From the NCBI GenBank assembly GCA_028293125.1, contig JAQGPJ010000012.1:1-64000 (forward strand): DNA of 64,000 nt, written 5' to 3'. The notes under the pieces were generated by a model. That model ran no database searches. It was not told the DNA's origin and worked only from the letters and a program-made list of their open reading frames with translations. The translations under genes and the position numbers were made by a program. Shown here piece by piece: positions 1 through 64,000 of this stretch; position 1 is the stretch's first letter; each line of letters begins with the position of its first letter. This DNA is from Verrucomicrobiales bacterium. GTDB taxonomy: Bacteria > Verrucomicrobiota > Verrucomicrobiia > Verrucomicrobiales > V1-33.

Positions 1-26
1 TCCCGCGAGAGTAGGTCGTTGCCAGA
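1..26 (+). rRNA. rrf: 5S rRNA, 3' end only (partial)
   Basis: The first bases read CGCGAGAGTAGGTCGTTGCC, which matches the conserved 3' domain of bacterial 5S rRNA (GCGAGAGTAGG...TGCC). The gene starts outside the window. A strong intrinsic terminator follows within a few bases, as expected for the end of an rRNA operon. The exact mature 3' end is a guess. Confidence 0.75.
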
Positions 27-31
27 AATAA

Positions 32-70
32 CAGCCCAGCCCGGCCACAACCGGGCTGGGCTGCTTTCGT
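32..70 (+). terminator. rRNA operon terminator
   Basis: A perfect 13-bp stem (CAGCCCAGCCCGG, positions 32-44, against 51-63) with a 6-base loop is followed by a T-rich tract. It sits directly behind the 5S rRNA end. Confidence 0.85.
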
Positions 71-1036
71 TTGGGGATGCGGCATACAGCTCATGGGCAA
101 GTGTGTTGGAAACGCCGGAGGGCATCCCGCCACCGCGGGCCGCCTGCCGCGCCAGAGTCCATGAATGCGCACCCGGAACCGGATCCCGCAACACCGCCAG
201 CCCCTCCCTTCACGCTGCCCATGAATACAGGAACTTTGGGGTTTGGATGGGATATGGTGTCCTTGCCCCGGTGTCCGCCGGATGGGCAATGGCCCGCCGC
301 CGGCATGGCGTCAGCGCTGCGGGGGTGGAGCGAGGGATGAATATCCCGCACAAATCCTTTTTTGGACTCTGCGGATCAGAATGGGCGCGCCTCCGGCCCA
401 TCACCGGCCGCCATGCCTGCAGGGTTCTGCTGGTGTCAGCCGGCGGAAGCCGCCTGGCTCCCTTGGCGCGGCCGTTTCCGAATCGGCTGAAAAAGGATTA
501 CTGAGAGACGGGAAATGGAAGTGGAGGCCAAGTATTCCGCCAGCGGGCAATGCTTATTCCTAGGATATTGGGTGCCTCAGGCAGTTCCATTAAAATTGAT
601 AGTGACAATGGTATATTCAGAAAACAGATGATGCATATCGGATGGAATCTTCCGGATAATGCAATTGGTTTAATAAATTAAGTTAAATAAATAAGTAAAA
701 CAGAAATGTTCAAAAGTGGGGTCAAGGCGGGTAAGATTTTCATTTTATTTTCATTAAACCAATGGAAATTTATAAATTCTGATCAATGGAAGCAGCGGTT
801 TGTCTCTTCAATAAACCAAGAATTTTTTACCGAATTCTAATATATCAAGGTATAAAAATTGCAATTTGATTAAAATAAAAGGATTCTGAAGGAGGTTGAT
901 TTTCTAGATGGTTTTTGCTGGATTTGTCTCTTCGGGCGGTGCTAAAATATCAGACCCGAGAACCGTCATCCGACTGATGAAGGTTCGTTTTGCAGCATTC
1001 GGGCATTATCCTTAAGGCCAAACCCCCCTCAATTAT
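71..1036. other. Intergenic region, no supported gene
   Basis: About 970 bases without a convincing gene. The first ~450 bases are GC-rich and carry overlapping open frames on both strands with no recognisable protein features. From about 560 to 1000 the composition drops sharply to AT-rich, which probably holds the promoter of the LamG gene that starts at 1037, but no single promoter stands out from the background. Confidence 0.5.
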
Positions 1037-4000
1037 ATGCGTCTCTCCCGATTAATTCTTACCACCACCGCTCTACCGGCCACCCTGCTTTGGAGCACGG
1101 GCGGTGTGCAGGCGGCTCTCACCCAGCGTTGGTCCTTTAATGGCACGGCCGGAGAGGCCGCAGACGGCACGGAGGTGCCGAATGAGGTGGCCGGAGGTGA
1201 GGCGGCGGTCATCCTCGGAGGTGGAGCCACCTTCACCGGAACGGCAGTGAACCTGCCTGGCGGCGGAAGTGGAACCGCCCCCTATGTCGATCTTCCCAAC
1301 AATCTCATCAGTCCGCTGACCAAGGCCACCATCGAAGGGTGGGTCACGGTCAACGCCACCGGCAACAACTGGGCCCGCTTTTTTGATTTCGGCACCAATG
1401 ACGTTGGTGAGATTTTCGCCCCCGGCACGGGCTTCACGGGCAACAACTACCTTTTCCTGACCGCGGCCACGGATGGGAATTACAGCACTCAGCAACTGGA
1501 ATTCCGTATCGACGGGGCCACCTCCACTGGTTTCCGGGTGGACCGGCCGGAGATTATCGGCACGCAGTTCTACTTTGTGGTTACTCTGGACAACAGCACG
1601 CCGGGCAGCACCATCGTCAATTACTGGCGCAACAACGAGCACATCAGCGTTGATCAGGTTTTCCCGTATGACCTGAACCAACTCACCGATGTCAACAACT
1701 GGTTGGGCCGCTCGAACTGGAGCAACGATGGCAACCTGAACGGGCAGTACCATGAATTCCGCATTTATAACGAAGTCCTGAGTGCGGATCAGATTTTTGC
1801 CAGCCGCAGTTCCGGACCGGACACTCTGGTGGCCGACAAAGACGGGGACGCCATGCCGGACGGCTGGGAGACAGCCAATGGACTGAACCCCGATGTGAAT
1901 GACGCCGCCGGTGATCCGGACGCCGACGTGCTGAGCAATCTGAATGAATACCGCAACAGTACGAATCCCAATGTTGGCGATACCGACGGGGATGGAGTAA
2001 AGGATGGCGCGGAAGTCACGGCGGGAACCAATCCCCTGAATCCCGATACCGACGGGGATGGTTTGACGGACAGTGCCGAAATCCCCCTTGGCACCGATCC
2101 TAAGAACCGGGACACGGACCTCGATTTGCACGGCGACGGGGCTGAAGTGGCTTCGGGCTCCAATCCGTTGGATGTAAACAGCATTCCCACCCCCCGTCTG
2201 CTGCACCGGTACTCCTTTGGTGAGACCAGCGGCCGCAAAATTTCGGACGCCGTGGGCGGAGCGCCGGCCTTTGTCAGTGGAAACGGCTTTTCTCTGGAGG
2301 GTGGCAGTCTGAATTTGAATGGCGGCTCCCCCGCCACATCGGCCTATGCGGCGCTGCCTGCGGGGGTGATCTCCAACAACGGCCTCGCCAAGGGCGGCCG
2401 CGGTGCCGTCAGTGTTGAAGGCTGGACCACGGTCAACAGCACCACGAACGGCTGGGCACGGCTGATGGATTTCGGGTCCTCCAATCCTGGAGGGGCTGCT
2501 GGAGCCATCTTTGCCCCGGGCGACTGGAACGGCGGCGGCACCAACGGTTTGGATTACCTGATGATTTCGGCCTACACGGGCAATAACCCTCTGGAGCGCC
2601 GGGTGGAGCTGCGGAACGACGATCCGGCTCCCGCCAACAACGCCATCGTGAACAATGTGGTGGTTCCCGCCGAGCAGTTGGGCCAGCAGTTCCACTTTGT
2701 CTTCACCTATGATGAAACCTCGGGCCACATGTCCTACTATGAAAATGGCCTGGAGGTCTCCACAGCGGATGTCGATGCCACCAGACCGCTGAAACTCAGC
2801 GATCTGAATGACGTCAATAACTGGCTGGGTCGGTCGAATTACACGGTGGACGCCAATATGGACGGCTCATTCAGCGAGTTCCGCATCTATGACAACGTTC
2901 TGCCGGCGGCAACGGTGGCCGCGCATTTCACCGCCGGTCCGGATGCGGCCCCGGCACCCGCAGCGGCTCCGGATGCGGACAACGACAGCATGCCAGATTG
3001 GTTTGAGCGCGCCTATGGATTTAATACCGCCAGTGCGACCGACGCCACAACGGATGCGGATGGCGACACTCTGAGCAACCGCGACGAAGCCCTGCGTGGC
3101 AGCAATCCGCGCGTGGCCGACACCGACGGTGACGGTCTGGGCGATGCCGCCGAGACCAACACCGGCACTTATGTGTCTGCTACGGACACCGGCACCAGCC
3201 CGGTCTCCTATGACAGTGACGGCGATTCCGCCGGGGACAATGCGGAGGCCGTGGGCGGCAGCAACCCCAACAATGCGGCCTCGGTGCCGGCAAAACTGGT
3301 CCATCAATGGCACTTCAACAATGCGGCGGGGGATGCCCCCTCCGACTCCACCTCTCCGGACACTGTTGGCGGGGCTGAAAGCGCTGTCATTCTGGGGGAG
3401 GGGGCGCTCTTCACCGGCACAGGAGTCACGATTCCCGGCGGCCCCTCTGGCAGCGCGGCCTATGTGGATCTGCCCAACAATCTGATCTCTCCGCTCCCCT
3501 CGGGAACGATTGAGCTTTGGGTGACCATCAACAATGGCGGCAACGGCTGGGCCCGTATCCTCGACTTCGGCGATTCCGGCGGCGGAAATGAAGTCACAGG
3601 TCCCGGAGGCGCCGGCAATGGCAATGACTACCTGTTCATCAGCGGCACCGTGGGCGATGTTTACACCACCAACCGGGTGGAATTCCGCAATGAAACCGGG
3701 GCTCCGGCCGTTCAGGGCACCATCTTTGAATATACGGTGCCCTTCACTGAAGGAGAGCCGGAACTGGTTCATTACGTGGTGTCCGTGGACTCCACCGTGA
3801 CCGGCGGCAGCCGCGTGAACGTCTGGCGCAATGGCCAGCCGATCGTGGTCAACGGCAGCACACCGATCAAATTGGCGGATTTGAATGACGTGAACAACTG
3901 GCTGGGCCGTTCCAACTATGGCAACGACGCCAACCTGAGCGCCACTTACCATGAATTCCGCATCTACAACGGAATTCTGGACAATGCCACAGTGGCCAAA

Positions 4001-4261
4001 AACTTCGCGGACGGCCCGGAGGTTGCGGCACCCGCCCCGGACTTCAGCATCACCGGCATCACTTGGGTGTCACCCACTCTGGCGCGTCTGACATGGGAGA
4101 GCGAGGCGGGCAAAGTCTACAAGGTGCAGTCCTCCCCGAATCTGCAGGCTCCTTGGACCGATGTGGGCACCGCAGTCACCGCCACTGGAAACGCCTCCCA
4201 AGCGGATATTCCCGTCTCCACCGCCGCCAGCCGGCTTTTTTACCGCATTCAACGCCAGTAA
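1037..4261 (+). CDS. Secreted LamG / thrombospondin type-3 repeat protein
   Basis: Predicted exported or surface protein of 1074 residues. An N-terminal signal peptide (about residues 1-26, ending VQA) is followed by three LamG-like (concanavalin A fold) domains at roughly 27-255, 390-640 and 755-990. Each ends with the same signature, DVNNWLGRSN followed by EFRIY. Two blocks of DTDGDG-type calcium-binding thrombospondin-3 repeats (about 267-385 and 646-752) separate them. The last ~70 residues form a small beta module (YKVQSS, then a terminal FYRIQ) that recurs in other proteins of this window. LamG domains usually bind glycans or act in adhesion; the ligand here is unknown. There is no clear Shine-Dalgarno sequence. 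The next gene, at 4728, is a paralogue. Confidence 0.85.
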   Translation: MRLSRLILTTTALPATLLWSTGGVQAALTQRWSFNGTAGEAADGTEVPNEVAGGEAAVILGGGATFTGTAVNLPGGGSGTAPYVDLPNNLISPLTKATIEGWVTVNATGNNWARFFDFGTNDVGEIFAPGTGFTGNNYLFLTAATDGNYSTQQLEFRIDGATSTGFRVDRPEIIGTQFYFVVTLDNSTPGSTIVNYWRNNEHISVDQVFPYDLNQLTDVNNWLGRSNWSNDGNLNGQYHEFRIYNEVLSADQIFASRSSGPDTLVADKDGDAMPDGWETANGLNPDVNDAAGDPDADVLSNLNEYRNSTNPNVGDTDGDGVKDGAEVTAGTNPLNPDTDGDGLTDSAEIPLGTDPKNRDTDLDLHGDGAEVASGSNPLDVNSIPTPRLLHRYSFGETSGRKISDAVGGAPAFVSGNGFSLEGGSLNLNGGSPATSAYAALPAGVISNNGLAKGGRGAVSVEGWTTVNSTTNGWARLMDFGSSNPGGAAGAIFAPGDWNGGGTNGLDYLMISAYTGNNPLERRVELRNDDPAPANNAIVNNVVVPAEQLGQQFHFVFTYDETSGHMSYYENGLEVSTADVDATRPLKLSDLNDVNNWLGRSNYTVDANMDGSFSEFRIYDNVLPAATVAAHFTAGPDAAPAPAAAPDADNDSMPDWFERAYGFNTASATDATTDADGDTLSNRDEALRGSNPRVADTDGDGLGDAAETNTGTYVSATDTGTSPVSYDSDGDSAGDNAEAVGGSNPNNAASVPAKLVHQWHFNNAAGDAPSDSTSPDTVGGAESAVILGEGALFTGTGVTIPGGPSGSAAYVDLPNNLISPLPSGTIELWVTINNGGNGWARILDFGDSGGGNEVTGPGGAGNGNDYLFISGTVGDVYTTNRVEFRNETGAPAVQGTIFEYTVPFTEGEPELVHYVVSVDSTVTGGSRVNVWRNGQPIVVNGSTPIKLADLNDVNNWLGRSNYGNDANLSATYHEFRIYNGILDNATVAKNFADGPEVAAPAPDFSITGITWVSPTLARLTWESEAGKVYKVQSSPNLQAPWTDVGTAVTATGNASQADIPVSTAASRLFYRIQRQ

Positions 4262-4357
4262 AGATCCTCAGTCCCAAAGGTCTGAACTTGCGTATCCACC
4301 GCCCACCCGCCCTCTTCTGATCAGGATGGGGACGGTGGAAAACCGGACCCAACCCTT

Positions 4358-4398
4358 AACCGCCCGGTGCGCCAAAGCCGCCGGGCGGTTTTCTTTTG
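4358..4398 (+). terminator. Intrinsic terminator after the first LamG gene
   Basis: A 10-bp stem, AACCGCCCGG (4358-4367) with CCGGGCGGTT (4381-4390), is followed by TTCTTTTG. It lies about 100 bases behind the stop codon of the LamG gene. Confidence 0.75.
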
Positions 4399-4727
4399 CC
4401 GGTCATATCAGATTAGAACTTTATCTGATTTTAATTTTTTGAAAACTGTTGGCAAAAGAAGAGTGATGCGGGAATTACGGAATCCGACTACGGAAATTGG
4501 TTGTTTTTAAGGGAAATAAGATGGGATTATATGGAATTCCGCGTTGATTTGGGTGATCAGCCATAGGAAAGGCCTGATTTGGAAAAGCTCCGAAGAAATC
4601 AGGGGCAAAGAAAACGCAAAATTGTAAATTAAAGGCGCTTTAATTTATTGACCAACCTCATCCAATTTTGACATTCTGGACGTTGCCCGCCTTCCGGCGC
4701 CTTGGTTTTTCAACCTCCTGCAGCCCC
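4399..4727. other. AT-rich leader between the two LamG genes
   Basis: About 330 bases with many A/T runs and no gene. It presumably carries the promoter of the second LamG gene. I could not single out a promoter with confidence. Confidence 0.4.
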
Positions 4728-7700
4728 ATGTCACCCAAAATCAAATCCTCCCGGAGTCAGGCTCTGGGAATCTGTATGCTCGCCGCATTGGCGAACAGTG
4801 CCCACGGTCAAATTCAGAAAGCAGGGGACCTGCTGGTGGATTTGAATTTCACCACGCTCACTCCCGGCGATCTGGTGACTTTCATCCCCAATCCCGGCAC
4901 CTTGGGAGGCGGTTTTGAAGCCATTGGCGGAGTGGGAACGATTCCCAAAGTGGAGAAAATCGCCGGTTCCCCCGCCTCCCTTTACCTGAACAGCTCCTCT
5001 TTCCTGATGAGCGTGACGGGAGCCACTCCGCTCGGAGGGAATCCCGCCCGCATGGATGCCCCGGAAGGCACGGTTGGTGTCCAGCCCACCAGAACGGTTG
5101 AGGCCTGGGTTTACAATGAAGTATCCCCGGACGAGGAAACCGTGGTGGCATGGGGGAAACGCGGAGGGCCGGAGGGCACGAATTTCAGCGCTCTTTTTGG
5201 ATTGAACGGGGCCTACGGCGCGCTGGGACAATGGGGCGCGCCCGACCTCAACTGGAACCCGCAGCCGGACTACGGCACCTGGCATCACTTGGTTTGGGTC
5301 TCCACAGGACCGGGGAATGGCGGGGCGCTGCCGGCGGACACCACCTTTATCTATGTGGACGGCACCCTGAACAATCAGGAAACCTACGGCACCCCGCTCA
5401 ACACTCATCCGGGGCCCATGATGATTGGCTCCCAGATGGAGGGGGACGGGGTTACTCCCACGCCCGGCCTGCGGGGCACCATGCATATCGGAAAAGTGCG
5501 TATTCACAGCGGGGCGCTGACGGACGCGCAGGTGCTTAACAATTACACTCAGGAGAAACCCACCTTCCCCACCACGGCTCCCACCGCGTTGGTGTCGGGG
5601 CCGATCCACCGCTGGAGCTTCAATGAAACGACGGGGACCGTGGTTTCCGATCCCGTGGGGAATTACCACGGTGCCGTGAAGGGGGAAGGCAGCACTTGGA
5701 CCGGCACGGAACTGGAACTGTCCGGCGGTGCCAGCGCCACAGCCCCCTATGTGGATCTGCCCAATCACCTGATCAGCGAGCATGCACCGGAACTCGGGGG
5801 CAGCGGGGACATCACGCTGGAAATGTGGCTGACCCCCACAGGAGTGCAGAATTGGGCCCGGGCTATCGATTTCGGCAGTGCCGGCGGCAATGAGGTGTTC
5901 CAGCCGGGGGGCACCGGGAATGGCCTGGACTACTTCATGGTGTCCGCCTCCAATGGCACGGACGCCAACACCTCCCGTTTTGAAATCCGGGGCATTGACC
6001 CTCTTGGAAACGGAGCCGGTGGGGCGGGCGGCTCCCTTCCCGACAGCATCAATATTGACCTGCCCATTGCCGGCACAGGCGAACCGCGCCACATCACCGC
6101 CATTTGGCGGAACAGGGCTTTCATGCAGATTTATGAGGGAGCGGAACTGATCGCCACCGAACGTCGCCCCAACCTCAGCTTTATCCAGCTCAACGATGTG
6201 AACTGCTGGCTGGGCCGCTCCAACTGGCTGGCTGACGCCAATATGCAGGGCACTATTGATGAGTTCCGCATTTACAACCGCGCGCTGAGCTTTGGCGAAG
6301 TGCAGAAGAACGATACGGACGGTCCCAATGCCGTCCTGCCGCCGCCGGCGGACACCGATGGCGACGGCCTGCCGGACTGGTTCGAGCAGAAATACGCCGG
6401 TCCGACCATGAATTACACGGTGGCCGGCAATCCCTCCCAGGCAACGCTGGACGGGGACGGCGACGGTCTGAGCAATCTCCAGGAATTCCAGCGGGGCGTC
6501 AATGCCGCCTTGGCGGACTCGGATGGTGACGGTCTGAATGATGGACAGGAAATCGCCAAAAACACGGATCCGCTGGTGAAGGACACAGACGGGGACGGCC
6601 TGACGGACGGGGCGGAAGTGAACACCCACAACAGCAACCCCCTTGTCCAGGACACGGACGGCGATGGCTACACCGACACCCAGGAGGTGAATGGCGGCTC
6701 CAATCCCTCCGATGCCAACAGTATTCCTGTCATCTTTCTGGTTTCCCGCTACAGCTTCAACACCGCCGCCGGCACCGCCGCCAATGGAGCGGTGGTGACG
6801 GACAGCGTCAGTGGCCTGAACGGTGCGGTGCGCGGAGAGAACGCCACTTGGACGGGATCGGAAATCTCCCTCACGGGCGGCGGCAGCAACGAGGCACCCT
6901 ATGTGGATCTGCCGAACTATTCGTTCTCCCGCTTCGCCAAATCCAAGGGCGGACGCGGTGCGCTGACCCTTGAGGGCTGGATGACCATTCCCACCCGGGC
7001 AGGAGCCGGCTGGCAGCGCATTCTGGACTTCGGCTCCGCCGGACCTGGCGCAAACCTCGGGGAAATCTTCAGCCCCGGACGGGTGCTCACCGGCAATGTC
7101 GATGGCCAGGACTACATCATGGTCAGCGCCTCCCGCGGTGATGACACCTCCGTGCGCCGGGTGGAGTGGATCAACAATGACCGCACCGGCGGCGCGGGCA
7201 ATCCCAGCACCGTGGATCTGAATGCCAGCGAGAACACCGTGGATGCCCCGTTCCATTTTGTGCTCACCGTCGATGAGAACGCGGGCAAGGCCTTCTATTA
7301 CGAGAACGGGGTGCAGGCCGCGACCTTCAACACCCTGCTGAAGCTGGATGCCGTGAACGACATCAACTGCTGGCTGGGCCGCTCCAACTGGACCAACGAC
7401 CAGAACCTCCAAGGGTCCTTTGATGAGTTCCGCATCTATGCCGGAGCCTTTTCCCCGGTGGATGTGGCCAAGAGCATGGCCAAAGGGCCGGGCACGCTGC
7501 CAACCGGCACCAACGCCGCCACGGACATCACTACCCTCAAGGTCACCAACGCCAACGGCTGGCCGGAATGGTGGGTGGACCGCAACCCCAATCTTCCTGC
7601 CGCCAACAGCGACACGGACGGCGACGGTCTGACTGCCGTGCAGGAACTGGCCCGCGGCTCCGATCCCGCCAAGACGGACACCGATGGCGATGGCCTCTCC

Positions 7701-8834
7701 GATGCCGTGGAGACCAACACCGGTCTTTTTGTCAGTGCGACCGATACCGGCACTGACCCGGCCAAATCCGACACGGACAATGACGGACTCTCCGACGCCC
7801 AGGAAGTGACCGCCATCAGTAATCCGTTCGATCCCGACACTGACGGAGATCTGGCCTTTGACGGACAGGATGACAAACCGATCGACCCCGCCGCCTCCAC
7901 ACTGGCACCCGCCCACCGCTGGCCGTTCAACGATCTGCCAGACAGCATCAACCCTGACACCCCGTCGGCGGATGTCGTTGCCGGCACCGCCTTTGACGCC
8001 ATCATCCGCGGCACGGGAGCCACCTCCGATGGCTCAGGAGTCACTCTGCCGGGCGGAGGCAACACCAACGACGTGCCCTACGTCGATCTGCCGAACGGTC
8101 TCCTCAGCAGCCAGAAGGCGGTGACCCTCGTGGGCTGGGTTACCGTGCATTCACCGTCGGCCAACTGGTCACGGTTCTTCGACTTTGGCAGCTCCACCAA
8201 CGGCGAGGTTCCACCGAATGCCATCGGCAACGGCACGGATTACTTTGCCTACACCGCCCAGCGCGGGGCGGAAATGAACCAGCAGCGGTTCACCATCCGC
8301 AAGGATCCCATCGGGGAATCCCTCTACGATCCGAATCAGGAAACCATCATTGACCAGCAGATCTTCTATGCCGCCACCGCGGATTCCTCCTCGGTGACCG
8401 GCAGCGTCTATAATCTCTACCGCGACGGGGTCTGGGCATTGAGCACAGCGGGCGGAGCCTATCCCCTCTCGGGCATCAACGACGTCAACAACTGGCTGGG
8501 CCGGTCCAACTACGCGGGCGACACGGCGCTGAACGGCACCTACGATGAGTTCCGGGTTTACAACGGAGTGCTCAATGAGGCGGCGGTGAAGGCGCTCTAC
8601 GCCGGCGGTCCCGACGGTCCTTTTGCCATCACCTCGACGGTACGCAGCGGCAACAACATCATTCTCACCTTCCCCTCGCGGATCGGCCTGACCTACACGG
8701 TTGAAGCCTCGACGGATCTGGCAACCTGGGCTCCAGTTCCGGGTCAAGGGGCCGCGGACGGCACCGGTGAGCCTCTCACCAGTACGGTCAATATCGGTGC
8801 CGGCCGGCAGTATTTCCGGGTCAAAGTGGAATGA
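4728..8834 (+). CDS. Secreted LamG / thrombospondin type-3 repeat protein, larger paralogue
   Basis: Predicted exported protein of 1368 residues. I chose the ATG at 4728 because it puts a normal signal peptide (positively charged MSPKIKSSR, hydrophobic core, cleavage near NSAHG) at the N-terminus; an in-frame ATG 60 bases upstream adds residues unlike a signal peptide. Four LamG-like domains lie at about 25-275, 290-530, 670-915 and 1060-1290. The last three carry the signature D[VI]N[NC]WLGRSN then DEFR[IV]Y, also found in the upstream neighbour. Thrombospondin-3 DTDGDG repeats occur at about 538-664 and 957-1047. The C-terminal ~70 residues (YTVEAS, terminal YFRV) match the C-terminal module of the upstream paralogue in pattern. 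Likely a calcium-stabilised adhesive or glycan-binding surface protein. Confidence 0.85.
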   Translation: MSPKIKSSRSQALGICMLAALANSAHGQIQKAGDLLVDLNFTTLTPGDLVTFIPNPGTLGGGFEAIGGVGTIPKVEKIAGSPASLYLNSSSFLMSVTGATPLGGNPARMDAPEGTVGVQPTRTVEAWVYNEVSPDEETVVAWGKRGGPEGTNFSALFGLNGAYGALGQWGAPDLNWNPQPDYGTWHHLVWVSTGPGNGGALPADTTFIYVDGTLNNQETYGTPLNTHPGPMMIGSQMEGDGVTPTPGLRGTMHIGKVRIHSGALTDAQVLNNYTQEKPTFPTTAPTALVSGPIHRWSFNETTGTVVSDPVGNYHGAVKGEGSTWTGTELELSGGASATAPYVDLPNHLISEHAPELGGSGDITLEMWLTPTGVQNWARAIDFGSAGGNEVFQPGGTGNGLDYFMVSASNGTDANTSRFEIRGIDPLGNGAGGAGGSLPDSINIDLPIAGTGEPRHITAIWRNRAFMQIYEGAELIATERRPNLSFIQLNDVNCWLGRSNWLADANMQGTIDEFRIYNRALSFGEVQKNDTDGPNAVLPPPADTDGDGLPDWFEQKYAGPTMNYTVAGNPSQATLDGDGDGLSNLQEFQRGVNAALADSDGDGLNDGQEIAKNTDPLVKDTDGDGLTDGAEVNTHNSNPLVQDTDGDGYTDTQEVNGGSNPSDANSIPVIFLVSRYSFNTAAGTAANGAVVTDSVSGLNGAVRGENATWTGSEISLTGGGSNEAPYVDLPNYSFSRFAKSKGGRGALTLEGWMTIPTRAGAGWQRILDFGSAGPGANLGEIFSPGRVLTGNVDGQDYIMVSASRGDDTSVRRVEWINNDRTGGAGNPSTVDLNASENTVDAPFHFVLTVDENAGKAFYYENGVQAATFNTLLKLDAVNDINCWLGRSNWTNDQNLQGSFDEFRIYAGAFSPVDVAKSMAKGPGTLPTGTNAATDITTLKVTNANGWPEWWVDRNPNLPAANSDTDGDGLTAVQELARGSDPAKTDTDGDGLSDAVETNTGLFVSATDTGTDPAKSDTDNDGLSDAQEVTAISNPFDPDTDGDLAFDGQDDKPIDPAASTLAPAHRWPFNDLPDSINPDTPSADVVAGTAFDAIIRGTGATSDGSGVTLPGGGNTNDVPYVDLPNGLLSSQKAVTLVGWVTVHSPSANWSRFFDFGSSTNGEVPPNAIGNGTDYFAYTAQRGAEMNQQRFTIRKDPIGESLYDPNQETIIDQQIFYAATADSSSVTGSVYNLYRDGVWALSTAGGAYPLSGINDVNNWLGRSNYAGDTALNGTYDEFRVYNGVLNEAAVKALYAGGPDGPFAITSTVRSGNNIILTFPSRIGLTYTVEASTDLATWAPVPGQGAADGTGEPLTSTVNIGAGRQYFRVKVE

Positions 8835-8881
8835 CTGCCCGGCCCATCAGCGGCTGAAACCATTTGAAGTATCATGTAAAA

Positions 8882-8915
8882 CCCCCGTCCGGACTTCCGG
8901 GCGGGGGCTTTTATT
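8882..8915. terminator. Bidirectional terminator between LamG gene and fabF
   Basis: A near-perfect ~12-bp stem (CCCCCGTCCGGA against TTCCGGGCGGGGG) has TTTTATTTT on one side and, read on the other strand, TTTTAC. It lies between convergent genes and can serve both. Confidence 0.8.
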
Positions 8916-8945
8916 TTGAATGGATGCGGAAGGGCAGGTGCCGGA

Positions 8946-10196
8946 TCAACCGTCAAAGCGCCGCACGACAACGGAGGCGTTGTGACCCCCGAAGCCAAAG
9001 CCGTTGCTCATGGCGACATCGATTTTTTTCTCACGGGCCACGTTGGGCACGTAGTCGAGATCGCATTCATCATCGTGATTCTCCAGATTGATGGTCGGCG
9101 GAATGATGCCGTCGCGGATGGCGAGCACGCTGGCGGCGAGCTCCACCGCGCCGGCGGCGCCGAGCAGGTGGCCGGTCATGCTCTTGGTGGCGCTGACCAG
9201 CAGTCCCTCCTTCGCCCAGTTGCCGAAAGTCCGCTTGATGGCGCGGGTCTCGCAGATGTCCCCCAGGGGCGTGGAGGTGGCGTGGGCATTCACATACTGC
9301 ACGTCCGTGGGATTCAGCTTCGCGTGGCGCAGGGCCATGTCCATACAGCGGGCCACATGCACACCCTCGGGATTCGGGGCGGAGAGATGGTAGGCATCGG
9401 CGCTGACGCCGTAGCCGACGATTTCCGCATAGATCCGGGCCCCGCGCTTTTTGGCGTATTCGAGCTCCTCGATCACCATCACGCCCGCACCCTCGCCCAT
9501 GACAAAGCCGTCGCGGTTTTTGTCAAAGGGACGCGACGCGCGCTCGGGCTCGTCATTGCGGGTGGAAAGCGCCTTCATGTTGCCGAAGCCGGCATAGCCC
9601 ATGGGCAGGATAGTGGCCTCCGCGCCGCCCGCCAAAAAGGCGTCAGCGTCGCCGAATTTGATCATGCGCCAAGCTTCCCCGATATTGTTGTTCCCCGTGG
9701 CGCAGGCGGTGACGATCACCATGTTCGGGCCGGTGAAACCGTATTCCATGCTGATGATGCCACTGCCGATGTTGCTGATCATCATCGGGATAGTGAAGGG
9801 GCTGACCCGGTTGGGCCCCTTGTTGATCAGGTTCGTATGCTGCTCCTCATGGGTTGACAGACCGCCAATGCCGCTGCCGACCATCACCCCCCAGCGGGTG
9901 GGGTCCACCGCGGCTGGATCAACCCCGCTGTCCTCAAGGGCCATGCGGGAGGCGGCCACGCCCAGACCCGCGTAACGGTCCACGCGCCGGGCTTCCCGGG
10001 GTGTTTTGAAAAAGGGCTCATAGCTGAAATCCCGCACTTCCCCGCCGATCTGGCAGGCATATCCCGTGGTGTCGAACTGCGTGACCCGGCGGATTCCGCT
10101 GCGTCCGGCGGTGAGGTTGCTCCAGAAGGTGGCGGTGTCATTTCCCACAGGGGAAACGACGCCCATGCCCGTGATGACAACTCGGCGTTCGGTCAT
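8946..10196 (-). CDS. fabF: 3-oxoacyl-ACP synthase II (FabF)
   Basis: Beta-ketoacyl-ACP synthase of fatty-acid elongation, which condenses malonyl-ACP with an acyl-ACP in the cytoplasm. At 416 residues it has the usual family length. The start gives the typical N-terminus MTERRVVITGMG. The Cys-His-His triad is complete: C165 in TACATGNNNIG, H305 in NAHATSTPLGD and H343 in SMTGHLLGAAGA. The glycine-rich C-terminal NGFGFGGHN loop is present. No acpP or other fab gene is next to it, so it appears to stand alone, facing away from the cytochrome-type gene at 10484. Paralogues acting in polyketide-like pathways are possible, but the sequence reads as a housekeeping FabF. Confidence 0.95.
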   Translation of the reverse strand: MTERRVVITGMGVVSPVGNDTATFWSNLTAGRSGIRRVTQFDTTGYACQIGGEVRDFSYEPFFKTPREARRVDRYAGLGVAASRMALEDSGVDPAAVDPTRWGVMVGSGIGGLSTHEEQHTNLINKGPNRVSPFTIPMMISNIGSGIISMEYGFTGPNMVIVTACATGNNNIGEAWRMIKFGDADAFLAGGAEATILPMGYAGFGNMKALSTRNDEPERASRPFDKNRDGFVMGEGAGVMVIEELEYAKKRGARIYAEIVGYGVSADAYHLSAPNPEGVHVARCMDMALRHAKLNPTDVQYVNAHATSTPLGDICETRAIKRTFGNWAKEGLLVSATKSMTGHLLGAAGAVELAASVLAIRDGIIPPTINLENHDDECDLDYVPNVAREKKIDVAMSNGFGFGGHNASVVVRRFDG

Positions 10197-10483
10197 TTGA
10201 AAAAGCGGAAGGTGTTGGCTGAAAAGAAAACGCGGCGGGCCGGATCATGGATTCCTGCCGCCGCTCGGGTTCTGTAACCGCTCCCCTCCGCGCTGTCAAA
10301 CCGGCTCCTGTCCCTCCGGAAACCGTGTTCGGAGAGGGGCAAAAGGCGTTCAAACCGGGCGGCGGATGAGGTGGGGCCATCATTGAATCCTGATGAATGC
10401 CGGCAGTGAAACAGGCCGGAGTCCGCAGGCATGAACACGAAAGGAGTGACATGAGCAAAAAATAAGATCAGACTGAAAACGGT

Positions 10484-13399
10484 ATGAAGAGCCGCCTCCT
10501 TTTTTCCGCTGTCCGCGTCGCGCTGCTGCTTTCGGTGCCTCCGGCCGGCAAAGCCCAATCCCCGACACCGGCATCGGCATCGGCATTGCTGGCTCCGGTG
10601 CCGCCGGAGTTGTTCACCCTGTCGGATCCCGGTTTGGAGGTCACGGTCTGGGCGCAGTCCCCGATGCTGCGCAATCCGACCAATATCGACATCGACAGCG
10701 ATGGCTGTATCTGGGTGGCGGAGGGAGTGAATTACCGCATGCATTTCAACCGCCAGCCGGAGGGTGACCGCATCATGGTCCTGCAGGACACGGACGGCGA
10801 TGGCAAGGCGGACAGATCGTGGCCTTTCGTGCAGGAGAAATTCCTCCGCGCCCCGCTCGGCGTGGCGGTGGTCGGCAACAAGGTGGTGGTCTCCATGGCT
10901 CCGGATCTGGTAGTGTACACGGACCGGGACGGCGACAAGCGTTTCAATCCCGCCAAGGGGGACACCCGCGAGGTGCTGCTCACCGGCTTTTTTGGCCGGA
11001 ATCATGATCACTCCCTTCACAGCGTGACAGTGGGGCCGGACGGGAAGTGGTACTTCAGCGCCGGCAACTGCGGGGCGGAGTTCACGGACAAATCCGGCAA
11101 AACTTTCCGCATCGGATCGAAGCAGAACGTCTCTTGGTGGCCGAAGGATCCGGACTGCCCTGACGGTGATCCCAATCAAATCGCCGGACAGAAAAGCGAT
11201 GATGGCCGGGTTTACGTGGGCGGCTTTATCGCCCGGATGAATCCCGACGGCACCCATGTGGAGATTCTGGCGCACAATCTGCGGAACTCCTATGAGAACT
11301 GCGTCACCAGCTTCGGCGACATCTTCGCCAGCGACAATGACGACCAGCCGGCCTGCCGGGTTTTCGGCGTGCTGGAGGGCGGGAATTACGGATTCGCCTC
11401 CGCCGATGGCTCCCGCGCCTGGCAGGCCGACCGGCGTCCAGGGCAGGATGTGAAAACGGCCACCTGGCGGCAGGAGGATCCCGGGGTGGCCCCGGCGGGC
11501 GATATCTATGGCGGTGGCGCGCCCACGGGCTGCGTGTTTTATGAGAACGGGGCCCTCGGAGCCCGGCATGAGGGCACGCTGCTGGTGTGCGAGTCCGCTC
11601 TGAACACTATTTTCGGCTACAAGCCGCAACCGGATGGCGCGGGCTGGAAGCTGGAGCGCTTCCCCTTTCTGACCACCAACCAGAACGGAAAAATCATCGG
11701 CACCGACTCCACCGGCGGCAACCAGACCGCCAAGGCAGACGATACCAAAACTCTCTTCCGCCCCTCCGACATCGCAGTGGGCCCGGATGGCGCGCTCTAC
11801 ATCTCCGACTGGCTCGACCCCCGCACCGGCGGCCACGCGGACATGGACGACAGTGTGTCCGGAACCATTTACCGGGTTGCGCCGAAAGGGTTTAAACCAC
11901 TGGTGCCGAAGGTGGATTTCACAACCGTTGAGGGGGTTGTTGAAGCGTTGAAAAGCCCGGCGGTGAATGTGCGGGCGGTGGGTGCGGAATATTTGCGCCG
12001 CAACTCCACGGCTTTGGAAAAACACCTGTCTGATGGGCTGTGGGCTGAACTTGCCGCCGATTCGAGATCCACGCTTTTTGCAAAAATGGCATGGATCCTT
12101 GGAGGGATTGGAAAAGAAAAGGATCAAACACCGGACCCATTTGCGCCGCCTTCACCGGATAAGCCTGGACTGCGGCTGAAATTGAGTGAGCCCGCCAGCC
12201 CGTGGCTTAATCTTCCGTGGGGAAAGAGAAATGAGCGTTCTCCTTCTGATATGCTTCCAGTCTGGATTGGGGAGGGACTGCACGCCATGAAAAGACCGCT
12301 GGTCCGGGTCGCGGCGCGAAGCAATCCGCATGACCGGTTTTCAGCGGAGGCGGACAGGCTTGAAATACCCATGCTTCTCAGCATGGGGCCTGTGACTGGT
12401 GCGCCTGAAGTGCTGTCCGCTATTCCTGTTGGGTTCCTTCGCGCACTGCCTGCCACCCGCATGGTGGAACTGGCTTGCGAGCCGCTGGATTGGGCGACGG
12501 ATTCCGCCCTTACGGCATTCTGGGCTCAAATCTGCGCCGGAAAGTCCCCCATGGTGTATGATATCATTGCGGCCCGGCTTGGCGGTCCTGATGCCCTGAA
12601 GTGGTCTGATTCATTTGCCGCACTCGCCTGGCAACTCCATCCGCCCCAGGCCATCCCCGCCTTCAAAGCCCGCGCACTGGCCTCCAGTCTGTCTCTAAAG
12701 GCCCGAAAGGACGCGCTGACGGCCATCGGCTTCAACACGGTGCCGGAGGCGGCGCAGGCCATGCTGGAGATTGCAGAAAAATCCGGCGCGGCGGGTGCCT
12801 CCGACCCCGCCGCCGGCACGGTGCGGGATCTGGCACTGTGGTGGCTGCTGAACAAAAAGGACAACGACTGGAAAGGTCACGGCCTGGCCGCGGCGCTGAA
12901 AGCCAAAGGCATTTACGATCCGGACTCCGTCACGCTCTCCGCCGTCAGTCTGCCTGAGCCGCCTCCGCTGGACTTCACCGTGGAGGACGCGCTGAAACTG
13001 ACCGGCGACGCCCAGCGCGGCGAAGGCATCAGCCAGCGATGCTATATGTGCCACCGCATCGGGGCCAACGGCGCGGAGTTCGGTCCGGAGATGACCGCCT
13101 GGGGACGCACCCAGAGCACGGAGGTTATTCTCCGCAGCCTGATCACGCCCAGTGCGGATATCGCCCACGGTTTTGAGGGCACCCGGCTGGAGACCACGGA
13201 TGGTCTGATCATCGATGGCCTGATCCTGACCGATGCCGATCCCGTGATCATCCGCAGCATGGGCGGACTGACTCAGACCGTCCCCGGAAACCGCCTCAAA
13301 TCCAAAAAATCCCTTGGCCGCAGTCTGATGATGAGCGCTACGCAGCTTGGCCTGACAGCACAGGACTGCGCGGACTTGGCGGCGTTTCTGAAAAGATAA
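10484..13399 (+). CDS. Secreted propeller-HEAT-cytochrome c protein (PVC-type 'membrane-bound dehydrogenase')
   Basis: Predicted exported protein of 971 residues with a signal peptide (about 1-25, cleavage near GKA). Residues about 40-470 resemble the six-bladed glucose/sorbosone dehydrogenase-like propeller of planctomycete and verrucomicrobial proteins (GVNYRMHFN, HDHSLHSVTVGPDGKWYF and DIAVGPDGALYISDW motifs). About 480-800 is helical and HEAT-like. The C-terminus is a single c-type cytochrome domain with a CYMCH haem motif near residue 853. Such proteins are widespread in PVC bacteria and are thought to oxidise sugars or their derivatives in the periplasm, but the substrate is not known. 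Codon choice in the middle (about 11.9-12.5 kb) differs from both ends. It is divergent from fabF across 287 bases. Confidence 0.85.
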   Translation: MKSRLLFSAVRVALLLSVPPAGKAQSPTPASASALLAPVPPELFTLSDPGLEVTVWAQSPMLRNPTNIDIDSDGCIWVAEGVNYRMHFNRQPEGDRIMVLQDTDGDGKADRSWPFVQEKFLRAPLGVAVVGNKVVVSMAPDLVVYTDRDGDKRFNPAKGDTREVLLTGFFGRNHDHSLHSVTVGPDGKWYFSAGNCGAEFTDKSGKTFRIGSKQNVSWWPKDPDCPDGDPNQIAGQKSDDGRVYVGGFIARMNPDGTHVEILAHNLRNSYENCVTSFGDIFASDNDDQPACRVFGVLEGGNYGFASADGSRAWQADRRPGQDVKTATWRQEDPGVAPAGDIYGGGAPTGCVFYENGALGARHEGTLLVCESALNTIFGYKPQPDGAGWKLERFPFLTTNQNGKIIGTDSTGGNQTAKADDTKTLFRPSDIAVGPDGALYISDWLDPRTGGHADMDDSVSGTIYRVAPKGFKPLVPKVDFTTVEGVVEALKSPAVNVRAVGAEYLRRNSTALEKHLSDGLWAELAADSRSTLFAKMAWILGGIGKEKDQTPDPFAPPSPDKPGLRLKLSEPASPWLNLPWGKRNERSPSDMLPVWIGEGLHAMKRPLVRVAARSNPHDRFSAEADRLEIPMLLSMGPVTGAPEVLSAIPVGFLRALPATRMVELACEPLDWATDSALTAFWAQICAGKSPMVYDIIAARLGGPDALKWSDSFAALAWQLHPPQAIPAFKARALASSLSLKARKDALTAIGFNTVPEAAQAMLEIAEKSGAAGASDPAAGTVRDLALWWLLNKKDNDWKGHGLAAALKAKGIYDPDSVTLSAVSLPEPPPLDFTVEDALKLTGDAQRGEGISQRCYMCHRIGANGAEFGPEMTAWGRTQSTEVILRSLITPSADIAHGFEGTRLETTDGLIIDGLILTDADPVIIRSMGGLTQTVPGNRLKSKKSLGRSLMMSATQLGLTAQDCADLAAFLKR

Positions 13400-13517
13400 G
13401 GCGGCGCGCAGCCAGCCTATCTGTCTGTCTGATTCCGTGCCTTTGTCGCCGCTCATTACGGCGTGGCGGGCAAAGCCAGGATTTCCATGCCCTGACATTC
13501 TACCCGAATTGCTGAGA

Positions 13518-13592
13518 TGGAGGCGGGGGCGGGAGTCGAACCCGCCAATGGAGGTTTTGCAAACCTCTGCCTTACCGCTTGGCTACCCCGCC
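13518..13592 (-). tRNA. tRNA-Cys (GCA)
   Basis: On the minus strand a complete cloverleaf can be read. The 7-bp acceptor GGCGGGG pairs with CCCCGCC, the anticodon arm GAGGT/ACCTC encloses loop TTGCAAA with anticodon GCA, and the T-arm carries GGTTCGACTCC. The discriminator base is U, the known identity base for tRNA-Cys, and CCA is encoded. It stands alone between two protein genes. Confidence 0.95.
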
Positions 13593-13880
13593 ATCTCTTT
13601 TGCAGCGCGCCGGAGGTTAATGCGCTCCGGGACGCTGTCAATGGGGGTATGTCTTTTGAATTCAGGTTCCCCGGCGGTCAAAGGGGAATTGCAGGTCAAT
13701 CCGGCAGGGAAGGGAAGGAAGGGAAAGTGGACAGGGATACGGTTTTCCGGACAGGTGGTGGCTCCGATCGCATGCAAACGGTCCCCTATTTTCCATCCGC
13801 GAAGTTCTTGACCGATTAGTCAACTTCCCGTTGCCAGTGGCGGAGGTTGTGCTCTTTTTCCCCGCACGCCCCGTGCTGTT
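13593..13880. other. Intergenic region upstream of the efflux lipoprotein gene
   Basis: About 290 bases between tRNA-Cys and the NodT-type gene. Open frames here are short, overlap the tRNA and show no protein-like features. I see no repeat or clear regulatory site. Confidence 0.4.
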
Positions 13881-15299
13881 ATGAAAATCGTTTCCCGTCT
13901 GACGCTTCTCTCCCTCGCGTTTTTAACCTCCTGCGCCGTTGGGCCAAATTACAAAGCAGGCGATCCCGCGGACACGGCGGGGTCCTTCGTCACACCGGGT
14001 GCCGACGCTTCAGCCACCGGAGACATCACGGACTGGTGGGAAAAATTCCGGGAGCCCAAACTCAACAATCTCATCAGGCAGGCCCTGGTGGCGAATCAGG
14101 ATCTGAAGATCGCGGTCAGCCGGGTGGCCGAGGCCCGCGCCACGCGGACGATTGCCCGTGCCGATTATTTCCCGCAGTTGAACGCCGGAGCCAACGCCAC
14201 CCGCAGCAAAAGCAGCGAGGCCGCCGCCGGTCTGCCGGGGCTGGGGGGGCAGACCACCAATCTTTTCAATCTGAACCTCGACGCCTCCTGGGAGATCGAC
14301 GTTTTCGGCGGCACCCGCCGGAATGTGGAGGCCGCCACCGCGGACCTGCAGGCCGCCGGGGAAAACGCCCGCGATGTGCAGGTGGGCCTGATCGGGGAGG
14401 TGGCCACCGCCTATCTTGAACTGCGCGGCTATCAGGCGCGTAAAAGTGTGGCGGAGCGCAACCTGAAGTCCCAGCGCGATACCCTGGAGCTGACCCGCAC
14501 CCGCCAGGCGGTGGGGGTCTCCAACGATCTCGATGTGGCCCGCGCGGAAGCTCAGATGGAGGCCACCGCCGCCGCCATCCCGGTCTATGAGGCCTCCCTG
14601 CGGAGGAGCATTTACCGCCTTGGGGTGTTGCTCGGCGGTTCGCCCGGCAGTCTGGTGGACAATCTGATCAGCTATCGGGGACAGCCGGTGGCCCCGCCCG
14701 CCGTGCCCGTGGGGCTCCCCAGCGATCTGCTGCGCCGCCGCCCGGATATCCGCCGCTCCGAGCGGGAACTCGCCGCCGCCACCGCGCGGATCGGAGTGGC
14801 CGTGGCCGATCTTTATCCCAAGTTCTCCCTGACGGCCGGCGTGGGACGGTCCGCTCTGGAGACGCAGGAACTCTTCAATGGCCGCGCCGGTTCGTGGTCC
14901 CTGGGGCCCAGCCTGAACTGGCCGATCTTCACCGCCGGCAAGATCCGGGGCAACATCGCGGTGCAGAACGCTCGGCAGGAACAGGCGGCCGCGACCTATG
15001 AGAAGACGGTTTACCTGGCCATGGAGGACGTGGAGGGCAGCCTGATCTCCTTCGGCCAGGAGCAGAAGCGCTACGCCAGCCTGACCCGTGCGGTGGGAGC
15101 CACCCGCCGCGCCTCCTCCCTGGCCAATGACCGCTACAAAGCCGGTCTCGAGGACTTCCTGACGGTGCTGGAGGCGGACCGCCAGCTGCTTTCCGCGGAG
15201 GATTCCCAAGTCAGCAGCCAGACGCAGGTCAGCCTGAACCTCGTCCGCCTCTACAAAGCCCTCGGCGGCGGCTGGGGAGAGGCCCGGGTGAAAAAATAA
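13881..15299 (+). CDS. RND-type efflux outer-membrane lipoprotein (NodT/OprM family)
   Basis: Outer-membrane channel component of a tripartite RND-type exporter, 472 residues, the normal size. A lipoprotein signal is clear: charged N-terminus MKIVSR, hydrophobic stretch, then lipobox LTSC with Cys at about residue 18, followed by AVGPNYK as in NodT/OprM proteins. Two repeated outer-membrane-efflux domains follow, with the family motifs SWEIDVFGG, LPSDLLRRRPDIR and LNWPIF. No inner-membrane pump or periplasmic adaptor gene lies beside it, so the rest of the exporter must be encoded elsewhere. A strong terminator follows. Confidence 0.9.
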   Translation: MKIVSRLTLLSLAFLTSCAVGPNYKAGDPADTAGSFVTPGADASATGDITDWWEKFREPKLNNLIRQALVANQDLKIAVSRVAEARATRTIARADYFPQLNAGANATRSKSSEAAAGLPGLGGQTTNLFNLNLDASWEIDVFGGTRRNVEAATADLQAAGENARDVQVGLIGEVATAYLELRGYQARKSVAERNLKSQRDTLELTRTRQAVGVSNDLDVARAEAQMEATAAAIPVYEASLRRSIYRLGVLLGGSPGSLVDNLISYRGQPVAPPAVPVGLPSDLLRRRPDIRRSERELAAATARIGVAVADLYPKFSLTAGVGRSALETQELFNGRAGSWSLGPSLNWPIFTAGKIRGNIAVQNARQEQAAATYEKTVYLAMEDVEGSLISFGQEQKRYASLTRAVGATRRASSLANDRYKAGLEDFLTVLEADRQLLSAEDSQVSSQTQVSLNLVRLYKALGGGWGEARVKK

Positions 15300-15331
15300 T
15301 CCAAAGGCCGGAAGCCCGGGTTCAAAGCCGT

Positions 15332-15371
15332 CAGGGCCTCACCCGTTCCCGGGTGAGGCCCTGTTCTTTTT
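15332..15371 (+). terminator. Intrinsic terminator after the efflux lipoprotein gene
   Basis: A perfect 14-bp stem (CAGGGCCTCACCCG, 15332-15345, with 15350-15363) and a 4-base loop are followed by TTCTTTTTC. Confidence 0.9.
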
Positions 15372-15413
15372 CAAATCAAATCAATCCCATCAGCCTGGTG
15401 TTGATGGCGGGCC

Positions 15414-17432
15414 TCAGCGGGCGTCGGTCACTACTTTATCCGCCTGCACCCGCCGCAGCAGCGCCGGCAGGTCGCCATATTTGACCGCTCCGGGCAGGAG
15501 ACGGGTGTCGAACACGTTGGTCAGGCTGGCGAAGCGGAACGTGGTGGAGGCCAGCCAAGCCTCATGCACCAAGCCATCCGGCACCTGCGTCAGGGCCAGG
15601 GCGGTCTCCGGCACAAAGGCGGCGTCGGCATGGATATCGATGACTGTGGGCTTGCGGTCGTGCTGTTTCATCCACGCCAGCACACTCAGGATATCGTGGG
15701 CGCGCCGGGCCAGGGGTGGCGGATTGTAGCCGTCGGTGTAACCCAGGAAATCCCGGTCCTGGGGCACGCGGCGGATTTCACCCTCGCGTAGACCGGGAGA
15801 CTGGAAAAGCTGGGGAATGCCCACCGCCGCCCCGGCGGCGAGGGCTTTTTGCACCTCCGGGCTGCTTTCCGCCGCCGGGCCGTGCTCCGTCAGGCGGATC
15901 AGGACCTGATTGTTCCAGTTGGGCGGATAGAAAAAGGTGCAGCGCACGGTTTCCTGATTGGTGTCATGGGTCAGGGTGCCGGCGATGCGCAGGACTCCGG
16001 CCTTCTCCGTGCGGTCATCGTCCGGTTTCCAGGAGAATTTGCCAGCCGAGGCCTCGGCCCAGGTGCGGCCCAGCAGGACGGGCAGCACGTCGTCAATGAG
16101 GGAGGGATTTCCCTGAATCTGGTGGGCGGAGTCGCGGTCCCACAACGCCAGCACACGGCGCTCGATGTCCTTGTCGTCCGCTTTCGGTGCCGGATGGGCG
16201 GCGTCCCACACTGTGAGCTCCTCAGGGGCCAGCAGGGTAAAGGGCGATTCTGCCGCCGGGGCCGGACGCGGAGTTTTCAGGTGTTTTCCCATCCACTGGT
16301 ACATCGACAGGCGGGTGGGGAGATTGTAGTTGTGCGGAAACTCCGGGCGGTTGTGCAGCATGGTGCGGTCATCCGGCGCGCCCGTGAGTTTGTAGAGCAC
16401 TTGGAGCTGCGGATAACCCTTGAGGCTGAACTCCCTCGTCCAGTCATCGGCGGTGGTGAATCCGGCGGGCTTCGGTGCAAAGAGCGCGGCCAGTTCCACA
16501 TTGCCAGTGCCGATCCGCAGCAGGCTGGCGTTCTCGCAGGTGCAGCCGCCCTGCATGGCGGTGGAGACCATGACCGCAGGGAACATCACGGCGGGACGGG
16601 GATCCACCGCCCCCAGGATGAAGGTCTGCGTGCCGCCGCCGCTGGCTCCGGTGACGCCGATGCGTGTGCTGTCCACCTCCGGCAGACTGGTCAGAAAATC
16701 CAAGGCCCGAATGCTGTCCCAGGTCTGCAGGCCCATGATGCTCTGCAGCCGGCTTTCCGCCTGCGGGCTGAAGAAGCCCCAGCCCTCTGCGGCGTTCATG
16801 TCAGGGCGCTGCGCCCGGAACAGATGGACCAGGGAATGCGGAATCTGGATGCTGTCCGCGCACCCGATCATGTCATAGTGGAAAACCACACAGCCCATGC
16901 GCGCCAGATGCACGCAGCGGGCTTGCAGCGGGCTGCGGGCCGTGGATTCATCCACCTCCGCCCCGGAGGCCAGATCGCGCTTCACTTCACCGTCGCTCAT
17001 CCGTAGGAACCGGCCATTGTCCCAGTGGCCATAGGGGCAGAGCACACCCGGCAGCGGACCGTTCACGCCGATGGGACGGTAGAGATTGCCGGTGACATAG
17101 AATCCCGGCACGCTTTCAAAATAGACCTTCTCAATCGTGTAGCCATCCATCTCCCGCCGTCCGTGGATCACCGGATTGAGCGGCATCCGCGTCGGCAGCG
17201 GATACAGGCCCAGCGCCACCTTGGTCTGCAGCCGCAGTTTGGTGGCCCGGGTTTCCCACTCCGCGCGGGTGGCGGGCGGGGTGAAGGGGAAGTCGCCGTT
17301 CAGCGTTTTCGGAGCTTCGTGTCTGGGATCCCCGGACGGCTGTTGCGCCCTGACATCGGGGGTGGAAAACAGTGTCAGGGCAAGCGTGACGGCGGAGGCA
17401 AAGGAGGCGGAGAGCGGCAACGGGAACTTCAT
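15414..17432 (-). CDS. Secreted alpha/beta hydrolase, acetyl-xylan-esterase-like
   Basis: Predicted exported hydrolase of 672 residues. The ATG at 17432 is preferred because it begins a proper signal peptide (MKFPLPLSASFASAVTLALTL..., cleavage near VRAQ); a longer frame upstream adds 29 unlikely residues. The central part is an alpha/beta-hydrolase fold: LPGVLCPYGHWDNG, a cap region, and the nucleophile elbow GVTGASGGGTQT with the serine near residue 264. This arrangement resembles acetyl xylan esterase and glucuronoyl-esterase-like carbohydrate esterases common in Verrucomicrobiota. The C-terminal ~250 residues are a second, less clear domain. It lies at the promoter-distal end of a long minus-strand run that includes the DUF1501/DUF1553 genes. 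The substrate is not known; a polysaccharide ester is a reasonable guess. Confidence 0.75.
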   Translation of the reverse strand: MKFPLPLSASFASAVTLALTLFSTPDVRAQQPSGDPRHEAPKTLNGDFPFTPPATRAEWETRATKLRLQTKVALGLYPLPTRMPLNPVIHGRREMDGYTIEKVYFESVPGFYVTGNLYRPIGVNGPLPGVLCPYGHWDNGRFLRMSDGEVKRDLASGAEVDESTARSPLQARCVHLARMGCVVFHYDMIGCADSIQIPHSLVHLFRAQRPDMNAAEGWGFFSPQAESRLQSIMGLQTWDSIRALDFLTSLPEVDSTRIGVTGASGGGTQTFILGAVDPRPAVMFPAVMVSTAMQGGCTCENASLLRIGTGNVELAALFAPKPAGFTTADDWTREFSLKGYPQLQVLYKLTGAPDDRTMLHNRPEFPHNYNLPTRLSMYQWMGKHLKTPRPAPAAESPFTLLAPEELTVWDAAHPAPKADDKDIERRVLALWDRDSAHQIQGNPSLIDDVLPVLLGRTWAEASAGKFSWKPDDDRTEKAGVLRIAGTLTHDTNQETVRCTFFYPPNWNNQVLIRLTEHGPAAESSPEVQKALAAGAAVGIPQLFQSPGLREGEIRRVPQDRDFLGYTDGYNPPPLARRAHDILSVLAWMKQHDRKPTVIDIHADAAFVPETALALTQVPDGLVHEAWLASTTFRFASLTNVFDTRLLPGAVKYGDLPALLRRVQADKVVTDAR

Positions 17433-17608
17433 GGCAGTTTGGCAGGACGGTGACGCCAGCGCGTAAAATACCGGACAGGCGGCGGATGGCTTGATGCCAA
17501 TACGCGGGTCAGGCCGCAAACCTCACATCCAGCCGGCGCTCAAAAACCGCCAGGAACCGTCAAAAACCTTCTGAAAATCCAATTGGAGCACCGGACCGCA
17601 TTCCCATG

Positions 17609-17631
17609 CCTGTCAAACCGCCACTGACAGG
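17609..17631 (-). terminator. Weak hairpin behind the DUF1501 gene
   Basis: A 7-bp inverted repeat CCTGTCA/TGACAGG with a 9-base loop lies just beyond the stop codon of the DUF1501 gene. It lacks a T-tract, so it is only a possible terminator or 3'-end stabiliser. Confidence 0.3.
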
Positions 17632-17645
17632 TTTGATGGAAACCA

Positions 17646-19085
17646 TTACGCCAGAATGTTTTTCACCAAATGGCCGTGGACATCCGTGAGACGGAAATCG
17701 CGGCCCTGGGAGCGGAAGGTGAGGCGCTCGTGGTCGAACCCGAGGCAGTGGAGGATGGTGGCCTGAAGGTCGTGGACGTGGACCGGGTCCGTGGCGATGT
17801 TGTAGCCGAGGTCGTCGGTGCTGCCATGGACGGTGCCGGGCTTGATGCCGCCGCCCGCCATCCACATGGAAAAGGCTTTGGGATGGTGGTCGCGGCCCCG
17901 GGCGCGTCCCAGGGAAGGGTTGCTCTCCACCATGGGGGTGCGTCCGAATTCCCCGCCCCAGATGACGAGGGTTTCGTCCAGCAGGCCGCGGCGTTTGAGG
18001 TCGGTGACCAGCGCGGCGCTGGCCTGATCGGTGGCCTGGCAGAGGCTTTTGTGGTTGCCGACCAAGTCGCTGTGGGCGTCCCAGCCCTCGTGGAAGATGT
18101 TCACGAAGCGCACTCCGCGCTCGATCATGCGGCGGGCCAGCAGGCAGGCGCGGGCGAAGGATGGCTTGTCGGGATCGCAACCGTAAAGGTCCAGCGTCTC
18201 CTGGGACTCGCTTTTCAGATTCATGAGCTCCGGGGCGGAGGTCTGAAGCCGGAACGCCATCTCGTAGTTTGCCAGGCGGGTGGCGATCTCCGCGTCGCCG
18301 GAGGTCTCCATGCGGCGGCGGTTCATGGCGGCCACAAGGTCGATGGTGCCCCGCTGCATGCCGGCATCAATGCCGGCGGGATTGGACACATTGAGAATGG
18401 GGTCGCCCTGATTGCGGAACCTCACGCCCGTGTAGGTGGTGGGCAGGAAGCCGCTGGACCACAGGGCGGATCCCCCGCTGATCCCGGCCCCGGTGCTGAG
18501 CACCACAAACGCCGGCAGATCACTGGTCTCGCAGCCCAGCCCGTAGGTCACCCAGGAGCCCAGGCTGGGCCGGCCGGGAACGCCGAAGCCGGTCTGGAAA
18601 AAGAGCTGCGCGGGGGCGTGGTTGAACTGGTCGGTGTAAACGGACCGCACCAAGCTGATGTCGTCCGTGATTTTGGTGAGGTGCGGCAGGGCTTCGGAGA
18701 TCTCCATGCCGGACTGACCGTGCCGCGCAAATTTGAACTGCGGTCCCATGACGGCGGCGTCGGCGCGGATGAAGGCGAGGCGCTGGCCGGCGGTGACGGA
18801 GGGCGGCAGCGGCTGGCCGTCCATTTTGGTCAGGGCCGGTTTAGGGTCAAAAAGATCCAGATGGCTGGGCGCGCCGGCCATGAAGAGATGGATGACCGCC
18901 TTGGCCTTGCCGGGATAGTGCGCCGGACGGGCCGCGAGGGGATTCACGGCGGAGGCGGCCGCGGCATGGCCCAGGGACTGCTTCGCCAGCAGGCCGGCAA
19001 GGGCGATTTTGCCAAGGCCGACGCCGCAGTCCCTGAGAAAGTGGCGGCGGGTGACGTCGAGGCAGTGGTTCTGGAAAGAATGCAT
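17646..19085 (-). CDS. DUF1501 family protein, Tat-exported
   Basis: 479-residue protein of the DUF1501 family, whose fold is related to alkaline phosphatase and sulfatase. It is very common in planctomycetes and verrucomicrobia but has no firmly established reaction. The N-terminus carries a twin-arginine signal, TRRHFLRDCGVG. Family hallmarks are visible: AVIHLFMAGAPSHLDLFDPKP, LVRSVYTDQFNHAPAQ, GWDAHSDLVGNHK, ETLVIWGGEFGRTPM and GRDHHPKAFSMWMAGGG. It starts 27 bases after the stop of the DUF1549/DUF1553 cytochrome gene. This is the standard pairing in PVC genomes and suggests one transcript and a joint role, probably at the cell envelope in breaking down complex substrates. Confidence 0.9.
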   Translation of the reverse strand: MHSFQNHCLDVTRRHFLRDCGVGLGKIALAGLLAKQSLGHAAAASAVNPLAARPAHYPGKAKAVIHLFMAGAPSHLDLFDPKPALTKMDGQPLPPSVTAGQRLAFIRADAAVMGPQFKFARHGQSGMEISEALPHLTKITDDISLVRSVYTDQFNHAPAQLFFQTGFGVPGRPSLGSWVTYGLGCETSDLPAFVVLSTGAGISGGSALWSSGFLPTTYTGVRFRNQGDPILNVSNPAGIDAGMQRGTIDLVAAMNRRRMETSGDAEIATRLANYEMAFRLQTSAPELMNLKSESQETLDLYGCDPDKPSFARACLLARRMIERGVRFVNIFHEGWDAHSDLVGNHKSLCQATDQASAALVTDLKRRGLLDETLVIWGGEFGRTPMVESNPSLGRARGRDHHPKAFSMWMAGGGIKPGTVHGSTDDLGYNIATDPVHVHDLQATILHCLGFDHERLTFRSQGRDFRLTDVHGHLVKNILA

Positions 19086-19112
19086 GGGGAAGGGGTGACC
19101 TGATGAAGGGCT

Positions 19113-22166
<3,054 letters not shown>

Positions 22167-22286
22167 GAGGGGCTTTGGTGAGCGGCACTCCTGGGAGTTT
22201 CCGCCTGGCTAGTAGACGCACCAAAGAGACTTCGTTTGTCGGTGGAAAAGGTTTTCAGACAATCATAAGGTTTGTCCGAAGCCTCC

Positions 22287-23033
22287 TCATCTGAGGACAG
22301 TCTGATCCAGCCAGAACCAATGGGCACCGCCGGAGGTCACCCGGCAGAGGGCTGCCGGACGTCCGTGGGCGAGGGTGAAAAGGTCGGCGTCCGAGACAGA
22401 ATCCGGAGCCTCCGGCCCGTCGGCGGTGGCGATAGCCTGGGGGGAAACGGTTTGGGCGGTGGTGACGATCAGTGGCGACGGCATGGAGGCCGTGGAGACC
22501 GCGGTATAGCTGGAGGGGGCCGATGATGACGGGGAATTTTCCGGTTCAGCCTCTGTGGCGGATGGGCGGGTGCGGATAGTTTCCACGGGCTGCGAACGGA
22601 CCAGCACAAAGGAGGGTTCCTCCTTCACTGCCGGCGGCGGGACCGGCAGCGGCACGGTGCCAGGATTTGACTGTGCGGGAGATAGGCCAGTGCCGGATAT
22701 AAGGACCGGAGGCGCTGACTTCTCCACCTGCCAGGAGCCCACGGGAATGGATAAGGAGATATCGGCGGTGCCGTTGCTTCGTCCCGTCTGCCCGGAGGCG
22801 GCCGGCGTTTTGCCAGGATGATTCAATGAAACAGGGCTCACCCCGCCGTTGGGCGTGCTACCGATGGTTTGGAGTCCGAGAGCCACAGCGCACACTACTG
22901 TTAGAACGGTGGCGGACTGCCCCGCACAGCGGCGGATGCGCCGGCGGCGGGCACTGCGCAGAGTGGTGGCCAGGGAGGCGGCGGCCACCTGGGGTGGCAG
23001 GCTTCTGGGCAGGGAGGACAAAGGGGCATTCAT
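22287..23033 (-). CDS. Predicted single-pass membrane partner of the ECF sigma factor
   Basis: 248-residue protein that I do not recognise at family level. An arginine-rich cytoplasmic segment (TLRSARRRRIRRCAG, about 25-39) precedes one hydrophobic helix (TVLTVVCAVALGLQ, about 43-56). The long outer part is rich in Pro, Ser and Thr, and a short conserved-looking C-terminus contains DADLFTLAHGRPAAL. The start codon overlaps the sigma-factor stop codon (ATGA), so the two are translationally coupled. Position, topology and coupling suggest an anti-sigma factor or a regulator of the sigma factor, but no zinc-binding HxxxCxxC motif is present, so this is inference from context. Confidence 0.65.
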   Translation of the reverse strand: MNAPLSSLPRSLPPQVAAASLATTLRSARRRRIRRCAGQSATVLTVVCAVALGLQTIGSTPNGGVSPVSLNHPGKTPAASGQTGRSNGTADISLSIPVGSWQVEKSAPPVLISGTGLSPAQSNPGTVPLPVPPPAVKEEPSFVLVRSQPVETIRTRPSATEAEPENSPSSSAPSSYTAVSTASMPSPLIVTTAQTVSPQAIATADGPEAPDSVSDADLFTLAHGRPAALCRVTSGGAHWFWLDQTVLR

Positions 23034-23617
23034 GATCTCAGGTGATCCAGCATCATCTCCCGCAGGCGGCGGCGGGCCCGGGTGAGCCGGCTTTCAATGG
23101 TTTTTTCGCTCGTTCCGGCGGCTTCGGCAAGCTGCCGCACGGATTCGCCGTCCAGATATTTCTGTTCCAGAAGACGGCGGTCCTCCTCGCGGAGCTCCGG
23201 CCAGGCGGTTTCGAGAACGGCGGGAAGAGGGTCATGGGTGTGGGATTCACGGGCGGGCGGGCTGAGGTGTGAGGCGAACCATTGAAGAAACGTCCGCCGG
23301 CGGCCCGCGGCGCGCCGTCCATCGGAAAGCACCTGCCGCGCCATCAGCGTCAGCCAGCCCCAGAGGGCGTCCGCATGGTCAAAGCGCCGGATGTGGCGCA
23401 CGGCGCGGATAAAGGTCTGCTGCAGGCATTCCCCTGCCACCTCTTCATCCCCACGTGCCGCCACCAGCAGATAGCGCCAGAGGCGGGGGGCGTAATGCCG
23501 GTGCATTTCCGTCCACGCCTTCTCTTCTCCCGCCACCAGCCGCCGGGTCAATGCCGGCACGTCCATAGCCTCCGCTTCGGCGGTGGCCAGAAAAAAGGGG
23601 CCGGGCGGTGGCTTCAT
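23030..23617 (-). CDS. ECF-type RNA polymerase sigma factor
   Basis: 195-residue extracytoplasmic-function sigma factor. The ATG at 23617 (MKPPPGPF) is preferred because a longer upstream frame adds non-conserved residues. Region 2 is at about 25-95 (AWTEMHRHYAPRLWRYL, then ECLQQTFIRAVRHIRRF). Region 4 is at about 140-190 and contains the helix-turn-helix VRQLAEAAGTSEKTIESRLTRARRRLREMM. It would direct RNA polymerase to an alternative promoter set in response to a signal. The downstream gene overlaps by four bases and encodes a membrane protein that could be its regulator. The secretin-like gene directly upstream on the same strand is a plausible target or part of the same unit. Confidence 0.9.
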   Translation of the reverse strand: MKPPPGPFFLATAEAEAMDVPALTRRLVAGEEKAWTEMHRHYAPRLWRYLLVAARGDEEVAGECLQQTFIRAVRHIRRFDHADALWGWLTLMARQVLSDGRRAAGRRRTFLQWFASHLSPPARESHTHDPLPAVLETAWPELREEDRRLLEQKYLDGESVRQLAEAAGTSEKTIESRLTRARRRLREMMLDHLRS

Positions 23618-23795
23618 CACAGGAAACGCGACGGGATGATGAGTGAAGCGGGTAAGGCGGGGCGGGCAGGGGAAGGGCCGGCTGCATTCCGCAGCCGGCC
23701 GCGATAAAGGCAATGAAGGATAATCGAATGGACTGGTGCAGCCGGAGTTTTGGATTGTCAGGGGGCCGATGATCAGTCTTTCAGAACGTGCGGGA

Positions 23796-25508
23796 TCAGC
23801 GCGTTTGAACGGCTGGCTGCTGCTGCTCTTGTTGCTGCCGCAGTTTGGCCAGTTCGAGCTCCAGATCCGTGATGCGGGCTTGGAGCTTGTCCCGGACTTC
23901 GCGGTTCTTTTCCTCCACTGCCTGCCGTTCCTTTTCAGCGTGCATTCTGGCCTCCTCAGCCCTCATTCTTCCTTCCTCCACTACCATCATTTTCTGCTGC
24001 ACGGCATTCAACTCCTGGTCCCTTTCATTGTCGCTGGGCTCGGTGCGCCGGAGAAGGAGATTCACGATGGAATTGGCGCTCTGCATATAGTCCGGAGTGG
24101 CTGTAACGATGAGCAGCCGGGTTTCCTGATGAAACTTGAGCGCACCTTCAGGAGGCACTTTCCCATTCTCCACTGAACTCCAAGCGGTGCGGATGGCGGT
24201 AGTGATATCGTCCACTTTCAGTTCCTTGCTTTGGAGGATGCCGGACAGGTCAAAGAACTGAGTCTCCTTTTTGCCGGGCGAGGCTTGTGGAACGGGCGGG
24301 GAGAAAACGCCGCCGCCTCCACCAGGCATGCCTGGTGCCCCGGGAACGAAAGCGCCGCCGCCGGTTCCTCCGCCTCCGCCAAAAGCCATGCCGCCCATTC
24401 CCGGAACCCCCGGCGCGCCGCCTCCGGACCCAACGCCCATGCCGCCGGTGGCTGGGCCTTGGCCATAAAGCGTGGAGGCGGGCTGCAGCCGTTGGAAGAT
24501 CAGGATATTGGGAGCGCCCGGAATGGAGGTCAGGCTGTAGCCAGGGTTGCCATTGGCCAGGTCCACATTGCTGGCGGCGGTGATGGCGGCCATGAACTCG
24601 CGCAGATTCACATCCTTCAGCTGCATGTCCGGCATAACGATCTCCCCGGCATTATTGGGAAGCAGCACATTCAGGCCGGGAATAGTGCGGCTGAGAAATT
24701 CAGCCACTGAGGAGGCTGTGATTCCTCCTTTGAATATAGCATCAAAACGGGTGTTCGTCAGCAGGGGCGAATCCTCGGGAACGACTGTCGCCAGTTCCGG
24801 GATTTGTGGTGCCGGCGCGGCAAAGACCGCGCCTGGTTCAGGAACCGGAGCGGGCATGGGCAAAGCTGATGGGGCACCCGAGGGTGCTGGGGGTACAGAA
24901 GGAAACGGAAAGCCGCCGCCGGGAACCGGGCTGGGGGAAGGGGTGACCGGAGCGGTGTTCACCTGGCCGGGCCGGCCGCCATGGCTGTTTCGTCCACCGC
25001 CTTGGCCGCTTTGGCTGGGATAATGAGGTTGAGGTGCGGGAGGGGGGGTGAAATGGGGAGAAGGAACAGGAGGATTGGGGGAAAACGGTGGGACAGGCGG
25101 GACCGGTGGCACGGGAGGGACAGGCGGTGGTGGCGGGGTGTTCTGAGCCAGTCCGTGAGTTGGGAAGCGCGGTGGCAGACCGGCTCCCCCGCCTTCCCGG
25201 CCGGGATTCGGTCCGGGCGCTTCAACGGCGGGTGGCTGGAAGGCGTCCGGAGCGGCAAGAATGAATCCCCCGCCTCCAACCGCGGGACTGCCACCGGGAA
25301 GCCCGGAGGCGCCTTCAAGGACGGGGGTGGCAAGGACAGGCGCGGCATCGGCGGCGGGCGCTGCCAAGGCCGGGGCTTCAGCCTGTTCCCCGGATGATCC
25401 CGGTGAGCCGGCTGGCTGGGCATTGCTGACACGGGAGGCCAGTGGCGACAGGGTGACCGCCAGCGCCAGGGCGGCGGCGGGAATGGCGGCGGTGGTGGAG
25501 CGGGACAT
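23796..25508 (-). CDS. Secretin-N-like exported protein with Pro/Gly-rich linkers and C-terminal coiled coil
   Basis: 570-residue exported protein. The ATG at 25508 gives a good signal peptide (MSRSTTAAIPAAALALAVTLSPL, cleavage near SNAQ). Residues about 30-225 are Pro/Gly/Ala-rich, with runs such as PPVPPVPPVPP. A segment at about 245-350 (DAIFKGGITASSVAEFLSRTIPGLNVLLP and following) resembles the secretin/STN N-terminal fold. A Gly-rich stretch is followed by a second small domain (about 430-500, FFDLSGILQSKELKVDDITTAI) like a secretin N1 domain. The end is a charged coiled coil, about 505-560. The membrane pore domain of a secretin is absent. Its place upstream of an ECF sigma gene suggests a regulatory or envelope role. 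I would not assign a secretion function. Confidence 0.7.
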   Translation of the reverse strand: MSRSTTAAIPAAALALAVTLSPLASRVSNAQPAGSPGSSGEQAEAPALAAPAADAAPVLATPVLEGASGLPGGSPAVGGGGFILAAPDAFQPPAVEAPGPNPGREGGGAGLPPRFPTHGLAQNTPPPPPVPPVPPVPPVPPFSPNPPVPSPHFTPPPAPQPHYPSQSGQGGGRNSHGGRPGQVNTAPVTPSPSPVPGGGFPFPSVPPAPSGAPSALPMPAPVPEPGAVFAAPAPQIPELATVVPEDSPLLTNTRFDAIFKGGITASSVAEFLSRTIPGLNVLLPNNAGEIVMPDMQLKDVNLREFMAAITAASNVDLANGNPGYSLTSIPGAPNILIFQRLQPASTLYGQGPATGGMGVGSGGGAPGVPGMGGMAFGGGGGTGGGAFVPGAPGMPGGGGGVFSPPVPQASPGKKETQFFDLSGILQSKELKVDDITTAIRTAWSSVENGKVPPEGALKFHQETRLLIVTATPDYMQSANSIVNLLLRRTEPSDNERDQELNAVQQKMMVVEEGRMRAEEARMHAEKERQAVEEKNREVRDKLQARITDLELELAKLRQQQEQQQPAVQTR

Positions 25509-25741
25509 GACGTTCTTTGTGGTGGATTTGATTTGAGTTGAGTTGAGTGCGCCGCGACAGCCGTTTCCCAAGCTTGGAAAAGCGGTGTCACTGCGCCGCT
25601 CATTCAGTGGCGGGAAGTCGCCGCCGGCTGTTTGGGGAAAACGCCGGCGGTTCAATCCCGTCACACGCCGGAGGCCCTCAAATCCTTCGCAGCTTTTTTA
25701 TTTCCCTTTTCCGTCCACGTCATTGCTCCCTGACGGAAAAG
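25509..25741. other. Intergenic region upstream of the secretin-like gene
   Basis: About 230 bases holding the presumed promoter of the minus-strand secretin-like gene. I see no clear operator or hairpin before the terminator at 25742-25773. Confidence 0.35.
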
Positions 25742-25773
25742 AAAAAAGGCGCTTCCCGCGGACGGGAAGCGCC
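25742..25773 (-). terminator. Intrinsic terminator of the Gfo/Idh/MocA gene
   Basis: On the minus strand, a stem GGCGCTTCCCG/CGGGAAGCGCC with a 4-base loop is followed by a run of six T. It lies ~95 bases behind the stop codon of the oxidoreductase gene. Confidence 0.9.
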
Positions 25774-25866
25774 TGAATTGAATGGAATAATGAGCCAAAC
25801 CTACGGAACGGGCACCCGGGCTCCTCCATCGGCATGACCTGCGGAGGGAGGAAACATCAGGGCGGC

Positions 25867-27294
25867 TCAGACGAGCTTGATGCCCCAGCCCTCGCGGTAT
25901 TCCTTGTTGGTGTATTTGTTGGCCTCGTCGCTGTTGGTGAACTTCATGTTCGCGGCGTCCCACTCCAGCTTCTGGCCCTTGCCGACGTGCAGCGCCACAT
26001 TGCCGAGGAGAATGGTCTCCGTGAACGGCGCGGCGTAGGTGAAGTTGGAGCCGGGATGATCCCAGGGTTTTTCGCCCACACAGGCCACGCGCCAGTCGTT
26101 GTAGTGGTCCTGCTCGCCGCCCTTGCCGATGCGCTCAAGGAGCTTCGGAGGAGGACCTGCGCCCTCGCCCTTGAAGGCGGGGATGATGCGGGAGCTGTCG
26201 CCGTAGTCACCGGTGACCAGCAGGCTGTTCTTGCTGCCGACGTAAACGTTGCCGGACTGGGGCAGGCGGATGAGATTGCCATCGGCTCCGGTGAGGAGCT
26301 CCTTGCTGATCTTGGTCAGGGCCACATCGGCCGCCGGCACGTCCTCGCCCTTGTCGTTCTTGAGCTTGCCGTCATACCAGTAAACATCGAAGGCCGGGCG
26401 GTCCTTGCCGTTCGGCAGCTTGCCGGCCGCGTAGCTCCACTTGATGATGGAGCCTTTCGGGAACGTCTCCGTGGTGTGGCCGTTGATCTCCAGCACCTCC
26501 ACGCTGGTGGGGTAGCCGGGGTGCATGGACATGAAGATGGAGTCCATGGTGTGGCAGGCCATGTCGGCCAGCGCGCCGCCCCCGAAGTCGTACCAGCCCC
26601 GCCAGTTGAAGGCATGGTAAACGTCCTTCTTGTAGGGGCGCTTGGGTGCCGGGCCCAGCCAGATGTCCCAGTCGAGATTCCCAGGCACCTCGTCCTCGCC
26701 GGCGGGGCGTTCCAGACCCTGAGGCCAAATGGGACGGTTGGAGAAGCAGTGGATCTCCGTGACGTCGCCCAGCATGCCGGAGTTCACGAATTCATAAATG
26801 CGCCGGTTGCCGTTGTTGCTGTGGCCCTGGTTGCCCATCTGGGTGGCCAGTTTCAGCTTCTGCACGCCTTGGTGGAGCTGGCGGGCCTCCCACACGGTGT
26901 GGGTGAGGGGCTTCTGAGTGTAGCAGTGCTTCCCGCCCTGCATGGCGAGGACGGTGGGCATGAAGTGGTGATGGTCCGGAGTGGCGATCATCACCGCGTC
27001 GAAGTTCTTCATCTCCTTGTCGAAGAGCTGGCGGTAATCCTGATAGCCCTTGGCGTCCGCCCAGTGCTTGGTGGCGCCGCCCCAGGCGTTTTTATCCACA
27101 TCGCAGAAGGCGGTGACGATGTCGCCGGCACCCACGATCTGGTTGATGTGGGAGCCGCCTTTGCCGCCGCTGGCGATCAGGCCGATTTTCAGTTTCTCGC
27201 CCTTGTTCTGGGCGTGGAGAATGCTGGGAAACCCGAGAGCGCCTGCGGCAAGGCCGGCACCGGTTTTCTTAAGAAAGGATCGACGGTTGGTCAT
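25867..27294 (-). CDS. Tat-exported Gfo/Idh/MocA-family oxidoreductase
   Basis: 475-residue NAD(P)-dependent oxidoreductase of the Gfo/Idh/MocA family. The ATG at 27294 begins a twin-arginine signal, TNRRSFLKKTGAG, with cleavage near LHAQ; frames further upstream add unrelated residues. The Rossmann motif is LKIGLIASGGKGG. The nucleotide-binding region continues as VMIATPDHHHFMPTVLAMQGGKHCYTQKPLTHT, where the usual EKP motif reads QKP. The C-terminal half has the family segments GWYDFGGGALADMACHTMDS and VYVGSKNSLLVTGDYGDS. Such Tat-exported members are abundant in Planctomycetes and Verrucomicrobia and are believed to act on sugars with a tightly bound cofactor. The substrate is unknown. It appears monocistronic, with its own terminator. 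Confidence 0.9.
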   Translation of the reverse strand: MTNRRSFLKKTGAGLAAGALGFPSILHAQNKGEKLKIGLIASGGKGGSHINQIVGAGDIVTAFCDVDKNAWGGATKHWADAKGYQDYRQLFDKEMKNFDAVMIATPDHHHFMPTVLAMQGGKHCYTQKPLTHTVWEARQLHQGVQKLKLATQMGNQGHSNNGNRRIYEFVNSGMLGDVTEIHCFSNRPIWPQGLERPAGEDEVPGNLDWDIWLGPAPKRPYKKDVYHAFNWRGWYDFGGGALADMACHTMDSIFMSMHPGYPTSVEVLEINGHTTETFPKGSIIKWSYAAGKLPNGKDRPAFDVYWYDGKLKNDKGEDVPAADVALTKISKELLTGADGNLIRLPQSGNVYVGSKNSLLVTGDYGDSSRIIPAFKGEGAGPPPKLLERIGKGGEQDHYNDWRVACVGEKPWDHPGSNFTYAAPFTETILLGNVALHVGKGQKLEWDAANMKFTNSDEANKYTNKEYREGWGIKLV

Positions 27295-27617
27295 AAGTGG
27301 AATCAGTTGAGGGATAGTCCGGATACGGTGCCGCCGGACAACGGATAACCAGCGCGCCCGGACCGGGCTGCGGTCTGAGTAAGTGCGCGGAACCCTTCCT
27401 TTTTCAGCATTTTTCCGGGGCTCGTCCACTGGAATCTCCGCCGGTGATCCGGAAAAAGCCCCGCCCCCGGGCATGTGCGTTTTTTCATGAAGCGGACCAG
27501 GATTCCAGCTGGAATTGAATGTGGAAAACAGAGGCACCGCAAAGCCCGGGCCATGCATTTCCCCAACAGGCTGCGGGGGATGGGACAAAGACCCCCAAGG
27601 GGGTTCCGAAGCCGGCT
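27295..27617. other. Intergenic region, nothing identified
   Basis: About 320 bases between the oxidoreductase start and the next minus-strand gene. Short open frames here show no protein-like features. It presumably holds the oxidoreductase promoter. Confidence 0.4.
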
Positions 27618-28871
27618 TTATCCGTCCTTCGGGGACAGCGCCTTGCTCCTCAGTCCGGGATCCTGAACGGTGCGGGCCCAAGATTCGGCGGCCCCGGGAT
27701 CCACCAGGCTGAGCGCCTGGCAATAGGAGGCGGTGATGTGGTCATAATGGCGGGCTTTTGGATGATCCAGCAGCCAGCGTCCGATGTCATCCGGGTTCAG
27801 CCGCAGCGACTGGTCCACGGCCATGTCCACGCTGGTCTCCAGTTTTTCCCGCTCCAGATTTTCCGGAAGGCGGGTGATGAAGTCCATGGCGGCGGAGGCA
27901 TTTTCCGCCACCAGCTGCGCGCTTACGGATCCCAGCGCGATGCCTGTGCACCAAGGCTGCCGGACATGGGACAGGGCGAATTCCTGGGCGCGGTCCGGAC
28001 CTCCCCGCCAGGCGGCTTCCAGCATGGCTGAGAAGGCGGCCTGCTGCGGATCCGCGCCGGCGCCGGCGTCCTGCAGTTTCCTCATCAGCGGCTCGGCCTG
28101 CTCCAGACCTCCCCGGCCAATGCTGACCTCCGCAATGGCTTTGGCGGCCTGGGGCCGCAGGGCCTCGGGAACGGACTGCACCATGAAGGGGATGCTTTGT
28201 TCGGGATGAACGCGGGCCACCGTGCGGAACAAGGCCTCGATCATGACGGCGGATTCCCGCACATCATTCCGCTCCAGCAGCATTTGAGCCTCCGGCAGCC
28301 CGCGCGTCTTGATGGCGGCGGCCACCAGCTGGCCGGGGGAGTCGATATCGCGGTGATCCCCCGTGGCCTGCCATTCGTCCAGAGCCTCGGAGGTGCTCAG
28401 TTCCCCGTATTTTCCCCAGAAGGCGATCCACTCGGGGACAAACCAGCGTCCGCGTTTGTCATTCTCCAGAAAAATCGCGCGCACGGATTTGGCGTCGCTC
28501 AGCCGCATGCCCGCCAGCAGCCTGTTCCAGTTGGCGGTTCGCAGCTCCACGTCGGGCTCCTCCAGCGCGGCGCTCATTCGGCCGGCCAGATCCGTGGTTG
28601 CCGCGTCCGGGTTGTCATTCTGCGCGGAGGGGGAGGAAGAGGGAGGCGAAGTTTTTGTTTCCCCGTCCGGAGCGCTGCCGGAGAAGGGGGGCGACGACGG
28701 CTGGACGGCCGGCTCAGTCACCTTGGGAGCCGGCGGAGGAAGGGAGGGTTGCAGCGGAGCCGGTACCGGGGGAGCGGGTTGAGGAAGTGTGGCTCTCCAA
28801 AGCCCGACAGTCGCCGCCAGAATCAGCAGGCACCAAAGCAGACGGGAGGTGATTGAAGAGGGGGGCTTCAT
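27618..28871 (-). CDS. Membrane-anchored helical-repeat protein of unknown function
   Basis: 417-residue protein that I do not recognise. The ATG at 28871 begins a short cytoplasmic stretch (MKPPSSITSR) and one hydrophobic helix (LLWCLLILAATVGLW, about 11-25), a signal anchor or signal peptide. A Pro/Ser-rich linker runs to about residue 95. The rest (about 100-417) is almost entirely amphipathic helices with repeated patterns such as WNRLLAGMRLSDAKSVRAIF and AWRGGPDRAQEFALSHVRQPW, suggesting a TPR- or HEAT-like solenoid facing the periplasm. Similar architecture is frequent in Verrucomicrobiota, but no function is known to me. It is the left border of the accessory island at 29-30.9 kb. Confidence 0.65.
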   Translation of the reverse strand: MKPPSSITSRLLWCLLILAATVGLWRATLPQPAPPVPAPLQPSLPPPAPKVTEPAVQPSSPPFSGSAPDGETKTSPPSSSPSAQNDNPDAATTDLAGRMSAALEEPDVELRTANWNRLLAGMRLSDAKSVRAIFLENDKRGRWFVPEWIAFWGKYGELSTSEALDEWQATGDHRDIDSPGQLVAAAIKTRGLPEAQMLLERNDVRESAVMIEALFRTVARVHPEQSIPFMVQSVPEALRPQAAKAIAEVSIGRGGLEQAEPLMRKLQDAGAGADPQQAAFSAMLEAAWRGGPDRAQEFALSHVRQPWCTGIALGSVSAQLVAENASAAMDFITRLPENLEREKLETSVDMAVDQSLRLNPDDIGRWLLDHPKARHYDHITASYCQALSLVDPGAAESWARTVQDPGLRSKALSPKDG

Positions 28872-29132
28872 ATTTAATTGAAACCAAATTCTCGGCCGGA
28901 ACCAAATTCCAAACAACGGCGCAAGTCCGGATCTGAAAAATAAATCATTGGGGCGCGGCCGGGGCGGAGGAACCCGCTTCCCTGCCGGCCACCGTTTGCT
29001 ATAATCATTTCCGGAAGGGCTCTCCCAGTTGGGTGCGTTTTACAGCCCGTGAATCCTCTCTCCGGTGGAAACCCTTATGTTCGCTGGTGCTGTTTGAAAC
29101 TATATCAAGATTATCAATGGAGGATTCAGCAA

Positions 29133-29309
29133 TCAGCGTCTTTTGAGATCGTGTCCACTCCTCGGGATTTCGGATTTTGCTTCCACAAGATTCTGAATGA
29201 CTTGAGCGCGCACGACCTCCACTGGCAAGCGTTTGACCGGCATGCTCGAAAGCTTTTTGTTGGCTGCCGTAAGACTTATGGAAGGCCGCTGCACTTTCAC
29301 AGGGGCCAT
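29133..29309 (-). CDS. Possible small protein downstream of hicB
   Basis: A 58-residue frame (starting MAPVKVQRPS, ending GHDLKRR) whose middle, VKRLPVEVVRAQVIQNLVEA, looks like a normal amphipathic helix rather than random translation. The frame stays open upstream for about 30 more codons, to the hicB stop region, without another ATG. It could be a third small gene of the hicAB locus, the remains of a longer gene, or chance. A competing plus-strand frame (29049-29366, 105 codons) covers the same DNA and looks less protein-like to me. Confidence 0.3.
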   Translation of the reverse strand: MAPVKVQRPSISLTAANKKLSSMPVKRLPVEVVRAQVIQNLVEAKSEIPRSGHDLKRR

Positions 29310-29401
29310 GATCCTCAGGAAAACGAGGTCTGTCAGCGGAATCAGATTGTCTTGCTTGATTTTTGAACAGTAAATCTTAAAGAATAATGGATTGCCAGTA
29401 T

Positions 29402-29647
29402 TTAGGCTGCCACAAATCCCAAATCACGAGTGACACGCACCATAGGGGCCGGAAGAGCTTCCCCTTTGGCAAGTCGATGGATAACTTCGTCCTGGATAAT
29501 GCCGCACAGTTCAGAGTAGGCCTCTAGTTCCGTATCGGCATGACAGACCCCCCCAAAATACAAGTCCGGACAATATCCTATATAGCACTGGTCCTCCTCG
29601 GACCAGCGGACAAACCGATAAAACTGATCCCCTGGCTTCATAGGCAA
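29402..29647 (-). CDS. hicB: HicB-family antitoxin
   Basis: 81-residue protein with the HicB partial-RNase-H-like fold: YRFVRWSEEDQCYIGYCPDLYFGGVCHADTEL is split by the typical G-x-C-P-D-L and A-x-T-x-x-E-A-Y motifs, then IIQDEVIHRLAKGEALP. HicB neutralises the HicA mRNA-interferase toxin and usually represses the operon. This copy has no obvious DNA-binding extension, so repression may need the complex. It starts 8 bases after the hicA stop codon in the common toxin-first order. Confidence 0.85.
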   Translation of the reverse strand: MPMKPGDQFYRFVRWSEEDQCYIGYCPDLYFGGVCHADTELEAYSELCGIIQDEVIHRLAKGEALPAPMVRVTRDLGFVAA

Positions 29648-29655
29648 AATTTAGC

Positions 29656-29865
29656 TCATTCCGCGTCCTTGGCAACGACAATGGCGATTGCTTCCGCAAT
29701 CTGCCGTTCCTGATACCGCTTGGCGTCATCACCCTCCGCACCAGCAATTGTAACGACTCCCGCGAACGAAGGGTGTTTGAATTGCCGATGAGAGCCTTTT
29801 TGGCGGCTCAAATCAAAACCGGCAGATCGCAAATCTGCCATCAGCTGGCGAATTTTACGGGGCAT
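29656..29865 (-). CDS. hicA: HicA-family mRNA interferase toxin
   Basis: 69-residue toxin with a dsRNA-binding-like fold. The ATG at 29865 (MPRKIRQLMADLRSAGF) matches the family N-terminus. The key motif GSHRQFKHP contains the catalytic histidine, H26. HicA cleaves mRNA without needing the ribosome when it is not bound by HicB. It is followed directly by hicB. The pair sits in a stretch with accessory character between conserved genes, which fits a mobile toxin-antitoxin module. Confidence 0.88.
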   Translation of the reverse strand: MPRKIRQLMADLRSAGFDLSRQKGSHRQFKHPSFAGVVTIAGAEGDDAKRYQERQIAEAIAIVVAKDAE

Positions 29866-29974
29866 GGCATTGAAATCACATGAGAGTGAAAATGAACTCC
29901 AGCACTTGTTCAACACCAGAGCACAAAAATTTCACACCGCATTGTGGCTTCAGAAGCTGCAACGCTGCCGCATT

Positions 29975-30006
29975 TGGCCAGCCCCTCCTCGGGAAAGGGC
30001 TGGCCA
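29975..30006. other. Hairpin between hicA and the AT-rich orphan gene
   Basis: A perfect 10-bp inverted repeat, TGGCCAGCCC/GGGCTGGCCA, with a 12-base loop lies just behind the stop codon of the minus-strand orphan gene. There is no T-tract on either strand, so it may be a factor-dependent terminator or a boundary element. Confidence 0.4.
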
Positions 30007-30030
30007 TCGTGTTCAAGGAAGATTCGAAAA

Positions 30031-30714
30031 TCAGATGATTTCGATAGTATCCCAATGCATTGAGAATTCGCGCATTGCAGCCTCGGCCTCTCTTATGTAA
30101 TTTTTATAATTAGAAGAAGCTCTAAATACCTTCCCTTGAAAGGCATCTAAGATTATAACATTTTCAGCTGAAACCGATTTTTTGTCCACCAATTCAATCA
30201 TTGCATCTTGCAACAAAGCAGCCAAAACAGCCCCTGAAAAATCAGATAATGGATGATTTTTATTGATATAATATTTAACCCCTCCATACTTTTGCCGCCT
30301 CCCAGAAGTCACGATTTCACTGTCAAAACGATTACTTAATTGCACATCGCCATACCGCAAAGGATTCAGTGGATGAGCAGGTTTTCTAAAATCCGCAGCC
30401 AGTTCAAAAAGGCCTTGTCGTTCAGCGCATTCCATGAGCCTTTGTAACGCTTTGAAATTATTTGATATCAGATCCTCAGGATTATTCCCCCATCCGGGAT
30501 GGGTAGATATCCTAGTCTTTTCAAGATCAAAAATTAAATTCCGATCACTGGCAGCCATGACTTTGGACATTGCAGATTGAGCCAAAGCATAATATTTAGT
30601 TGGGTGAGCCGTGCCGCACTTTTGCTGTCGCACTATAGTTGCACGACGCTGAGGCCGGGCATCAATATATTCCGCCAATTTGTTGGCGGATAATTTTTTA
30701 TAATTATCGGTCAT
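30031..30714 (-). CDS. AT-rich orphan protein of unknown function
   Basis: 227-residue soluble protein that I do not recognise. The N-terminus (MTDNYKKLSANKLAEYIDARPQRRATIVRQQK) suggests a helical, basic segment. The middle and C-terminus (about 120-200) contain KYGGVKYYINKNHPLSDFSGAVLAALLQDAM and VIILDAFQGKVFRA. The visible base composition is much more AT-rich than any other gene here (runs such as ataatttttta), with A/T-ending codons, which points to recent horizontal acquisition. There is no signal peptide or membrane segment. It lies next to hicAB and could be a defence or mobile-element accessory gene, but that rests only on context. Confidence 0.6.
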   Translation of the reverse strand: MTDNYKKLSANKLAEYIDARPQRRATIVRQQKCGTAHPTKYYALAQSAMSKVMAASDRNLIFDLEKTRISTHPGWGNNPEDLISNNFKALQRLMECAERQGLFELAADFRKPAHPLNPLRYGDVQLSNRFDSEIVTSGRRQKYGGVKYYINKNHPLSDFSGAVLAALLQDAMIELVDKKSVSAENVIILDAFQGKVFRASSNYKNYIREAEAAMREFSMHWDTIEII

Positions 30715-30827
30715 TTTAGTATTTGTCGGGGCGGATTTTTCCGCTTTTTGGTTTGAATGATCCCCAACTCATGCTAAACCGCCGGTTCCTGGGCCGACGA
30801 CCAGCTCTGAACTGGAAATCACCTGAT

Positions 30828-30857
30828 GCCCGTATCCCGTTGACGCGGGATACGGGC
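30828..30857. other. Hairpin at the 3' end of nrdA
   Basis: A perfect 12-bp stem, GCCCGTATCCCG/CGGGATACGGGC, with a 6-base loop lies ~10 bases beyond the nrdA stop codon. In the nrdA direction no T-tract follows it; on the plus strand AAAATTTT follows. It may protect the nrdA 3' end or terminate transcription entering from the plus strand. Confidence 0.5.
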
Positions 30858-30867
30858 AAAATTTTGG

Positions 30868-33800
30868 CTATTGGCAAACCTCGCACTCCACTCCGTTCCG
30901 CCGGGCTTCGATGGAGCAGGCGATCTCTTCGGGGCTGAAGAGGGGGACGGTGGTCTCCACTGGAGAACGCGGGGCGGGATTCAGAATGACAGGCGCGGCG
31001 GCGATCGAGGCCGCGGGGATGGGATCGTCAGCGGAGATGCGGACGTTCTTTTTGACGCTGATGGTGGATTTCTCCGCGTTGCTGGCGCTGAAGGTGCGCA
31101 GGTAGTAAGTGGTCTTGAGGCCGGCCCGCCAGGCGGCACGGTACATGTGGCTGAGGGTCTTAAGGTCCGGGGACGCCAGGAAAAGATTGAGGCTCTGGGA
31201 CTGGTCGATCCACTTCTGGCGGCAGGCGGCGGCATCAATAAGCCATTGAAAGCCGATGGCGAAGGCGGTGCGGTATTTCTCCTTCAGGTCGTCCGGGATC
31301 TCATCGATCTCGCCGAGTTCACCGTCGTAGTATTTGAGCTTGTCGAGCATCTCCTGGGACCACAGGCCGCGGGCCTTCAGGTCGCGGACGAGGTATTCGT
31401 TGAGCATGATGAACTCGCCGCTGAGGTTGCTCTTCACATACAGGTTTTTGAACTGCGGCTCGATGCACGGCGTGGAGCCCATGATGTTCGAGATCGTGGC
31501 CGTGGGGGCGATGGCGAGGACATTGCTGTTCCGCATGCCCTGTTTGGCGATTTTGGCGCGCAGCGGCACCCAGTCCATGCGGCTGGTGCGGGGCACCTCA
31601 ATGGCCAGGCCGCGCTCCTGCTCCAGAAGCTCCAGGGTGTCCTGTGGCAGCAGGCCGCGGGACCACTTGGAGCCCTCATAACTGGAATAGGTCCCGCGCT
31701 CGGCGGCCAGATCGCTGGAGGCCTCATAGGCGTAATAGGCCACCGCCTCCATGATTTCATCGTTGAAGGCCACGGCCTCCGCGCAGGCGAAGGGCAGGTT
31801 TTTCCGGTAGAGGCAGTTGGCCAGCCCCATAACGCCCAGTCCGATGGGCCGGTGGCGGCGGTTGGCCCGCGCGGCGGCCTCGGTGGGGTAGAAGTTGATA
31901 TCTATGACGTTGTCCAGAGCCCGTACGGCGGTGCGGATGGTGGTGCGCAGCTTGTCGTGGTCAATCCGGCCTTGGGCGTCGAGATGGTTTTCCAGAATGA
32001 TGGAGCCTAGATTGCATACCGCGGTTTCGGCCTCGGAGGTGTTTAGGGTAATTTCAGTGCACAAATTGCTGGAGTGAATCACGCCACAATGATCCTGCGG
32101 TGAGCGGACGTTGCAGGGATCCTTGAAGGTGATCCAGGGATGGCCGGTTTCGAAGAGCATGCGCAGCATCTCCAGCCAGAGGTCGAGGGCGCGCACGGTT
32201 TCCGCATAAACCTCGCCGCGGGCGGCTTTCTCCTCGTATTCGTGGTACTTCTCCTCGAAGGCGCGGCCATAGAGGTCGTGGAGTTCAGGGCACTCGTTGG
32301 AACGGAAAAGGGTCCAGTTCCCACGGGCCTCCATGCGCTTCATGAAGAGGTCGGGAATCCAGTTGGCGGTGTTCATGTCATGCGTGCGCCGGCGCTCGTC
32401 GCCGGTGTTGCGCCGCAGCTCCAGGAACTCGCGGATGTCGTTGTGCCAGGTCTCCAGATAGGCGCAGCCGGAGCCCCGGCGCTTGCCGCCCTGGTTGACG
32501 GCGATGAGCTGGTCGTTGTGGAGCTTAAGGAAAGGGATGACCCCTTGGCTTTCGCCGTTGGTGCCCTGGATGTAGCTGCCGGTGCCGCGCACGGCCGTCC
32601 AGGAGCCGCCGAGACCGCCCGCCCACTTGGAGAGGAAGGCGTTTTCCGCGATGCCGCGGATCATGATGGACTCGATGGAGTCGTCCACCTTGTAAAGGTA
32701 GCAGGAGGACAGCTGGCTGTGGTGGGTGCCGCTGTTGAAAAGCGTGGGCGTGCTGGAGCAGAAGCGCCGGCCCTTGTAGAGCTGGTAGAGGGCGATGGCG
32801 TGCTCGGCGCGACGGGGGGATTCATCCCCCGTGAAAAGGCCCATGGCCACCCGCATCCAGAAGAACTGCGGGGTCTCCAGCCGACGGTGCTTTTTGCTGG
32901 TTTTATCGATGATCAGGTAGCGGTCATAGAGTGTCTGAATGCCCAGGAAATCGAAGTCCATGTCCGCCGAGGGATCGAGAGCGGCCGCGAGGCGGTCCAG
33001 ATCATATTCCAGCAGCTTCGGACTGATGCGGCTGATCTCCACTCCCCGCTGGAGATAGCCGCGGAAGGCGCGGCGGTGGCTTTCGGCCAGTCCCTCCATG
33101 CCGTCGTTCAGGATGCTCCAGCCCAGCACCTCCTCATAAATGTAGCTGAGTATGATACGCCCGGCGAATTTCGCGAAGTCGGCATCGCGCTCAATGAGCA
33201 CCTTGGCGTTGAGAATGACCGTGCGCTTCAGGTCCTCCAAGGTCATCTCCGGGAACAGGGAGCGGCGCAGCTCGCTTTCGATCTGGTCGGCGTTCAGGCA
33301 GAGATCGAGCCCGATGCGGGCGAATTCGATGCGGCGGCGCAGTTCCAAGCCGTCCCAGAGGAAGGCGGAGCCGTCCTCGTTTTTGACAAGGATCATGTGC
33401 TCCTGGCGGTCGATGGCCTCTTGGCGGGCGTCCTCGGCGGACAGCTTGCGGACCTCGCTGCGGTGGGCGCGGTAGAGGATGTAGGAGGCGGCGACTTTGT
33501 AGTGTCCGGCCTTCATCAGCTCCTCCTGCACAAGGTCCTGCAGCTCCTCGATGTGGATCATCTGCCGGCCCTCGTCGCGGAGGCGGACGGACAGGCCGCG
33601 GGCGATGACGACCGCCGGCTCGGCCTCCATTTTCTCACTCAGGAAAGCCTTCCGCAGGGCGATCTCCACCTTGTTCTGGTTCCAGTTCACCACATGACCG
33701 TTGCGGCGGATCACCCGGCAGGAGGGCACCGTGGCGGAGGGCGCGGAGCCGTCGATCTCCCCGTCGCGGTGCTCAGTGTTCATCTGGTGGCGGGTGATGA

Positions 33801-34215
33801 TGGATCGGGCGAGGTCATAGGCGTTGTGGCGCACCAAGGCTCGCTCGATCAGGCGTGCCATCTCCCCGGCGGTCACCGCGCTCCCATGCCCCGCGGCAGT
33901 GCCGCCCGCCTGGATGGAGGCGGAAAGATCGCCGGCCACCTGAGTGGCGATGCCGCTGACGAGACGGCGGTTCTTTTCCGTGAAGATCTCCTGCTCCTGG
34001 CGGGACAGCATGAGGTCTGTCAGGGCATCGCCGATCATGCCCGCGATGTCGCCCGTGGTGTAGATGCGGGACTCGCCGGGGCGGGTGGTGACGGGGATGG
34101 CCGCCTCCGGCGCATCCTCCGGCGGAGCCCAGTCGAACCGGGGTTTGGTGTCCGCTCCGGAGCGGGCGAACTGTTTGAGCTGGAGGTCTTCGTCGATATG
34201 GGAGCGGGCGATCAT
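30868..34215 (-). CDS. nrdA: Ribonucleoside-diphosphate reductase, alpha (R1) subunit with tandem ATP-cones
   Basis: Catalytic subunit of class I ribonucleotide reductase, which makes deoxyribonucleotides. At 1115 residues it is well above the ~760 of the E. coli enzyme. The extra length is N-terminal: two clear ATP-cone domains (about 165-255, starting VIRRNGHVVNWNQNKVEIAL, and about 265-365), preceded by ~160 residues that may be a further degenerate cone. The catalytic core has SSCYLYKVDDS (redox Cys), SSNLCTEI (active-site Asn, Cys and Glu), AVCNLGSI, and TTYYLRT near the C-terminus (radical-transfer Tyr pair). The tail ends in CEVCQ, the usual shuttle cysteines. Chlamydial NrdA has similar multiple cones. 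nrdB lies upstream on the same strand, with a terminator-like hairpin between them. Confidence 0.95.
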   Translation of the reverse strand: MIARSHIDEDLQLKQFARSGADTKPRFDWAPPEDAPEAAIPVTTRPGESRIYTTGDIAGMIGDALTDLMLSRQEQEIFTEKNRRLVSGIATQVAGDLSASIQAGGTAAGHGSAVTAGEMARLIERALVRHNAYDLARSIITRHQMNTEHRDGEIDGSAPSATVPSCRVIRRNGHVVNWNQNKVEIALRKAFLSEKMEAEPAVVIARGLSVRLRDEGRQMIHIEELQDLVQEELMKAGHYKVAASYILYRAHRSEVRKLSAEDARQEAIDRQEHMILVKNEDGSAFLWDGLELRRRIEFARIGLDLCLNADQIESELRRSLFPEMTLEDLKRTVILNAKVLIERDADFAKFAGRIILSYIYEEVLGWSILNDGMEGLAESHRRAFRGYLQRGVEISRISPKLLEYDLDRLAAALDPSADMDFDFLGIQTLYDRYLIIDKTSKKHRRLETPQFFWMRVAMGLFTGDESPRRAEHAIALYQLYKGRRFCSSTPTLFNSGTHHSQLSSCYLYKVDDSIESIMIRGIAENAFLSKWAGGLGGSWTAVRGTGSYIQGTNGESQGVIPFLKLHNDQLIAVNQGGKRRGSGCAYLETWHNDIREFLELRRNTGDERRRTHDMNTANWIPDLFMKRMEARGNWTLFRSNECPELHDLYGRAFEEKYHEYEEKAARGEVYAETVRALDLWLEMLRMLFETGHPWITFKDPCNVRSPQDHCGVIHSSNLCTEITLNTSEAETAVCNLGSIILENHLDAQGRIDHDKLRTTIRTAVRALDNVIDINFYPTEAAARANRRHRPIGLGVMGLANCLYRKNLPFACAEAVAFNDEIMEAVAYYAYEASSDLAAERGTYSSYEGSKWSRGLLPQDTLELLEQERGLAIEVPRTSRMDWVPLRAKIAKQGMRNSNVLAIAPTATISNIMGSTPCIEPQFKNLYVKSNLSGEFIMLNEYLVRDLKARGLWSQEMLDKLKYYDGELGEIDEIPDDLKEKYRTAFAIGFQWLIDAAACRQKWIDQSQSLNLFLASPDLKTLSHMYRAAWRAGLKTTYYLRTFSASNAEKSTISVKKNVRISADDPIPAASIAAAPVILNPAPRSPVETTVPLFSPEEIACSIEARRNGVECEVCQ

Positions 34216-34398
34216 GGCGGCAGGACGGCGGTCAGAGGTTCAGGAGCGGCGGGTTTTCAGTACGAACGGGTGCGGAAAAAAGGATCAGGGGCGGCAAAAG
34301 GCGCAGGCAGAGGAAGGGGGACCGGTTGTTTCGGTTCCTTCAGTCCGGAATCTGTCCTGTTCTTTAGGTTCTCCTCCCGGCCCCTTGGCTGTTTTTTG

Positions 34399-34424
34399 AA
34401 AAACCGGCTTTCATGGAAAGCCGG
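34399..34424 (-). terminator. Terminator between nrdB and nrdA
   Basis: On the minus strand, a 9-bp stem CCGGCTTTC/GAAAGCCGG with a 3-base loop is followed by five T. It lies ~50 bases after nrdB and ~180 bases before nrdA, so nrdA probably depends on read-through or on its own promoter. Confidence 0.75.
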
Positions 34425-34475
34425 CCAAGTGCCGGAAAAACTCACGGGCCGGCTCCCGTTCCATGTGCTGCGGGA

Positions 34476-35558
34476 CTAGTATTCGTCCTCCGAGACAGTG
34501 GCGAGGACGGCTGACTTCTGATAGTCCGTGACGCGGCCCTCGAAAAAGTTCTGCTCCTTCTTGATGTCCATCATCTCCGCCAGCCAGGGCAGCGGGTTGT
34601 TGATGGCGGGATTCAACGGCTCCAGGCCCACCCCGGCCAGGCGGCGGTCGGCGATATAGTCAATGTAGGTGGTGAACTCCGAGAGTGTCAGTCCGACGCT
34701 GTTTACCGGCAGGCAGTCGCGGATGAAATCCTTCTCAAGGGTGACAGCTTCGTGCATCAGAGCGCGCAATTCCTCCCGGAAATCCGGCGTCCAGATTTCC
34801 CTGTTCTCGCTGATAAGGTCCATGAGCAGATTGCGGAAGACCTCGATGTGGTTGGACTCGTCGCGCAGGGTGTAGCGGAACATCTGGCCGATCCCTGGGA
34901 ATTTGTTCTGCCGGTAGAGGCTGAGGATCATGCCGAACAGCCCGTAAAACTGGGTGCCCTCCATGCACTGGCCGAAAAGGAAGATATTCCGCGCCAGAAG
35001 CTTTTTGTTCTCCGGCTGCGTCAGGTCCAGATCCCGGCGGAGCAGGCGGGAGGTGCGGGTGACAAATTCGTTTTTCCGCAGGATGGACGGAATCTGCTCG
35101 AACATGGCCTCGCACTCATGGGGGTTGATGCCCAGGCTGGAGATCATGTAGAGCAGGCTGTCCGCATGAATGTTCTCCTCGTGGGCGTGGCGGCCCAGGA
35201 CCAGCTTCAGCTCCGGAGCGGTGACCAGTTCCCGGACCACGTGCTGGATATTGTCGCCGACGATGCCCTCGGCGGCGGAAAAATAGCCGATGCCCATGCG
35301 GATGATCCAGCGCTCGTTCTCCGTGATCTGGCCGGAGCGCCACTGCTCCAGGTCCTTCTGCATGCTGATGTCCTCCGGCTCCCAGTGGTTGGCCTTCATC
35401 GTCCGGTAAAGATCGTAGGCCCACTGGTATTTGAGCGGCAGGAGGTTGAACGCCATGCTGTCACGGCCATTGATAACCCTCTTGGCCTCAAACGCGGCCT
35501 CCGCCTTGGCGCGGTCGAGGACGAAGGTCTTGTTGCCGATGACGAACGGGATTTCCAT
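34476..35558 (-). CDS. nrdB: Ribonucleoside-diphosphate reductase, beta (R2) subunit, class Ic-like
   Basis: Radical-generating subunit of ribonucleotide reductase, 360 residues from the ATG at 35558. Metal ligands can be placed by spacing: E97 (SAAEGIVG, where E. coli has Asp84), E128 and H131 (HEENIHAD), E200 (QCMEGTQF), E234 and H237 (RDESNH). The residue four after H131, which is the radical Tyr in class Ia and Ib enzymes, is L135 (codon CTG at 35154-35156). Glu in place of Asp and loss of the Tyr are the marks of the class Ic group described in Chlamydia trachomatis, which uses a Mn/Fe cofactor instead of a tyrosyl radical; there the position is Phe. A Tyr (Y137) lies two residues further on. 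Mn/Fe chemistry is inferred. Confidence 0.93.
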   Translation of the reverse strand: MEIPFVIGNKTFVLDRAKAEAAFEAKRVINGRDSMAFNLLPLKYQWAYDLYRTMKANHWEPEDISMQKDLEQWRSGQITENERWIIRMGIGYFSAAEGIVGDNIQHVVRELVTAPELKLVLGRHAHEENIHADSLLYMISSLGINPHECEAMFEQIPSILRKNEFVTRTSRLLRRDLDLTQPENKKLLARNIFLFGQCMEGTQFYGLFGMILSLYRQNKFPGIGQMFRYTLRDESNHIEVFRNLLMDLISENREIWTPDFREELRALMHEAVTLEKDFIRDCLPVNSVGLTLSEFTTYIDYIADRRLAGVGLEPLNPAINNPLPWLAEMMDIKKEQNFFEGRVTDYQKSAVLATVSEDEY

Positions 35559-36259
35559 GATTTGCTTATTATAAGAATTTGAAAAAGAACGGAGCAAAAA
35601 AGCCCGCTTGAACGGATGCCTCCGGGGTGGTTACAGGGGGGTGCCCCCGCCGTTCCGGGCCTCCGTTTTCCGTTTTTGGAAACCCTTCAGGCCGATTATG
35701 GAAATGAAGAAGAAAGGGCTGCATTTTAAGGAAAACCACTACAGGATGGACTGGCGGGAGAGTTGATACACAACATTGTGTGGTCATCCAAGGGAAATTT
35801 GAAAATTTCGTCCCATGCAGCCGGTGCAAATAGCGTGCCTGAGGGACCTCCAAGCGTTTAACTTTAGTTAAAAAATTTGGTTGCTTCCGGGCTGATACCG
35901 CTCCGTTCCTTTGGTATCAAGGCTTGCCGCGTTTTTTTAAAATACGTAGCATAGACGCTTGACAAACCGGGCTGTCGGACAGCCGGAGGAGGAAGGGGTT
36001 CAAACGCCCGGTGGGTGGGTTTTTAATTCCTGCTTCACGGAATTCATCCGCATGGCGGCTGAAACATGATCCTCCTCCCCATTCCGGATCAGTTTTTGGA
36101 AAAGCCTTGGACCTGGCCGGGAATTCAAAGTGGAAACATGGATTTTGAAAGGTTTGGATCACTGCCGTGATTGCGTAAACAGACGGATGGCACAGTGGCG
36201 GTTTCGTAATTTGAACCTGCCGGCCCGGTTTGCAGGATGGTGCCGTGAATTTCAGTCCC
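35559..36259. other. Intergenic region upstream of nrdB
   Basis: About 700 bases with no supported gene. It should hold the nrdB promoter; a palindrome at 35768-35781 is listed separately. A second inverted repeat, TGATACC/GGTATCA (35893-35919), is followed at some distance by GTTTTTTT. Confidence 0.45.
35768..35781. promoter_or_regulatory. Candidate operator upstream of nrdB
   Basis: Inverted repeat ACACAA-CA-TTGTGT about 210 bases before the nrdB start. It recalls NrdR boxes (ACACWATATATWGTGT type) in its ends, but it is two bases shorter and I see only one copy, whereas NrdR sites usually come in pairs. Treat as a possible regulator site. Confidence 0.3.
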
Positions 36260-36774
36260 ATGCCATCCCTTCTTTCCTCCACCCATCCTGTTTTGTTTCC
36301 CTTGGATTCCCCCCGCCTGCGCCGGCGGTCCTTTCTGAGCGGTTCGGCCTCCATGCTGGTGGCTTTGAGGCTTATGAGGTGGAGTGCCGCGCGGTGGTCC
36401 GGGCTTTTCAGGAACTGAAAGTGAGCCATCCCGTGGTCATCACCGGCGACATCCATACCCACTGGGCCAACGATCTGCTCACCGATTTTGACAACCCGGA
36501 TTCCCGCACCGTGGCCAGCGAGCTGGTCTGTTCCTCCATCAGCTCCAAGGGCGACGGCGAGGGCAAACCCAAATTTCAGGACTCCATGCTCCGGGAAAAT
36601 CCCTTTGTGAAATACTTCAGCGACCGCCGCGGCTATGTCAGCTGCACCATCGGTCCCAAAATCTGGCGCACGGATTTCCGCACGGTGGATTATGTCAGCC
36701 GCTCCGCAGCCCCGCTGGTCACGCCGGCTTCCTATATCCTGGAAAGCGGGCGCGCCGGGCTTCAGACCGTGTGA
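36260..36774 (+). pseudogene. phoD-like alkaline phosphatase, internally deleted and frameshifted
   Basis: Two ends of one PhoD-type gene survive in different frames. The first frame, from the ATG at 36260, encodes a twin-arginine signal (PRLRRRSFLSGSASMLVA). From about 36370 a second frame encodes the PhoD C-terminus: a metal-binding GDIHTHWAND motif, then DFDNPDSRTVASELVCSSISS and a RGYVSCTIGPKIWRTDFRTV segment up to the stop at 36774. An intact PhoD has roughly 500 residues; about 300-350 codons between the signal and the C-terminal domain are missing. It cannot make an active phosphatase. Confidence 0.8.
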
Positions 36775-36822
36775 TGGCCAAATTCGCCATCCAGCCTCCT
36801 GCCCGGTCCGGCCCAGCCCGGG

Positions 36823-37566
36823 TTATTTCCGCCTCACGCTGTAGCCGGTCAGATCCGGCTGAAACAGCGCAGCGGGAATCTCCGGGTTTTCCTGAGTGGA
36901 GGTGAAGACGGTGTCGATCCATGAGCCGTCCCGCAGATACACCTGCATGGATCCCAGAGTATGCCGTCCGCGGTGCAGATACATGCCCATTTTCACCACT
37001 CCCGAGGATCCCGTGCCCGCCGCCGGCTTCAGTTCCACGCGGTCCCAGTCGCCGTCGGGAGTCACTTGAACAATATCGAATTTCCGCTGAAACGCCTCCA
37101 GACTGGAGGGAAATCCCACGCGCAGGAAGGTCAGGGCCTGGCTGGCCTGATCCTTCTCCAAAGCCTTCGCGGAAAAGATTTCAGCGGCCTTTTTGGTGTT
37201 GTTCAGGACAGTGAACTCCCCCTGCGGGCTGAGCACCGCGGTCAGCTTCGGCGGATCGCCCACCTGCCAGCGGAAGGCTCCGCCAACCTTGATCCAGACG
37301 CGGCCGGTGCTTTCCAAGGGCTTGCGCACCGTCTTCAGGTTCCGCTGCTGTTTGAAGTCCGCGATCAGTGTTCGGATGGTGGTCGATTTAGCGATCCACG
37401 CCTTCACTGGAGCCAGATCATCCGGGGTAGCTGCCTCCGCCGCCTTTTGGGGAGCCGCCATCGCCGGCCACGCGGCCAAACCGGCAAGCAGGACACCGGA
37501 AAAAAGCATCAAGGCCGGTTTAAGCCCGGAGAGTGGCCGGAAGGAAGGTTTCAGGAGCGGGTTCAT
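36823..37566 (-). CDS. LolA-like outer-membrane lipoprotein carrier
   Basis: 247-residue periplasmic protein. The ATG at 37566 begins a signal peptide (MNPLLKPSFRPLSGLKPALMLFSGVLLAG, cleavage near AMAA). The mature part has the LolA pattern: TIRTLIADFKQQRNLKTVRKPLESTGRVWIK, a core FRWQVGDPP, and a C-terminal TVFTSTQENPEIPAALFQPDLTGY. LolA-type proteins ferry lipoproteins or other lipids across the periplasm. The gene lies 32 bases after the glycosyltransferase on the same strand, so they may be co-transcribed. It resembles the LolA homologues found with surface-glycolipid or aryl-polyene genes; the cargo cannot be read from the sequence. Confidence 0.8.
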   Translation of the reverse strand: MNPLLKPSFRPLSGLKPALMLFSGVLLAGLAAWPAMAAPQKAAEAATPDDLAPVKAWIAKSTTIRTLIADFKQQRNLKTVRKPLESTGRVWIKVGGAFRWQVGDPPKLTAVLSPQGEFTVLNNTKKAAEIFSAKALEKDQASQALTFLRVGFPSSLEAFQRKFDIVQVTPDGDWDRVELKPAAGTGSSGVVKMGMYLHRGRHTLGSMQVYLRDGSWIDTVFTSTQENPEIPAALFQPDLTGYSVRRK

Positions 37567-37598
37567 AAGGAGGGAAGCAGGTTGAAGAGGGGAGCAAA

Positions 37599-38945
37599 TC
37601 AATTCCGTCCGTGCGGGCCATCCGGAAAAACGGCTTTTTTGCCGTGCCGGGGCATGCGCAGGGTGCGGGAGAAGCGGCGCGTCCACTGCCGGACCCGCGC
37701 CATGGCCAGCGCCGGGGACGGGAATGGCCCGTTCACTTTTCCATGGGCGGTGAGCAGCCGCCACAGCCGGGCGGCGGTGACTTCCTGAGCAAACCGCTCC
37801 CGCGCCAGAGCCAGCCCCGCCAGCCCCATCCTCCGCGCCAAGGCGGGATCGTCCAGCAGCCGGGTCAGCGCTGCGGCGGTGGCTGCGGGATCACACTCCG
37901 CGGTGAGCAGTCCGGTTTCATGGTCCATCACCATCTCCGGAACGCCCGCCAGACGGGTGGAGACGCAGGGCAGCGCCGCCGCCATGGCCTCCATGAGCAC
38001 CGTGGGCAGGACATCGCGGCCACCGTCGGCCTCGGTCACGCAGGGCAGCGCGAAAACCGACGCCTTTCCCAGCATGACGGTGATCTCCTCCTGGGAGCGC
38101 GGTCCCTCCAGATACACGCGGTCCGTCAGTCCGGCGGCAGCAATCTGAGCCTCCAGCTCCTCTCTCAGCGGCCCCCCGCCGGCGATGCGGCACTCAAACG
38201 CGGTTCCCTGATCCCGCAGCATGGCGCAGGCGCGGATGAGATCGCCGAATCCCTTTTTCTCAATCAGCCGGCCCACACTGACGATCAGCGGAGGTCCTGC
38301 CTTCCCCACTCCGGCGGTGGCGCTGACGATGGGCTCCAGATCCAGCCCATTGTAAACCCGGTGGATCCGCCGGGCGGACTCCGGGTAATGTTCCCGCAGC
38401 CAGTCCGCTGTATAGTCGCTGACCGCCACCACGCAGGAGGCGTCGGCCACCAGGCGCGGCAGTTTCAAATCCGTGGCGTTGTCCGGGCAGAACAGATCGT
38501 TGGCATGACCCGTGAAGCTGTAGCTGCAGCCGTAAAACTGCCGGATCCACCACGCCGTGCGCGCTCCCAGCCCGGCGAAGTGGGTATGCACATGCCGCAC
38601 GCCGGAGGCCTGAAGCTGCCTGCCGATCCAAGCGGCCTCGTAAACGCGGGTTTTGTCAGGCCTGCCGCTCCACTGGCGCAGGGTGAGCACCGCGGACTCC
38701 GGCAGTTCCTGGCGCTTCTTCATCGCCTCCACCTCCGCGGTCAGCGCCGCGGACGGCGGTAGATGGATCACCTGATCCCGCAGGGAGGCGGGAAAGTGCC
38801 TCACGGTTTCGTCATCGGTTCCGCGGATGGAGAACAGCATCAGCCGCGCGCCCTGCCGCTGCAGCTCCATGATCTCCCGTGCGCAGAAGGTCTGGGTGAA
38901 GGAGGGAAACCGTTCGAAAACGTAGGCAAAGTGGGGGCGGCTCAC
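37599..38945 (-). CDS. Family 4 glycosyltransferase
   Basis: Probable GT4 (GT-B fold) glycosyltransferase of 448 residues for a surface polysaccharide or glycolipid. The start is uncertain. I propose the GTG at 38945 (VSRPHFAYVFERFPSFTQTF), because the conserved N-terminus begins there and the longer ATG start at 39095 would run deep into the neighbouring gene. Motifs: SFTQTFCAREI near the N-terminus as in colanic-acid transferases, HVHTHFAGLGARTAWW, SFTGHANDLF, VSVGRLIEKKGFGDLI and the nucleotide-sugar region FALPCVTEADGGRDVLPTVLMEAMA (EX7E-like). Donor and acceptor are unknown. Confidence 0.85.
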   Translation of the reverse strand: MSRPHFAYVFERFPSFTQTFCAREIMELQRQGARLMLFSIRGTDDETVRHFPASLRDQVIHLPPSAALTAEVEAMKKRQELPESAVLTLRQWSGRPDKTRVYEAAWIGRQLQASGVRHVHTHFAGLGARTAWWIRQFYGCSYSFTGHANDLFCPDNATDLKLPRLVADASCVVAVSDYTADWLREHYPESARRIHRVYNGLDLEPIVSATAGVGKAGPPLIVSVGRLIEKKGFGDLIRACAMLRDQGTAFECRIAGGGPLREELEAQIAAAGLTDRVYLEGPRSQEEITVMLGKASVFALPCVTEADGGRDVLPTVLMEAMAAALPCVSTRLAGVPEMVMDHETGLLTAECDPAATAAALTRLLDDPALARRMGLAGLALARERFAQEVTAARLWRLLTAHGKVNGPFPSPALAMARVRQWTRRFSRTLRMPRHGKKAVFPDGPHGRN

Positions 38946-39000
38946 CGGCGGAGGGGCGGAAAACAGGGCGCACCGGAGCCGGGAGGGGCAGCCGCCGCGT

Positions 39001-39465
39001 TCACTCCTGAACGGCCTTGCTGCTCCGGGGCCCGATACGGTAGGGCGTGGAGCAATACATGCACCGGAACCGGCCCCGCAAGAGAAGATGGACAATGGCG
39101 GAGGCCCGGTAAGTCAGCAGCGGCACATCATTGGCCAGCTGGTGCTTGCGGTGGGAGTTCTGGAGAAAGGGGGTGCTGTGGCAGAGCGAGCACTTGGCGG
39201 TGGAGCTGATCAGAATGCCCGCCACCAGACCGACCACCAGCGACACCATGGAGATGAGCGCCCACTGCTTGATCTCCGGGGTGGGGTCCAGGAGGAGCAT
39301 CACCGTCAAACACAGGGTGGCCGGCAGGGCGGCCCAGGTGACCAGCGACAACAATACAATCAGCAGCAGGCGGGCCTGGGTCTTCCAGACCCGGGGAGGC
39401 TGGGTGCGTTCCCAGTCGGCCACATGGGAGCCGCGGCCGGTGGATTGATAACGGTGTCGGGGCAT
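39001..39465 (-). CDS. Two-helix membrane protein with paired CxxC motifs
   Basis: 154-residue protein that I do not recognise. The ATG at 39465 (MPRHRYQSTGRG) is preferred over one 57 bases upstream. Two hydrophobic helices (LLLIVLLSLVTWAALPATLCLTVMLLL, about 33-59, and ISMVSLVVGLVAGILISS, about 70-88) are followed by a cytosolic or periplasmic tail. The tail holds CSLCHSTP (about 92) and CMYCSTPYRIG (about 134), which together could form a zinc ribbon; a basic helix lies between them. It stands just upstream of the glycosyltransferase on the same strand and may be in its operon. Confidence 0.6.
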   Translation of the reverse strand: MPRHRYQSTGRGSHVADWERTQPPRVWKTQARLLLIVLLSLVTWAALPATLCLTVMLLLDPTPEIKQWALISMVSLVVGLVAGILISSTAKCSLCHSTPFLQNSHRKHQLANDVPLLTYRASAIVHLLLRGRFRCMYCSTPYRIGPRSSKAVQE

Positions 39466-39840
39466 GAAAAGGAGAGAATGAGGCAGGCTCTGAACAGGAA
39501 ATGTCAGGGTTACCATTTTCACGGGTTTCCCCGCAAGGGGTTCGTGAAGAATCCGTCACCGGACCCGCGTAGGCAAGCGTCCGGCCATAGCCTTTGTGTT
39601 ATGAACAGCATTCCTTAACATTAGGAAATCGGAAATCTTAAGTGTGGACAGAAAGCCAGCTGGGAATTGGGACGACCGGCTCCGGAATGGGATAAAACCC
39701 TTTGCCCCGTTTTTCTGCGGCCAGTCAGCGGAGACGGAATCATTCCATCGGAATAATGATCATTTTAACAGTGCAAACCGGCGAACGGACAGATCCCCGC
39801 GCTATTGACGCGGGGGCGGGGGCGGGTAGCATCGCCGCCC
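39466..39840. other. Divergent promoter region upstream of murC-murB
   Basis: About 375 bases between two divergent genes. It must contain both promoters; I could not assign -10/-35 elements with confidence. An AT-rich patch lies at about 39735-39775. Confidence 0.4.
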
Positions 39841-42153
39841 ATGGTTTCGGACTTTCTCACGGTGGCGGATTCGGTGCGCCCGCAAAGGATTCACCTGATC
39901 GGCGTTGCCGGATCCGGCATGAGCGGCATCGCATCCCTGCTGCTTGATTTGGGCTATGAGGTCAGCGGCTCCGACCGCAGCACCACGGCGGAGACCGAAC
40001 GGCTGCAGGCCGCCGGACTGGAGTTTTACTGTCCGCACACAGCGGAGAGCGTGGCCGGCGCGGGCGCGATCGTCTATTCCTCTGCCATCAAACCGGGGCG
40101 GAATCTGGCCTATGACGCCGCCGCCGCCGCCGGGCTGCCGCTGTTCCGACGGGCGGAGGCCCTGGCGTCCATCATGGCTCGGAAACAGGGCATCGTGATC
40201 GCCGGCATGCACGGGAAAACCACCACCTCGTCCATGACCGCGCACGTGCTGCGGCAGGCGGGGCTGAATCCCGGCCATTATGTCGGCGCGGAGACCCCGC
40301 TGCTGGGTGTCAACGCCCTCTGGGACAAGGATGGGGAGTTTTTTGTGGCCGAGGGGGACGAGAGCGACGGCACCCTGGTGCTTTACCATCCCCGGCACAC
40401 CATCCTGCTGAATGTGGAGGAGGAGCACCTCGACCACTACAAGGACATCCACGAGATCAACGCCGTCTATTCCACCCTCATCGACCAGACCAGTGGAGCC
40501 TTTTACTACTGCGCATCGGATCCCGGCGCGCGCGGCATTTGCCAGGGGCGGGAGCGGGCGGTGGGCTACGGATGGGACAAAGAGGATGACTATTCGGCCC
40601 AGGATTTGGAGTTCACCGGCCAGAGCACGGCCTTCACGGTGACGAGGCGCGGCGAGCCGCTGGGCCGCATCATCCTGAACATCCCCGGCCGCCATAATGT
40701 GCTGAACGCTTTGGCGGTCACCGCCCTGGCGTTGGATCTCGGCGTGCCATTCGAGCGCATCGTGTGGGCGCTGAGCACCTTCCGCGGAGCCCGGCGGCGG
40801 TTCGAGGTGAAGCTGCGTTCGGCCCTTTGCACCGTGGTGGACGACTACGGACATCATCCCACGGAGATCGCGGCCACCCTGCAGACCGCCCGCCAGTTCG
40901 CCCGGCAGGGCCGGGTCATCTGCGTCTTCCAGCCCCACCGCTTCACCCGCACCCAGCTGCTGCGGAAGGAATTCGGACGCGCCTTCTCCGAGGCGGACGC
41001 GGTGTTCATCCTTGATATCTATCCGGCCAGTGAGCTGCCTATCCCCGGCATCACGGGGGAGACCATTGTGGAGGAGATTCAGGCCCACGAGAAGGGGCGG
41101 ATCAAGGTCGTCTCCACCCCCAACCGGGAAACCGCGCATCTGGCGGTGGGGAATTTCCTCCGGCCCGGCGATCTGGTGATCACCCTGGGAGCCGGCAATG
41201 TCCACGAGACCGGCACCCGGCTGGCCGCCGATCTCCGGACGGCGGAGGGCCTGCTTCAGGCCCAGGGCGAGGAGGGGGCGGTGGTCCGCCTTTACGAGCC
41301 CATGAGCCGGCACACCACCATCCGCATCGGAGGTCCGGCGCAGTTCTGGCTGGAGCCATCCACCGTCGCCGGATTTTCCCGTCTCGTGCAGCACTGCCGT
41401 GAGCAGGGCATTCCCTGCAAGGTCATCGGCCGGGGATCGAATCTGCTTATCCGCGATGGCGGACTGAAGGGCGCGGTTATCCATCCCGAGGGCGGTGAGT
41501 TCGATGAGATCACCGTCCATGATGACGGCACCATCACCGCCGGAGTGGGCGTGAAATTCAAACGTCTCGCCGCCGCCGCCCGCAACGCCGGCCTCGGGGG
41601 ATTCGAATGGATGGAGGGCATTCCCGGCAGTGTCGGGGGCGGCCTGCGCATGAACGCCGGAGCCATGGGCCAGGAAACCTTTGATCAGGTCGTCAGCGTG
41701 ACCGTGCTCGACTCCGCCGGCAATCTCCGGGAGCGCACGCGGGACGAAATGGACGTGCGCTACCGCAGCGTGCCTGAACTGGTCGGGCACATGGCCGTGC
41801 GCGCCGTCTTCCGCGGGCAGCCCGCAGCCATCGAAACCATTGACGGGCATATGAAGGCCAGCGTTAACAAACGCCGGGGCAGCCAGCCCGTGGCCGCCAG
41901 CGCCGGCTGCATCTTCAAAAACCCCGCCGCCTGTCCCGCCGGAAAACTGGTGCAGGAGCTCGGTCTGAAAAACCTGTCCGTCGGCCAGGCCCGGGTTTCT
42001 GAAGTCCACGGCAATTTTATCGTCAATGAGGGGGGAGCCACCGCCCGCGATGTGCTGGACCTCATCGCCCTCATCCGCCGGAAGGCGAAGGAGGACCGCA
42101 GCATCGATATGGAAACTGAGGTCCAGATCATCGGCGAGGACTCACCCTATTGA
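39841..42153 (+). CDS. murC/murB: MurC-MurB fusion: UDP-MurNAc--alanine ligase / UDP-GlcNAc-enolpyruvate reductase
   Basis: Bifunctional peptidoglycan-precursor enzyme of 770 residues. The start at 39841 (MVSDFLTVADSVRPQRIHLIG) is chosen over an in-frame ATG 36 bases upstream. Residues ~1-465 are MurC: nucleotide-sugar loop GVAGSGMSGIA, ATP loop GMHGKTTTSSM, and VDDYGHHPTEI. Residues ~475-770 are MurB: RHTTIRIGGPAQFW, FAD-binding GRGSNLLIRDGGLKG, EWMEGIPGSVGGGLRMNAGAMG, and SAGCIFKNP. In the last motif a Cys stands where E. coli has its proton-donating Ser; Cys at this place is known in other MurBs. The fusion joins the steps before and after formation of UDP-MurNAc. It shows that this organism makes normal muropeptide precursors. 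Confidence 0.95.
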   Translation: MVSDFLTVADSVRPQRIHLIGVAGSGMSGIASLLLDLGYEVSGSDRSTTAETERLQAAGLEFYCPHTAESVAGAGAIVYSSAIKPGRNLAYDAAAAAGLPLFRRAEALASIMARKQGIVIAGMHGKTTTSSMTAHVLRQAGLNPGHYVGAETPLLGVNALWDKDGEFFVAEGDESDGTLVLYHPRHTILLNVEEEHLDHYKDIHEINAVYSTLIDQTSGAFYYCASDPGARGICQGRERAVGYGWDKEDDYSAQDLEFTGQSTAFTVTRRGEPLGRIILNIPGRHNVLNALAVTALALDLGVPFERIVWALSTFRGARRRFEVKLRSALCTVVDDYGHHPTEIAATLQTARQFARQGRVICVFQPHRFTRTQLLRKEFGRAFSEADAVFILDIYPASELPIPGITGETIVEEIQAHEKGRIKVVSTPNRETAHLAVGNFLRPGDLVITLGAGNVHETGTRLAADLRTAEGLLQAQGEEGAVVRLYEPMSRHTTIRIGGPAQFWLEPSTVAGFSRLVQHCREQGIPCKVIGRGSNLLIRDGGLKGAVIHPEGGEFDEITVHDDGTITAGVGVKFKRLAAAARNAGLGGFEWMEGIPGSVGGGLRMNAGAMGQETFDQVVSVTVLDSAGNLRERTRDEMDVRYRSVPELVGHMAVRAVFRGQPAAIETIDGHMKASVNKRRGSQPVAASAGCIFKNPAACPAGKLVQELGLKNLSVGQARVSEVHGNFIVNEGGATARDVLDLIALIRRKAKEDRSIDMETEVQIIGEDSPY

Positions 42154-42206
42154 CCCTGCCGAACGGAGGAGCCGCAGGCAGGGCACGGCCCGCCCTTGGG
42201 CTGAAT

Positions 42207-43535
42207 TCACGCCCACTTTGAGAACAAATCCCCCTCCTGCCAGTCCGTGATGCTGTCGGCGGCCTGATGCAGGGCTGAGGAGATGGCGAGATCCGAAAGC
42301 TTGGGATCGTCGGAGCGCTGATTGAAAAGAACCGCCCAGCTCAGGCCGTCGCTGCGGCGCATCAGCAAAGTGAAGGTGCCCGGCAGGCTGCCGTTGTGGG
42401 TGTATTCGGTACGGCCTTTGGGGCCGTTGAGCCGCACGTCCCAGCCGCAGGAGTAAAACCGGTCTGCCGGCGGTCCGTCAGGTTTGGGGCCGGCCGGAAG
42501 CGGAGGCGGAGCATACATTTCCCGGATGGTTTCCGGCTTCAGCAGCGGGCTGTGAGCCGGATCGTCCAAGGCCGCTGAAAACCGCAGCAGGTCCACAACG
42601 GAGGAGAGCCAGCCGCCATGCGCGTCCATGGCCTCGGCGTAAAATCCACCGTAGGGCACCGGCACCCGCTTCCTTATCTGCGGAAACACGCAGTCACACT
42701 CCGCATGGTCCGGCATGTAATACTTCACCTCGCCCGGGGCCTGCTGGTTTTCGAGGGTGGCGCAGAGGCGCATGCCGCGCGCGCCTACGGAATTCAGAAT
42801 TTTCTCCTTCAGACAAGCTGCGTAGGGCTGGCCTGAAATCTTTTCCAGAATGCGGCCCAGCACGCAGTAGCCGAAATTGGAGTAGGCGTAACGCTCACCG
42901 GGATTGAAATCCAGCTGCTGTCCAAGCATATAGCGTATGATGGCCTCCTGTGCCGCCGGCGGCGGAGTCCCGGTCTTCTCCGCCGTCGTGTCCGGGCGGA
43001 ACATGGGGTCGCCGCTTTTGTCCCGGTCCCAGCCGCCGGTGTGCTGGAGCAGCTGCCGGATGGTGATGTCCTTCAGCCGGACGTCCGGCTCCTTTCCGGG
43101 CTCCAGCACCGGCTTCAGGTCCAGCATGGGAAAGGGTTTGTCGTCAAGGCTCAGCTTCCCCTCCTCCACCATCTTCATGACCGCCACCGCCGTGATGGGC
43201 TTGGAGATGCTGGCCAGGCGGAACAGGGAATCGGGCTTCACAGGCAACTTTTTCTCCCGGTCCGCCCAGCCATACCCCTTGGCGAACACCAGCCGCCGGT
43301 CCTTGATCACCGCCAGCGCCCCTCCCGGCATATTCCGGGGCTTCATATACTCCTCCATGGCCTTGTTCAGGGCCGCCGCCCAGGGGCCGTCACCGGTTAA
43401 AGCCGCATCCAGCGGCGCAGGCTCCGGCGCTGCGGGCTGGTCATCGGCCCGGGATTTCAGCAGCAGGGCCGGAGCGGCGGCACCGCACAGGGCGAGAAAA
43501 CGGCGGCGGGAAGGCGGAATTTGCCAGGAACTCAT
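42207..43535 (-). CDS. Tat-exported serine hydrolase, beta-lactamase/esterase family
   Basis: 442-residue member of the class C beta-lactamase-like (serine hydrolase, MEROPS S12) family. The ATG at 43535 opens a twin-arginine signal, PSRRRFLALCGAA. The catalytic SxxK is S109-I-S-K112 in FRLASISKPITAV, and the YxN motif is in ERYAYSNFGYCVLG. The third motif region is TEYTHNGSLPGTF, with HNG in place of KTG. The typical MPGGALAVIKDRRLVFAKGYG start is present. Such proteins include esterases, D-aminopeptidases and penicillin-binding-like enzymes; most are not true beta-lactamases. It is convergent with murC-murB, 53 bases apart. Confidence 0.88.
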   Translation of the reverse strand: MSSWQIPPSRRRFLALCGAAAPALLLKSRADDQPAAPEPAPLDAALTGDGPWAAALNKAMEEYMKPRNMPGGALAVIKDRRLVFAKGYGWADREKKLPVKPDSLFRLASISKPITAVAVMKMVEEGKLSLDDKPFPMLDLKPVLEPGKEPDVRLKDITIRQLLQHTGGWDRDKSGDPMFRPDTTAEKTGTPPPAAQEAIIRYMLGQQLDFNPGERYAYSNFGYCVLGRILEKISGQPYAACLKEKILNSVGARGMRLCATLENQQAPGEVKYYMPDHAECDCVFPQIRKRVPVPYGGFYAEAMDAHGGWLSSVVDLLRFSAALDDPAHSPLLKPETIREMYAPPPLPAGPKPDGPPADRFYSCGWDVRLNGPKGRTEYTHNGSLPGTFTLLMRRSDGLSWAVLFNQRSDDPKLSDLAISSALHQAADSITDWQEGDLFSKWA

Positions 43536-43942
43536 GAAGGTGGGAAGGGAAGGGATGGCGAAACGGCAGAGCCGGGGCTGTGCACCGTCATCCGGGGATG
43601 GCACAAATACGGCCATGGTCCCGGACTTTCTCCACTGGTCGCCGTCTCTTTGATTCCTCTTGGTCTGACCAGTTTGGGGCACTTCCAATTTTTATTATTT
43701 CCGCCCGGGACAAAAAGAAAATTCTGCGGAGGACGACGGCAATTTCGGGATACGCCCCAACGAACCCTCGGCGCGGCAGCGGCAGCATCCAGCAAGACGC
43801 CAAGCATCCAAACTGCTTAATTGTTAATGATCCACTGGGCTGGTATCGGGCAGCTTAGTGGAATATCTGCTTCCATTAAAAATCTGACGCATTGCAGGGG
43901 GAGACAGAACCTATTCCGGCATCCCCTTTTCATGCCAAAGTG
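43536..43942. other. Intergenic region between divergent genes
   Basis: About 400 bases upstream of both the serine hydrolase and the liv operon. Short overlapping frames on both strands look like chance. The right half is AT-richer and leads into a possible liv promoter. Confidence 0.4.
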
Positions 43943-43971
43943 TTGACGTGACACACGCGGAGGGCTTTGAT
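43943..43971 (+). promoter_or_regulatory. Possible promoter of the liv operon
   Basis: TTGACG, a 17-base spacer and TTTGAT form a reasonable sigma-70-type match about 95 bases before the start of the substrate-binding protein gene. The -10 box matches at four of six positions only. Confidence 0.3.
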
Positions 43972-44065
43972 GTTGCAGGCTGAGGGAACAGCCCTATGAT
44001 CGGCCCGGCAGGATTCCTGCTTCCCGCAACTCTCCCTTCCAACCACTCACCTGTTCCGCCACGCC

Positions 44066-45208
44066 ATGCTCGCCCGCCTTCTTTCCCGTGCTGTGCTCCC
44101 GCTGGGGATCACTCTGGCTTTTCTGACCGCCGGCTGCTCCAAAAAGGAGAATACGAATGAGATCGTGATCGGCGAGGTGGCTTCGCTCACCGGGGGCACC
44201 GCCGCCTGGGGCAAGGCCCAGAATGACGGAGTGAAAATGGCGGTGGAGGAAATCAACGCCGCGGGCGGCCTGCTCGGGAAAAAAGTGAAGCTGCTGACCG
44301 AGGATGACCAGTCCAAAAACGGCGAGGCCGGAACGGTGACCAAAAAACTGGTGTCCCGCGAGAAGGTGGTCGGCATGCTTGGCGAAATCTCCTCCAGCAA
44401 ATCCTTGGAGATGGCTCCCATCTGTCAGAAGGAGGGCGTGCCCATGATCTCCCCCGGCTCCACCAACACCAAGGTCACGGAGGTTGGCGATTTTATTTTC
44501 CGCGTCTGCTTCATCGATCCCTTCCAAGGCACGGTGATGGCCAAGTTCGCCCTGTCCAAGGGCTGGAAAAACATGGCGGTGCTGACGGATGTGAAGGAGG
44601 ACTACAGCGTGGGCCTTAGCCAGTTCTTCAAGGAGTATTACTCCAAAAACGACGGCAAGGTGGCGGTGGAGCAGAGCTTCAGCAAAGGGGACAAGGACTT
44701 CAAATCCCAGCTGACCGCCATCAAGGCCGCCAATGTGGACGCCATCTTCCTCCCCGGCTACTACACGGAGATCGGCCTGATCGCCAAACAGGCCCGCGAA
44801 CTCGGCATCACGGTGCCGATGTGCGGCGGCGACGGTTGGGATGACGCTTCCCTGATGCAGGTGGCCGGCTCCGCCGTGGACGGCTGCTTTTTCTCCAACC
44901 ACTTCTCCACCGAGGACAAATCGCAGGCCATTCAGGCCTTTGTGAAAAAATACGAGGCGGCGCGCGGCACCAAGCCCAGCACCTTCGTCGCTCTGGGTTA
45001 TGACGCCGCCATGCTCCTGTTCCACGGCATCAAAACCGCCGGCACCACCGACGGCAAGGCGGTGCGCGATGTGCTGGCTAAAACGAAGGATTTTCCGGGC
45101 ATCACCGGCAGTATCACTTTGGATGAGAAGCGCAATGCCACCAAGGCCGCTGTCATCCTGACCATCGACAAGGGGGAAGTGAAATACGTCGAAACCGTCC
45201 AGCCCTGA
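44066..45208 (+). CDS. livK: Branched-chain amino acid/amide ABC transporter, substrate-binding lipoprotein
   Basis: 380-residue periplasmic binding protein of the Leu/Ile/Val family, first gene of a five-gene importer operon. The signal ends in a lipobox, FLTAGC, with Cys at about residue 24, so it is probably lipid-anchored. The mature part starts IVIGEVASLTGGTAAWGKAQNDGVKMAVEEIN, typical of these type-I binding proteins. It also has GMLGEISSSKSLEMAPICQ, GVPMISPGSTN and FVALGYDAAMLL. The ligand may be a branched-chain amino acid, but related proteins also take urea, amides or aromatic acids. The two permease and two ATPase genes follow directly. Confidence 0.9.
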   Translation: MLARLLSRAVLPLGITLAFLTAGCSKKENTNEIVIGEVASLTGGTAAWGKAQNDGVKMAVEEINAAGGLLGKKVKLLTEDDQSKNGEAGTVTKKLVSREKVVGMLGEISSSKSLEMAPICQKEGVPMISPGSTNTKVTEVGDFIFRVCFIDPFQGTVMAKFALSKGWKNMAVLTDVKEDYSVGLSQFFKEYYSKNDGKVAVEQSFSKGDKDFKSQLTAIKAANVDAIFLPGYYTEIGLIAKQARELGITVPMCGGDGWDDASLMQVAGSAVDGCFFSNHFSTEDKSQAIQAFVKKYEAARGTKPSTFVALGYDAAMLLFHGIKTAGTTDGKAVRDVLAKTKDFPGITGSITLDEKRNATKAAVILTIDKGEVKYVETVQP

Positions 45209-45289
45209 GTTTCACCAGTCCGCCGCCGCCGTCCCTTCCGACCGGAGACAGTCCCCGCCGCCAATAATCCCGATCCGACCGGCCCGCCT

Positions 45290-46210
45290 TTGGAATTTGC
45301 CCAACAACTACTGAACGGACTGTTTCTCGGTTCGATCTACGCGCTCATCGCCCTGGGTTACACCATGGTTTACGGCGTGCTCCGGTTCATCAATTTCGCG
45401 CATGGGGATGTCTTCATGCTTGGAGCCTTCTCCGGGGTGTATCTGAACAAATGGCTGGGGCCGGCGCTGGCGGGTCTGCCATGGGGCGTCTCCCTGCTGA
45501 TCATTCTGGTGCTCTCCATGGCCATCTGCGCGGCGCTGGGGATCGTGATCGAATTCCTGGCCTACCGGCCGCTGCGGAGCCGGCCCCGACTGAATGTGCT
45601 GATTACGGCCATCGGGGTGTCCCTGCTCATCGAATATTCCGGCCAGTTGATCTTCGGCGCGACGCAGCAGCCTTTTCCCCAGCTGATCCCGGCGGAGAAC
45701 TTGACCTTCACCGGCGGACTGGCGGTGACCAAAACCCAGGTGATCGTGCTGGTCACGGTGGTGGCCCTGCTGATTGGACTGCGGTTTGTGGTCATGAAAA
45801 GCCGGCTGGGCCTGGCCATGCGCGCGCTGTCGCTGAACCCCACGGCCTCTGCTCTGATGGGGGTGAACAACAGCGTGGTGATCTCCTTCACCTTCGGCCT
45901 GGGATCCGCGCTGGCGGCGGCGGGCGGTATTCTCTACGCCTCGCTTTATCCGTCCGTGGAGCCCTTCATGGGCATTCTGCCGGGCCTCAAGGCCTTCATC
46001 GCCGCCGTGCTGGGAGGCATCGGGAATATTCCCGGCGCGGCGCTCGGCGCACTGATCATCGGCATCACCGAAACCCTGGTCGGCGGCTACAGCCAGGCGG
46101 TCGGCCTTCCCTCCGGCTACAAGGAGGGGGTGGCCTTTGTGATTCTCATTCTGATGCTCCTTTTCAAGCCCTCCGGTCTTCTCGGGAAGATCGAACGGGA
46201 AAAAGTCTGA
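45290..46210 (+). CDS. livH: Branched-chain amino acid ABC transporter permease LivH
   Basis: 306-residue inner-membrane permease. I use the TTG at 45290 (MEFAQQLLNGLFLGSIYALIALGYTMVYG) because the conserved N-terminus begins there and no ATG or GTG precedes it usefully. About eight hydrophobic helices are visible. Family motifs: FINFAHGDVFMLGAF near the N-terminus, and AVLGGIGNIPGAALGALIIGITE, the EAA-like loop that contacts the ATPases. It lies 81 bases after the binding-protein gene and 9 bases before livM. Confidence 0.93.
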   Translation: MEFAQQLLNGLFLGSIYALIALGYTMVYGVLRFINFAHGDVFMLGAFSGVYLNKWLGPALAGLPWGVSLLIILVLSMAICAALGIVIEFLAYRPLRSRPRLNVLITAIGVSLLIEYSGQLIFGATQQPFPQLIPAENLTFTGGLAVTKTQVIVLVTVVALLIGLRFVVMKSRLGLAMRALSLNPTASALMGVNNSVVISFTFGLGSALAAAGGILYASLYPSVEPFMGILPGLKAFIAAVLGGIGNIPGAALGALIIGITETLVGGYSQAVGLPSGYKEGVAFVILILMLLFKPSGLLGKIEREKV

Positions 46211-46219
46211 CGCCTGCCG

Positions 46220-47185
46220 ATGAAGCGCTATCAAGCACAGATCCTCCTGCTGGCCGCGCTGGTCATCAGCTTCGTGATCTCCCGGTTTTCGGACCAGTTC
46301 GATTCCTACTACCTGGACATCGCCCTCACCGCCGGTATCAGCATTGTCCTGGCTGTAAGCCTGAACCTGGTGAACGGCCATACGGGGCAATTCTCCCTGG
46401 GGCACGCCGGTCTCATGGCGGTGGGTGCCTACGGCTCCGCCGTGGTGAGTCTGGAGCTGAGGCCGGGTCTGGCCGGAATTTTTGGAACCGGGGAATTTGG
46501 CCAGGGCATGGCGTTTATCACCGCCCTGCTGACCGGAGGGCTGCTGGCGGCGGTGTTCGGCTGGATGATCGGCGTGCCCTCCCTGCGGCTGCGTGGGGAT
46601 TATCTCGCCATTGTGACCCTCGGTTTCAACGAGATCATCCGCGTGATCCTGCAGAACACCAAACCCGGCAGTGTGTTTGGCGGTGCCTTGGGGTTGAGCG
46701 GCATTCCCTCGCAGGCCACCATTTTCTGGGTTTTCGGTGCGGCAGCGGTCTGTGTGTATGTGGTGACCTCCATGGTCAACTCCACTTGGGGGCGCGGGTT
46801 TCTGGCGGTACGGGATGACGAGGTGGCAGCCTCCGCCTCCGGCATCAGCACCACGCGCTACAAGGTGACCGCGTTTGTGGTAGGGGCCTTTTTCGCGGGT
46901 ATCGGAGGCGGACTTTACGCCCACCAGAAAGGGGCCATCAATCCGGAGGGCTTCAATTTCCTCAAGTCCTTCGATGTGGTGGTGATCGTCATTCTTGGCG
47001 GCATGGGCAGCACGGTGGGCGTGATCGCCGCCGCCATTATTCTGACGGTGCTGAATGAGTACCTGCGCGACTATGAGCAATACCGCATGATCATTTTCTC
47101 CCTGCTGCTCATCATCATGATGCTCCTGCGCCCGCAGGGACTGCTGCCGGCCAGCCTGTTTGAAAAGAAAGGACGCGCCGCATGA
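46220..47185 (+). CDS. livM: Branched-chain amino acid ABC transporter permease LivM
   Basis: 321-residue inner-membrane permease, partner of LivH. About eight to nine membrane helices are visible. Conserved segments are AVSLNLVNGHTGQFSLGHAGLMAVGAYGSA and the cytoplasmic VIVILGGMGSTVGVIAAAII loop that docks on the ATPases. RDDEVAASASGI is the typical central loop. The stop codon overlaps the livG start by four bases, so translation is coupled. Confidence 0.93.
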   Translation: MKRYQAQILLLAALVISFVISRFSDQFDSYYLDIALTAGISIVLAVSLNLVNGHTGQFSLGHAGLMAVGAYGSAVVSLELRPGLAGIFGTGEFGQGMAFITALLTGGLLAAVFGWMIGVPSLRLRGDYLAIVTLGFNEIIRVILQNTKPGSVFGGALGLSGIPSQATIFWVFGAAAVCVYVVTSMVNSTWGRGFLAVRDDEVAASASGISTTRYKVTAFVVGAFFAGIGGGLYAHQKGAINPEGFNFLKSFDVVVIVILGGMGSTVGVIAAAIILTVLNEYLRDYEQYRMIIFSLLLIIMMLLRPQGLLPASLFEKKGRAA

Positions 47186-47952
47186 GCGACGGACTGCATT
47201 TGAAGGATGTCACCATCCAGTTCGGCGGCTTGAAGGCCGTCAGCGGGCTGAGCTTCGAGGTGCCCCCGGGCGGCATTTTCGGGCTCATCGGGCCCAACGG
47301 CGCGGGCAAGACGACGGTTTTCAATCTCATCACCGGGGTTTACCGTCCCACAGCGGGGGACATTACTTTCAACGGCATTTCCCTGCCCGGTCATCCGCCG
47401 CACCGCATCACGCCGCTGGGCATTGCGCGGACGTTCCAGAACATCCGTCTTTTCCCCTCCCTGTCCGTCTTTGACAATGTCCGCTGCGCCATGGGCATGC
47501 ATCTCCGGGGCGGCATGGGCAGCGTGCTGCTGCGGGGATCCGCCTGGCGGGAGGAGGAGGCCATGGTGGACACGGAGATCATGGATCTGCTGGAGATTTT
47601 TGATCTCGGTTCCCTGAGGAATGAGAAGGCGGTCTCCCTGCCATACGGCGACCAGCGCCGTCTGGAGATCGTCCGCGCCCTGGCCACCCGCCCGAAGCTT
47701 CTCCTGCTGGATGAGCCCGCCGCCGGCATGAATCCCACGGAGAAGGAGGTGCTGATGAATCTGATCCGCTTCATCCGCGACAAGTTCGATATCTCCATCA
47801 TGCTGGTGGAGCACGACATGAAGGTGGTTATGGGCATCTGCCAGCACATCGCCGTGCTGGAGTACGGCATCAAAATCGCCGAGGGCACCCCGAAGGAGAT
47901 TCAGTGCCACCCCCGGGTCATCGAGGCTTACCTGGGTGTCTGCGCGGATTAA
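47182..47952 (+). CDS. livG: Branched-chain amino acid ABC transporter ATPase LivG
   Basis: 256-residue ATPase. Walker A is GPNGAGKTT and Walker B is LLLLDEPAAGMNP. The Q-loop is in FQNIRLFPSLSVFDNV, and the signature position reads LPYGDQRRLEI, the form typical of LivG. The H-loop lies in VEHDMKVVMGIC. The C-terminal tail, IAEGTPKEIQCHPRVIEAYLG, is also family-typical. It energises transport by the LivH/LivM pore together with LivF. Confidence 0.95.
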   Translation: MSDGLHLKDVTIQFGGLKAVSGLSFEVPPGGIFGLIGPNGAGKTTVFNLITGVYRPTAGDITFNGISLPGHPPHRITPLGIARTFQNIRLFPSLSVFDNVRCAMGMHLRGGMGSVLLRGSAWREEEAMVDTEIMDLLEIFDLGSLRNEKAVSLPYGDQRRLEIVRALATRPKLLLLDEPAAGMNPTEKEVLMNLIRFIRDKFDISIMLVEHDMKVVMGICQHIAVLEYGIKIAEGTPKEIQCHPRVIEAYLGVCAD

Positions 47953-48002
47953 GCCGCCCCTCTTTCTGTTTTTCCCACCCCGATCCGTCTCTTTCCGATA
48001 TC

Positions 48003-48710
<708 letters not shown>

Positions 48711-48772
48711 ACAGAGCCGGATTCATACTTTCCCTTTTTTATTTCCCAAAACCTGCCCTCTTCCCCTCCGAT

Positions 48773-49963
48773 ATGAACATCCACGAGTATCAAGCCAAGG
48801 AACTTTTCCAGAAGTACAACGTGCCCACTCCGGGCGGGTCCGTGGCCGGCACGCCGGAGGAGGCGCTGGCGGCGGCACAGGCGCTGGCCGGAAAGACGAT
48901 TGTCGTGAAAGCCCAGATCCATGCCGGCGGCCGCGGCAAGGGAGTGTTCAAAAACGGATTCAAGGGCGGCGTGCATCTCGCGGACTCCGCGGAGAAGGCG
49001 GCGGATCTGGCCAAATCCATGCTGGGCGAGGTCTTGGTCACTCATCAGACCGGCGAGGCCGGCAGGCTGGTAAACAAGGTCCTCATCGCCGAGGGTGTGG
49101 ATATTAAAAAAGAGTACTATCTCGCCGTCCTTGTGGACCGCGAAACCAAAGCCCCGGTCATCATCGCCAGCACCGAGGGCGGAGTGGATATCGAGCATGT
49201 GGCCGAGCACCATCCGGAGAAAATCATTCACGTGGGCGTGCATCCCCTGGCCGGTCTTCAGCCTTATCAGATCCGCACTTTGGCCTCGCAGCTCGGATTC
49301 AAGGGCGATCAGGCCAAGCAGTTCGGGGTGCTGCTCTCCAACGTTTACAAGCTTTTCCTGGGTGCCGACTGCTCGCAGGTGGAGATCAACCCCCTGGTCG
49401 AAACCCCCGAGGGCCGCATCCTGGCGCTGGACGCCAAGTTCAACTTTGACGACAACGCGCTCTACCGCCACCCCGACATCGTGGCCATGCGCGACACCAC
49501 CGAGGAGGATCCCCGCGAGGTCGCCGCCTCCGAGTTCAACCTGAACTACATCGGCCTCGACGGCAACATCGCCTGTCTGGTCAACGGCGCGGGTCTGGCC
49601 ATGGCCACCATGGACATCATCCAGCACTTCGGCGGCACCCCGGCCAACTTCCTCGACGTGGGCGGTGGCGCCTCCAAGGACCAGGTCATCGCGGCCTTCA
49701 AGATCATTCTCGGCGACGCCAACGTAAAAGGCATCCTGGTCAACATCTTCGGCGGCATCATGGACTGCGACATCATCGCCCAAGGCATCGTGGCCGCCGC
49801 CCGCGAAGTAGGCCTGAGCCTTCCGCTGGTGGTCCGTCTGGAGGGCAACAACGTCGCCGCCGGCCTCGCCACCCTCAACGCCTCCGGCCTCAAAATCACG
49901 TCCGCCACCACCATGGCGGAGGGGGCGCGGAAGATTGTGGCGGAAGTCAAGGCAGCCGCCTGA
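48773..49963 (+). CDS. sucC: Succinyl-CoA synthetase, beta subunit
   Basis: 396-residue ADP/GDP-forming succinate-CoA ligase beta subunit of the citric acid cycle. The N-terminus [20 protein letters not shown] is canonical. The ATP-grasp region includes [17 protein letters not shown]. The C-terminal domain has [30 protein letters not shown] and [16 protein letters not shown]. The alpha subunit, sucD, starts 1.18 kb downstream. The two are normally adjacent, but here three small genes lie between them, the first within an inverted-repeat cassette that begins 4 bases after the sucC stop codon. Confidence 0.96.
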
Positions 49964-49967
49964 AAAA

Positions 49968-49996
49968 GGTAAAAGGGTTCAGGGTTCAGGTTTCAG
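49968..49996 (+). repeat. Left inverted repeat of the four-helix-bundle cassette
   Basis: 29 bases: GGTAAAAGGGTTCAG followed by two heptamers, GGTTCAG and GTTTCAG. It pairs with 50364-50392 in inverted orientation with 27 of 29 positions matching; the two heptamers appear in swapped order. It starts 4 bases after the sucC stop codon. Confidence 0.9.
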
Positions 49997-50003
49997 AACT
50001 GCC

Positions 50004-50381
50004 ATGTCCGCGCAGATTTTTGAAGAAATGGATGTTTGGAAACGCGGCTGCCGTCAGGGAGTCACGGTCTGCCGGCTGATTCAGGATTGGAGGAATTTTG
50101 CCCTGCGTGACCAGATAACCCGTGCGGCAGTCTCCGTCCGCTCCAATGTGGCTGAAGGCTATGAGCGGGATTCCGATGGTGACTTCCGCCGTTTCCTCCG
50201 CATCGCCAAAGGCTCCAATGCTGAACTGCGCACCCAGCTGTATATCGCCTCCTCGCTCGGTCTGATCGATGAAACCGCCCGCAAAACCCTGATCAATGAA
50301 TCCAAGGAAATCTCCGCCATGCTCCAAGGCTTCATCCGGGCCATCGAACGCCGATCCATCCCTCTGAACCCTGAAACCTGA
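50004..50381 (+). CDS. Four-helix-bundle protein (23S rRNA intervening-sequence / S23 family)
   Basis: 125-residue protein starting at the ATG at 50004. It shows the family pattern: FEEMDVWKRGCRQGVTVCRLI, then FALRDQITRAAVSVRSNVAEGYERDSDGDFRRFLRIAKGSNAELRTQLYIA. This is the four-helix bundle first seen as the product of intervening sequences in 23S rRNA genes and related to the Avd accessory protein of diversity-generating retroelements. Its biochemical role is not settled; a nucleic-acid-binding role is suspected from its basic surface. Its last residues, PLNPET and the stop, are encoded by the right inverted repeat. Here it is not in an rRNA gene but within the suc operon, and no reverse transcriptase or variable repeat is visible. 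Confidence 0.88.
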   Translation: MSAQIFEEMDVWKRGCRQGVTVCRLIQDWRNFALRDQITRAAVSVRSNVAEGYERDSDGDFRRFLRIAKGSNAELRTQLYIASSLGLIDETARKTLINESKEISAMLQGFIRAIERRSIPLNPET

Positions 50382-50392
50382 ACCCTTTTACC
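50364..50392 (-). repeat. Right inverted repeat of the four-helix-bundle cassette
   Basis: Read on the minus strand: GGTAAAAGGGTTCAG, then GTTTCAG and GGTTCAG. It begins inside the coding sequence and ends 2 bases before the ATG of the next gene. Confidence 0.9.
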
Positions 50393-50394
50393 TC

Positions 50395-50766
50395 ATGAGA
50401 GTTTTAGAAATCGCCTTCTCCTGCTACCCCAGCAAAGACATTCCCCGGTCGCTGGCCTTTTATGAGGGGGTGCTGGGTCTGAAAAAGACCATGGACCATG
50501 CCACTGAGAACGGCCACTGGGTGGAGTTCGACATCGGAACCGGGACGCTGGGCCTGGGGAAAATGGAGGGCTGGGACGCCAGTCCCATGGGCTGCACGGT
50601 GGGCTTGGAGGTGGAGGATTTTGATCAGGCGGTGGCGGCGGTCAAAGCCGCCAATGTCCCCATCACCATGGGGCCGATGGAGACGCCGGTCTGCCACATG
50701 CTCATGATCTCCGATCCCGATGGCAGCCCGCTGATTATCCACAAAAGAAAGCCAGGCCACGCCTGA
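50395..50766 (+). CDS. VOC (glyoxalase/bleomycin-resistance) superfamily protein
   Basis: 123-residue single-domain vicinal-oxygen-chelate protein: PRSLAFYEGVLGLKKTMDH, HWVEFDIGTGTLGLG, VGLEVEDFDQAVAAVKAANV, ISDPDGSPLIIHKR. Two beta-alpha-beta-beta-beta halves are evident. The metal ligands of glyoxalase I or methylmalonyl-CoA epimerase are not all recognisable: the first position reads IAFSCYP rather than the usual His, and the last Glu is not obvious. It may therefore bind rather than convert a ligand. It lies between the four-helix-bundle cassette and sucD; a link to CoA-ester metabolism is conceivable but unproven. Confidence 0.8.
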   Translation: MRVLEIAFSCYPSKDIPRSLAFYEGVLGLKKTMDHATENGHWVEFDIGTGTLGLGKMEGWDASPMGCTVGLEVEDFDQAVAAVKAANVPITMGPMETPVCHMLMISDPDGSPLIIHKRKPGHA

Positions 50767-50779
50767 TTTGGTTCCAGCG

Positions 50780-51115
50780 ATGAAAATTTACTGGAACCAA
50801 GGGAGTATACCGGCTCTGAAAGGGCTTTCCAAAAAGCAAAGGGAAGCTGCGAAACTTGCTGTGATGCCCCAAGTTTGGAAGCATTGGCAGGTGTGGCTGC
50901 CTATAGTGGTGCAGGTGGCGGGATTTGCGGTTTTCGTGCTGGCCGCCCCCCGTTTTCCCCACCGCTTTCCCATCGTGATGCTGGGAATCCTGATCACGGT
51001 CACCTTGGCCCAACTGCCATTGAACCACTATCTGAACTATTACCTTGAACGCCGGGTCAGAGCTGCTGACAACAGGCAGCCGGAACCCGCTTCCCTGCCC
51101 GGCCAACCCATTTAA
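50780..51115 (+). CDS. Small two-helix membrane protein
   Basis: 111-residue protein that I do not recognise. The ATG at 50780 (MKIYWNQGSIPALKGLSKKQREAAKLAV) gives a basic cytoplasmic N-terminus. Two hydrophobic helices follow: VWLPIVVQVAGFAVFVLAA (about 38-56) and FPIVMLGILITVTLAQLPL (about 62-80). The tail, LNYYLERRVRAADNRQPEP, is charged. The gene starts 13 bases after the VOC gene and ends 24 bases before sucD, so it is probably in the same transcript. Confidence 0.65.
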   Translation: MKIYWNQGSIPALKGLSKKQREAAKLAVMPQVWKHWQVWLPIVVQVAGFAVFVLAAPRFPHRFPIVMLGILITVTLAQLPLNHYLNYYLERRVRAADNRQPEPASLPGQPI

Positions 51116-51139
51116 CACTACCCTCCATTCCACTTTCCC

Positions 51140-52045
51140 ATGGCAATTCTCGTCAACGAAAACACCCGCATCCTCGTTCAAGGCATCACCGGCGCATTTG
51201 GTGCGAAGCACGCTCAGCTGAGCCTTGACTACGGCACCAAACTTGTGGCTGGCGTCACTCCGGGCAAGGGCGGGCAGACCTTTGAACACCATGGCCACAA
51301 GGTGCCCATTTTTGACACCGTGGAGGAGGCCGCCCGTCAGACCGGAGCCACCGTCTCCTGCATCTTCGTGCCGCCGGCCTTTGCGGGCGACGCCATTTTG
51401 GAAGGTGTGGGCGCGGGCTTGGACCTGGCGGTGTGCATCACCGAGGGCATTCCCGTCATGGACATGATGCGCGTGCGCGCGGCCATGACCGGCAGCCACA
51501 CCCGGCTCATCGGACCGAACTGCCCGGGTCTGGTCACTCCCGGCACCGGCAAGGACTCCCACGGCGGCTGCCGCATCGGCATCTCTCCGGGCTACATTCA
51601 CAAGCGCGGCAACATCGGCGTGGTCTCCCGCTCCGGCACCCTGACCTATGAGGCGGTTTGGCAGCTCACCTCCCGAGGACTGGGCCAGAGCACCTGCGTG
51701 GGAATCGGCGGCGACCCCATCAACGGCACCACGCACCTCGACATCATCAAAATGTTTAATGAGGATCCGCAGACCGAGGGCATCATCATGATCGGTGAGA
51801 TCGGCGGCACCAACGAGGAGCAGGCCGCGGAGTGGGTGAAGCAGAACTGCCAAAAGCCCATGGCGGGCTTCATTGCCGGGGCCACCGCCCCCCCAGGCCG
51901 CCGCATGGGGCACGCCGGGGCCATCGTCTCGGGCGGCAAGGGCACCGCCGCCGCCAAGCAGGCGGCCATGGAGGATGCCGGCATCGAGATCGCCGCCACC
52001 CCCAGCGACATGGCGGACGCGCTGATCCGCGCCATGAAGCGGTAA
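51140..52045 (+). CDS. sucD: Succinyl-CoA synthetase, alpha subunit
   Basis: 301-residue alpha subunit that binds CoA and carries the phosphohistidine. The N-terminus [45 protein letters not shown] is canonical. The Rossmann/CoA region is followed by [14 protein letters not shown] and [38 protein letters not shown]. The phospho-His lies in [19 protein letters not shown], near residue 256. It functions with SucC, encoded 1.2 kb upstream. Confidence 0.96.
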
Positions 52046-52337
52046 CCTTGGCTTCCGGCGGCGGACTCCCGGACCAATCGCTCCGTTACCCCCAGCTCTT
52101 TCCGGGCATCGCGGGGCGGCCTGTTTCAGCGGTTCCGGTTCAACCTCAAAACACCCGCTATCCCCCTCGGCAGGCACGGAAATTTTTAAATTTCCGTGAA
52201 GGACTGCTTTTGTTTTGTGCTATCAGTTTTTGGCTCTTGTCATTTTGTGGAATGGGCGGAAGCTGTCTCTCCTCAATCCTCCGCCTCAAACAGGGGCGAA
52301 CTGTCCGTTTTGGAAGGGTTGGGTTCCGAAGTTTCAA
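52046..52337. other. Intergenic region between sucD and infA
   Basis: About 290 bases. The right half is AT-richer and probably carries the infA promoter. No convincing terminator after sucD was seen. Confidence 0.35.
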
Positions 52338-52682
52338 ATGCCCGCCCATCGCAACAACTCCCGCTCCGGGCCGCCCCGCCGGCCCTCCGGCCCTCCCCGG
52401 CCCTATTCCAATGCCAGCCCCGGAGCCAACTCCGGCGGCTACCGCCGTCCGCCCGCCAAGGAAGTCGATCCCGAAGGGGAAATCGAAGTGGACGGCACTA
52501 TCGTGCAGGTTTTGGCCGGCACCATGTTCAAGGTGGAGCTGAGCATCAACCGGCAGATCGTCCTCGCCCACATCTCGGGTAAAATGCGCAAGCGTTTCAT
52601 CCGACTGGTGGTTGGTGACCGCGTGAAGATGGAGATGTCCCCCTACGACACCACCAAGGCGCGCATCACCTACCGCATGTAG
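52338..52682 (+). CDS. infA: Translation initiation factor IF-1 with N-terminal extension
   Basis: 114 residues from the ATG at 52338; ordinary IF-1 has about 72. Residues ~43-114 are a normal IF-1 OB fold: [59 protein letters not shown] is represented by the [18 protein letters not shown] and [12 protein letters not shown] motifs, ending KARITYRM. The first ~42 residues are low-complexity, rich in Arg, Pro, Ser, Gly and Asn ([18 protein letters not shown]), and likely disordered and RNA-binding. IF-1 binds the ribosomal A site during initiation. No ATG between 52338 and the OB fold would give the short form, so the extension appears real, although non-ATG starts cannot be excluded. Confidence 0.9.
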
Positions 52683-52832
52683 CGGATTTTTGCCTTCGGA
52701 AACAAGGACTTCGCGGATTTTGAGGATTTCCCGACCGCCGGTCCGGAGCATCCGCATCGCTTTGCCCACGATATTGTTTTGAGAGGCATATAAAATTCTG
52801 GCGGCCTCCCCTTTGGTGGGCGAGGGGTGGGT

Positions 52833-53789
52833 ATGAACACGCCGACGCAACTCTCCGGGATCATCAGCGGCACGGAGCTTCGTCATTGGCTGGACAGCGG
52901 CAAACCGCTGCTGCTGCTGGATGTCATGGATGAAACCTGTTTTGCGGAGGCGCACATTCCCGGTGCGGTGAGGGCCTGTGTTTACGAAACCGCTTTCATC
53001 AGCCAGGTCCGGCAGCTGAACTCCGACACCGGTGCCTCCGTGGTCGTTTACGGCACCGGTGCGCACTCCCTGGCCTCGCAGGTAGCGGCGGAAAAGCTGC
53101 GGGCGGCAGGTTACACCCATGTTTATGACCTGCGCGGCGGTTTGGCTGAATGGCGGGCGAACGGCTACGCTGCGGACGGCACAGAATCCTCAGGCTCCAT
53201 TGGAGCGGGAGGCGGTGCCGCAGTTCCGCTCCTGGACGGCACTTTCATTCTGGATTTGGAGCAAAGCCTCATCCGCTGGACCGGCAATAATCTGCTGAAC
53301 CATCACGAGGGCACGGTGCGGTTCAGCGCCGGGGAGATCACTCTTGAGCAGGGCCGGCTGGCGGGTGCCGGCTTCACCGCCGATCTTCGTTCCCTGGCCT
53401 GTACGGACCTGATAGATGCCAGCCTCAACGCCAAACTGATTCAGCACCTGATGGATGCGGACTTTTTCCAGACCGCCCAATGGCCTGAAGCCGCCTTCAC
53501 AGCGGAATCCGCCACTCCGATCCCCGAAGCCACTCCCGGCATGCCCAGCCATCGGATCGACGGCAAATTCACCCTGCGCGGGCGGACGCATGATCTTTCC
53601 CTTACGGCCGCAGTCGGCTCCTTGGACGGTCGGACCCTGGGAGCCCAAGCGGAAATCCATTTTGACCGCACCCGCTGGGGAGCCCTCTACGGCTCCGGCA
53701 AATTCTTTGACCGGCTCGGCCAGCATCTGGTGAATGACCTCGTCCGGATCCATGTGAAAATGGTCGCTGTGAAGGCGCAGTCATCCTGA
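52833..53789 (+). CDS. Rhodanese-like / YceI fusion protein
   Basis: 318-residue cytoplasmic protein without a signal peptide. The ATG at 52833 is preferred, as a purine-rich GAGGGGTGGG precedes it. Residues ~5-112 are a rhodanese domain: LLLLDVMDETCFAEAHIPGAV and YDLRGGLAEWRANGY. The active-site loop reads VVVYGTGAHSLAS, with Gly74 where the catalytic Cys should be, so it should lack sulfurtransferase activity. Residues ~130-318 are a YceI-type lipocalin-like barrel (FILDLEQSLIRWTGNN, FTADLRSL, DFFQTAQWPEAAF, GKFTLRGRTHDLSL), a fold that binds isoprenoid lipids. The combination suggests a binding or regulatory role. Confidence 0.82.
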   Translation: MNTPTQLSGIISGTELRHWLDSGKPLLLLDVMDETCFAEAHIPGAVRACVYETAFISQVRQLNSDTGASVVVYGTGAHSLASQVAAEKLRAAGYTHVYDLRGGLAEWRANGYAADGTESSGSIGAGGGAAVPLLDGTFILDLEQSLIRWTGNNLLNHHEGTVRFSAGEITLEQGRLAGAGFTADLRSLACTDLIDASLNAKLIQHLMDADFFQTAQWPEAAFTAESATPIPEATPGMPSHRIDGKFTLRGRTHDLSLTAAVGSLDGRTLGAQAEIHFDRTRWGALYGSGKFFDRLGQHLVNDLVRIHVKMVAVKAQSS

Positions 53790-53790
53790 A

Positions 53791-53827
53791 ACCTGGCTCC
53801 GTCCTCAGGACGGGCAGGTGGGTTTTT
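53791..53827 (+). terminator. Likely terminator after the rhodanese-YceI gene
   Basis: An interrupted stem (ACCTG plus CCGTCC with GGACGG plus CAGGT, unequal bulges) and a 3-base loop are followed by GGGTTTTT. It lies directly behind the stop codon. Confidence 0.6.
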
Positions 53828-53919
53828 CAGCCAGCGCCGCAGCCCGGCTATTTCACAGAAACCTTGGCGGCGGCAATGGTGATGGATGATGGTGAACGGC
53901 TCGGAGGGAAATGAGGTAA

Positions 53920-56900
53920 TCACAACCGCTTCACCCGGTAGAAGCGGGACTTTCCGGTCCCCGGGGCGCTGGGAGTGCGCGGAGCTCCGCGATCGGTCCA
54001 CTGCATCTGGCTTCCGGCGGCGCGTATCCGCACCAGGGAATCCCTCCATTCCCCGGCCCCGCCATCCTGATACTGCACGATGTAAAGCTCTCCCGGCACC
54101 GTGGCGAACACCATCTGGAAAGCCTTGGGCCGCACCATGGCCGCACTGGCGATGCCGAGGCTGCCGGAGGTGATCTGATCTGCATATGGACGGACGGCCC
54201 CAACCCCGAGTCGGGGTTTCAACTCCGCCAAGGTGGGAGCGTAATACTCCAGCACCACGGTGACGGAAGCATTCACCGCCAAAGGCTGATAGTATCCAAT
54301 CATGGCATATCCATTCATGCTGTCTCCGGCATTGTACAGGCTGGCGGCGGAGGGCAGTTCAGAAACCGCGATTTCAAATCCCCCGATGGTTTCAAATCCC
54401 CTGTTTCTCACGGTAACCGGCTGTTCCCAAAGACCGGTCGCCGGATTTTTAGTCAGCGTGTCCGAAAACGTGAGGGACAAACCGATCAGTTCAGGAATTT
54501 TCACATTGAAGGTTTTGCGGACAACGGCTCCTGAGCCATCGCTGACCTCAATGGTGACCGTGGACTTTCCTGTGGCCCGGCTGAAATACTGAATGATCAG
54601 CCGGCCCCCGGCATCGAACTCCAGTCTGGAGAAAAGCGCGGGGGTGGAGGCGGAGACCACCCTCCAGACCAGACGGCCGGCCGTGGCCGGATCCGTGATG
54701 AGATAGGAGAAATCCACCACGGCATCCGCGGTGAGCGTGCCGGCGGTGATGTCCGGAATGGTCCCGGAAATCAGAGGAGTCTTGTCGGGATCGGGAATGT
54801 TCAAGGCGCTCAAAGGCACCGTTTTCACAGAAAGACCATGAAAATTCGTGCCGTCTGGAAAGAAGACCAGAGCATCCGTGCCCTGCACCGCCAAGCGGAG
54901 AGCGTTTATAGTTTCAAGACTGTACGGCGTTGTCTCCTGAAGATCACGGTTGAGCGGGATGAGGCTGTTGTCCCGCAGCGTCAGCGGGGCATCCGCTCTT
55001 CCTTCCGGAAACACCATATCCGTAATGCTGGGAAGCAGTGTATCCAAAGGCTTCAGGGAGGCCGTGGAGTAGACCCTGCCTGTGACAGCCGACAGGACAC
55101 GATCATTGCCAGGGAACAGAATGAGACGATCGGTACTCCATTGGGAATTGTCCTGCGGAGAATTTTCCTGAAGCAGAGTGCCATCCGGAGCGATGCTGAT
55201 ACTGGAAGGGCCGTACGGCGTATTGGTGAACAGACGCTTTCCAGCCTCATCCACCGCTATGAAGGAGTTTCCATTGGCTACCTGAAAAGTGGCCAGAACA
55301 ACTCCCGAATTTTTGTCCACGCTTGTCCACCGCGCGGCATTGTCAATCCACTGCTGATAAAGCAGCAGATTTCCCAAAATGGCCATCGGTCTTGCTGGCT
55401 GCTCAGCTGTGAGCAGGACGGTGCGTCCGCCTCCATCCGCATTCCAGCGGATCACCTTCCGGTCCTCCGAGGCATAGATCATTCCGCCATCCGGCCACAG
55501 CGCTGTCAGTTTGGCCTCCGCCGGAATCGGGGCCAGCCAGGCCCGGCCGGCGAGATCATAGCGCTCAATGCGGTCAGGCCCGCTGAAGGCGAAATAATAA
55601 ATATCCCCAACCCTCTGAGCCATATTTAGAAACTCGCCACCGTCGGCGGGCATGGTGAGTTCCAAAAGCGCCGAGGATTTGCTTCCGGTGGCATTGATGG
55701 ACCGCACGCGGAAAATGTAGGACGCCATCGGGGAAAGACCGGTGACGGTGAACTGGGTCCTGTTGAAATCCACCCGGCCCGCCTCGGTATAGGCACCGGA
55801 TCCCGTGCGCCTGTACTCAATGATAAAGCCGTCCTCGTTCAGGGAGTTGTCTTTCCATTCGATGATGAACGAGGTGCCGGTGAAGTCCACTCCCCCCACC
55901 TCCGTCGGTGCCGCCGGCACCGCGGCCGCCCCCAGGGTGGTGGCGCTGACCTGCGCGGAGAGTTCCCCGTCGGCGCTCCCGTTCACAGCCTGAATGCGGT
56001 AATAATAGGTGATGCCAGCGGCGCGTCCGGAATCCGTGAAGGTGACGGCATCGGCGGGAGCCATGAGGGTTTCAGCGGGACCGGCCGGATTGGTGGAGCG
56101 GGAAATCAGAAAACCGGTCTCATTGGAGGCATTGTCCCTCCAACTCAGCGTCACACTGTTGTGGAAAACACGGGTGACCGTCAGATTGTAAGGCTCTCCG
56201 GCCGGCTGGTCCCCGCCATCCAGCGTGGAGGCGGAGGCCACTGCGGAGGGTGGCGAGGAAAGCATGTCATCCACCGCGCGCACCCGGAATTCCAGAGCTG
56301 TGCCTGAGGGCAGCCCGGTCACCGCGCCGGAGGTGGCGCCTGCCGGGAAGGCTCCGCGCTCTGTCCACTCCTCCGCCGCTCCCGCAGTCCGGCAGTCCAC
56401 CATAAACTGGTCCTCGTTCTCCGACAGATCCGTCCATTTCAGCGAGATGGAATTTGCGCTGCGGTCTGTGACCTCCAAGCCGCCGGGGGCTGTCGGGTGC
56501 CAGGGGGAACTGAAAAGAGTTTCAAGATTTTCCCCCAGGAGGGTGAAGTGCGGCGCACCTGCCAGGAACGTGACCACCGTCAGCCCCTGGGGGGTGCTGA
56601 AAACCCTCAATGGAGTGCCGGGGAACGGTCCGGCTTCGGGGCCCGGCAGCAAACCGCCTCCGGACCATGTCCGAAGCCGGGTCTGTGAGTCCACTGCCTG
56701 GATGGTGGCCAGACTTTGCCCCCTCCAGTCCGCATCCTTCACAGGGTCCGGCAGTTTGGCGGAGAGCGACAGATCGTCCGCTTTGTAAAGTCCGGTGGGC
56801 CCGATGAATATGAAGTTCCCATCAGGGCTGATCCGGATCGGGCTGTCCCTCAGAATATGCTCCTGCTGGCTTCCATTCCCGGATGCGGTGATTCTGCCGT

Positions 56901-59900
56901 CCGCGCCCAGTGTTTCATAGCCCGGGGCCACCGGTCCGGCTCCATCCTGAAGATGATAAACCCGCCGCCGCACGGGGTCCCAGGCATGGGTCCCGCCGCC
57001 GGGCGGAAAGTTGTCCAGGTCGGTCAGGAGCGTGCCGTCGGGCAAAAAAGTCCTGCAGTGGTGATAGGAATTGACATAGGCGAACTCCCCGGCGGCCACG
57101 AGGGCGGTCACCTCCTCCGGAACCGTGACCAGAGGGGCCTCCAGCGGAGTGGCTGATGGCAGCTTCATCCGGCGGATATCACTGGTGCCGTATTTGGTGA
57201 GCAGGGTGGAGCTCCCGGAGGAGTATGAGACAAGCCCCGGTCCTCCGGCCAGAGGAACCGGCGCCTGATAGGCGCGCAGCGCCGGGGACCACGGAAGCAG
57301 CGACTGCCTGGCCCGGCTGTAAACCTGGATCACCCCGCCGCTGTCCACAAACAGATCATCCGCGTTGTATGCCAGGCCGTTGGGATCCAGCGGCTGATCC
57401 GGCTGCGGGGCGTTCAGCCGGCTGAGGGGAACGGTGCGGAGCGCCATCCCATGGGCATCCGTGCCATCCGCGAGAAACACCAGGGCATCCGTTCCCTGCA
57501 CCGCAAGGACTTTGCCCTCGTAGGAATCAATGGTGGCGGTGCCGGCCACGGCAAGGGTGCTGCTGTAGGCGCGCAGCTCGTTCCACTTGAGGGTCACCGG
57601 CACATCCCCGCCATAAAAGGCCATATCATGGAAATCAGCGCTAAAGTTGTCGATCAGAGCCAGGTCCTCCTTGGAGAAAACGCCTCCTCCGGGCATTGCC
57701 AGCCTGCCCGTGGACGGAAACACGTACACGATTCCGGAACCGATCTGATTGCTTCCCTTGCGCAGCAGTGTCCCGGCCGGCGAGATATCCATAAAGGTCA
57801 GGGCATACATTCCGCCCAGAAAGATCCGTCCGGTGACGGGATCCGCGCTGGCCCGGTTGATGGCTCCTGAAAAAGGAATGGTGGCCAAAAAGGCACCGCT
57901 GCTCCGGTTGAGGGTGATGATGCGGCTGTCCGGGTTGTCCTGCCGCACATAACCCAGCACACCGCCGGTGGTGAAGAGAACGGTCACCGGTGTCTCCGCG
58001 GCCCGGAGAACCGTCCGCCCGCCCCCGTCCAGTCCCCAGCGGACAATGGCGGGCCCCTCGGCGGCGAAGATCCCGCTGTCATCCGCCCACAGTGCTGTAA
58101 TTTCCGCCTGTGCCGGGATGGCGGCCAGCCAAGCCCGGCCCGATAGATCATAGCGCTCGATCCGGGTCGGTCCTTTGAAAAGGAAATACTGAATATTTCC
58201 GCTCCGCATGGACAATCCCGCATAATCCCCACCCTCCTTCGGCGTGGTGAACTGGGTGGAGATGGCGGCGGATGCGCCTCTGGAGTTGAAGGCCTTGACC
58301 CTCACGTTGTAACCGGTGTTCGGAGTGAGGCCGGTGAGGCGCACGCCCGTGGCGCTGAAGGATGTCCTTGCCCGCTCTGTCCAGATGGGATTGTCTGCGG
58401 AGGATAGGGAGGTCTCAATGAGGAACCCGTCCTCGTTCAGGGAATTGTCGCGCCAGGCCAAAGTGACTTCAGTGAAGGCAAGACCGGACCAGGCCAGCAG
58501 GGAGGGCGCGGCCGGAAGCGCCTCCATCGCCAGAGTGCGGGCATTGACCGGATCGGACAAATCCCCTGCCAGGGCTCCGTTCACGACCTGAATCCGGTAA
58601 TAATAAACGGTGCCGGCGCTCAGACCGGTGTCCGTGAAATCCGTGACGCCCGCCGGCACGTTCATGATGACGGCATCCCCGGCCGGGGCGGAGGAGCGGA
58701 GGATGCGGAAACCGGTTTCATTCGCCGCGTTGTCCCGCCAGGAGAGGGAGATGCTGGTCCGGTAAATGCGGCTCACCGCCAGACCGTAAGGCTCGCCGAC
58801 CGGCTCATCAGGCGACCCGAGCGTCCCCGATTTCAGAATGCCGGAGGCTGATTCCAGCGTTCCGTTGAAAGCCACCACCCGGAAATCAAACGCTTTGCCC
58901 GGCGGCAGCCCGGTCACGGTGCCCGTGATGGCGTTTTTATCAGCAGCCGCGCCGGTGACCCAAGCTCCATCCGACCCCGCGGCACGGTATTCGATGCGTT
59001 GGCCGTCCTCATTGTCCGAGCGGTCCTCCCAGCTCAGGGACACCGAGCCGGTGGTGCGGGCCACGGCGACAAGGACCCCTGGCGGCGTGGGATTCGCCGG
59101 TGAAATATAAACCGGATTCAGCGACGCATCATAAACCGCAAACCGCGGGATTCCGTTCACCAGGGTGACCGCAGCCAGATTGCCGGCTCCGGCGGGAAAA
59201 AGCCGGAATGGAGTGCCGTCCATTTTCAACTCCCTCCCATCCGGCTGGACGAGGCCGGCGGGCCAGGACTGCACCTGTGAGCGGCCGTCCAGAGCACGCA
59301 GTGTAAAGGCTTTCTGCCCCTGCCACAGGACATCCTTGACGGCGGAGGGGAGACTGCCCCTGAACCTCGTGTCCGCTGTGAACACCACGCCGCCCCCTGT
59401 AACCACCAAGTCACCATCAGGACTGACGCGGATGGGAGGAGAAAATTCAAAAGGTCCCTCCTCCCAGGACATCTCCTCGGAAAGAGTGACCCTCCCGTCC
59501 GCTCCGATCACATCGAACATCAGATTGTTGCGGTCCAGCCCCTCATTGTCCATGTAATGATACATGCGCCGCCGCACCGGGTCCCATGTGTTCCAGCGAC
59601 CCGTTACAGTGAACATGTTGAGATCGCCGATCATGGCTCCGGTGGCTGAAAAAATGGAGCCGGATTGGCTCCCCGCCGCAAAAAGCAGATCGCCCGTCGC
59701 CGCCAGGCCTATCGCCCGCTCCGGAAGACGGTTCAGAACCGTTTCACCCGTCATCGGATCGGAGGCGTTGATTTTCCGCAGCACCAAGTTGGGATAGGCG
59801 GTGTAAATGGCATTCCCCGCCGCCGAAAACGCCACGGCGTCGGGGGTCCCCACCAATGAAATGGGAGCCAGCCAGGAACGGGTGGACGGGGACCAGCGGA

Positions 59901-60945
59901 ACAGACTTTTATTCAGCCGGCTCAGGAGGACCAGATTGCCTGATGCATCCGCAAACGCATCATCGGGTGTGAACACCAGGCCCTGCGGATCCACCGCCGA
60001 TCCGGGTTCCGGAGCTTTGATATCGCTTAACGGCACCATCCTGACTCCCGGCTTCGGAGAGGCCGGAGTGAAAATGAAAGCCTGGGCGGCATTCACCGCC
60101 AGGGCTGTCCCGCCTGCCGGAACGGTGGCACGGCCGGTTTCAATCAGTTCCGGAGTATAGTCCACCAGATTTGTGCCGCTGAAGACTACAGGTCGGCCCC
60201 CATTCCAGCCGATCGCCGTCACGGGGACAGACAGATACCCTTTGAAGGAGAGATCCGCGGTGCTGTAAACGGCTCCGGTGGTGCCGGCAAACCGGCTTTC
60301 ATCCGGAAAGACAAAGACCTGTTTGGGATTTCCGAAGACACCATTGGTGTCACGGGAGTCCATGACCGCTCCCGGAATGCCGTCTTCGGAGTAACCAGCC
60401 ATCAGAACATTGCCTAAACCGCTTGTAAGCCGGCCAAAGATTTTATTTAGGCCCGGAGCCAGGGAGGCTCCATTGAAGGAGGCATTCCTGTATGCCCGGC
60501 TGCCGGTCTGGGCCCCTGTGGTGCGGTTGAAAATGGTGACCCGCCCCTCGGTGGTGGCCGAATGCACCGCCAGCAGCAGCTGTCCGTCAAGAAAAAGGGA
60601 ACTTATGCTGCTTGAGGCCGTGGAGCCGGTGGCTGTCCCTCCTGTGAAATCAGGGGCGTAGCGGTAAATCGTGGTGCCGTAGGCCACAAAAGCACCGGTG
60701 CCGTCCCCGGTGAAGGATGTGGCCCCCGTTCTGGACAGGGTGACGGTGTCCATCCAGCTCTGAGTGCCCAGATCATAACGCTCGATACGGCCACTGTACA
60801 GGAAGCGCATTTCGTTTCCAGTGCGCTGGGTCTGCACCCATTGGGTCTGCGCATGGGCCAGCATGGGGAGCGCCAGCCCGGACAGCATCCCGAACAGCAG
60901 AGTGGCCAAGCGGTGCCGGCTGCCGGCAAAATGCAGAGAGTTCAT
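53920..60945 (-). CDS. Giant secreted beta-propeller / fibronectin type III protein
   Basis: 2341-residue exported protein. The ATG at 60945 begins a signal peptide (MNSLHFAGSRHRLATLLFGMLSGLALPMLAHAQ, cleavage near AHAQ, within about 33 residues). The body is a duplicated unit: a ~600-residue propeller-like region opening with an RIERYDL...W motif (copies near residues 45, 930 and 1795), followed by three fibronectin-III domains (about 620-905 and 1485-1770; motif SLSWRDNAxNETGFxI). The third propeller copy is truncated, followed by a cadherin/Ig-like region (about 2050-2140) and a C-terminal module ending SRFYRVKRL. It is likely a cell-surface or secreted adhesive protein; no enzyme motif is visible. 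It is convergent with the rhodanese-YceI gene. Confidence 0.85.
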   Translation of the reverse strand: MNSLHFAGSRHRLATLLFGMLSGLALPMLAHAQTQWVQTQRTGNEMRFLYSGRIERYDLGTQSWMDTVTLSRTGATSFTGDGTGAFVAYGTTIYRYAPDFTGGTATGSTASSSISSLFLDGQLLLAVHSATTEGRVTIFNRTTGAQTGSRAYRNASFNGASLAPGLNKIFGRLTSGLGNVLMAGYSEDGIPGAVMDSRDTNGVFGNPKQVFVFPDESRFAGTTGAVYSTADLSFKGYLSVPVTAIGWNGGRPVVFSGTNLVDYTPELIETGRATVPAGGTALAVNAAQAFIFTPASPKPGVRMVPLSDIKAPEPGSAVDPQGLVFTPDDAFADASGNLVLLSRLNKSLFRWSPSTRSWLAPISLVGTPDAVAFSAAGNAIYTAYPNLVLRKINASDPMTGETVLNRLPERAIGLAATGDLLFAAGSQSGSIFSATGAMIGDLNMFTVTGRWNTWDPVRRRMYHYMDNEGLDRNNLMFDVIGADGRVTLSEEMSWEEGPFEFSPPIRVSPDGDLVVTGGGVVFTADTRFRGSLPSAVKDVLWQGQKAFTLRALDGRSQVQSWPAGLVQPDGRELKMDGTPFRLFPAGAGNLAAVTLVNGIPRFAVYDASLNPVYISPANPTPPGVLVAVARTTGSVSLSWEDRSDNEDGQRIEYRAAGSDGAWVTGAAADKNAITGTVTGLPPGKAFDFRVVAFNGTLESASGILKSGTLGSPDEPVGEPYGLAVSRIYRTSISLSWRDNAANETGFRILRSSAPAGDAVIMNVPAGVTDFTDTGLSAGTVYYYRIQVVNGALAGDLSDPVNARTLAMEALPAAPSLLAWSGLAFTEVTLAWRDNSLNEDGFLIETSLSSADNPIWTERARTSFSATGVRLTGLTPNTGYNVRVKAFNSRGASAAISTQFTTPKEGGDYAGLSMRSGNIQYFLFKGPTRIERYDLSGRAWLAAIPAQAEITALWADDSGIFAAEGPAIVRWGLDGGGRTVLRAAETPVTVLFTTGGVLGYVRQDNPDSRIITLNRSSGAFLATIPFSGAINRASADPVTGRIFLGGMYALTFMDISPAGTLLRKGSNQIGSGIVYVFPSTGRLAMPGGGVFSKEDLALIDNFSADFHDMAFYGGDVPVTLKWNELRAYSSTLAVAGTATIDSYEGKVLAVQGTDALVFLADGTDAHGMALRTVPLSRLNAPQPDQPLDPNGLAYNADDLFVDSGGVIQVYSRARQSLLPWSPALRAYQAPVPLAGGPGLVSYSSGSSTLLTKYGTSDIRRMKLPSATPLEAPLVTVPEEVTALVAAGEFAYVNSYHHCRTFLPDGTLLTDLDNFPPGGGTHAWDPVRRRVYHLQDGAGPVAPGYETLGADGRITASGNGSQQEHILRDSPIRISPDGNFIFIGPTGLYKADDLSLSAKLPDPVKDADWRGQSLATIQAVDSQTRLRTWSGGGLLPGPEAGPFPGTPLRVFSTPQGLTVVTFLAGAPHFTLLGENLETLFSSPWHPTAPGGLEVTDRSANSISLKWTDLSENEDQFMVDCRTAGAAEEWTERGAFPAGATSGAVTGLPSGTALEFRVRAVDDMLSSPPSAVASASTLDGGDQPAGEPYNLTVTRVFHNSVTLSWRDNASNETGFLISRSTNPAGPAETLMAPADAVTFTDSGRAAGITYYYRIQAVNGSADGELSAQVSATTLGAAAVPAAPTEVGGVDFTGTSFIIEWKDNSLNEDGFIIEYRRTGSGAYTEAGRVDFNRTQFTVTGLSPMASYIFRVRSINATGSKSSALLELTMPADGGEFLNMAQRVGDIYYFAFSGPDRIERYDLAGRAWLAPIPAEAKLTALWPDGGMIYASEDRKVIRWNADGGGRTVLLTAEQPARPMAILGNLLLYQQWIDNAARWTSVDKNSGVVLATFQVANGNSFIAVDEAGKRLFTNTPYGPSSISIAPDGTLLQENSPQDNSQWSTDRLILFPGNDRVLSAVTGRVYSTASLKPLDTLLPSITDMVFPEGRADAPLTLRDNSLIPLNRDLQETTPYSLETINALRLAVQGTDALVFFPDGTNFHGLSVKTVPLSALNIPDPDKTPLISGTIPDITAGTLTADAVVDFSYLITDPATAGRLVWRVVSASTPALFSRLEFDAGGRLIIQYFSRATGKSTVTIEVSDGSGAVVRKTFNVKIPELIGLSLTFSDTLTKNPATGLWEQPVTVRNRGFETIGGFEIAVSELPSAASLYNAGDSMNGYAMIGYYQPLAVNASVTVVLEYYAPTLAELKPRLGVGAVRPYADQITSGSLGIASAAMVRPKAFQMVFATVPGELYIVQYQDGGAGEWRDSLVRIRAAGSQMQWTDRGAPRTPSAPGTGKSRFYRVKRL

Positions 60946-61454
60946 AGAAAAGAGGATGAGGGGAAATTGCTGAAGAGCATGGGGGAATCTGAAAACCGGC
61001 AAAGTGTCACGAGGGCATGGAACGGGAGGCAGGAGGTTCCCGATCCGCCCTAGCTTGGCTTTTTCAGCCGGAGAGGCTCAATCGGGGATCCGGACTGCGC
61101 GTCCCGGGCACCGGAATGCGCCGTCATCCGCAAAACCGGTTAACTGCTCAAAAACTGTCAGATAATAAAAATCCGGCATCATGACACCTATTCGAAAAGC
61201 GGCGACAATATGATTCATCCGTCAAAAACGGGCAAGCCCTCTCCTTATGCTGAAACCCTTGGCCTTGATGCGGCAACAGCAAATATGAAATCATTCTTTT
61301 CCAACGCGGAAAGAGCGTGTCCATGCGAAAACCGCCCATGGGGAGAATGGTTGATTGTAGAGGGGAATCGGTCACAAGGAAGTACTGGACGGACGGCGGG
61401 GACGTGATTGGTTACCGGCCCTATCCGGGTTTTTTATCCCCCTTCCGCACCGCC
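60946..61454. other. Intergenic region between divergent genes
   Basis: About 510 bases upstream of both the giant surface-protein gene and the cupin gene. AT-rich around 61150-61310. No gene or clear promoter could be assigned. Confidence 0.4.
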
Positions 61455-61886
61455 ATGTCCGAATCCGCCGCCAAAAAGTACCTCACCGCCGCCGATGCCA
61501 AACACATCTCCCTGCCTTGGTGCCAAGTGGAGGAGTTTGTGAATGTGGAGAATGCCGGCGCGGAGGATCTGATTCTTTGCCGCGCGACTTTTCCCGCGGG
61601 CGAGGCGCATCTGTTTCATTACCACCCTGGCCGCGAGGAGATCATTTATGTGCTGGAAGGCCAGGCGGAGCAGTGGGTCGGGGAGGAGAAAAAACTTCTG
61701 GGACCGGGCGAAATGGCGCTCATTCCCGCCGGCATGCCGCACATGACCTTCAATCCCGGCCCCTCCACCCTGAAGTTTTTGGCCATTCTCAACAACGCGC
61801 GCGGGGAGGAGCCGATGGTGATCGACTGCTTCCGCGAGGAGCCGTGGGTCAGCCACTTCACTCCGATCGAATATCCCCCGGTCTGA
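61455..61886 (+). CDS. Cupin-domain protein
   Basis: 143-residue single cupin (conserved beta-barrel). The ATG at 61455 (MSESAAKKYLTAADAKHISLPW) is favoured; a longer frame to 61317 adds unlikely residues. Cupin motif 1 is HLFHYHPGREEIIYVLEGQAEQWVG, with the metal-binding His and Glu residues, and motif 2 is LGPGEMALIPAGMPHMTFN. A metal-dependent dioxygenase, isomerase or sugar-binding function is possible; none can be chosen. It is 113 bases upstream of the PEP-hydrolase-like gene, which may share its transcript. Confidence 0.85.
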   Translation: MSESAAKKYLTAADAKHISLPWCQVEEFVNVENAGAEDLILCRATFPAGEAHLFHYHPGREEIIYVLEGQAEQWVGEEKKLLGPGEMALIPAGMPHMTFNPGPSTLKFLAILNNARGEEPMVIDCFREEPWVSHFTPIEYPPV

Positions 61887-61967
61887 TTCCGCCCGCTCCC
61901 CATTATTGACAGACAAGCGGCGGTGGTTGTCTCCACTGACCGGAGCACGCTTTACAGAATTTCAGCA

Positions 61968-61999
61968 ATCATCATCATCATCAACACCACCAAATCATC
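61968..61999 (+). repeat. ATC-rich microsatellite in a 5' leader
   Basis: Tandem ATC triplets (ATCATCATCATCATCAACACC and so on) occupy the bases directly before the ATG at 62000, where a ribosome binding site would lie. No Shine-Dalgarno sequence is visible. Length changes here could alter expression. Confidence 0.6.
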
Positions 62000-62884
62000 A
62001 TGCCCAATCCCTGGACTGGAAAAGGAAATCCCTACACCCGTGAGGAAGTGCGCGAGCGGCTGCGTGCCACTCTGAGCAAAGGCGAGGCCATCATCGCCGC
62101 CGGTGCCGGCACCGGCATCAGCGCCAAGTTCATCGAAAAGGGCGGCGCGGACCTCATCATCATCTACAACAGCGGACGCTTCCGCATGATGGGCCATGGG
62201 TCCACCGCCGGCATGATGGCCTACGGGGACGCCAACGCCATCGCCATGGAGATCGGCGAGTATGAGGTGCTGCCTGTCGTGGAGGAATGCCCGGTCATCT
62301 GCGGGGTCCATGCCACTGACCCCCGCCGCCGCATGTGGCACTGGCTCGGCCGTGTGAAGGAGATGGGCTTTTCCGGTGTCAACAATTTCCCGACCCATAC
62401 CATCGTGGACGGACACTTCCGTGGCGTGCTGGAGGAGACCGGCATGAGCGTGAAAAAGGAATATGAGATGGTGGCCCTGGCCCGCCGCATGGACCTTTTC
62501 AGCGTCGTTTACGTGGGCTCCCCGGAGGAGGCCATCGAGATGGCCAAAGCCGGCGCGGACGCCATCATCGCCCATCTCGGCACCACCGTCGGCGGCTCGA
62601 TCGGCGTCACCGGCGCGGTGGTCAGTTGGGAACACACCATGAAGCGCACGCAGGAGATCATCGACGCCGCGCGCACGGTCCGGAAGGATATTTTCTTCCT
62701 CTGCCACGGCGGTCCGATCAACACTCCGGACGACGCCAAACGGGTCATGGCCGGCACCGACGCCGTGGGTTTTGTCGGAGCCAGTTCCTTGGAGCGCATG
62801 GGTGTCGAAGCCTCTCTGACCGGTCTCACGAGGGAGTTTAAAGCTCTCTCCGCTCCCGCCGCGAAATCCTTCCTCGAAGGCTGA
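62000..62884 (+). CDS. Phosphoenolpyruvate-hydrolase-like TIM-barrel protein
   Basis: 294-residue protein of the family annotated as phosphoenolpyruvate hydrolase-like, TIM-barrel signal-transduction proteins (related to the C-terminal part of plant Tm-1-type proteins). Typical segments: AIIAAGAGTGISAKFIEKGGADLIIIYNSGRFRM, GHGSTAGMMAYGDAN, VCGVHATDP-like VICGVHATDPRRRMWHWL, GFSGVNNFPTH, and FFLCHGGPINTPDDAKRVM with GFVGASSLERMG. The family belongs with the PEP-utilising/isocitrate-lyase superfamily fold. The physiological reaction is not established. It is followed by a long perfect palindrome that may terminate its transcript. Confidence 0.85.
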   Translation: MPNPWTGKGNPYTREEVRERLRATLSKGEAIIAAGAGTGISAKFIEKGGADLIIIYNSGRFRMMGHGSTAGMMAYGDANAIAMEIGEYEVLPVVEECPVICGVHATDPRRRMWHWLGRVKEMGFSGVNNFPTHTIVDGHFRGVLEETGMSVKKEYEMVALARRMDLFSVVYVGSPEEAIEMAKAGADAIIAHLGTTVGGSIGVTGAVVSWEHTMKRTQEIIDAARTVRKDIFFLCHGGPINTPDDAKRVMAGTDAVGFVGASSLERMGVEASLTGLTREFKALSAPAAKSFLEG

Positions 62885-62953
62885 CCTGCATCAGCCCCCA
62901 AAGGCTGGCCAAGGCAACACTTCGGTATCTGTATTTGCGATCAGTTTAAAACT

Positions 62954-62989
62954 CTGAAAGGGCGGCCCAAACTTGGGCCGCCCTTTCAG
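62954..62989. terminator. Long palindrome behind the TIM-barrel gene, likely terminator
   Basis: Perfect 17-bp arms, CTGAAAGGGCGGCCCAA and TTGGGCCGCCCTTTCAG, with a 2-base loop, 70 bases after the stop codon. There is no extra T-tract, but the arms themselves end in CCCTTTC. It could also work in the other direction. Confidence 0.6.
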
Positions 62990-63658
62990 CTGTCACAACC
63001 GGCGGACCGGAAGCATAGGGTGGGATACGGGCCATGCTTCCCGTGACGAAAATTCCTCTTCCAAGAATCATGGGGAAGCGGTGTGGCAGCGATTGCTCCC
63101 GGCACGCCCGTCGTGGGTGGGCATCCAAGTATGATGCCTGGAAGCGGGGCAGGCAGTGTCCAAACCGCCCGCTTCCCAGTATCACACACGGAAGAATCCA
63201 GACCGGACAATTTTGAGAATTACTGAAGGCGGCCAGGATCGGACCGTTCCATGGTTGCGATAGTAAAAAGCAGCCAGGTTTGACCTGCGGGCCGTCATTC
63301 CGCCAAAGGAAAATGGCCGCCCTGTTTTCATCCGCTGAAAAGTTGGATGTTTTAGAGCCGAGGGGAATGCCCCATTGAGTGACTCAAATTAATCCGTTTT
63401 GGAAGGCTGTGAGCGTCTATCAGTGACTTCGGGACAGAGCAGGGGAAAGAGGTGGAGAGTGGCTGAATGCTGTAACAGCGCCCCTTCCCAAGCTTTCCCG
63501 GCAAAGTCCCAGCACCGCCCTGCTGACGGAGGATTGTCAAAAGCAGCGCCGGACAACACCGACAGAGCTTCGGAGCGCTTTTGGGAAGCCTGCCGGCTGA
63601 AACGGCAGGCAGGTATGGGCATTTGCAGGGGATCCATGCGTGCTTCCGCCAGCGAGGC
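62990..63658. other. Gene-poor region with several hairpins
   Basis: About 670 bases with no supported protein gene. Two further hairpins are visible: GGAAGCAT/ATGCTTCC (63009-63016 with 63034-63041) and GCCTGCCG/CGGCAGGC (63588-63595 with 63603-63610, 7-base loop). Overlapping frames on both strands around 63350-63860 have Cys/Pro/Arg-rich translations unlike real proteins. A structured RNA is possible but not shown. Confidence 0.4.
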
Positions 63659-63695
63659 AAAAAACAGGCGCTCACCCCAAAGGGATGAGCGCCTG
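63659..63695 (-). terminator. Terminator of the partial gene at the right edge
   Basis: On the minus strand, a 14-bp stem CAGGCGCTCATCCC/GGGGTGAGCGCCTG (one mismatch) is followed by six T. It lies ~50 bases behind the stop codon at 63743. Confidence 0.9.
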
Positions 63696-63742
63696 CCGGA
63701 ATTGAGTTGGATGGGATCGAACTGTCAGTCAATCAGCCGGAA

Positions 63743-64000
63743 TCAGGGCGTGGTTTTTTCAGCCACACGGAAGAAGAGCCGGGGCTCGGTCGCGGTGTTG
63801 AAGGTGGCATTGCCGGGCTGGAAGGTGAAGGTGCCGGTGGTGGATTCCCCGATCACCTGAAAGCCGGCAGTGGATTTGGAGGCGTAGACTTGGTAGGTTT
63901 TGCCCTGCTCGCCATTCCAGCTCAGCGTGATGGCGCGGTTGGCCGCCAAGGAAACCGAAGTGATCACCAAGCTGCCAGTGCCGCCGCCCGGAGGAGTGGC
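63743..64000 (-). CDS. C-terminal end of a secreted protein (partial, runs off the window)
   Basis: The last 86 residues of a protein whose start lies beyond the right edge. A Gly/Thr/Pro linker (TPPGGGTGS) is followed by a small beta module: TLSWNGEQGKTYQVYASKSTAGFQV and the ending PRLFFRVAEKTTP. Its pattern (Y-x-V then about 15 residues on W/F, and a terminal [FY]FRV) matches the C-terminal modules of the LamG and giant FN3 proteins in this window. Probably another large exported protein. Confidence 0.75.
   Translation of the reverse strand, partial: ATPPGGGTGSLVITSVSLAANRAITLSWNGEQGKTYQVYASKSTAGFQVIGESTTGTFTFQPGNATFNTATEPRLFFRVAEKTTP

Follow-up and report, generated by a model that had tools for sequence, protein, structure and literature searches.

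S23 Proteins, Intervening Sequences, and Heptamer Repeats

Many phyla possess genes to which the annotation ‘four helix bundle protein’ or ‘S23 ribosomal protein’ is given but no role has been assigned. Proteins of the S23 family are known as pentamers, and a relative of theirs, Avd, binds retroelement RNA. Heptamer repeats scattered through bacterial genomes also have been known for decades.

The closest described system is the 23S rRNA intervening sequence (IVS). That of Coxiella carries an S23 open reading frame (ORF), possesses a 28-bp terminal stem, and is excised by RNase III, and directly before the ORF are found tandem GACAGAT heptamers, the number of which varies among strains (PMC4990558). 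Heptamer arrays are seen as well without any such gene, i.e., as the direct TAACTGA repeats which in Beggiatoaceae are located a short distance ahead of start codons (PMC4679880), and as the G-rich heptamers, also direct repeats, of Xanthomonas and Nostoc (PMC4692102). In the full-text literature searched, no paper was found linking non-rRNA S23 genes to heptamer arms.

The Cassette Downstream of sucC

The DNA considered here, ‘the window’, is the whole 64-kb stretch that was analysed, which lies on contig C19 of a 6.48-Mb genome (G000) estimated to be 99% complete. The cassette and its surroundings consist of the following:

48773-49963, plus strand: sucC, the upstream neighbour, from the ORF list and with homologues in relatives; the last base of its stop is 49963, with 3 nt left to the element
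49967-50393, plus strand: the whole element, a single gene between inverted heptamer arms, which fills the stop-to-start gap; 427 bp
49967-49997, plus strand: left arm, AGGTAAAA-GGGTTCA-GGGTTCA-GGTTTCA-GA, its inward-pointing strand being C-poor
50004-50381, plus strand: S23/IVP four-helix-bundle gene, 125 aa; PF05635, E 3e-30
50363-50393, minus strand: right arm, the inverted copy, ending 1 nt 5' of the next ATG
50395-50766, plus strand: glyoxalase-fold gene, the downstream neighbour; PF00903, E 1e-10
50780-51115, plus strand: small ORF of 111 aa, matching no family, that separates the glyoxalase gene from sucD
51140-52045, plus strand: sucD, from the ORF list; it adjoins sucC directly in relatives G001 and G003

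Both arms are made up of GGTTCAG/GTTTCAG units, are 31 nt each, are 94% complementary, and are separated by 365 nt. An initial annotation of this DNA had described an inverted-repeat cassette at 49968-50392, which agrees to within a base with the bounds just given. It had also described a close fit between sucC and the next gene along with a right repeat that encodes the end of the protein, and both are as stated: The gap from the sucC stop to the ATG at 50395 is filled, and the right arm overlaps the last codons of the S23 gene (PLNPET) together with its stop at 50379-50381. As to the next gene in the sucCD operon, sucC is followed by the glyoxalase-fold gene, then the 111-aa ORF, and only afterwards by sucD. 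No second 7-periodic inverted repeat was found upon scanning the 64-kb window, nor any in shuffled copies of it, and Rfam detected just a tRNA in the window. The cassette is not situated within a 23S rRNA gene. PF05635 is single-copy in this genome.

Elsewhere in the window, at 53920-61002 on the minus strand, there is an ORF of 2360 codons with internal repeats.

The initial assignment of the protein to the 23S-IVS/S23 four-helix-bundle family is confirmed by matches to PF05635, TIGR02436, and NF008912 (the last above its cut-off), as well as by its predicted fold. An AlphaFold2 model (pLDDT 95) was matched by Foldseek to the S23 protein 2GSC, with TM of 0.83-0.92, and to 2RLD. It was matched also to Avd, the accessory protein of diversity-generating retroelements, both on its own (4DWL, TM 0.75/0.86) and within the retroelement ribonucleoprotein (8UB7). 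Certain positions of the S23 protein are kept invariant across divergent copies. Neither a nuclease, an integrase, a reverse transcriptase, nor a transposase is encoded within the element.

How the Cassette Compares

Like the 23S rRNA IVSs of Coxiella and Leptospira, the cassette is of about 430 bp, encodes a protein of the same family, and bears terminal inverted repeats that would give a long stem. As in the Coxiella IVS, heptamers, here GGTTCAG units, are positioned directly upstream of the ORF (PMC4990558). The relation to rRNA IVS elements that had been proposed initially is thereby upheld, the Coxiella GACAGAT heptamers and terminal stem matching the plan of the cassette (PMC4990558). 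The cassette resembles rRNA IVSs in protein, stem, and heptamers, that is, but not in location, as it is situated in an operon, with a protein gene on either side, instead of in rRNA; nor were any PF05635 copies embedded in rRNA, by Rfam, among 20 loci. Unlike the rRNA IVSs, too, its class has a different heptamer in every element and has gene-less relatives within the cassette’s own genome.

Other comparisons hold in part. The cassette protein shares, by its predicted model, the fold of Avd, but unlike with a diversity-generating retroelement there is no reverse transcriptase (PF00078, i.e., RVT_1) match in its own genome. Indeed, RVT_1 is lacking from 22 PF05635-bearing genomes (this genome plus 21 others), for which reason a reverse transcriptase was rejected as a requirement. 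Across genomes, PF05635 and RVT_1 counts show a weak correlation (rho 0.30, p 0.02), and a comparison of genomes with versus without RVT_1 was non-significant (p 0.10). MITEs, REPINs, and IS elements are likewise short, with inverted ends and gene-less relatives, but the cassette is without transposase, and its ends are characterized by period and orientation rather than by shared sequence. The Beggiatoaceae TAACTGA arrays consist, as do the right arms of cassettes, of tandem 7-nt units near start codons (PMC4679880). Cassettes, however, differ from such intergenic repeats in possessing inverted pairs around an S23 gene, with solo arms seen where the gene is absent.

Conserved Architecture, Private Sequence

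PF05635 is present in 48 of 57 genomes (the present one plus relatives of the same order), at up to 16 copies per genome. Among 109 of these loci with enough flank, 86% possess inverted arms directly outside the gene, where arms are defined as a best inverted repeat of upstream versus downstream flank scoring at least 14. With swapped flanks, i.e., a control in which flanks of different loci are paired and which shares genome composition only in part, the figure is 4.5%. The arms are tandem arrays, with self-identity peaking at lags 7 (0.61) and 14 (0.59) versus 0.23-0.35 at other lags. A scan of GTDB contigs supplied 76 further usable loci, from Bacteroidota, Clostridia, several proteobacterial classes, Acidobacteria, Planctomycetes, Chloroflexi, Zixibacteria, and others, and there arms are seen in 88% versus 5% in the control, again with a period of 7. 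When unit length was estimated for 142 non-redundant arm pairs, 7 nt was best in 111, 8 nt in 18, and 11 nt in 4, such estimates being noisy where arms are short. Phages were searched for the element as well, with no match.

What is conserved is the architecture alone. The heptamer unit is private to each element, differing from locus to locus, and arms of elements within one genome are no more alike (0.544) than those of unrelated loci (0.549). Recurrence of the 29-bp repeat at other PF05635 genes, which the initial annotation had suggested looking for, thus is not seen, and a single TIR sequence shared by all PF05635 genes is rejected for the same reason. Ends are common to members within one unit family (GGTTCAG), and between elements found at different sites arm similarity goes up with protein identity. 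Left arms are G-rich and just 13% C, which places the C-poor strand inward on both sides of the inverted repeat. A conserved period combined with a freely varying sequence is a puzzle that goes beyond existing transposon models. Also unlike what is seen with ordinary transposons, no recent within-genome copies were observed, the best within-genome pair among the loci compared being 76% identical at the amino acid level.

Beyond PF05635 loci, the background of 7-periodic inverted repeats was sampled over stretches totalling 1.6 Mb in four genomes, which yielded about six: three in G000 (all GGTTCAG), two in G051, and one in G017, the latter inside that genome’s PF05635 cluster. None was found in the sampled stretches of a genome lacking PF05635. 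The G017 cluster (G017:C1:2570925-2582352) consists of four PF05635 genes within 12 kb.

As the best explanation of the whole, the sucC cassette probably belongs to a widespread class of mobile elements, minimal in make-up and of the 23S rRNA IVS kind.

Position Within Operons and the Question of RNA

Among 88 elements with enough flank, both neighbours are on the same strand as the element’s gene in 78. By simple ORF calls, with an opposite-strand background of 38-39 of 88, the element begins a median of 2 nt past the preceding stop codon, and the following start codon comes a median of 6 nt beyond its other end. Occupied sites, with names read from flanking sequence, include sucC|glyoxalase, ilvB|ilvN, metK|ahcY (where PF05635 cassettes are found in three families), and a type IV pilus gene pair. 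On cyanobacterial plasmids, they include cas6|cas4 and cmr2|cmr3. The cassette, that is, would insert in sense orientation into the short stop-to-start gap of an operon, with its neighbours left intact, and the S23 gene, seemingly without a promoter of its own, presumably is expressed through read-through of the host operon.

Sense orientation inside operons is what might be expected were these RNA-level elements, with selection maintaining the stem, RNase III cutting it, and mobility being through RNA. In the predicted fold of the operon RNA the arms indeed are paired (z -3.2), and the predicted fold of the protein resembles that of RNA-binding Avd. RNase III excision, furthermore, has been shown for the Coxiella IVS (PMC4990558). 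The arms themselves tell otherwise: Of 832 arm mismatches, 166 are G-U and 203 are A-C, i.e., A-C is favoured no less than G-U, and the two arms mirror each other but weakly in how variant units are ordered (mean z 0.6), such that selection on an RNA stem is not evident. Together with the missing PF00078 matches described above, in this genome and 21 other PF05635 carriers, though with the weak correlation in counts, this makes an RNA-level element unlikely in our estimation. The RNA hairpin put forward in the initial annotation thus is foldable, but its arms do not look as though selected to pair as RNA. Exact mirror copying of the arms is rejected as well, given the weak mirroring of unit order.

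Returning to a mobile element of the IVS kind, how might it function? Its arms would pair into a long stem within the operon mRNA, and that stem could be cut by a double-strand RNase of the host (RNase III, as with the Coxiella IVS), thereby freeing the flanking cistrons. The S23 protein would bind the nucleic acid of its own element, as Avd does retroelement RNA, and strand transfer, with no enzyme for it encoded in the element, would be by a host enzyme. The two arms look alike through the sharing of one unit per element, which points to unit turnover by slippage or by repeated copying at insertion, and the arms would not be kept alike base pair by base pair through selection on RNA. Whereas architecture, position, movement as a unit, exact replacement, and gene-less relatives emerge from comparison, these steps of RNA cleavage, protein binding, and host strand transfer we infer.

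Occupied and Empty Sites

Comparison of sucC-sucD spacing among close relatives, as had been suggested, reveals versions without the element. Within the same genus, sucC is followed directly by sucD in both G001 and G003, while the gap in G004 contains two other small ORFs but no PF05635 element. In G015, from another family, sucC is followed after 13 nt by the glyoxalase gene, with the element absent. The two G004 ORFs (L178) look toxin-antitoxin-like by eye, and the region between sucC and sucD may be a hot spot for insertions.

Plasmids supply further pairs. In one Nostoc operon, pNsp_c is occupied by a cassette at gap 2 and is empty at gap 1, whereas pNsp_a and a C052 plasmid have a different cassette in gap 1, with gap 2 of C052 empty. 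The empty gap 2 junction reads GAGGTA-ATG-GGATTTG, and the occupied one reads GAGGTAATG, then the element, then ATGGGATTTG. Picosynechococcus PCC 7003 versus 7002 give an occupied/empty pair at cmr2|cmr3, and Calothrix versus Nostoc and Aulosira do so at an integrase|hypothetical gap. In several such cases the left end of the element re-supplies the upstream stop codon. Flank identity across the occupied/empty plasmid sites is roughly 86-95%. As for target-site repeats, ATG flanks the Nostoc gap 2 element, and elsewhere these are imperfect or absent.

No arms are present at the empty Nostoc gap 1 and gap 2, cmr2|cmr3, or integrase|hypothetical sites. The pNsp_a element, moreover, recurs in Aulosira, Trichormus, and Scytonema at different sites, over 410-419 bp and at 78-81% identity, with homology ending at the arms. 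The arms therefore appear to travel with the gene rather than to have pre-existed at these sites, which supports movement of arms and gene together as a unit. The minimal mobile unit, sparing of neighbouring genes, that the initial annotation had envisaged receives support in turn from these occupied/empty pairs and from the same-genus sites lacking the element. If so, then a family best known from the interior of 23S rRNA becomes a general kind of mobile element to which the rRNA IVS would be tied, and the cassette setting of nearly all sampled copies, along with movement, would give the S23 family a testable role.

Gene-Less Hairpins

Within G000, copies of the cassette’s own arm sequence form 22 inward pairs with spacings under 500 nt, one of which is the element, and there are just 2 other adjacent pairs. 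Of 20 gene-less pairs examined, arms were recovered for 19, and none of these 19 contains a PF05635 remnant. Several are concentric, with GGTTCAG outside and arrays of GGTTATT and GGACTGAG nested inside (L376-L395), as if elements had inserted into each other’s loops. Gene-less hairpins are found also on Nostoc plasmids, as seen upon comparing loci L366:120-385, L372:100-310, L371, and L363. Here the unit, AGTCAGA, is that of the neighbouring gene-bearing cassette, and in the same gap of paralogous plasmids the hairpin is missing, single, or joined by another that is nested in its loop. At G030 sites without the S23 gene, one heptamer array is kept, i.e., arms can stand without the gene.

Repeats occurring genome-wide without such genes had been named initially as evidence against a mobile cassette, and literally these are what is found: 22 inward pairs, with the 19 gene-less ones recovered being without remnant. 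Given the presence and absence of such hairpins in Nostoc plasmids, however, they look like non-autonomous relatives of the cassette rather than a refutation of it. Alternatively, the gene might be a passenger that enters the loops of pre-made, generic heptamer hairpins, with arms belonging to the target site. This would account for a genome in which the gene is found in one alone of 22 GGTTCAG pairs, for the arm kept at gene-free G030 sites, and for the nested gene-less hairpins of a Nostoc plasmid. Against it, 7-periodic hairpins are rare in random sequence (6 in 1.6 Mb), the empty Nostoc, Picosynechococcus, and Calothrix-comparison sites are armless, arms accompany the gene to unrelated sites, and arm similarity rises with protein identity across sites. 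Insertion into an existing hairpin loop is rejected outright at the three plasmid site families, their empty versions being armless, and the passenger explanation overall we regard as improbable.

For a mobile cassette whose arms are its own, it is tentatively possible that the ends are set by architecture, that is, by inward, C-poor units of about 7 nt, instead of by sequence. Each insertion then would carry or build a private repeat, e.g., by adding a short unit repeatedly to each of the broken ends. The four-helix protein would serve as specificity factor, and scattered heptamer repeats would be scars plus non-autonomous copies. The class thus offers a possible source for unexplained heptamer repeats between bacterial genes.

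One GGTTCAG arm pair (L376; G000:C4:36900-37570) surrounds a TPP riboswitch (RF00059, 60 bits).

Exact Replacement of Alleles

One site in Akkermansia-like genomes is occupied by two cassette alleles with different arms. Between G028 and G055 the flanks of this site are 97.8/94.8% identical while the gene is just 58% identical by nucleotide, and the G055 allele is shared with G046, although the flanks of G046 are more distant. Fast vertical divergence is excluded there, since allele identity conflicts with flank identity. G030 and G051 similarly possess divergent elements (gene 62-73% identical by nucleotide) at four of five shared sites, with flanks 92-97% identical, and the fifth element is at 91%. 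In Akkermansia-like genomes, whole cassettes are shown by comparison to replace each other exactly.

That the cassette is instead a host regulatory module, i.e., an operon-internal hairpin plus binding protein that is not mobile, fits with protein positions being invariant across divergent copies and with metK-ahcY being occupied in three families, but is improbable given presence/absence between close relatives and between paralogous plasmids, exact replacement by divergent alleles, and the hitting of unrelated operons (including cas6|cas4 and cmr2|cmr3) with no single conserved site.

Lastly, one and the same intergenic site in different genera (L026, L085, and L098 versus L132 and L135) is occupied by PF05635 elements whose proteins have no BLAST-detectable similarity.
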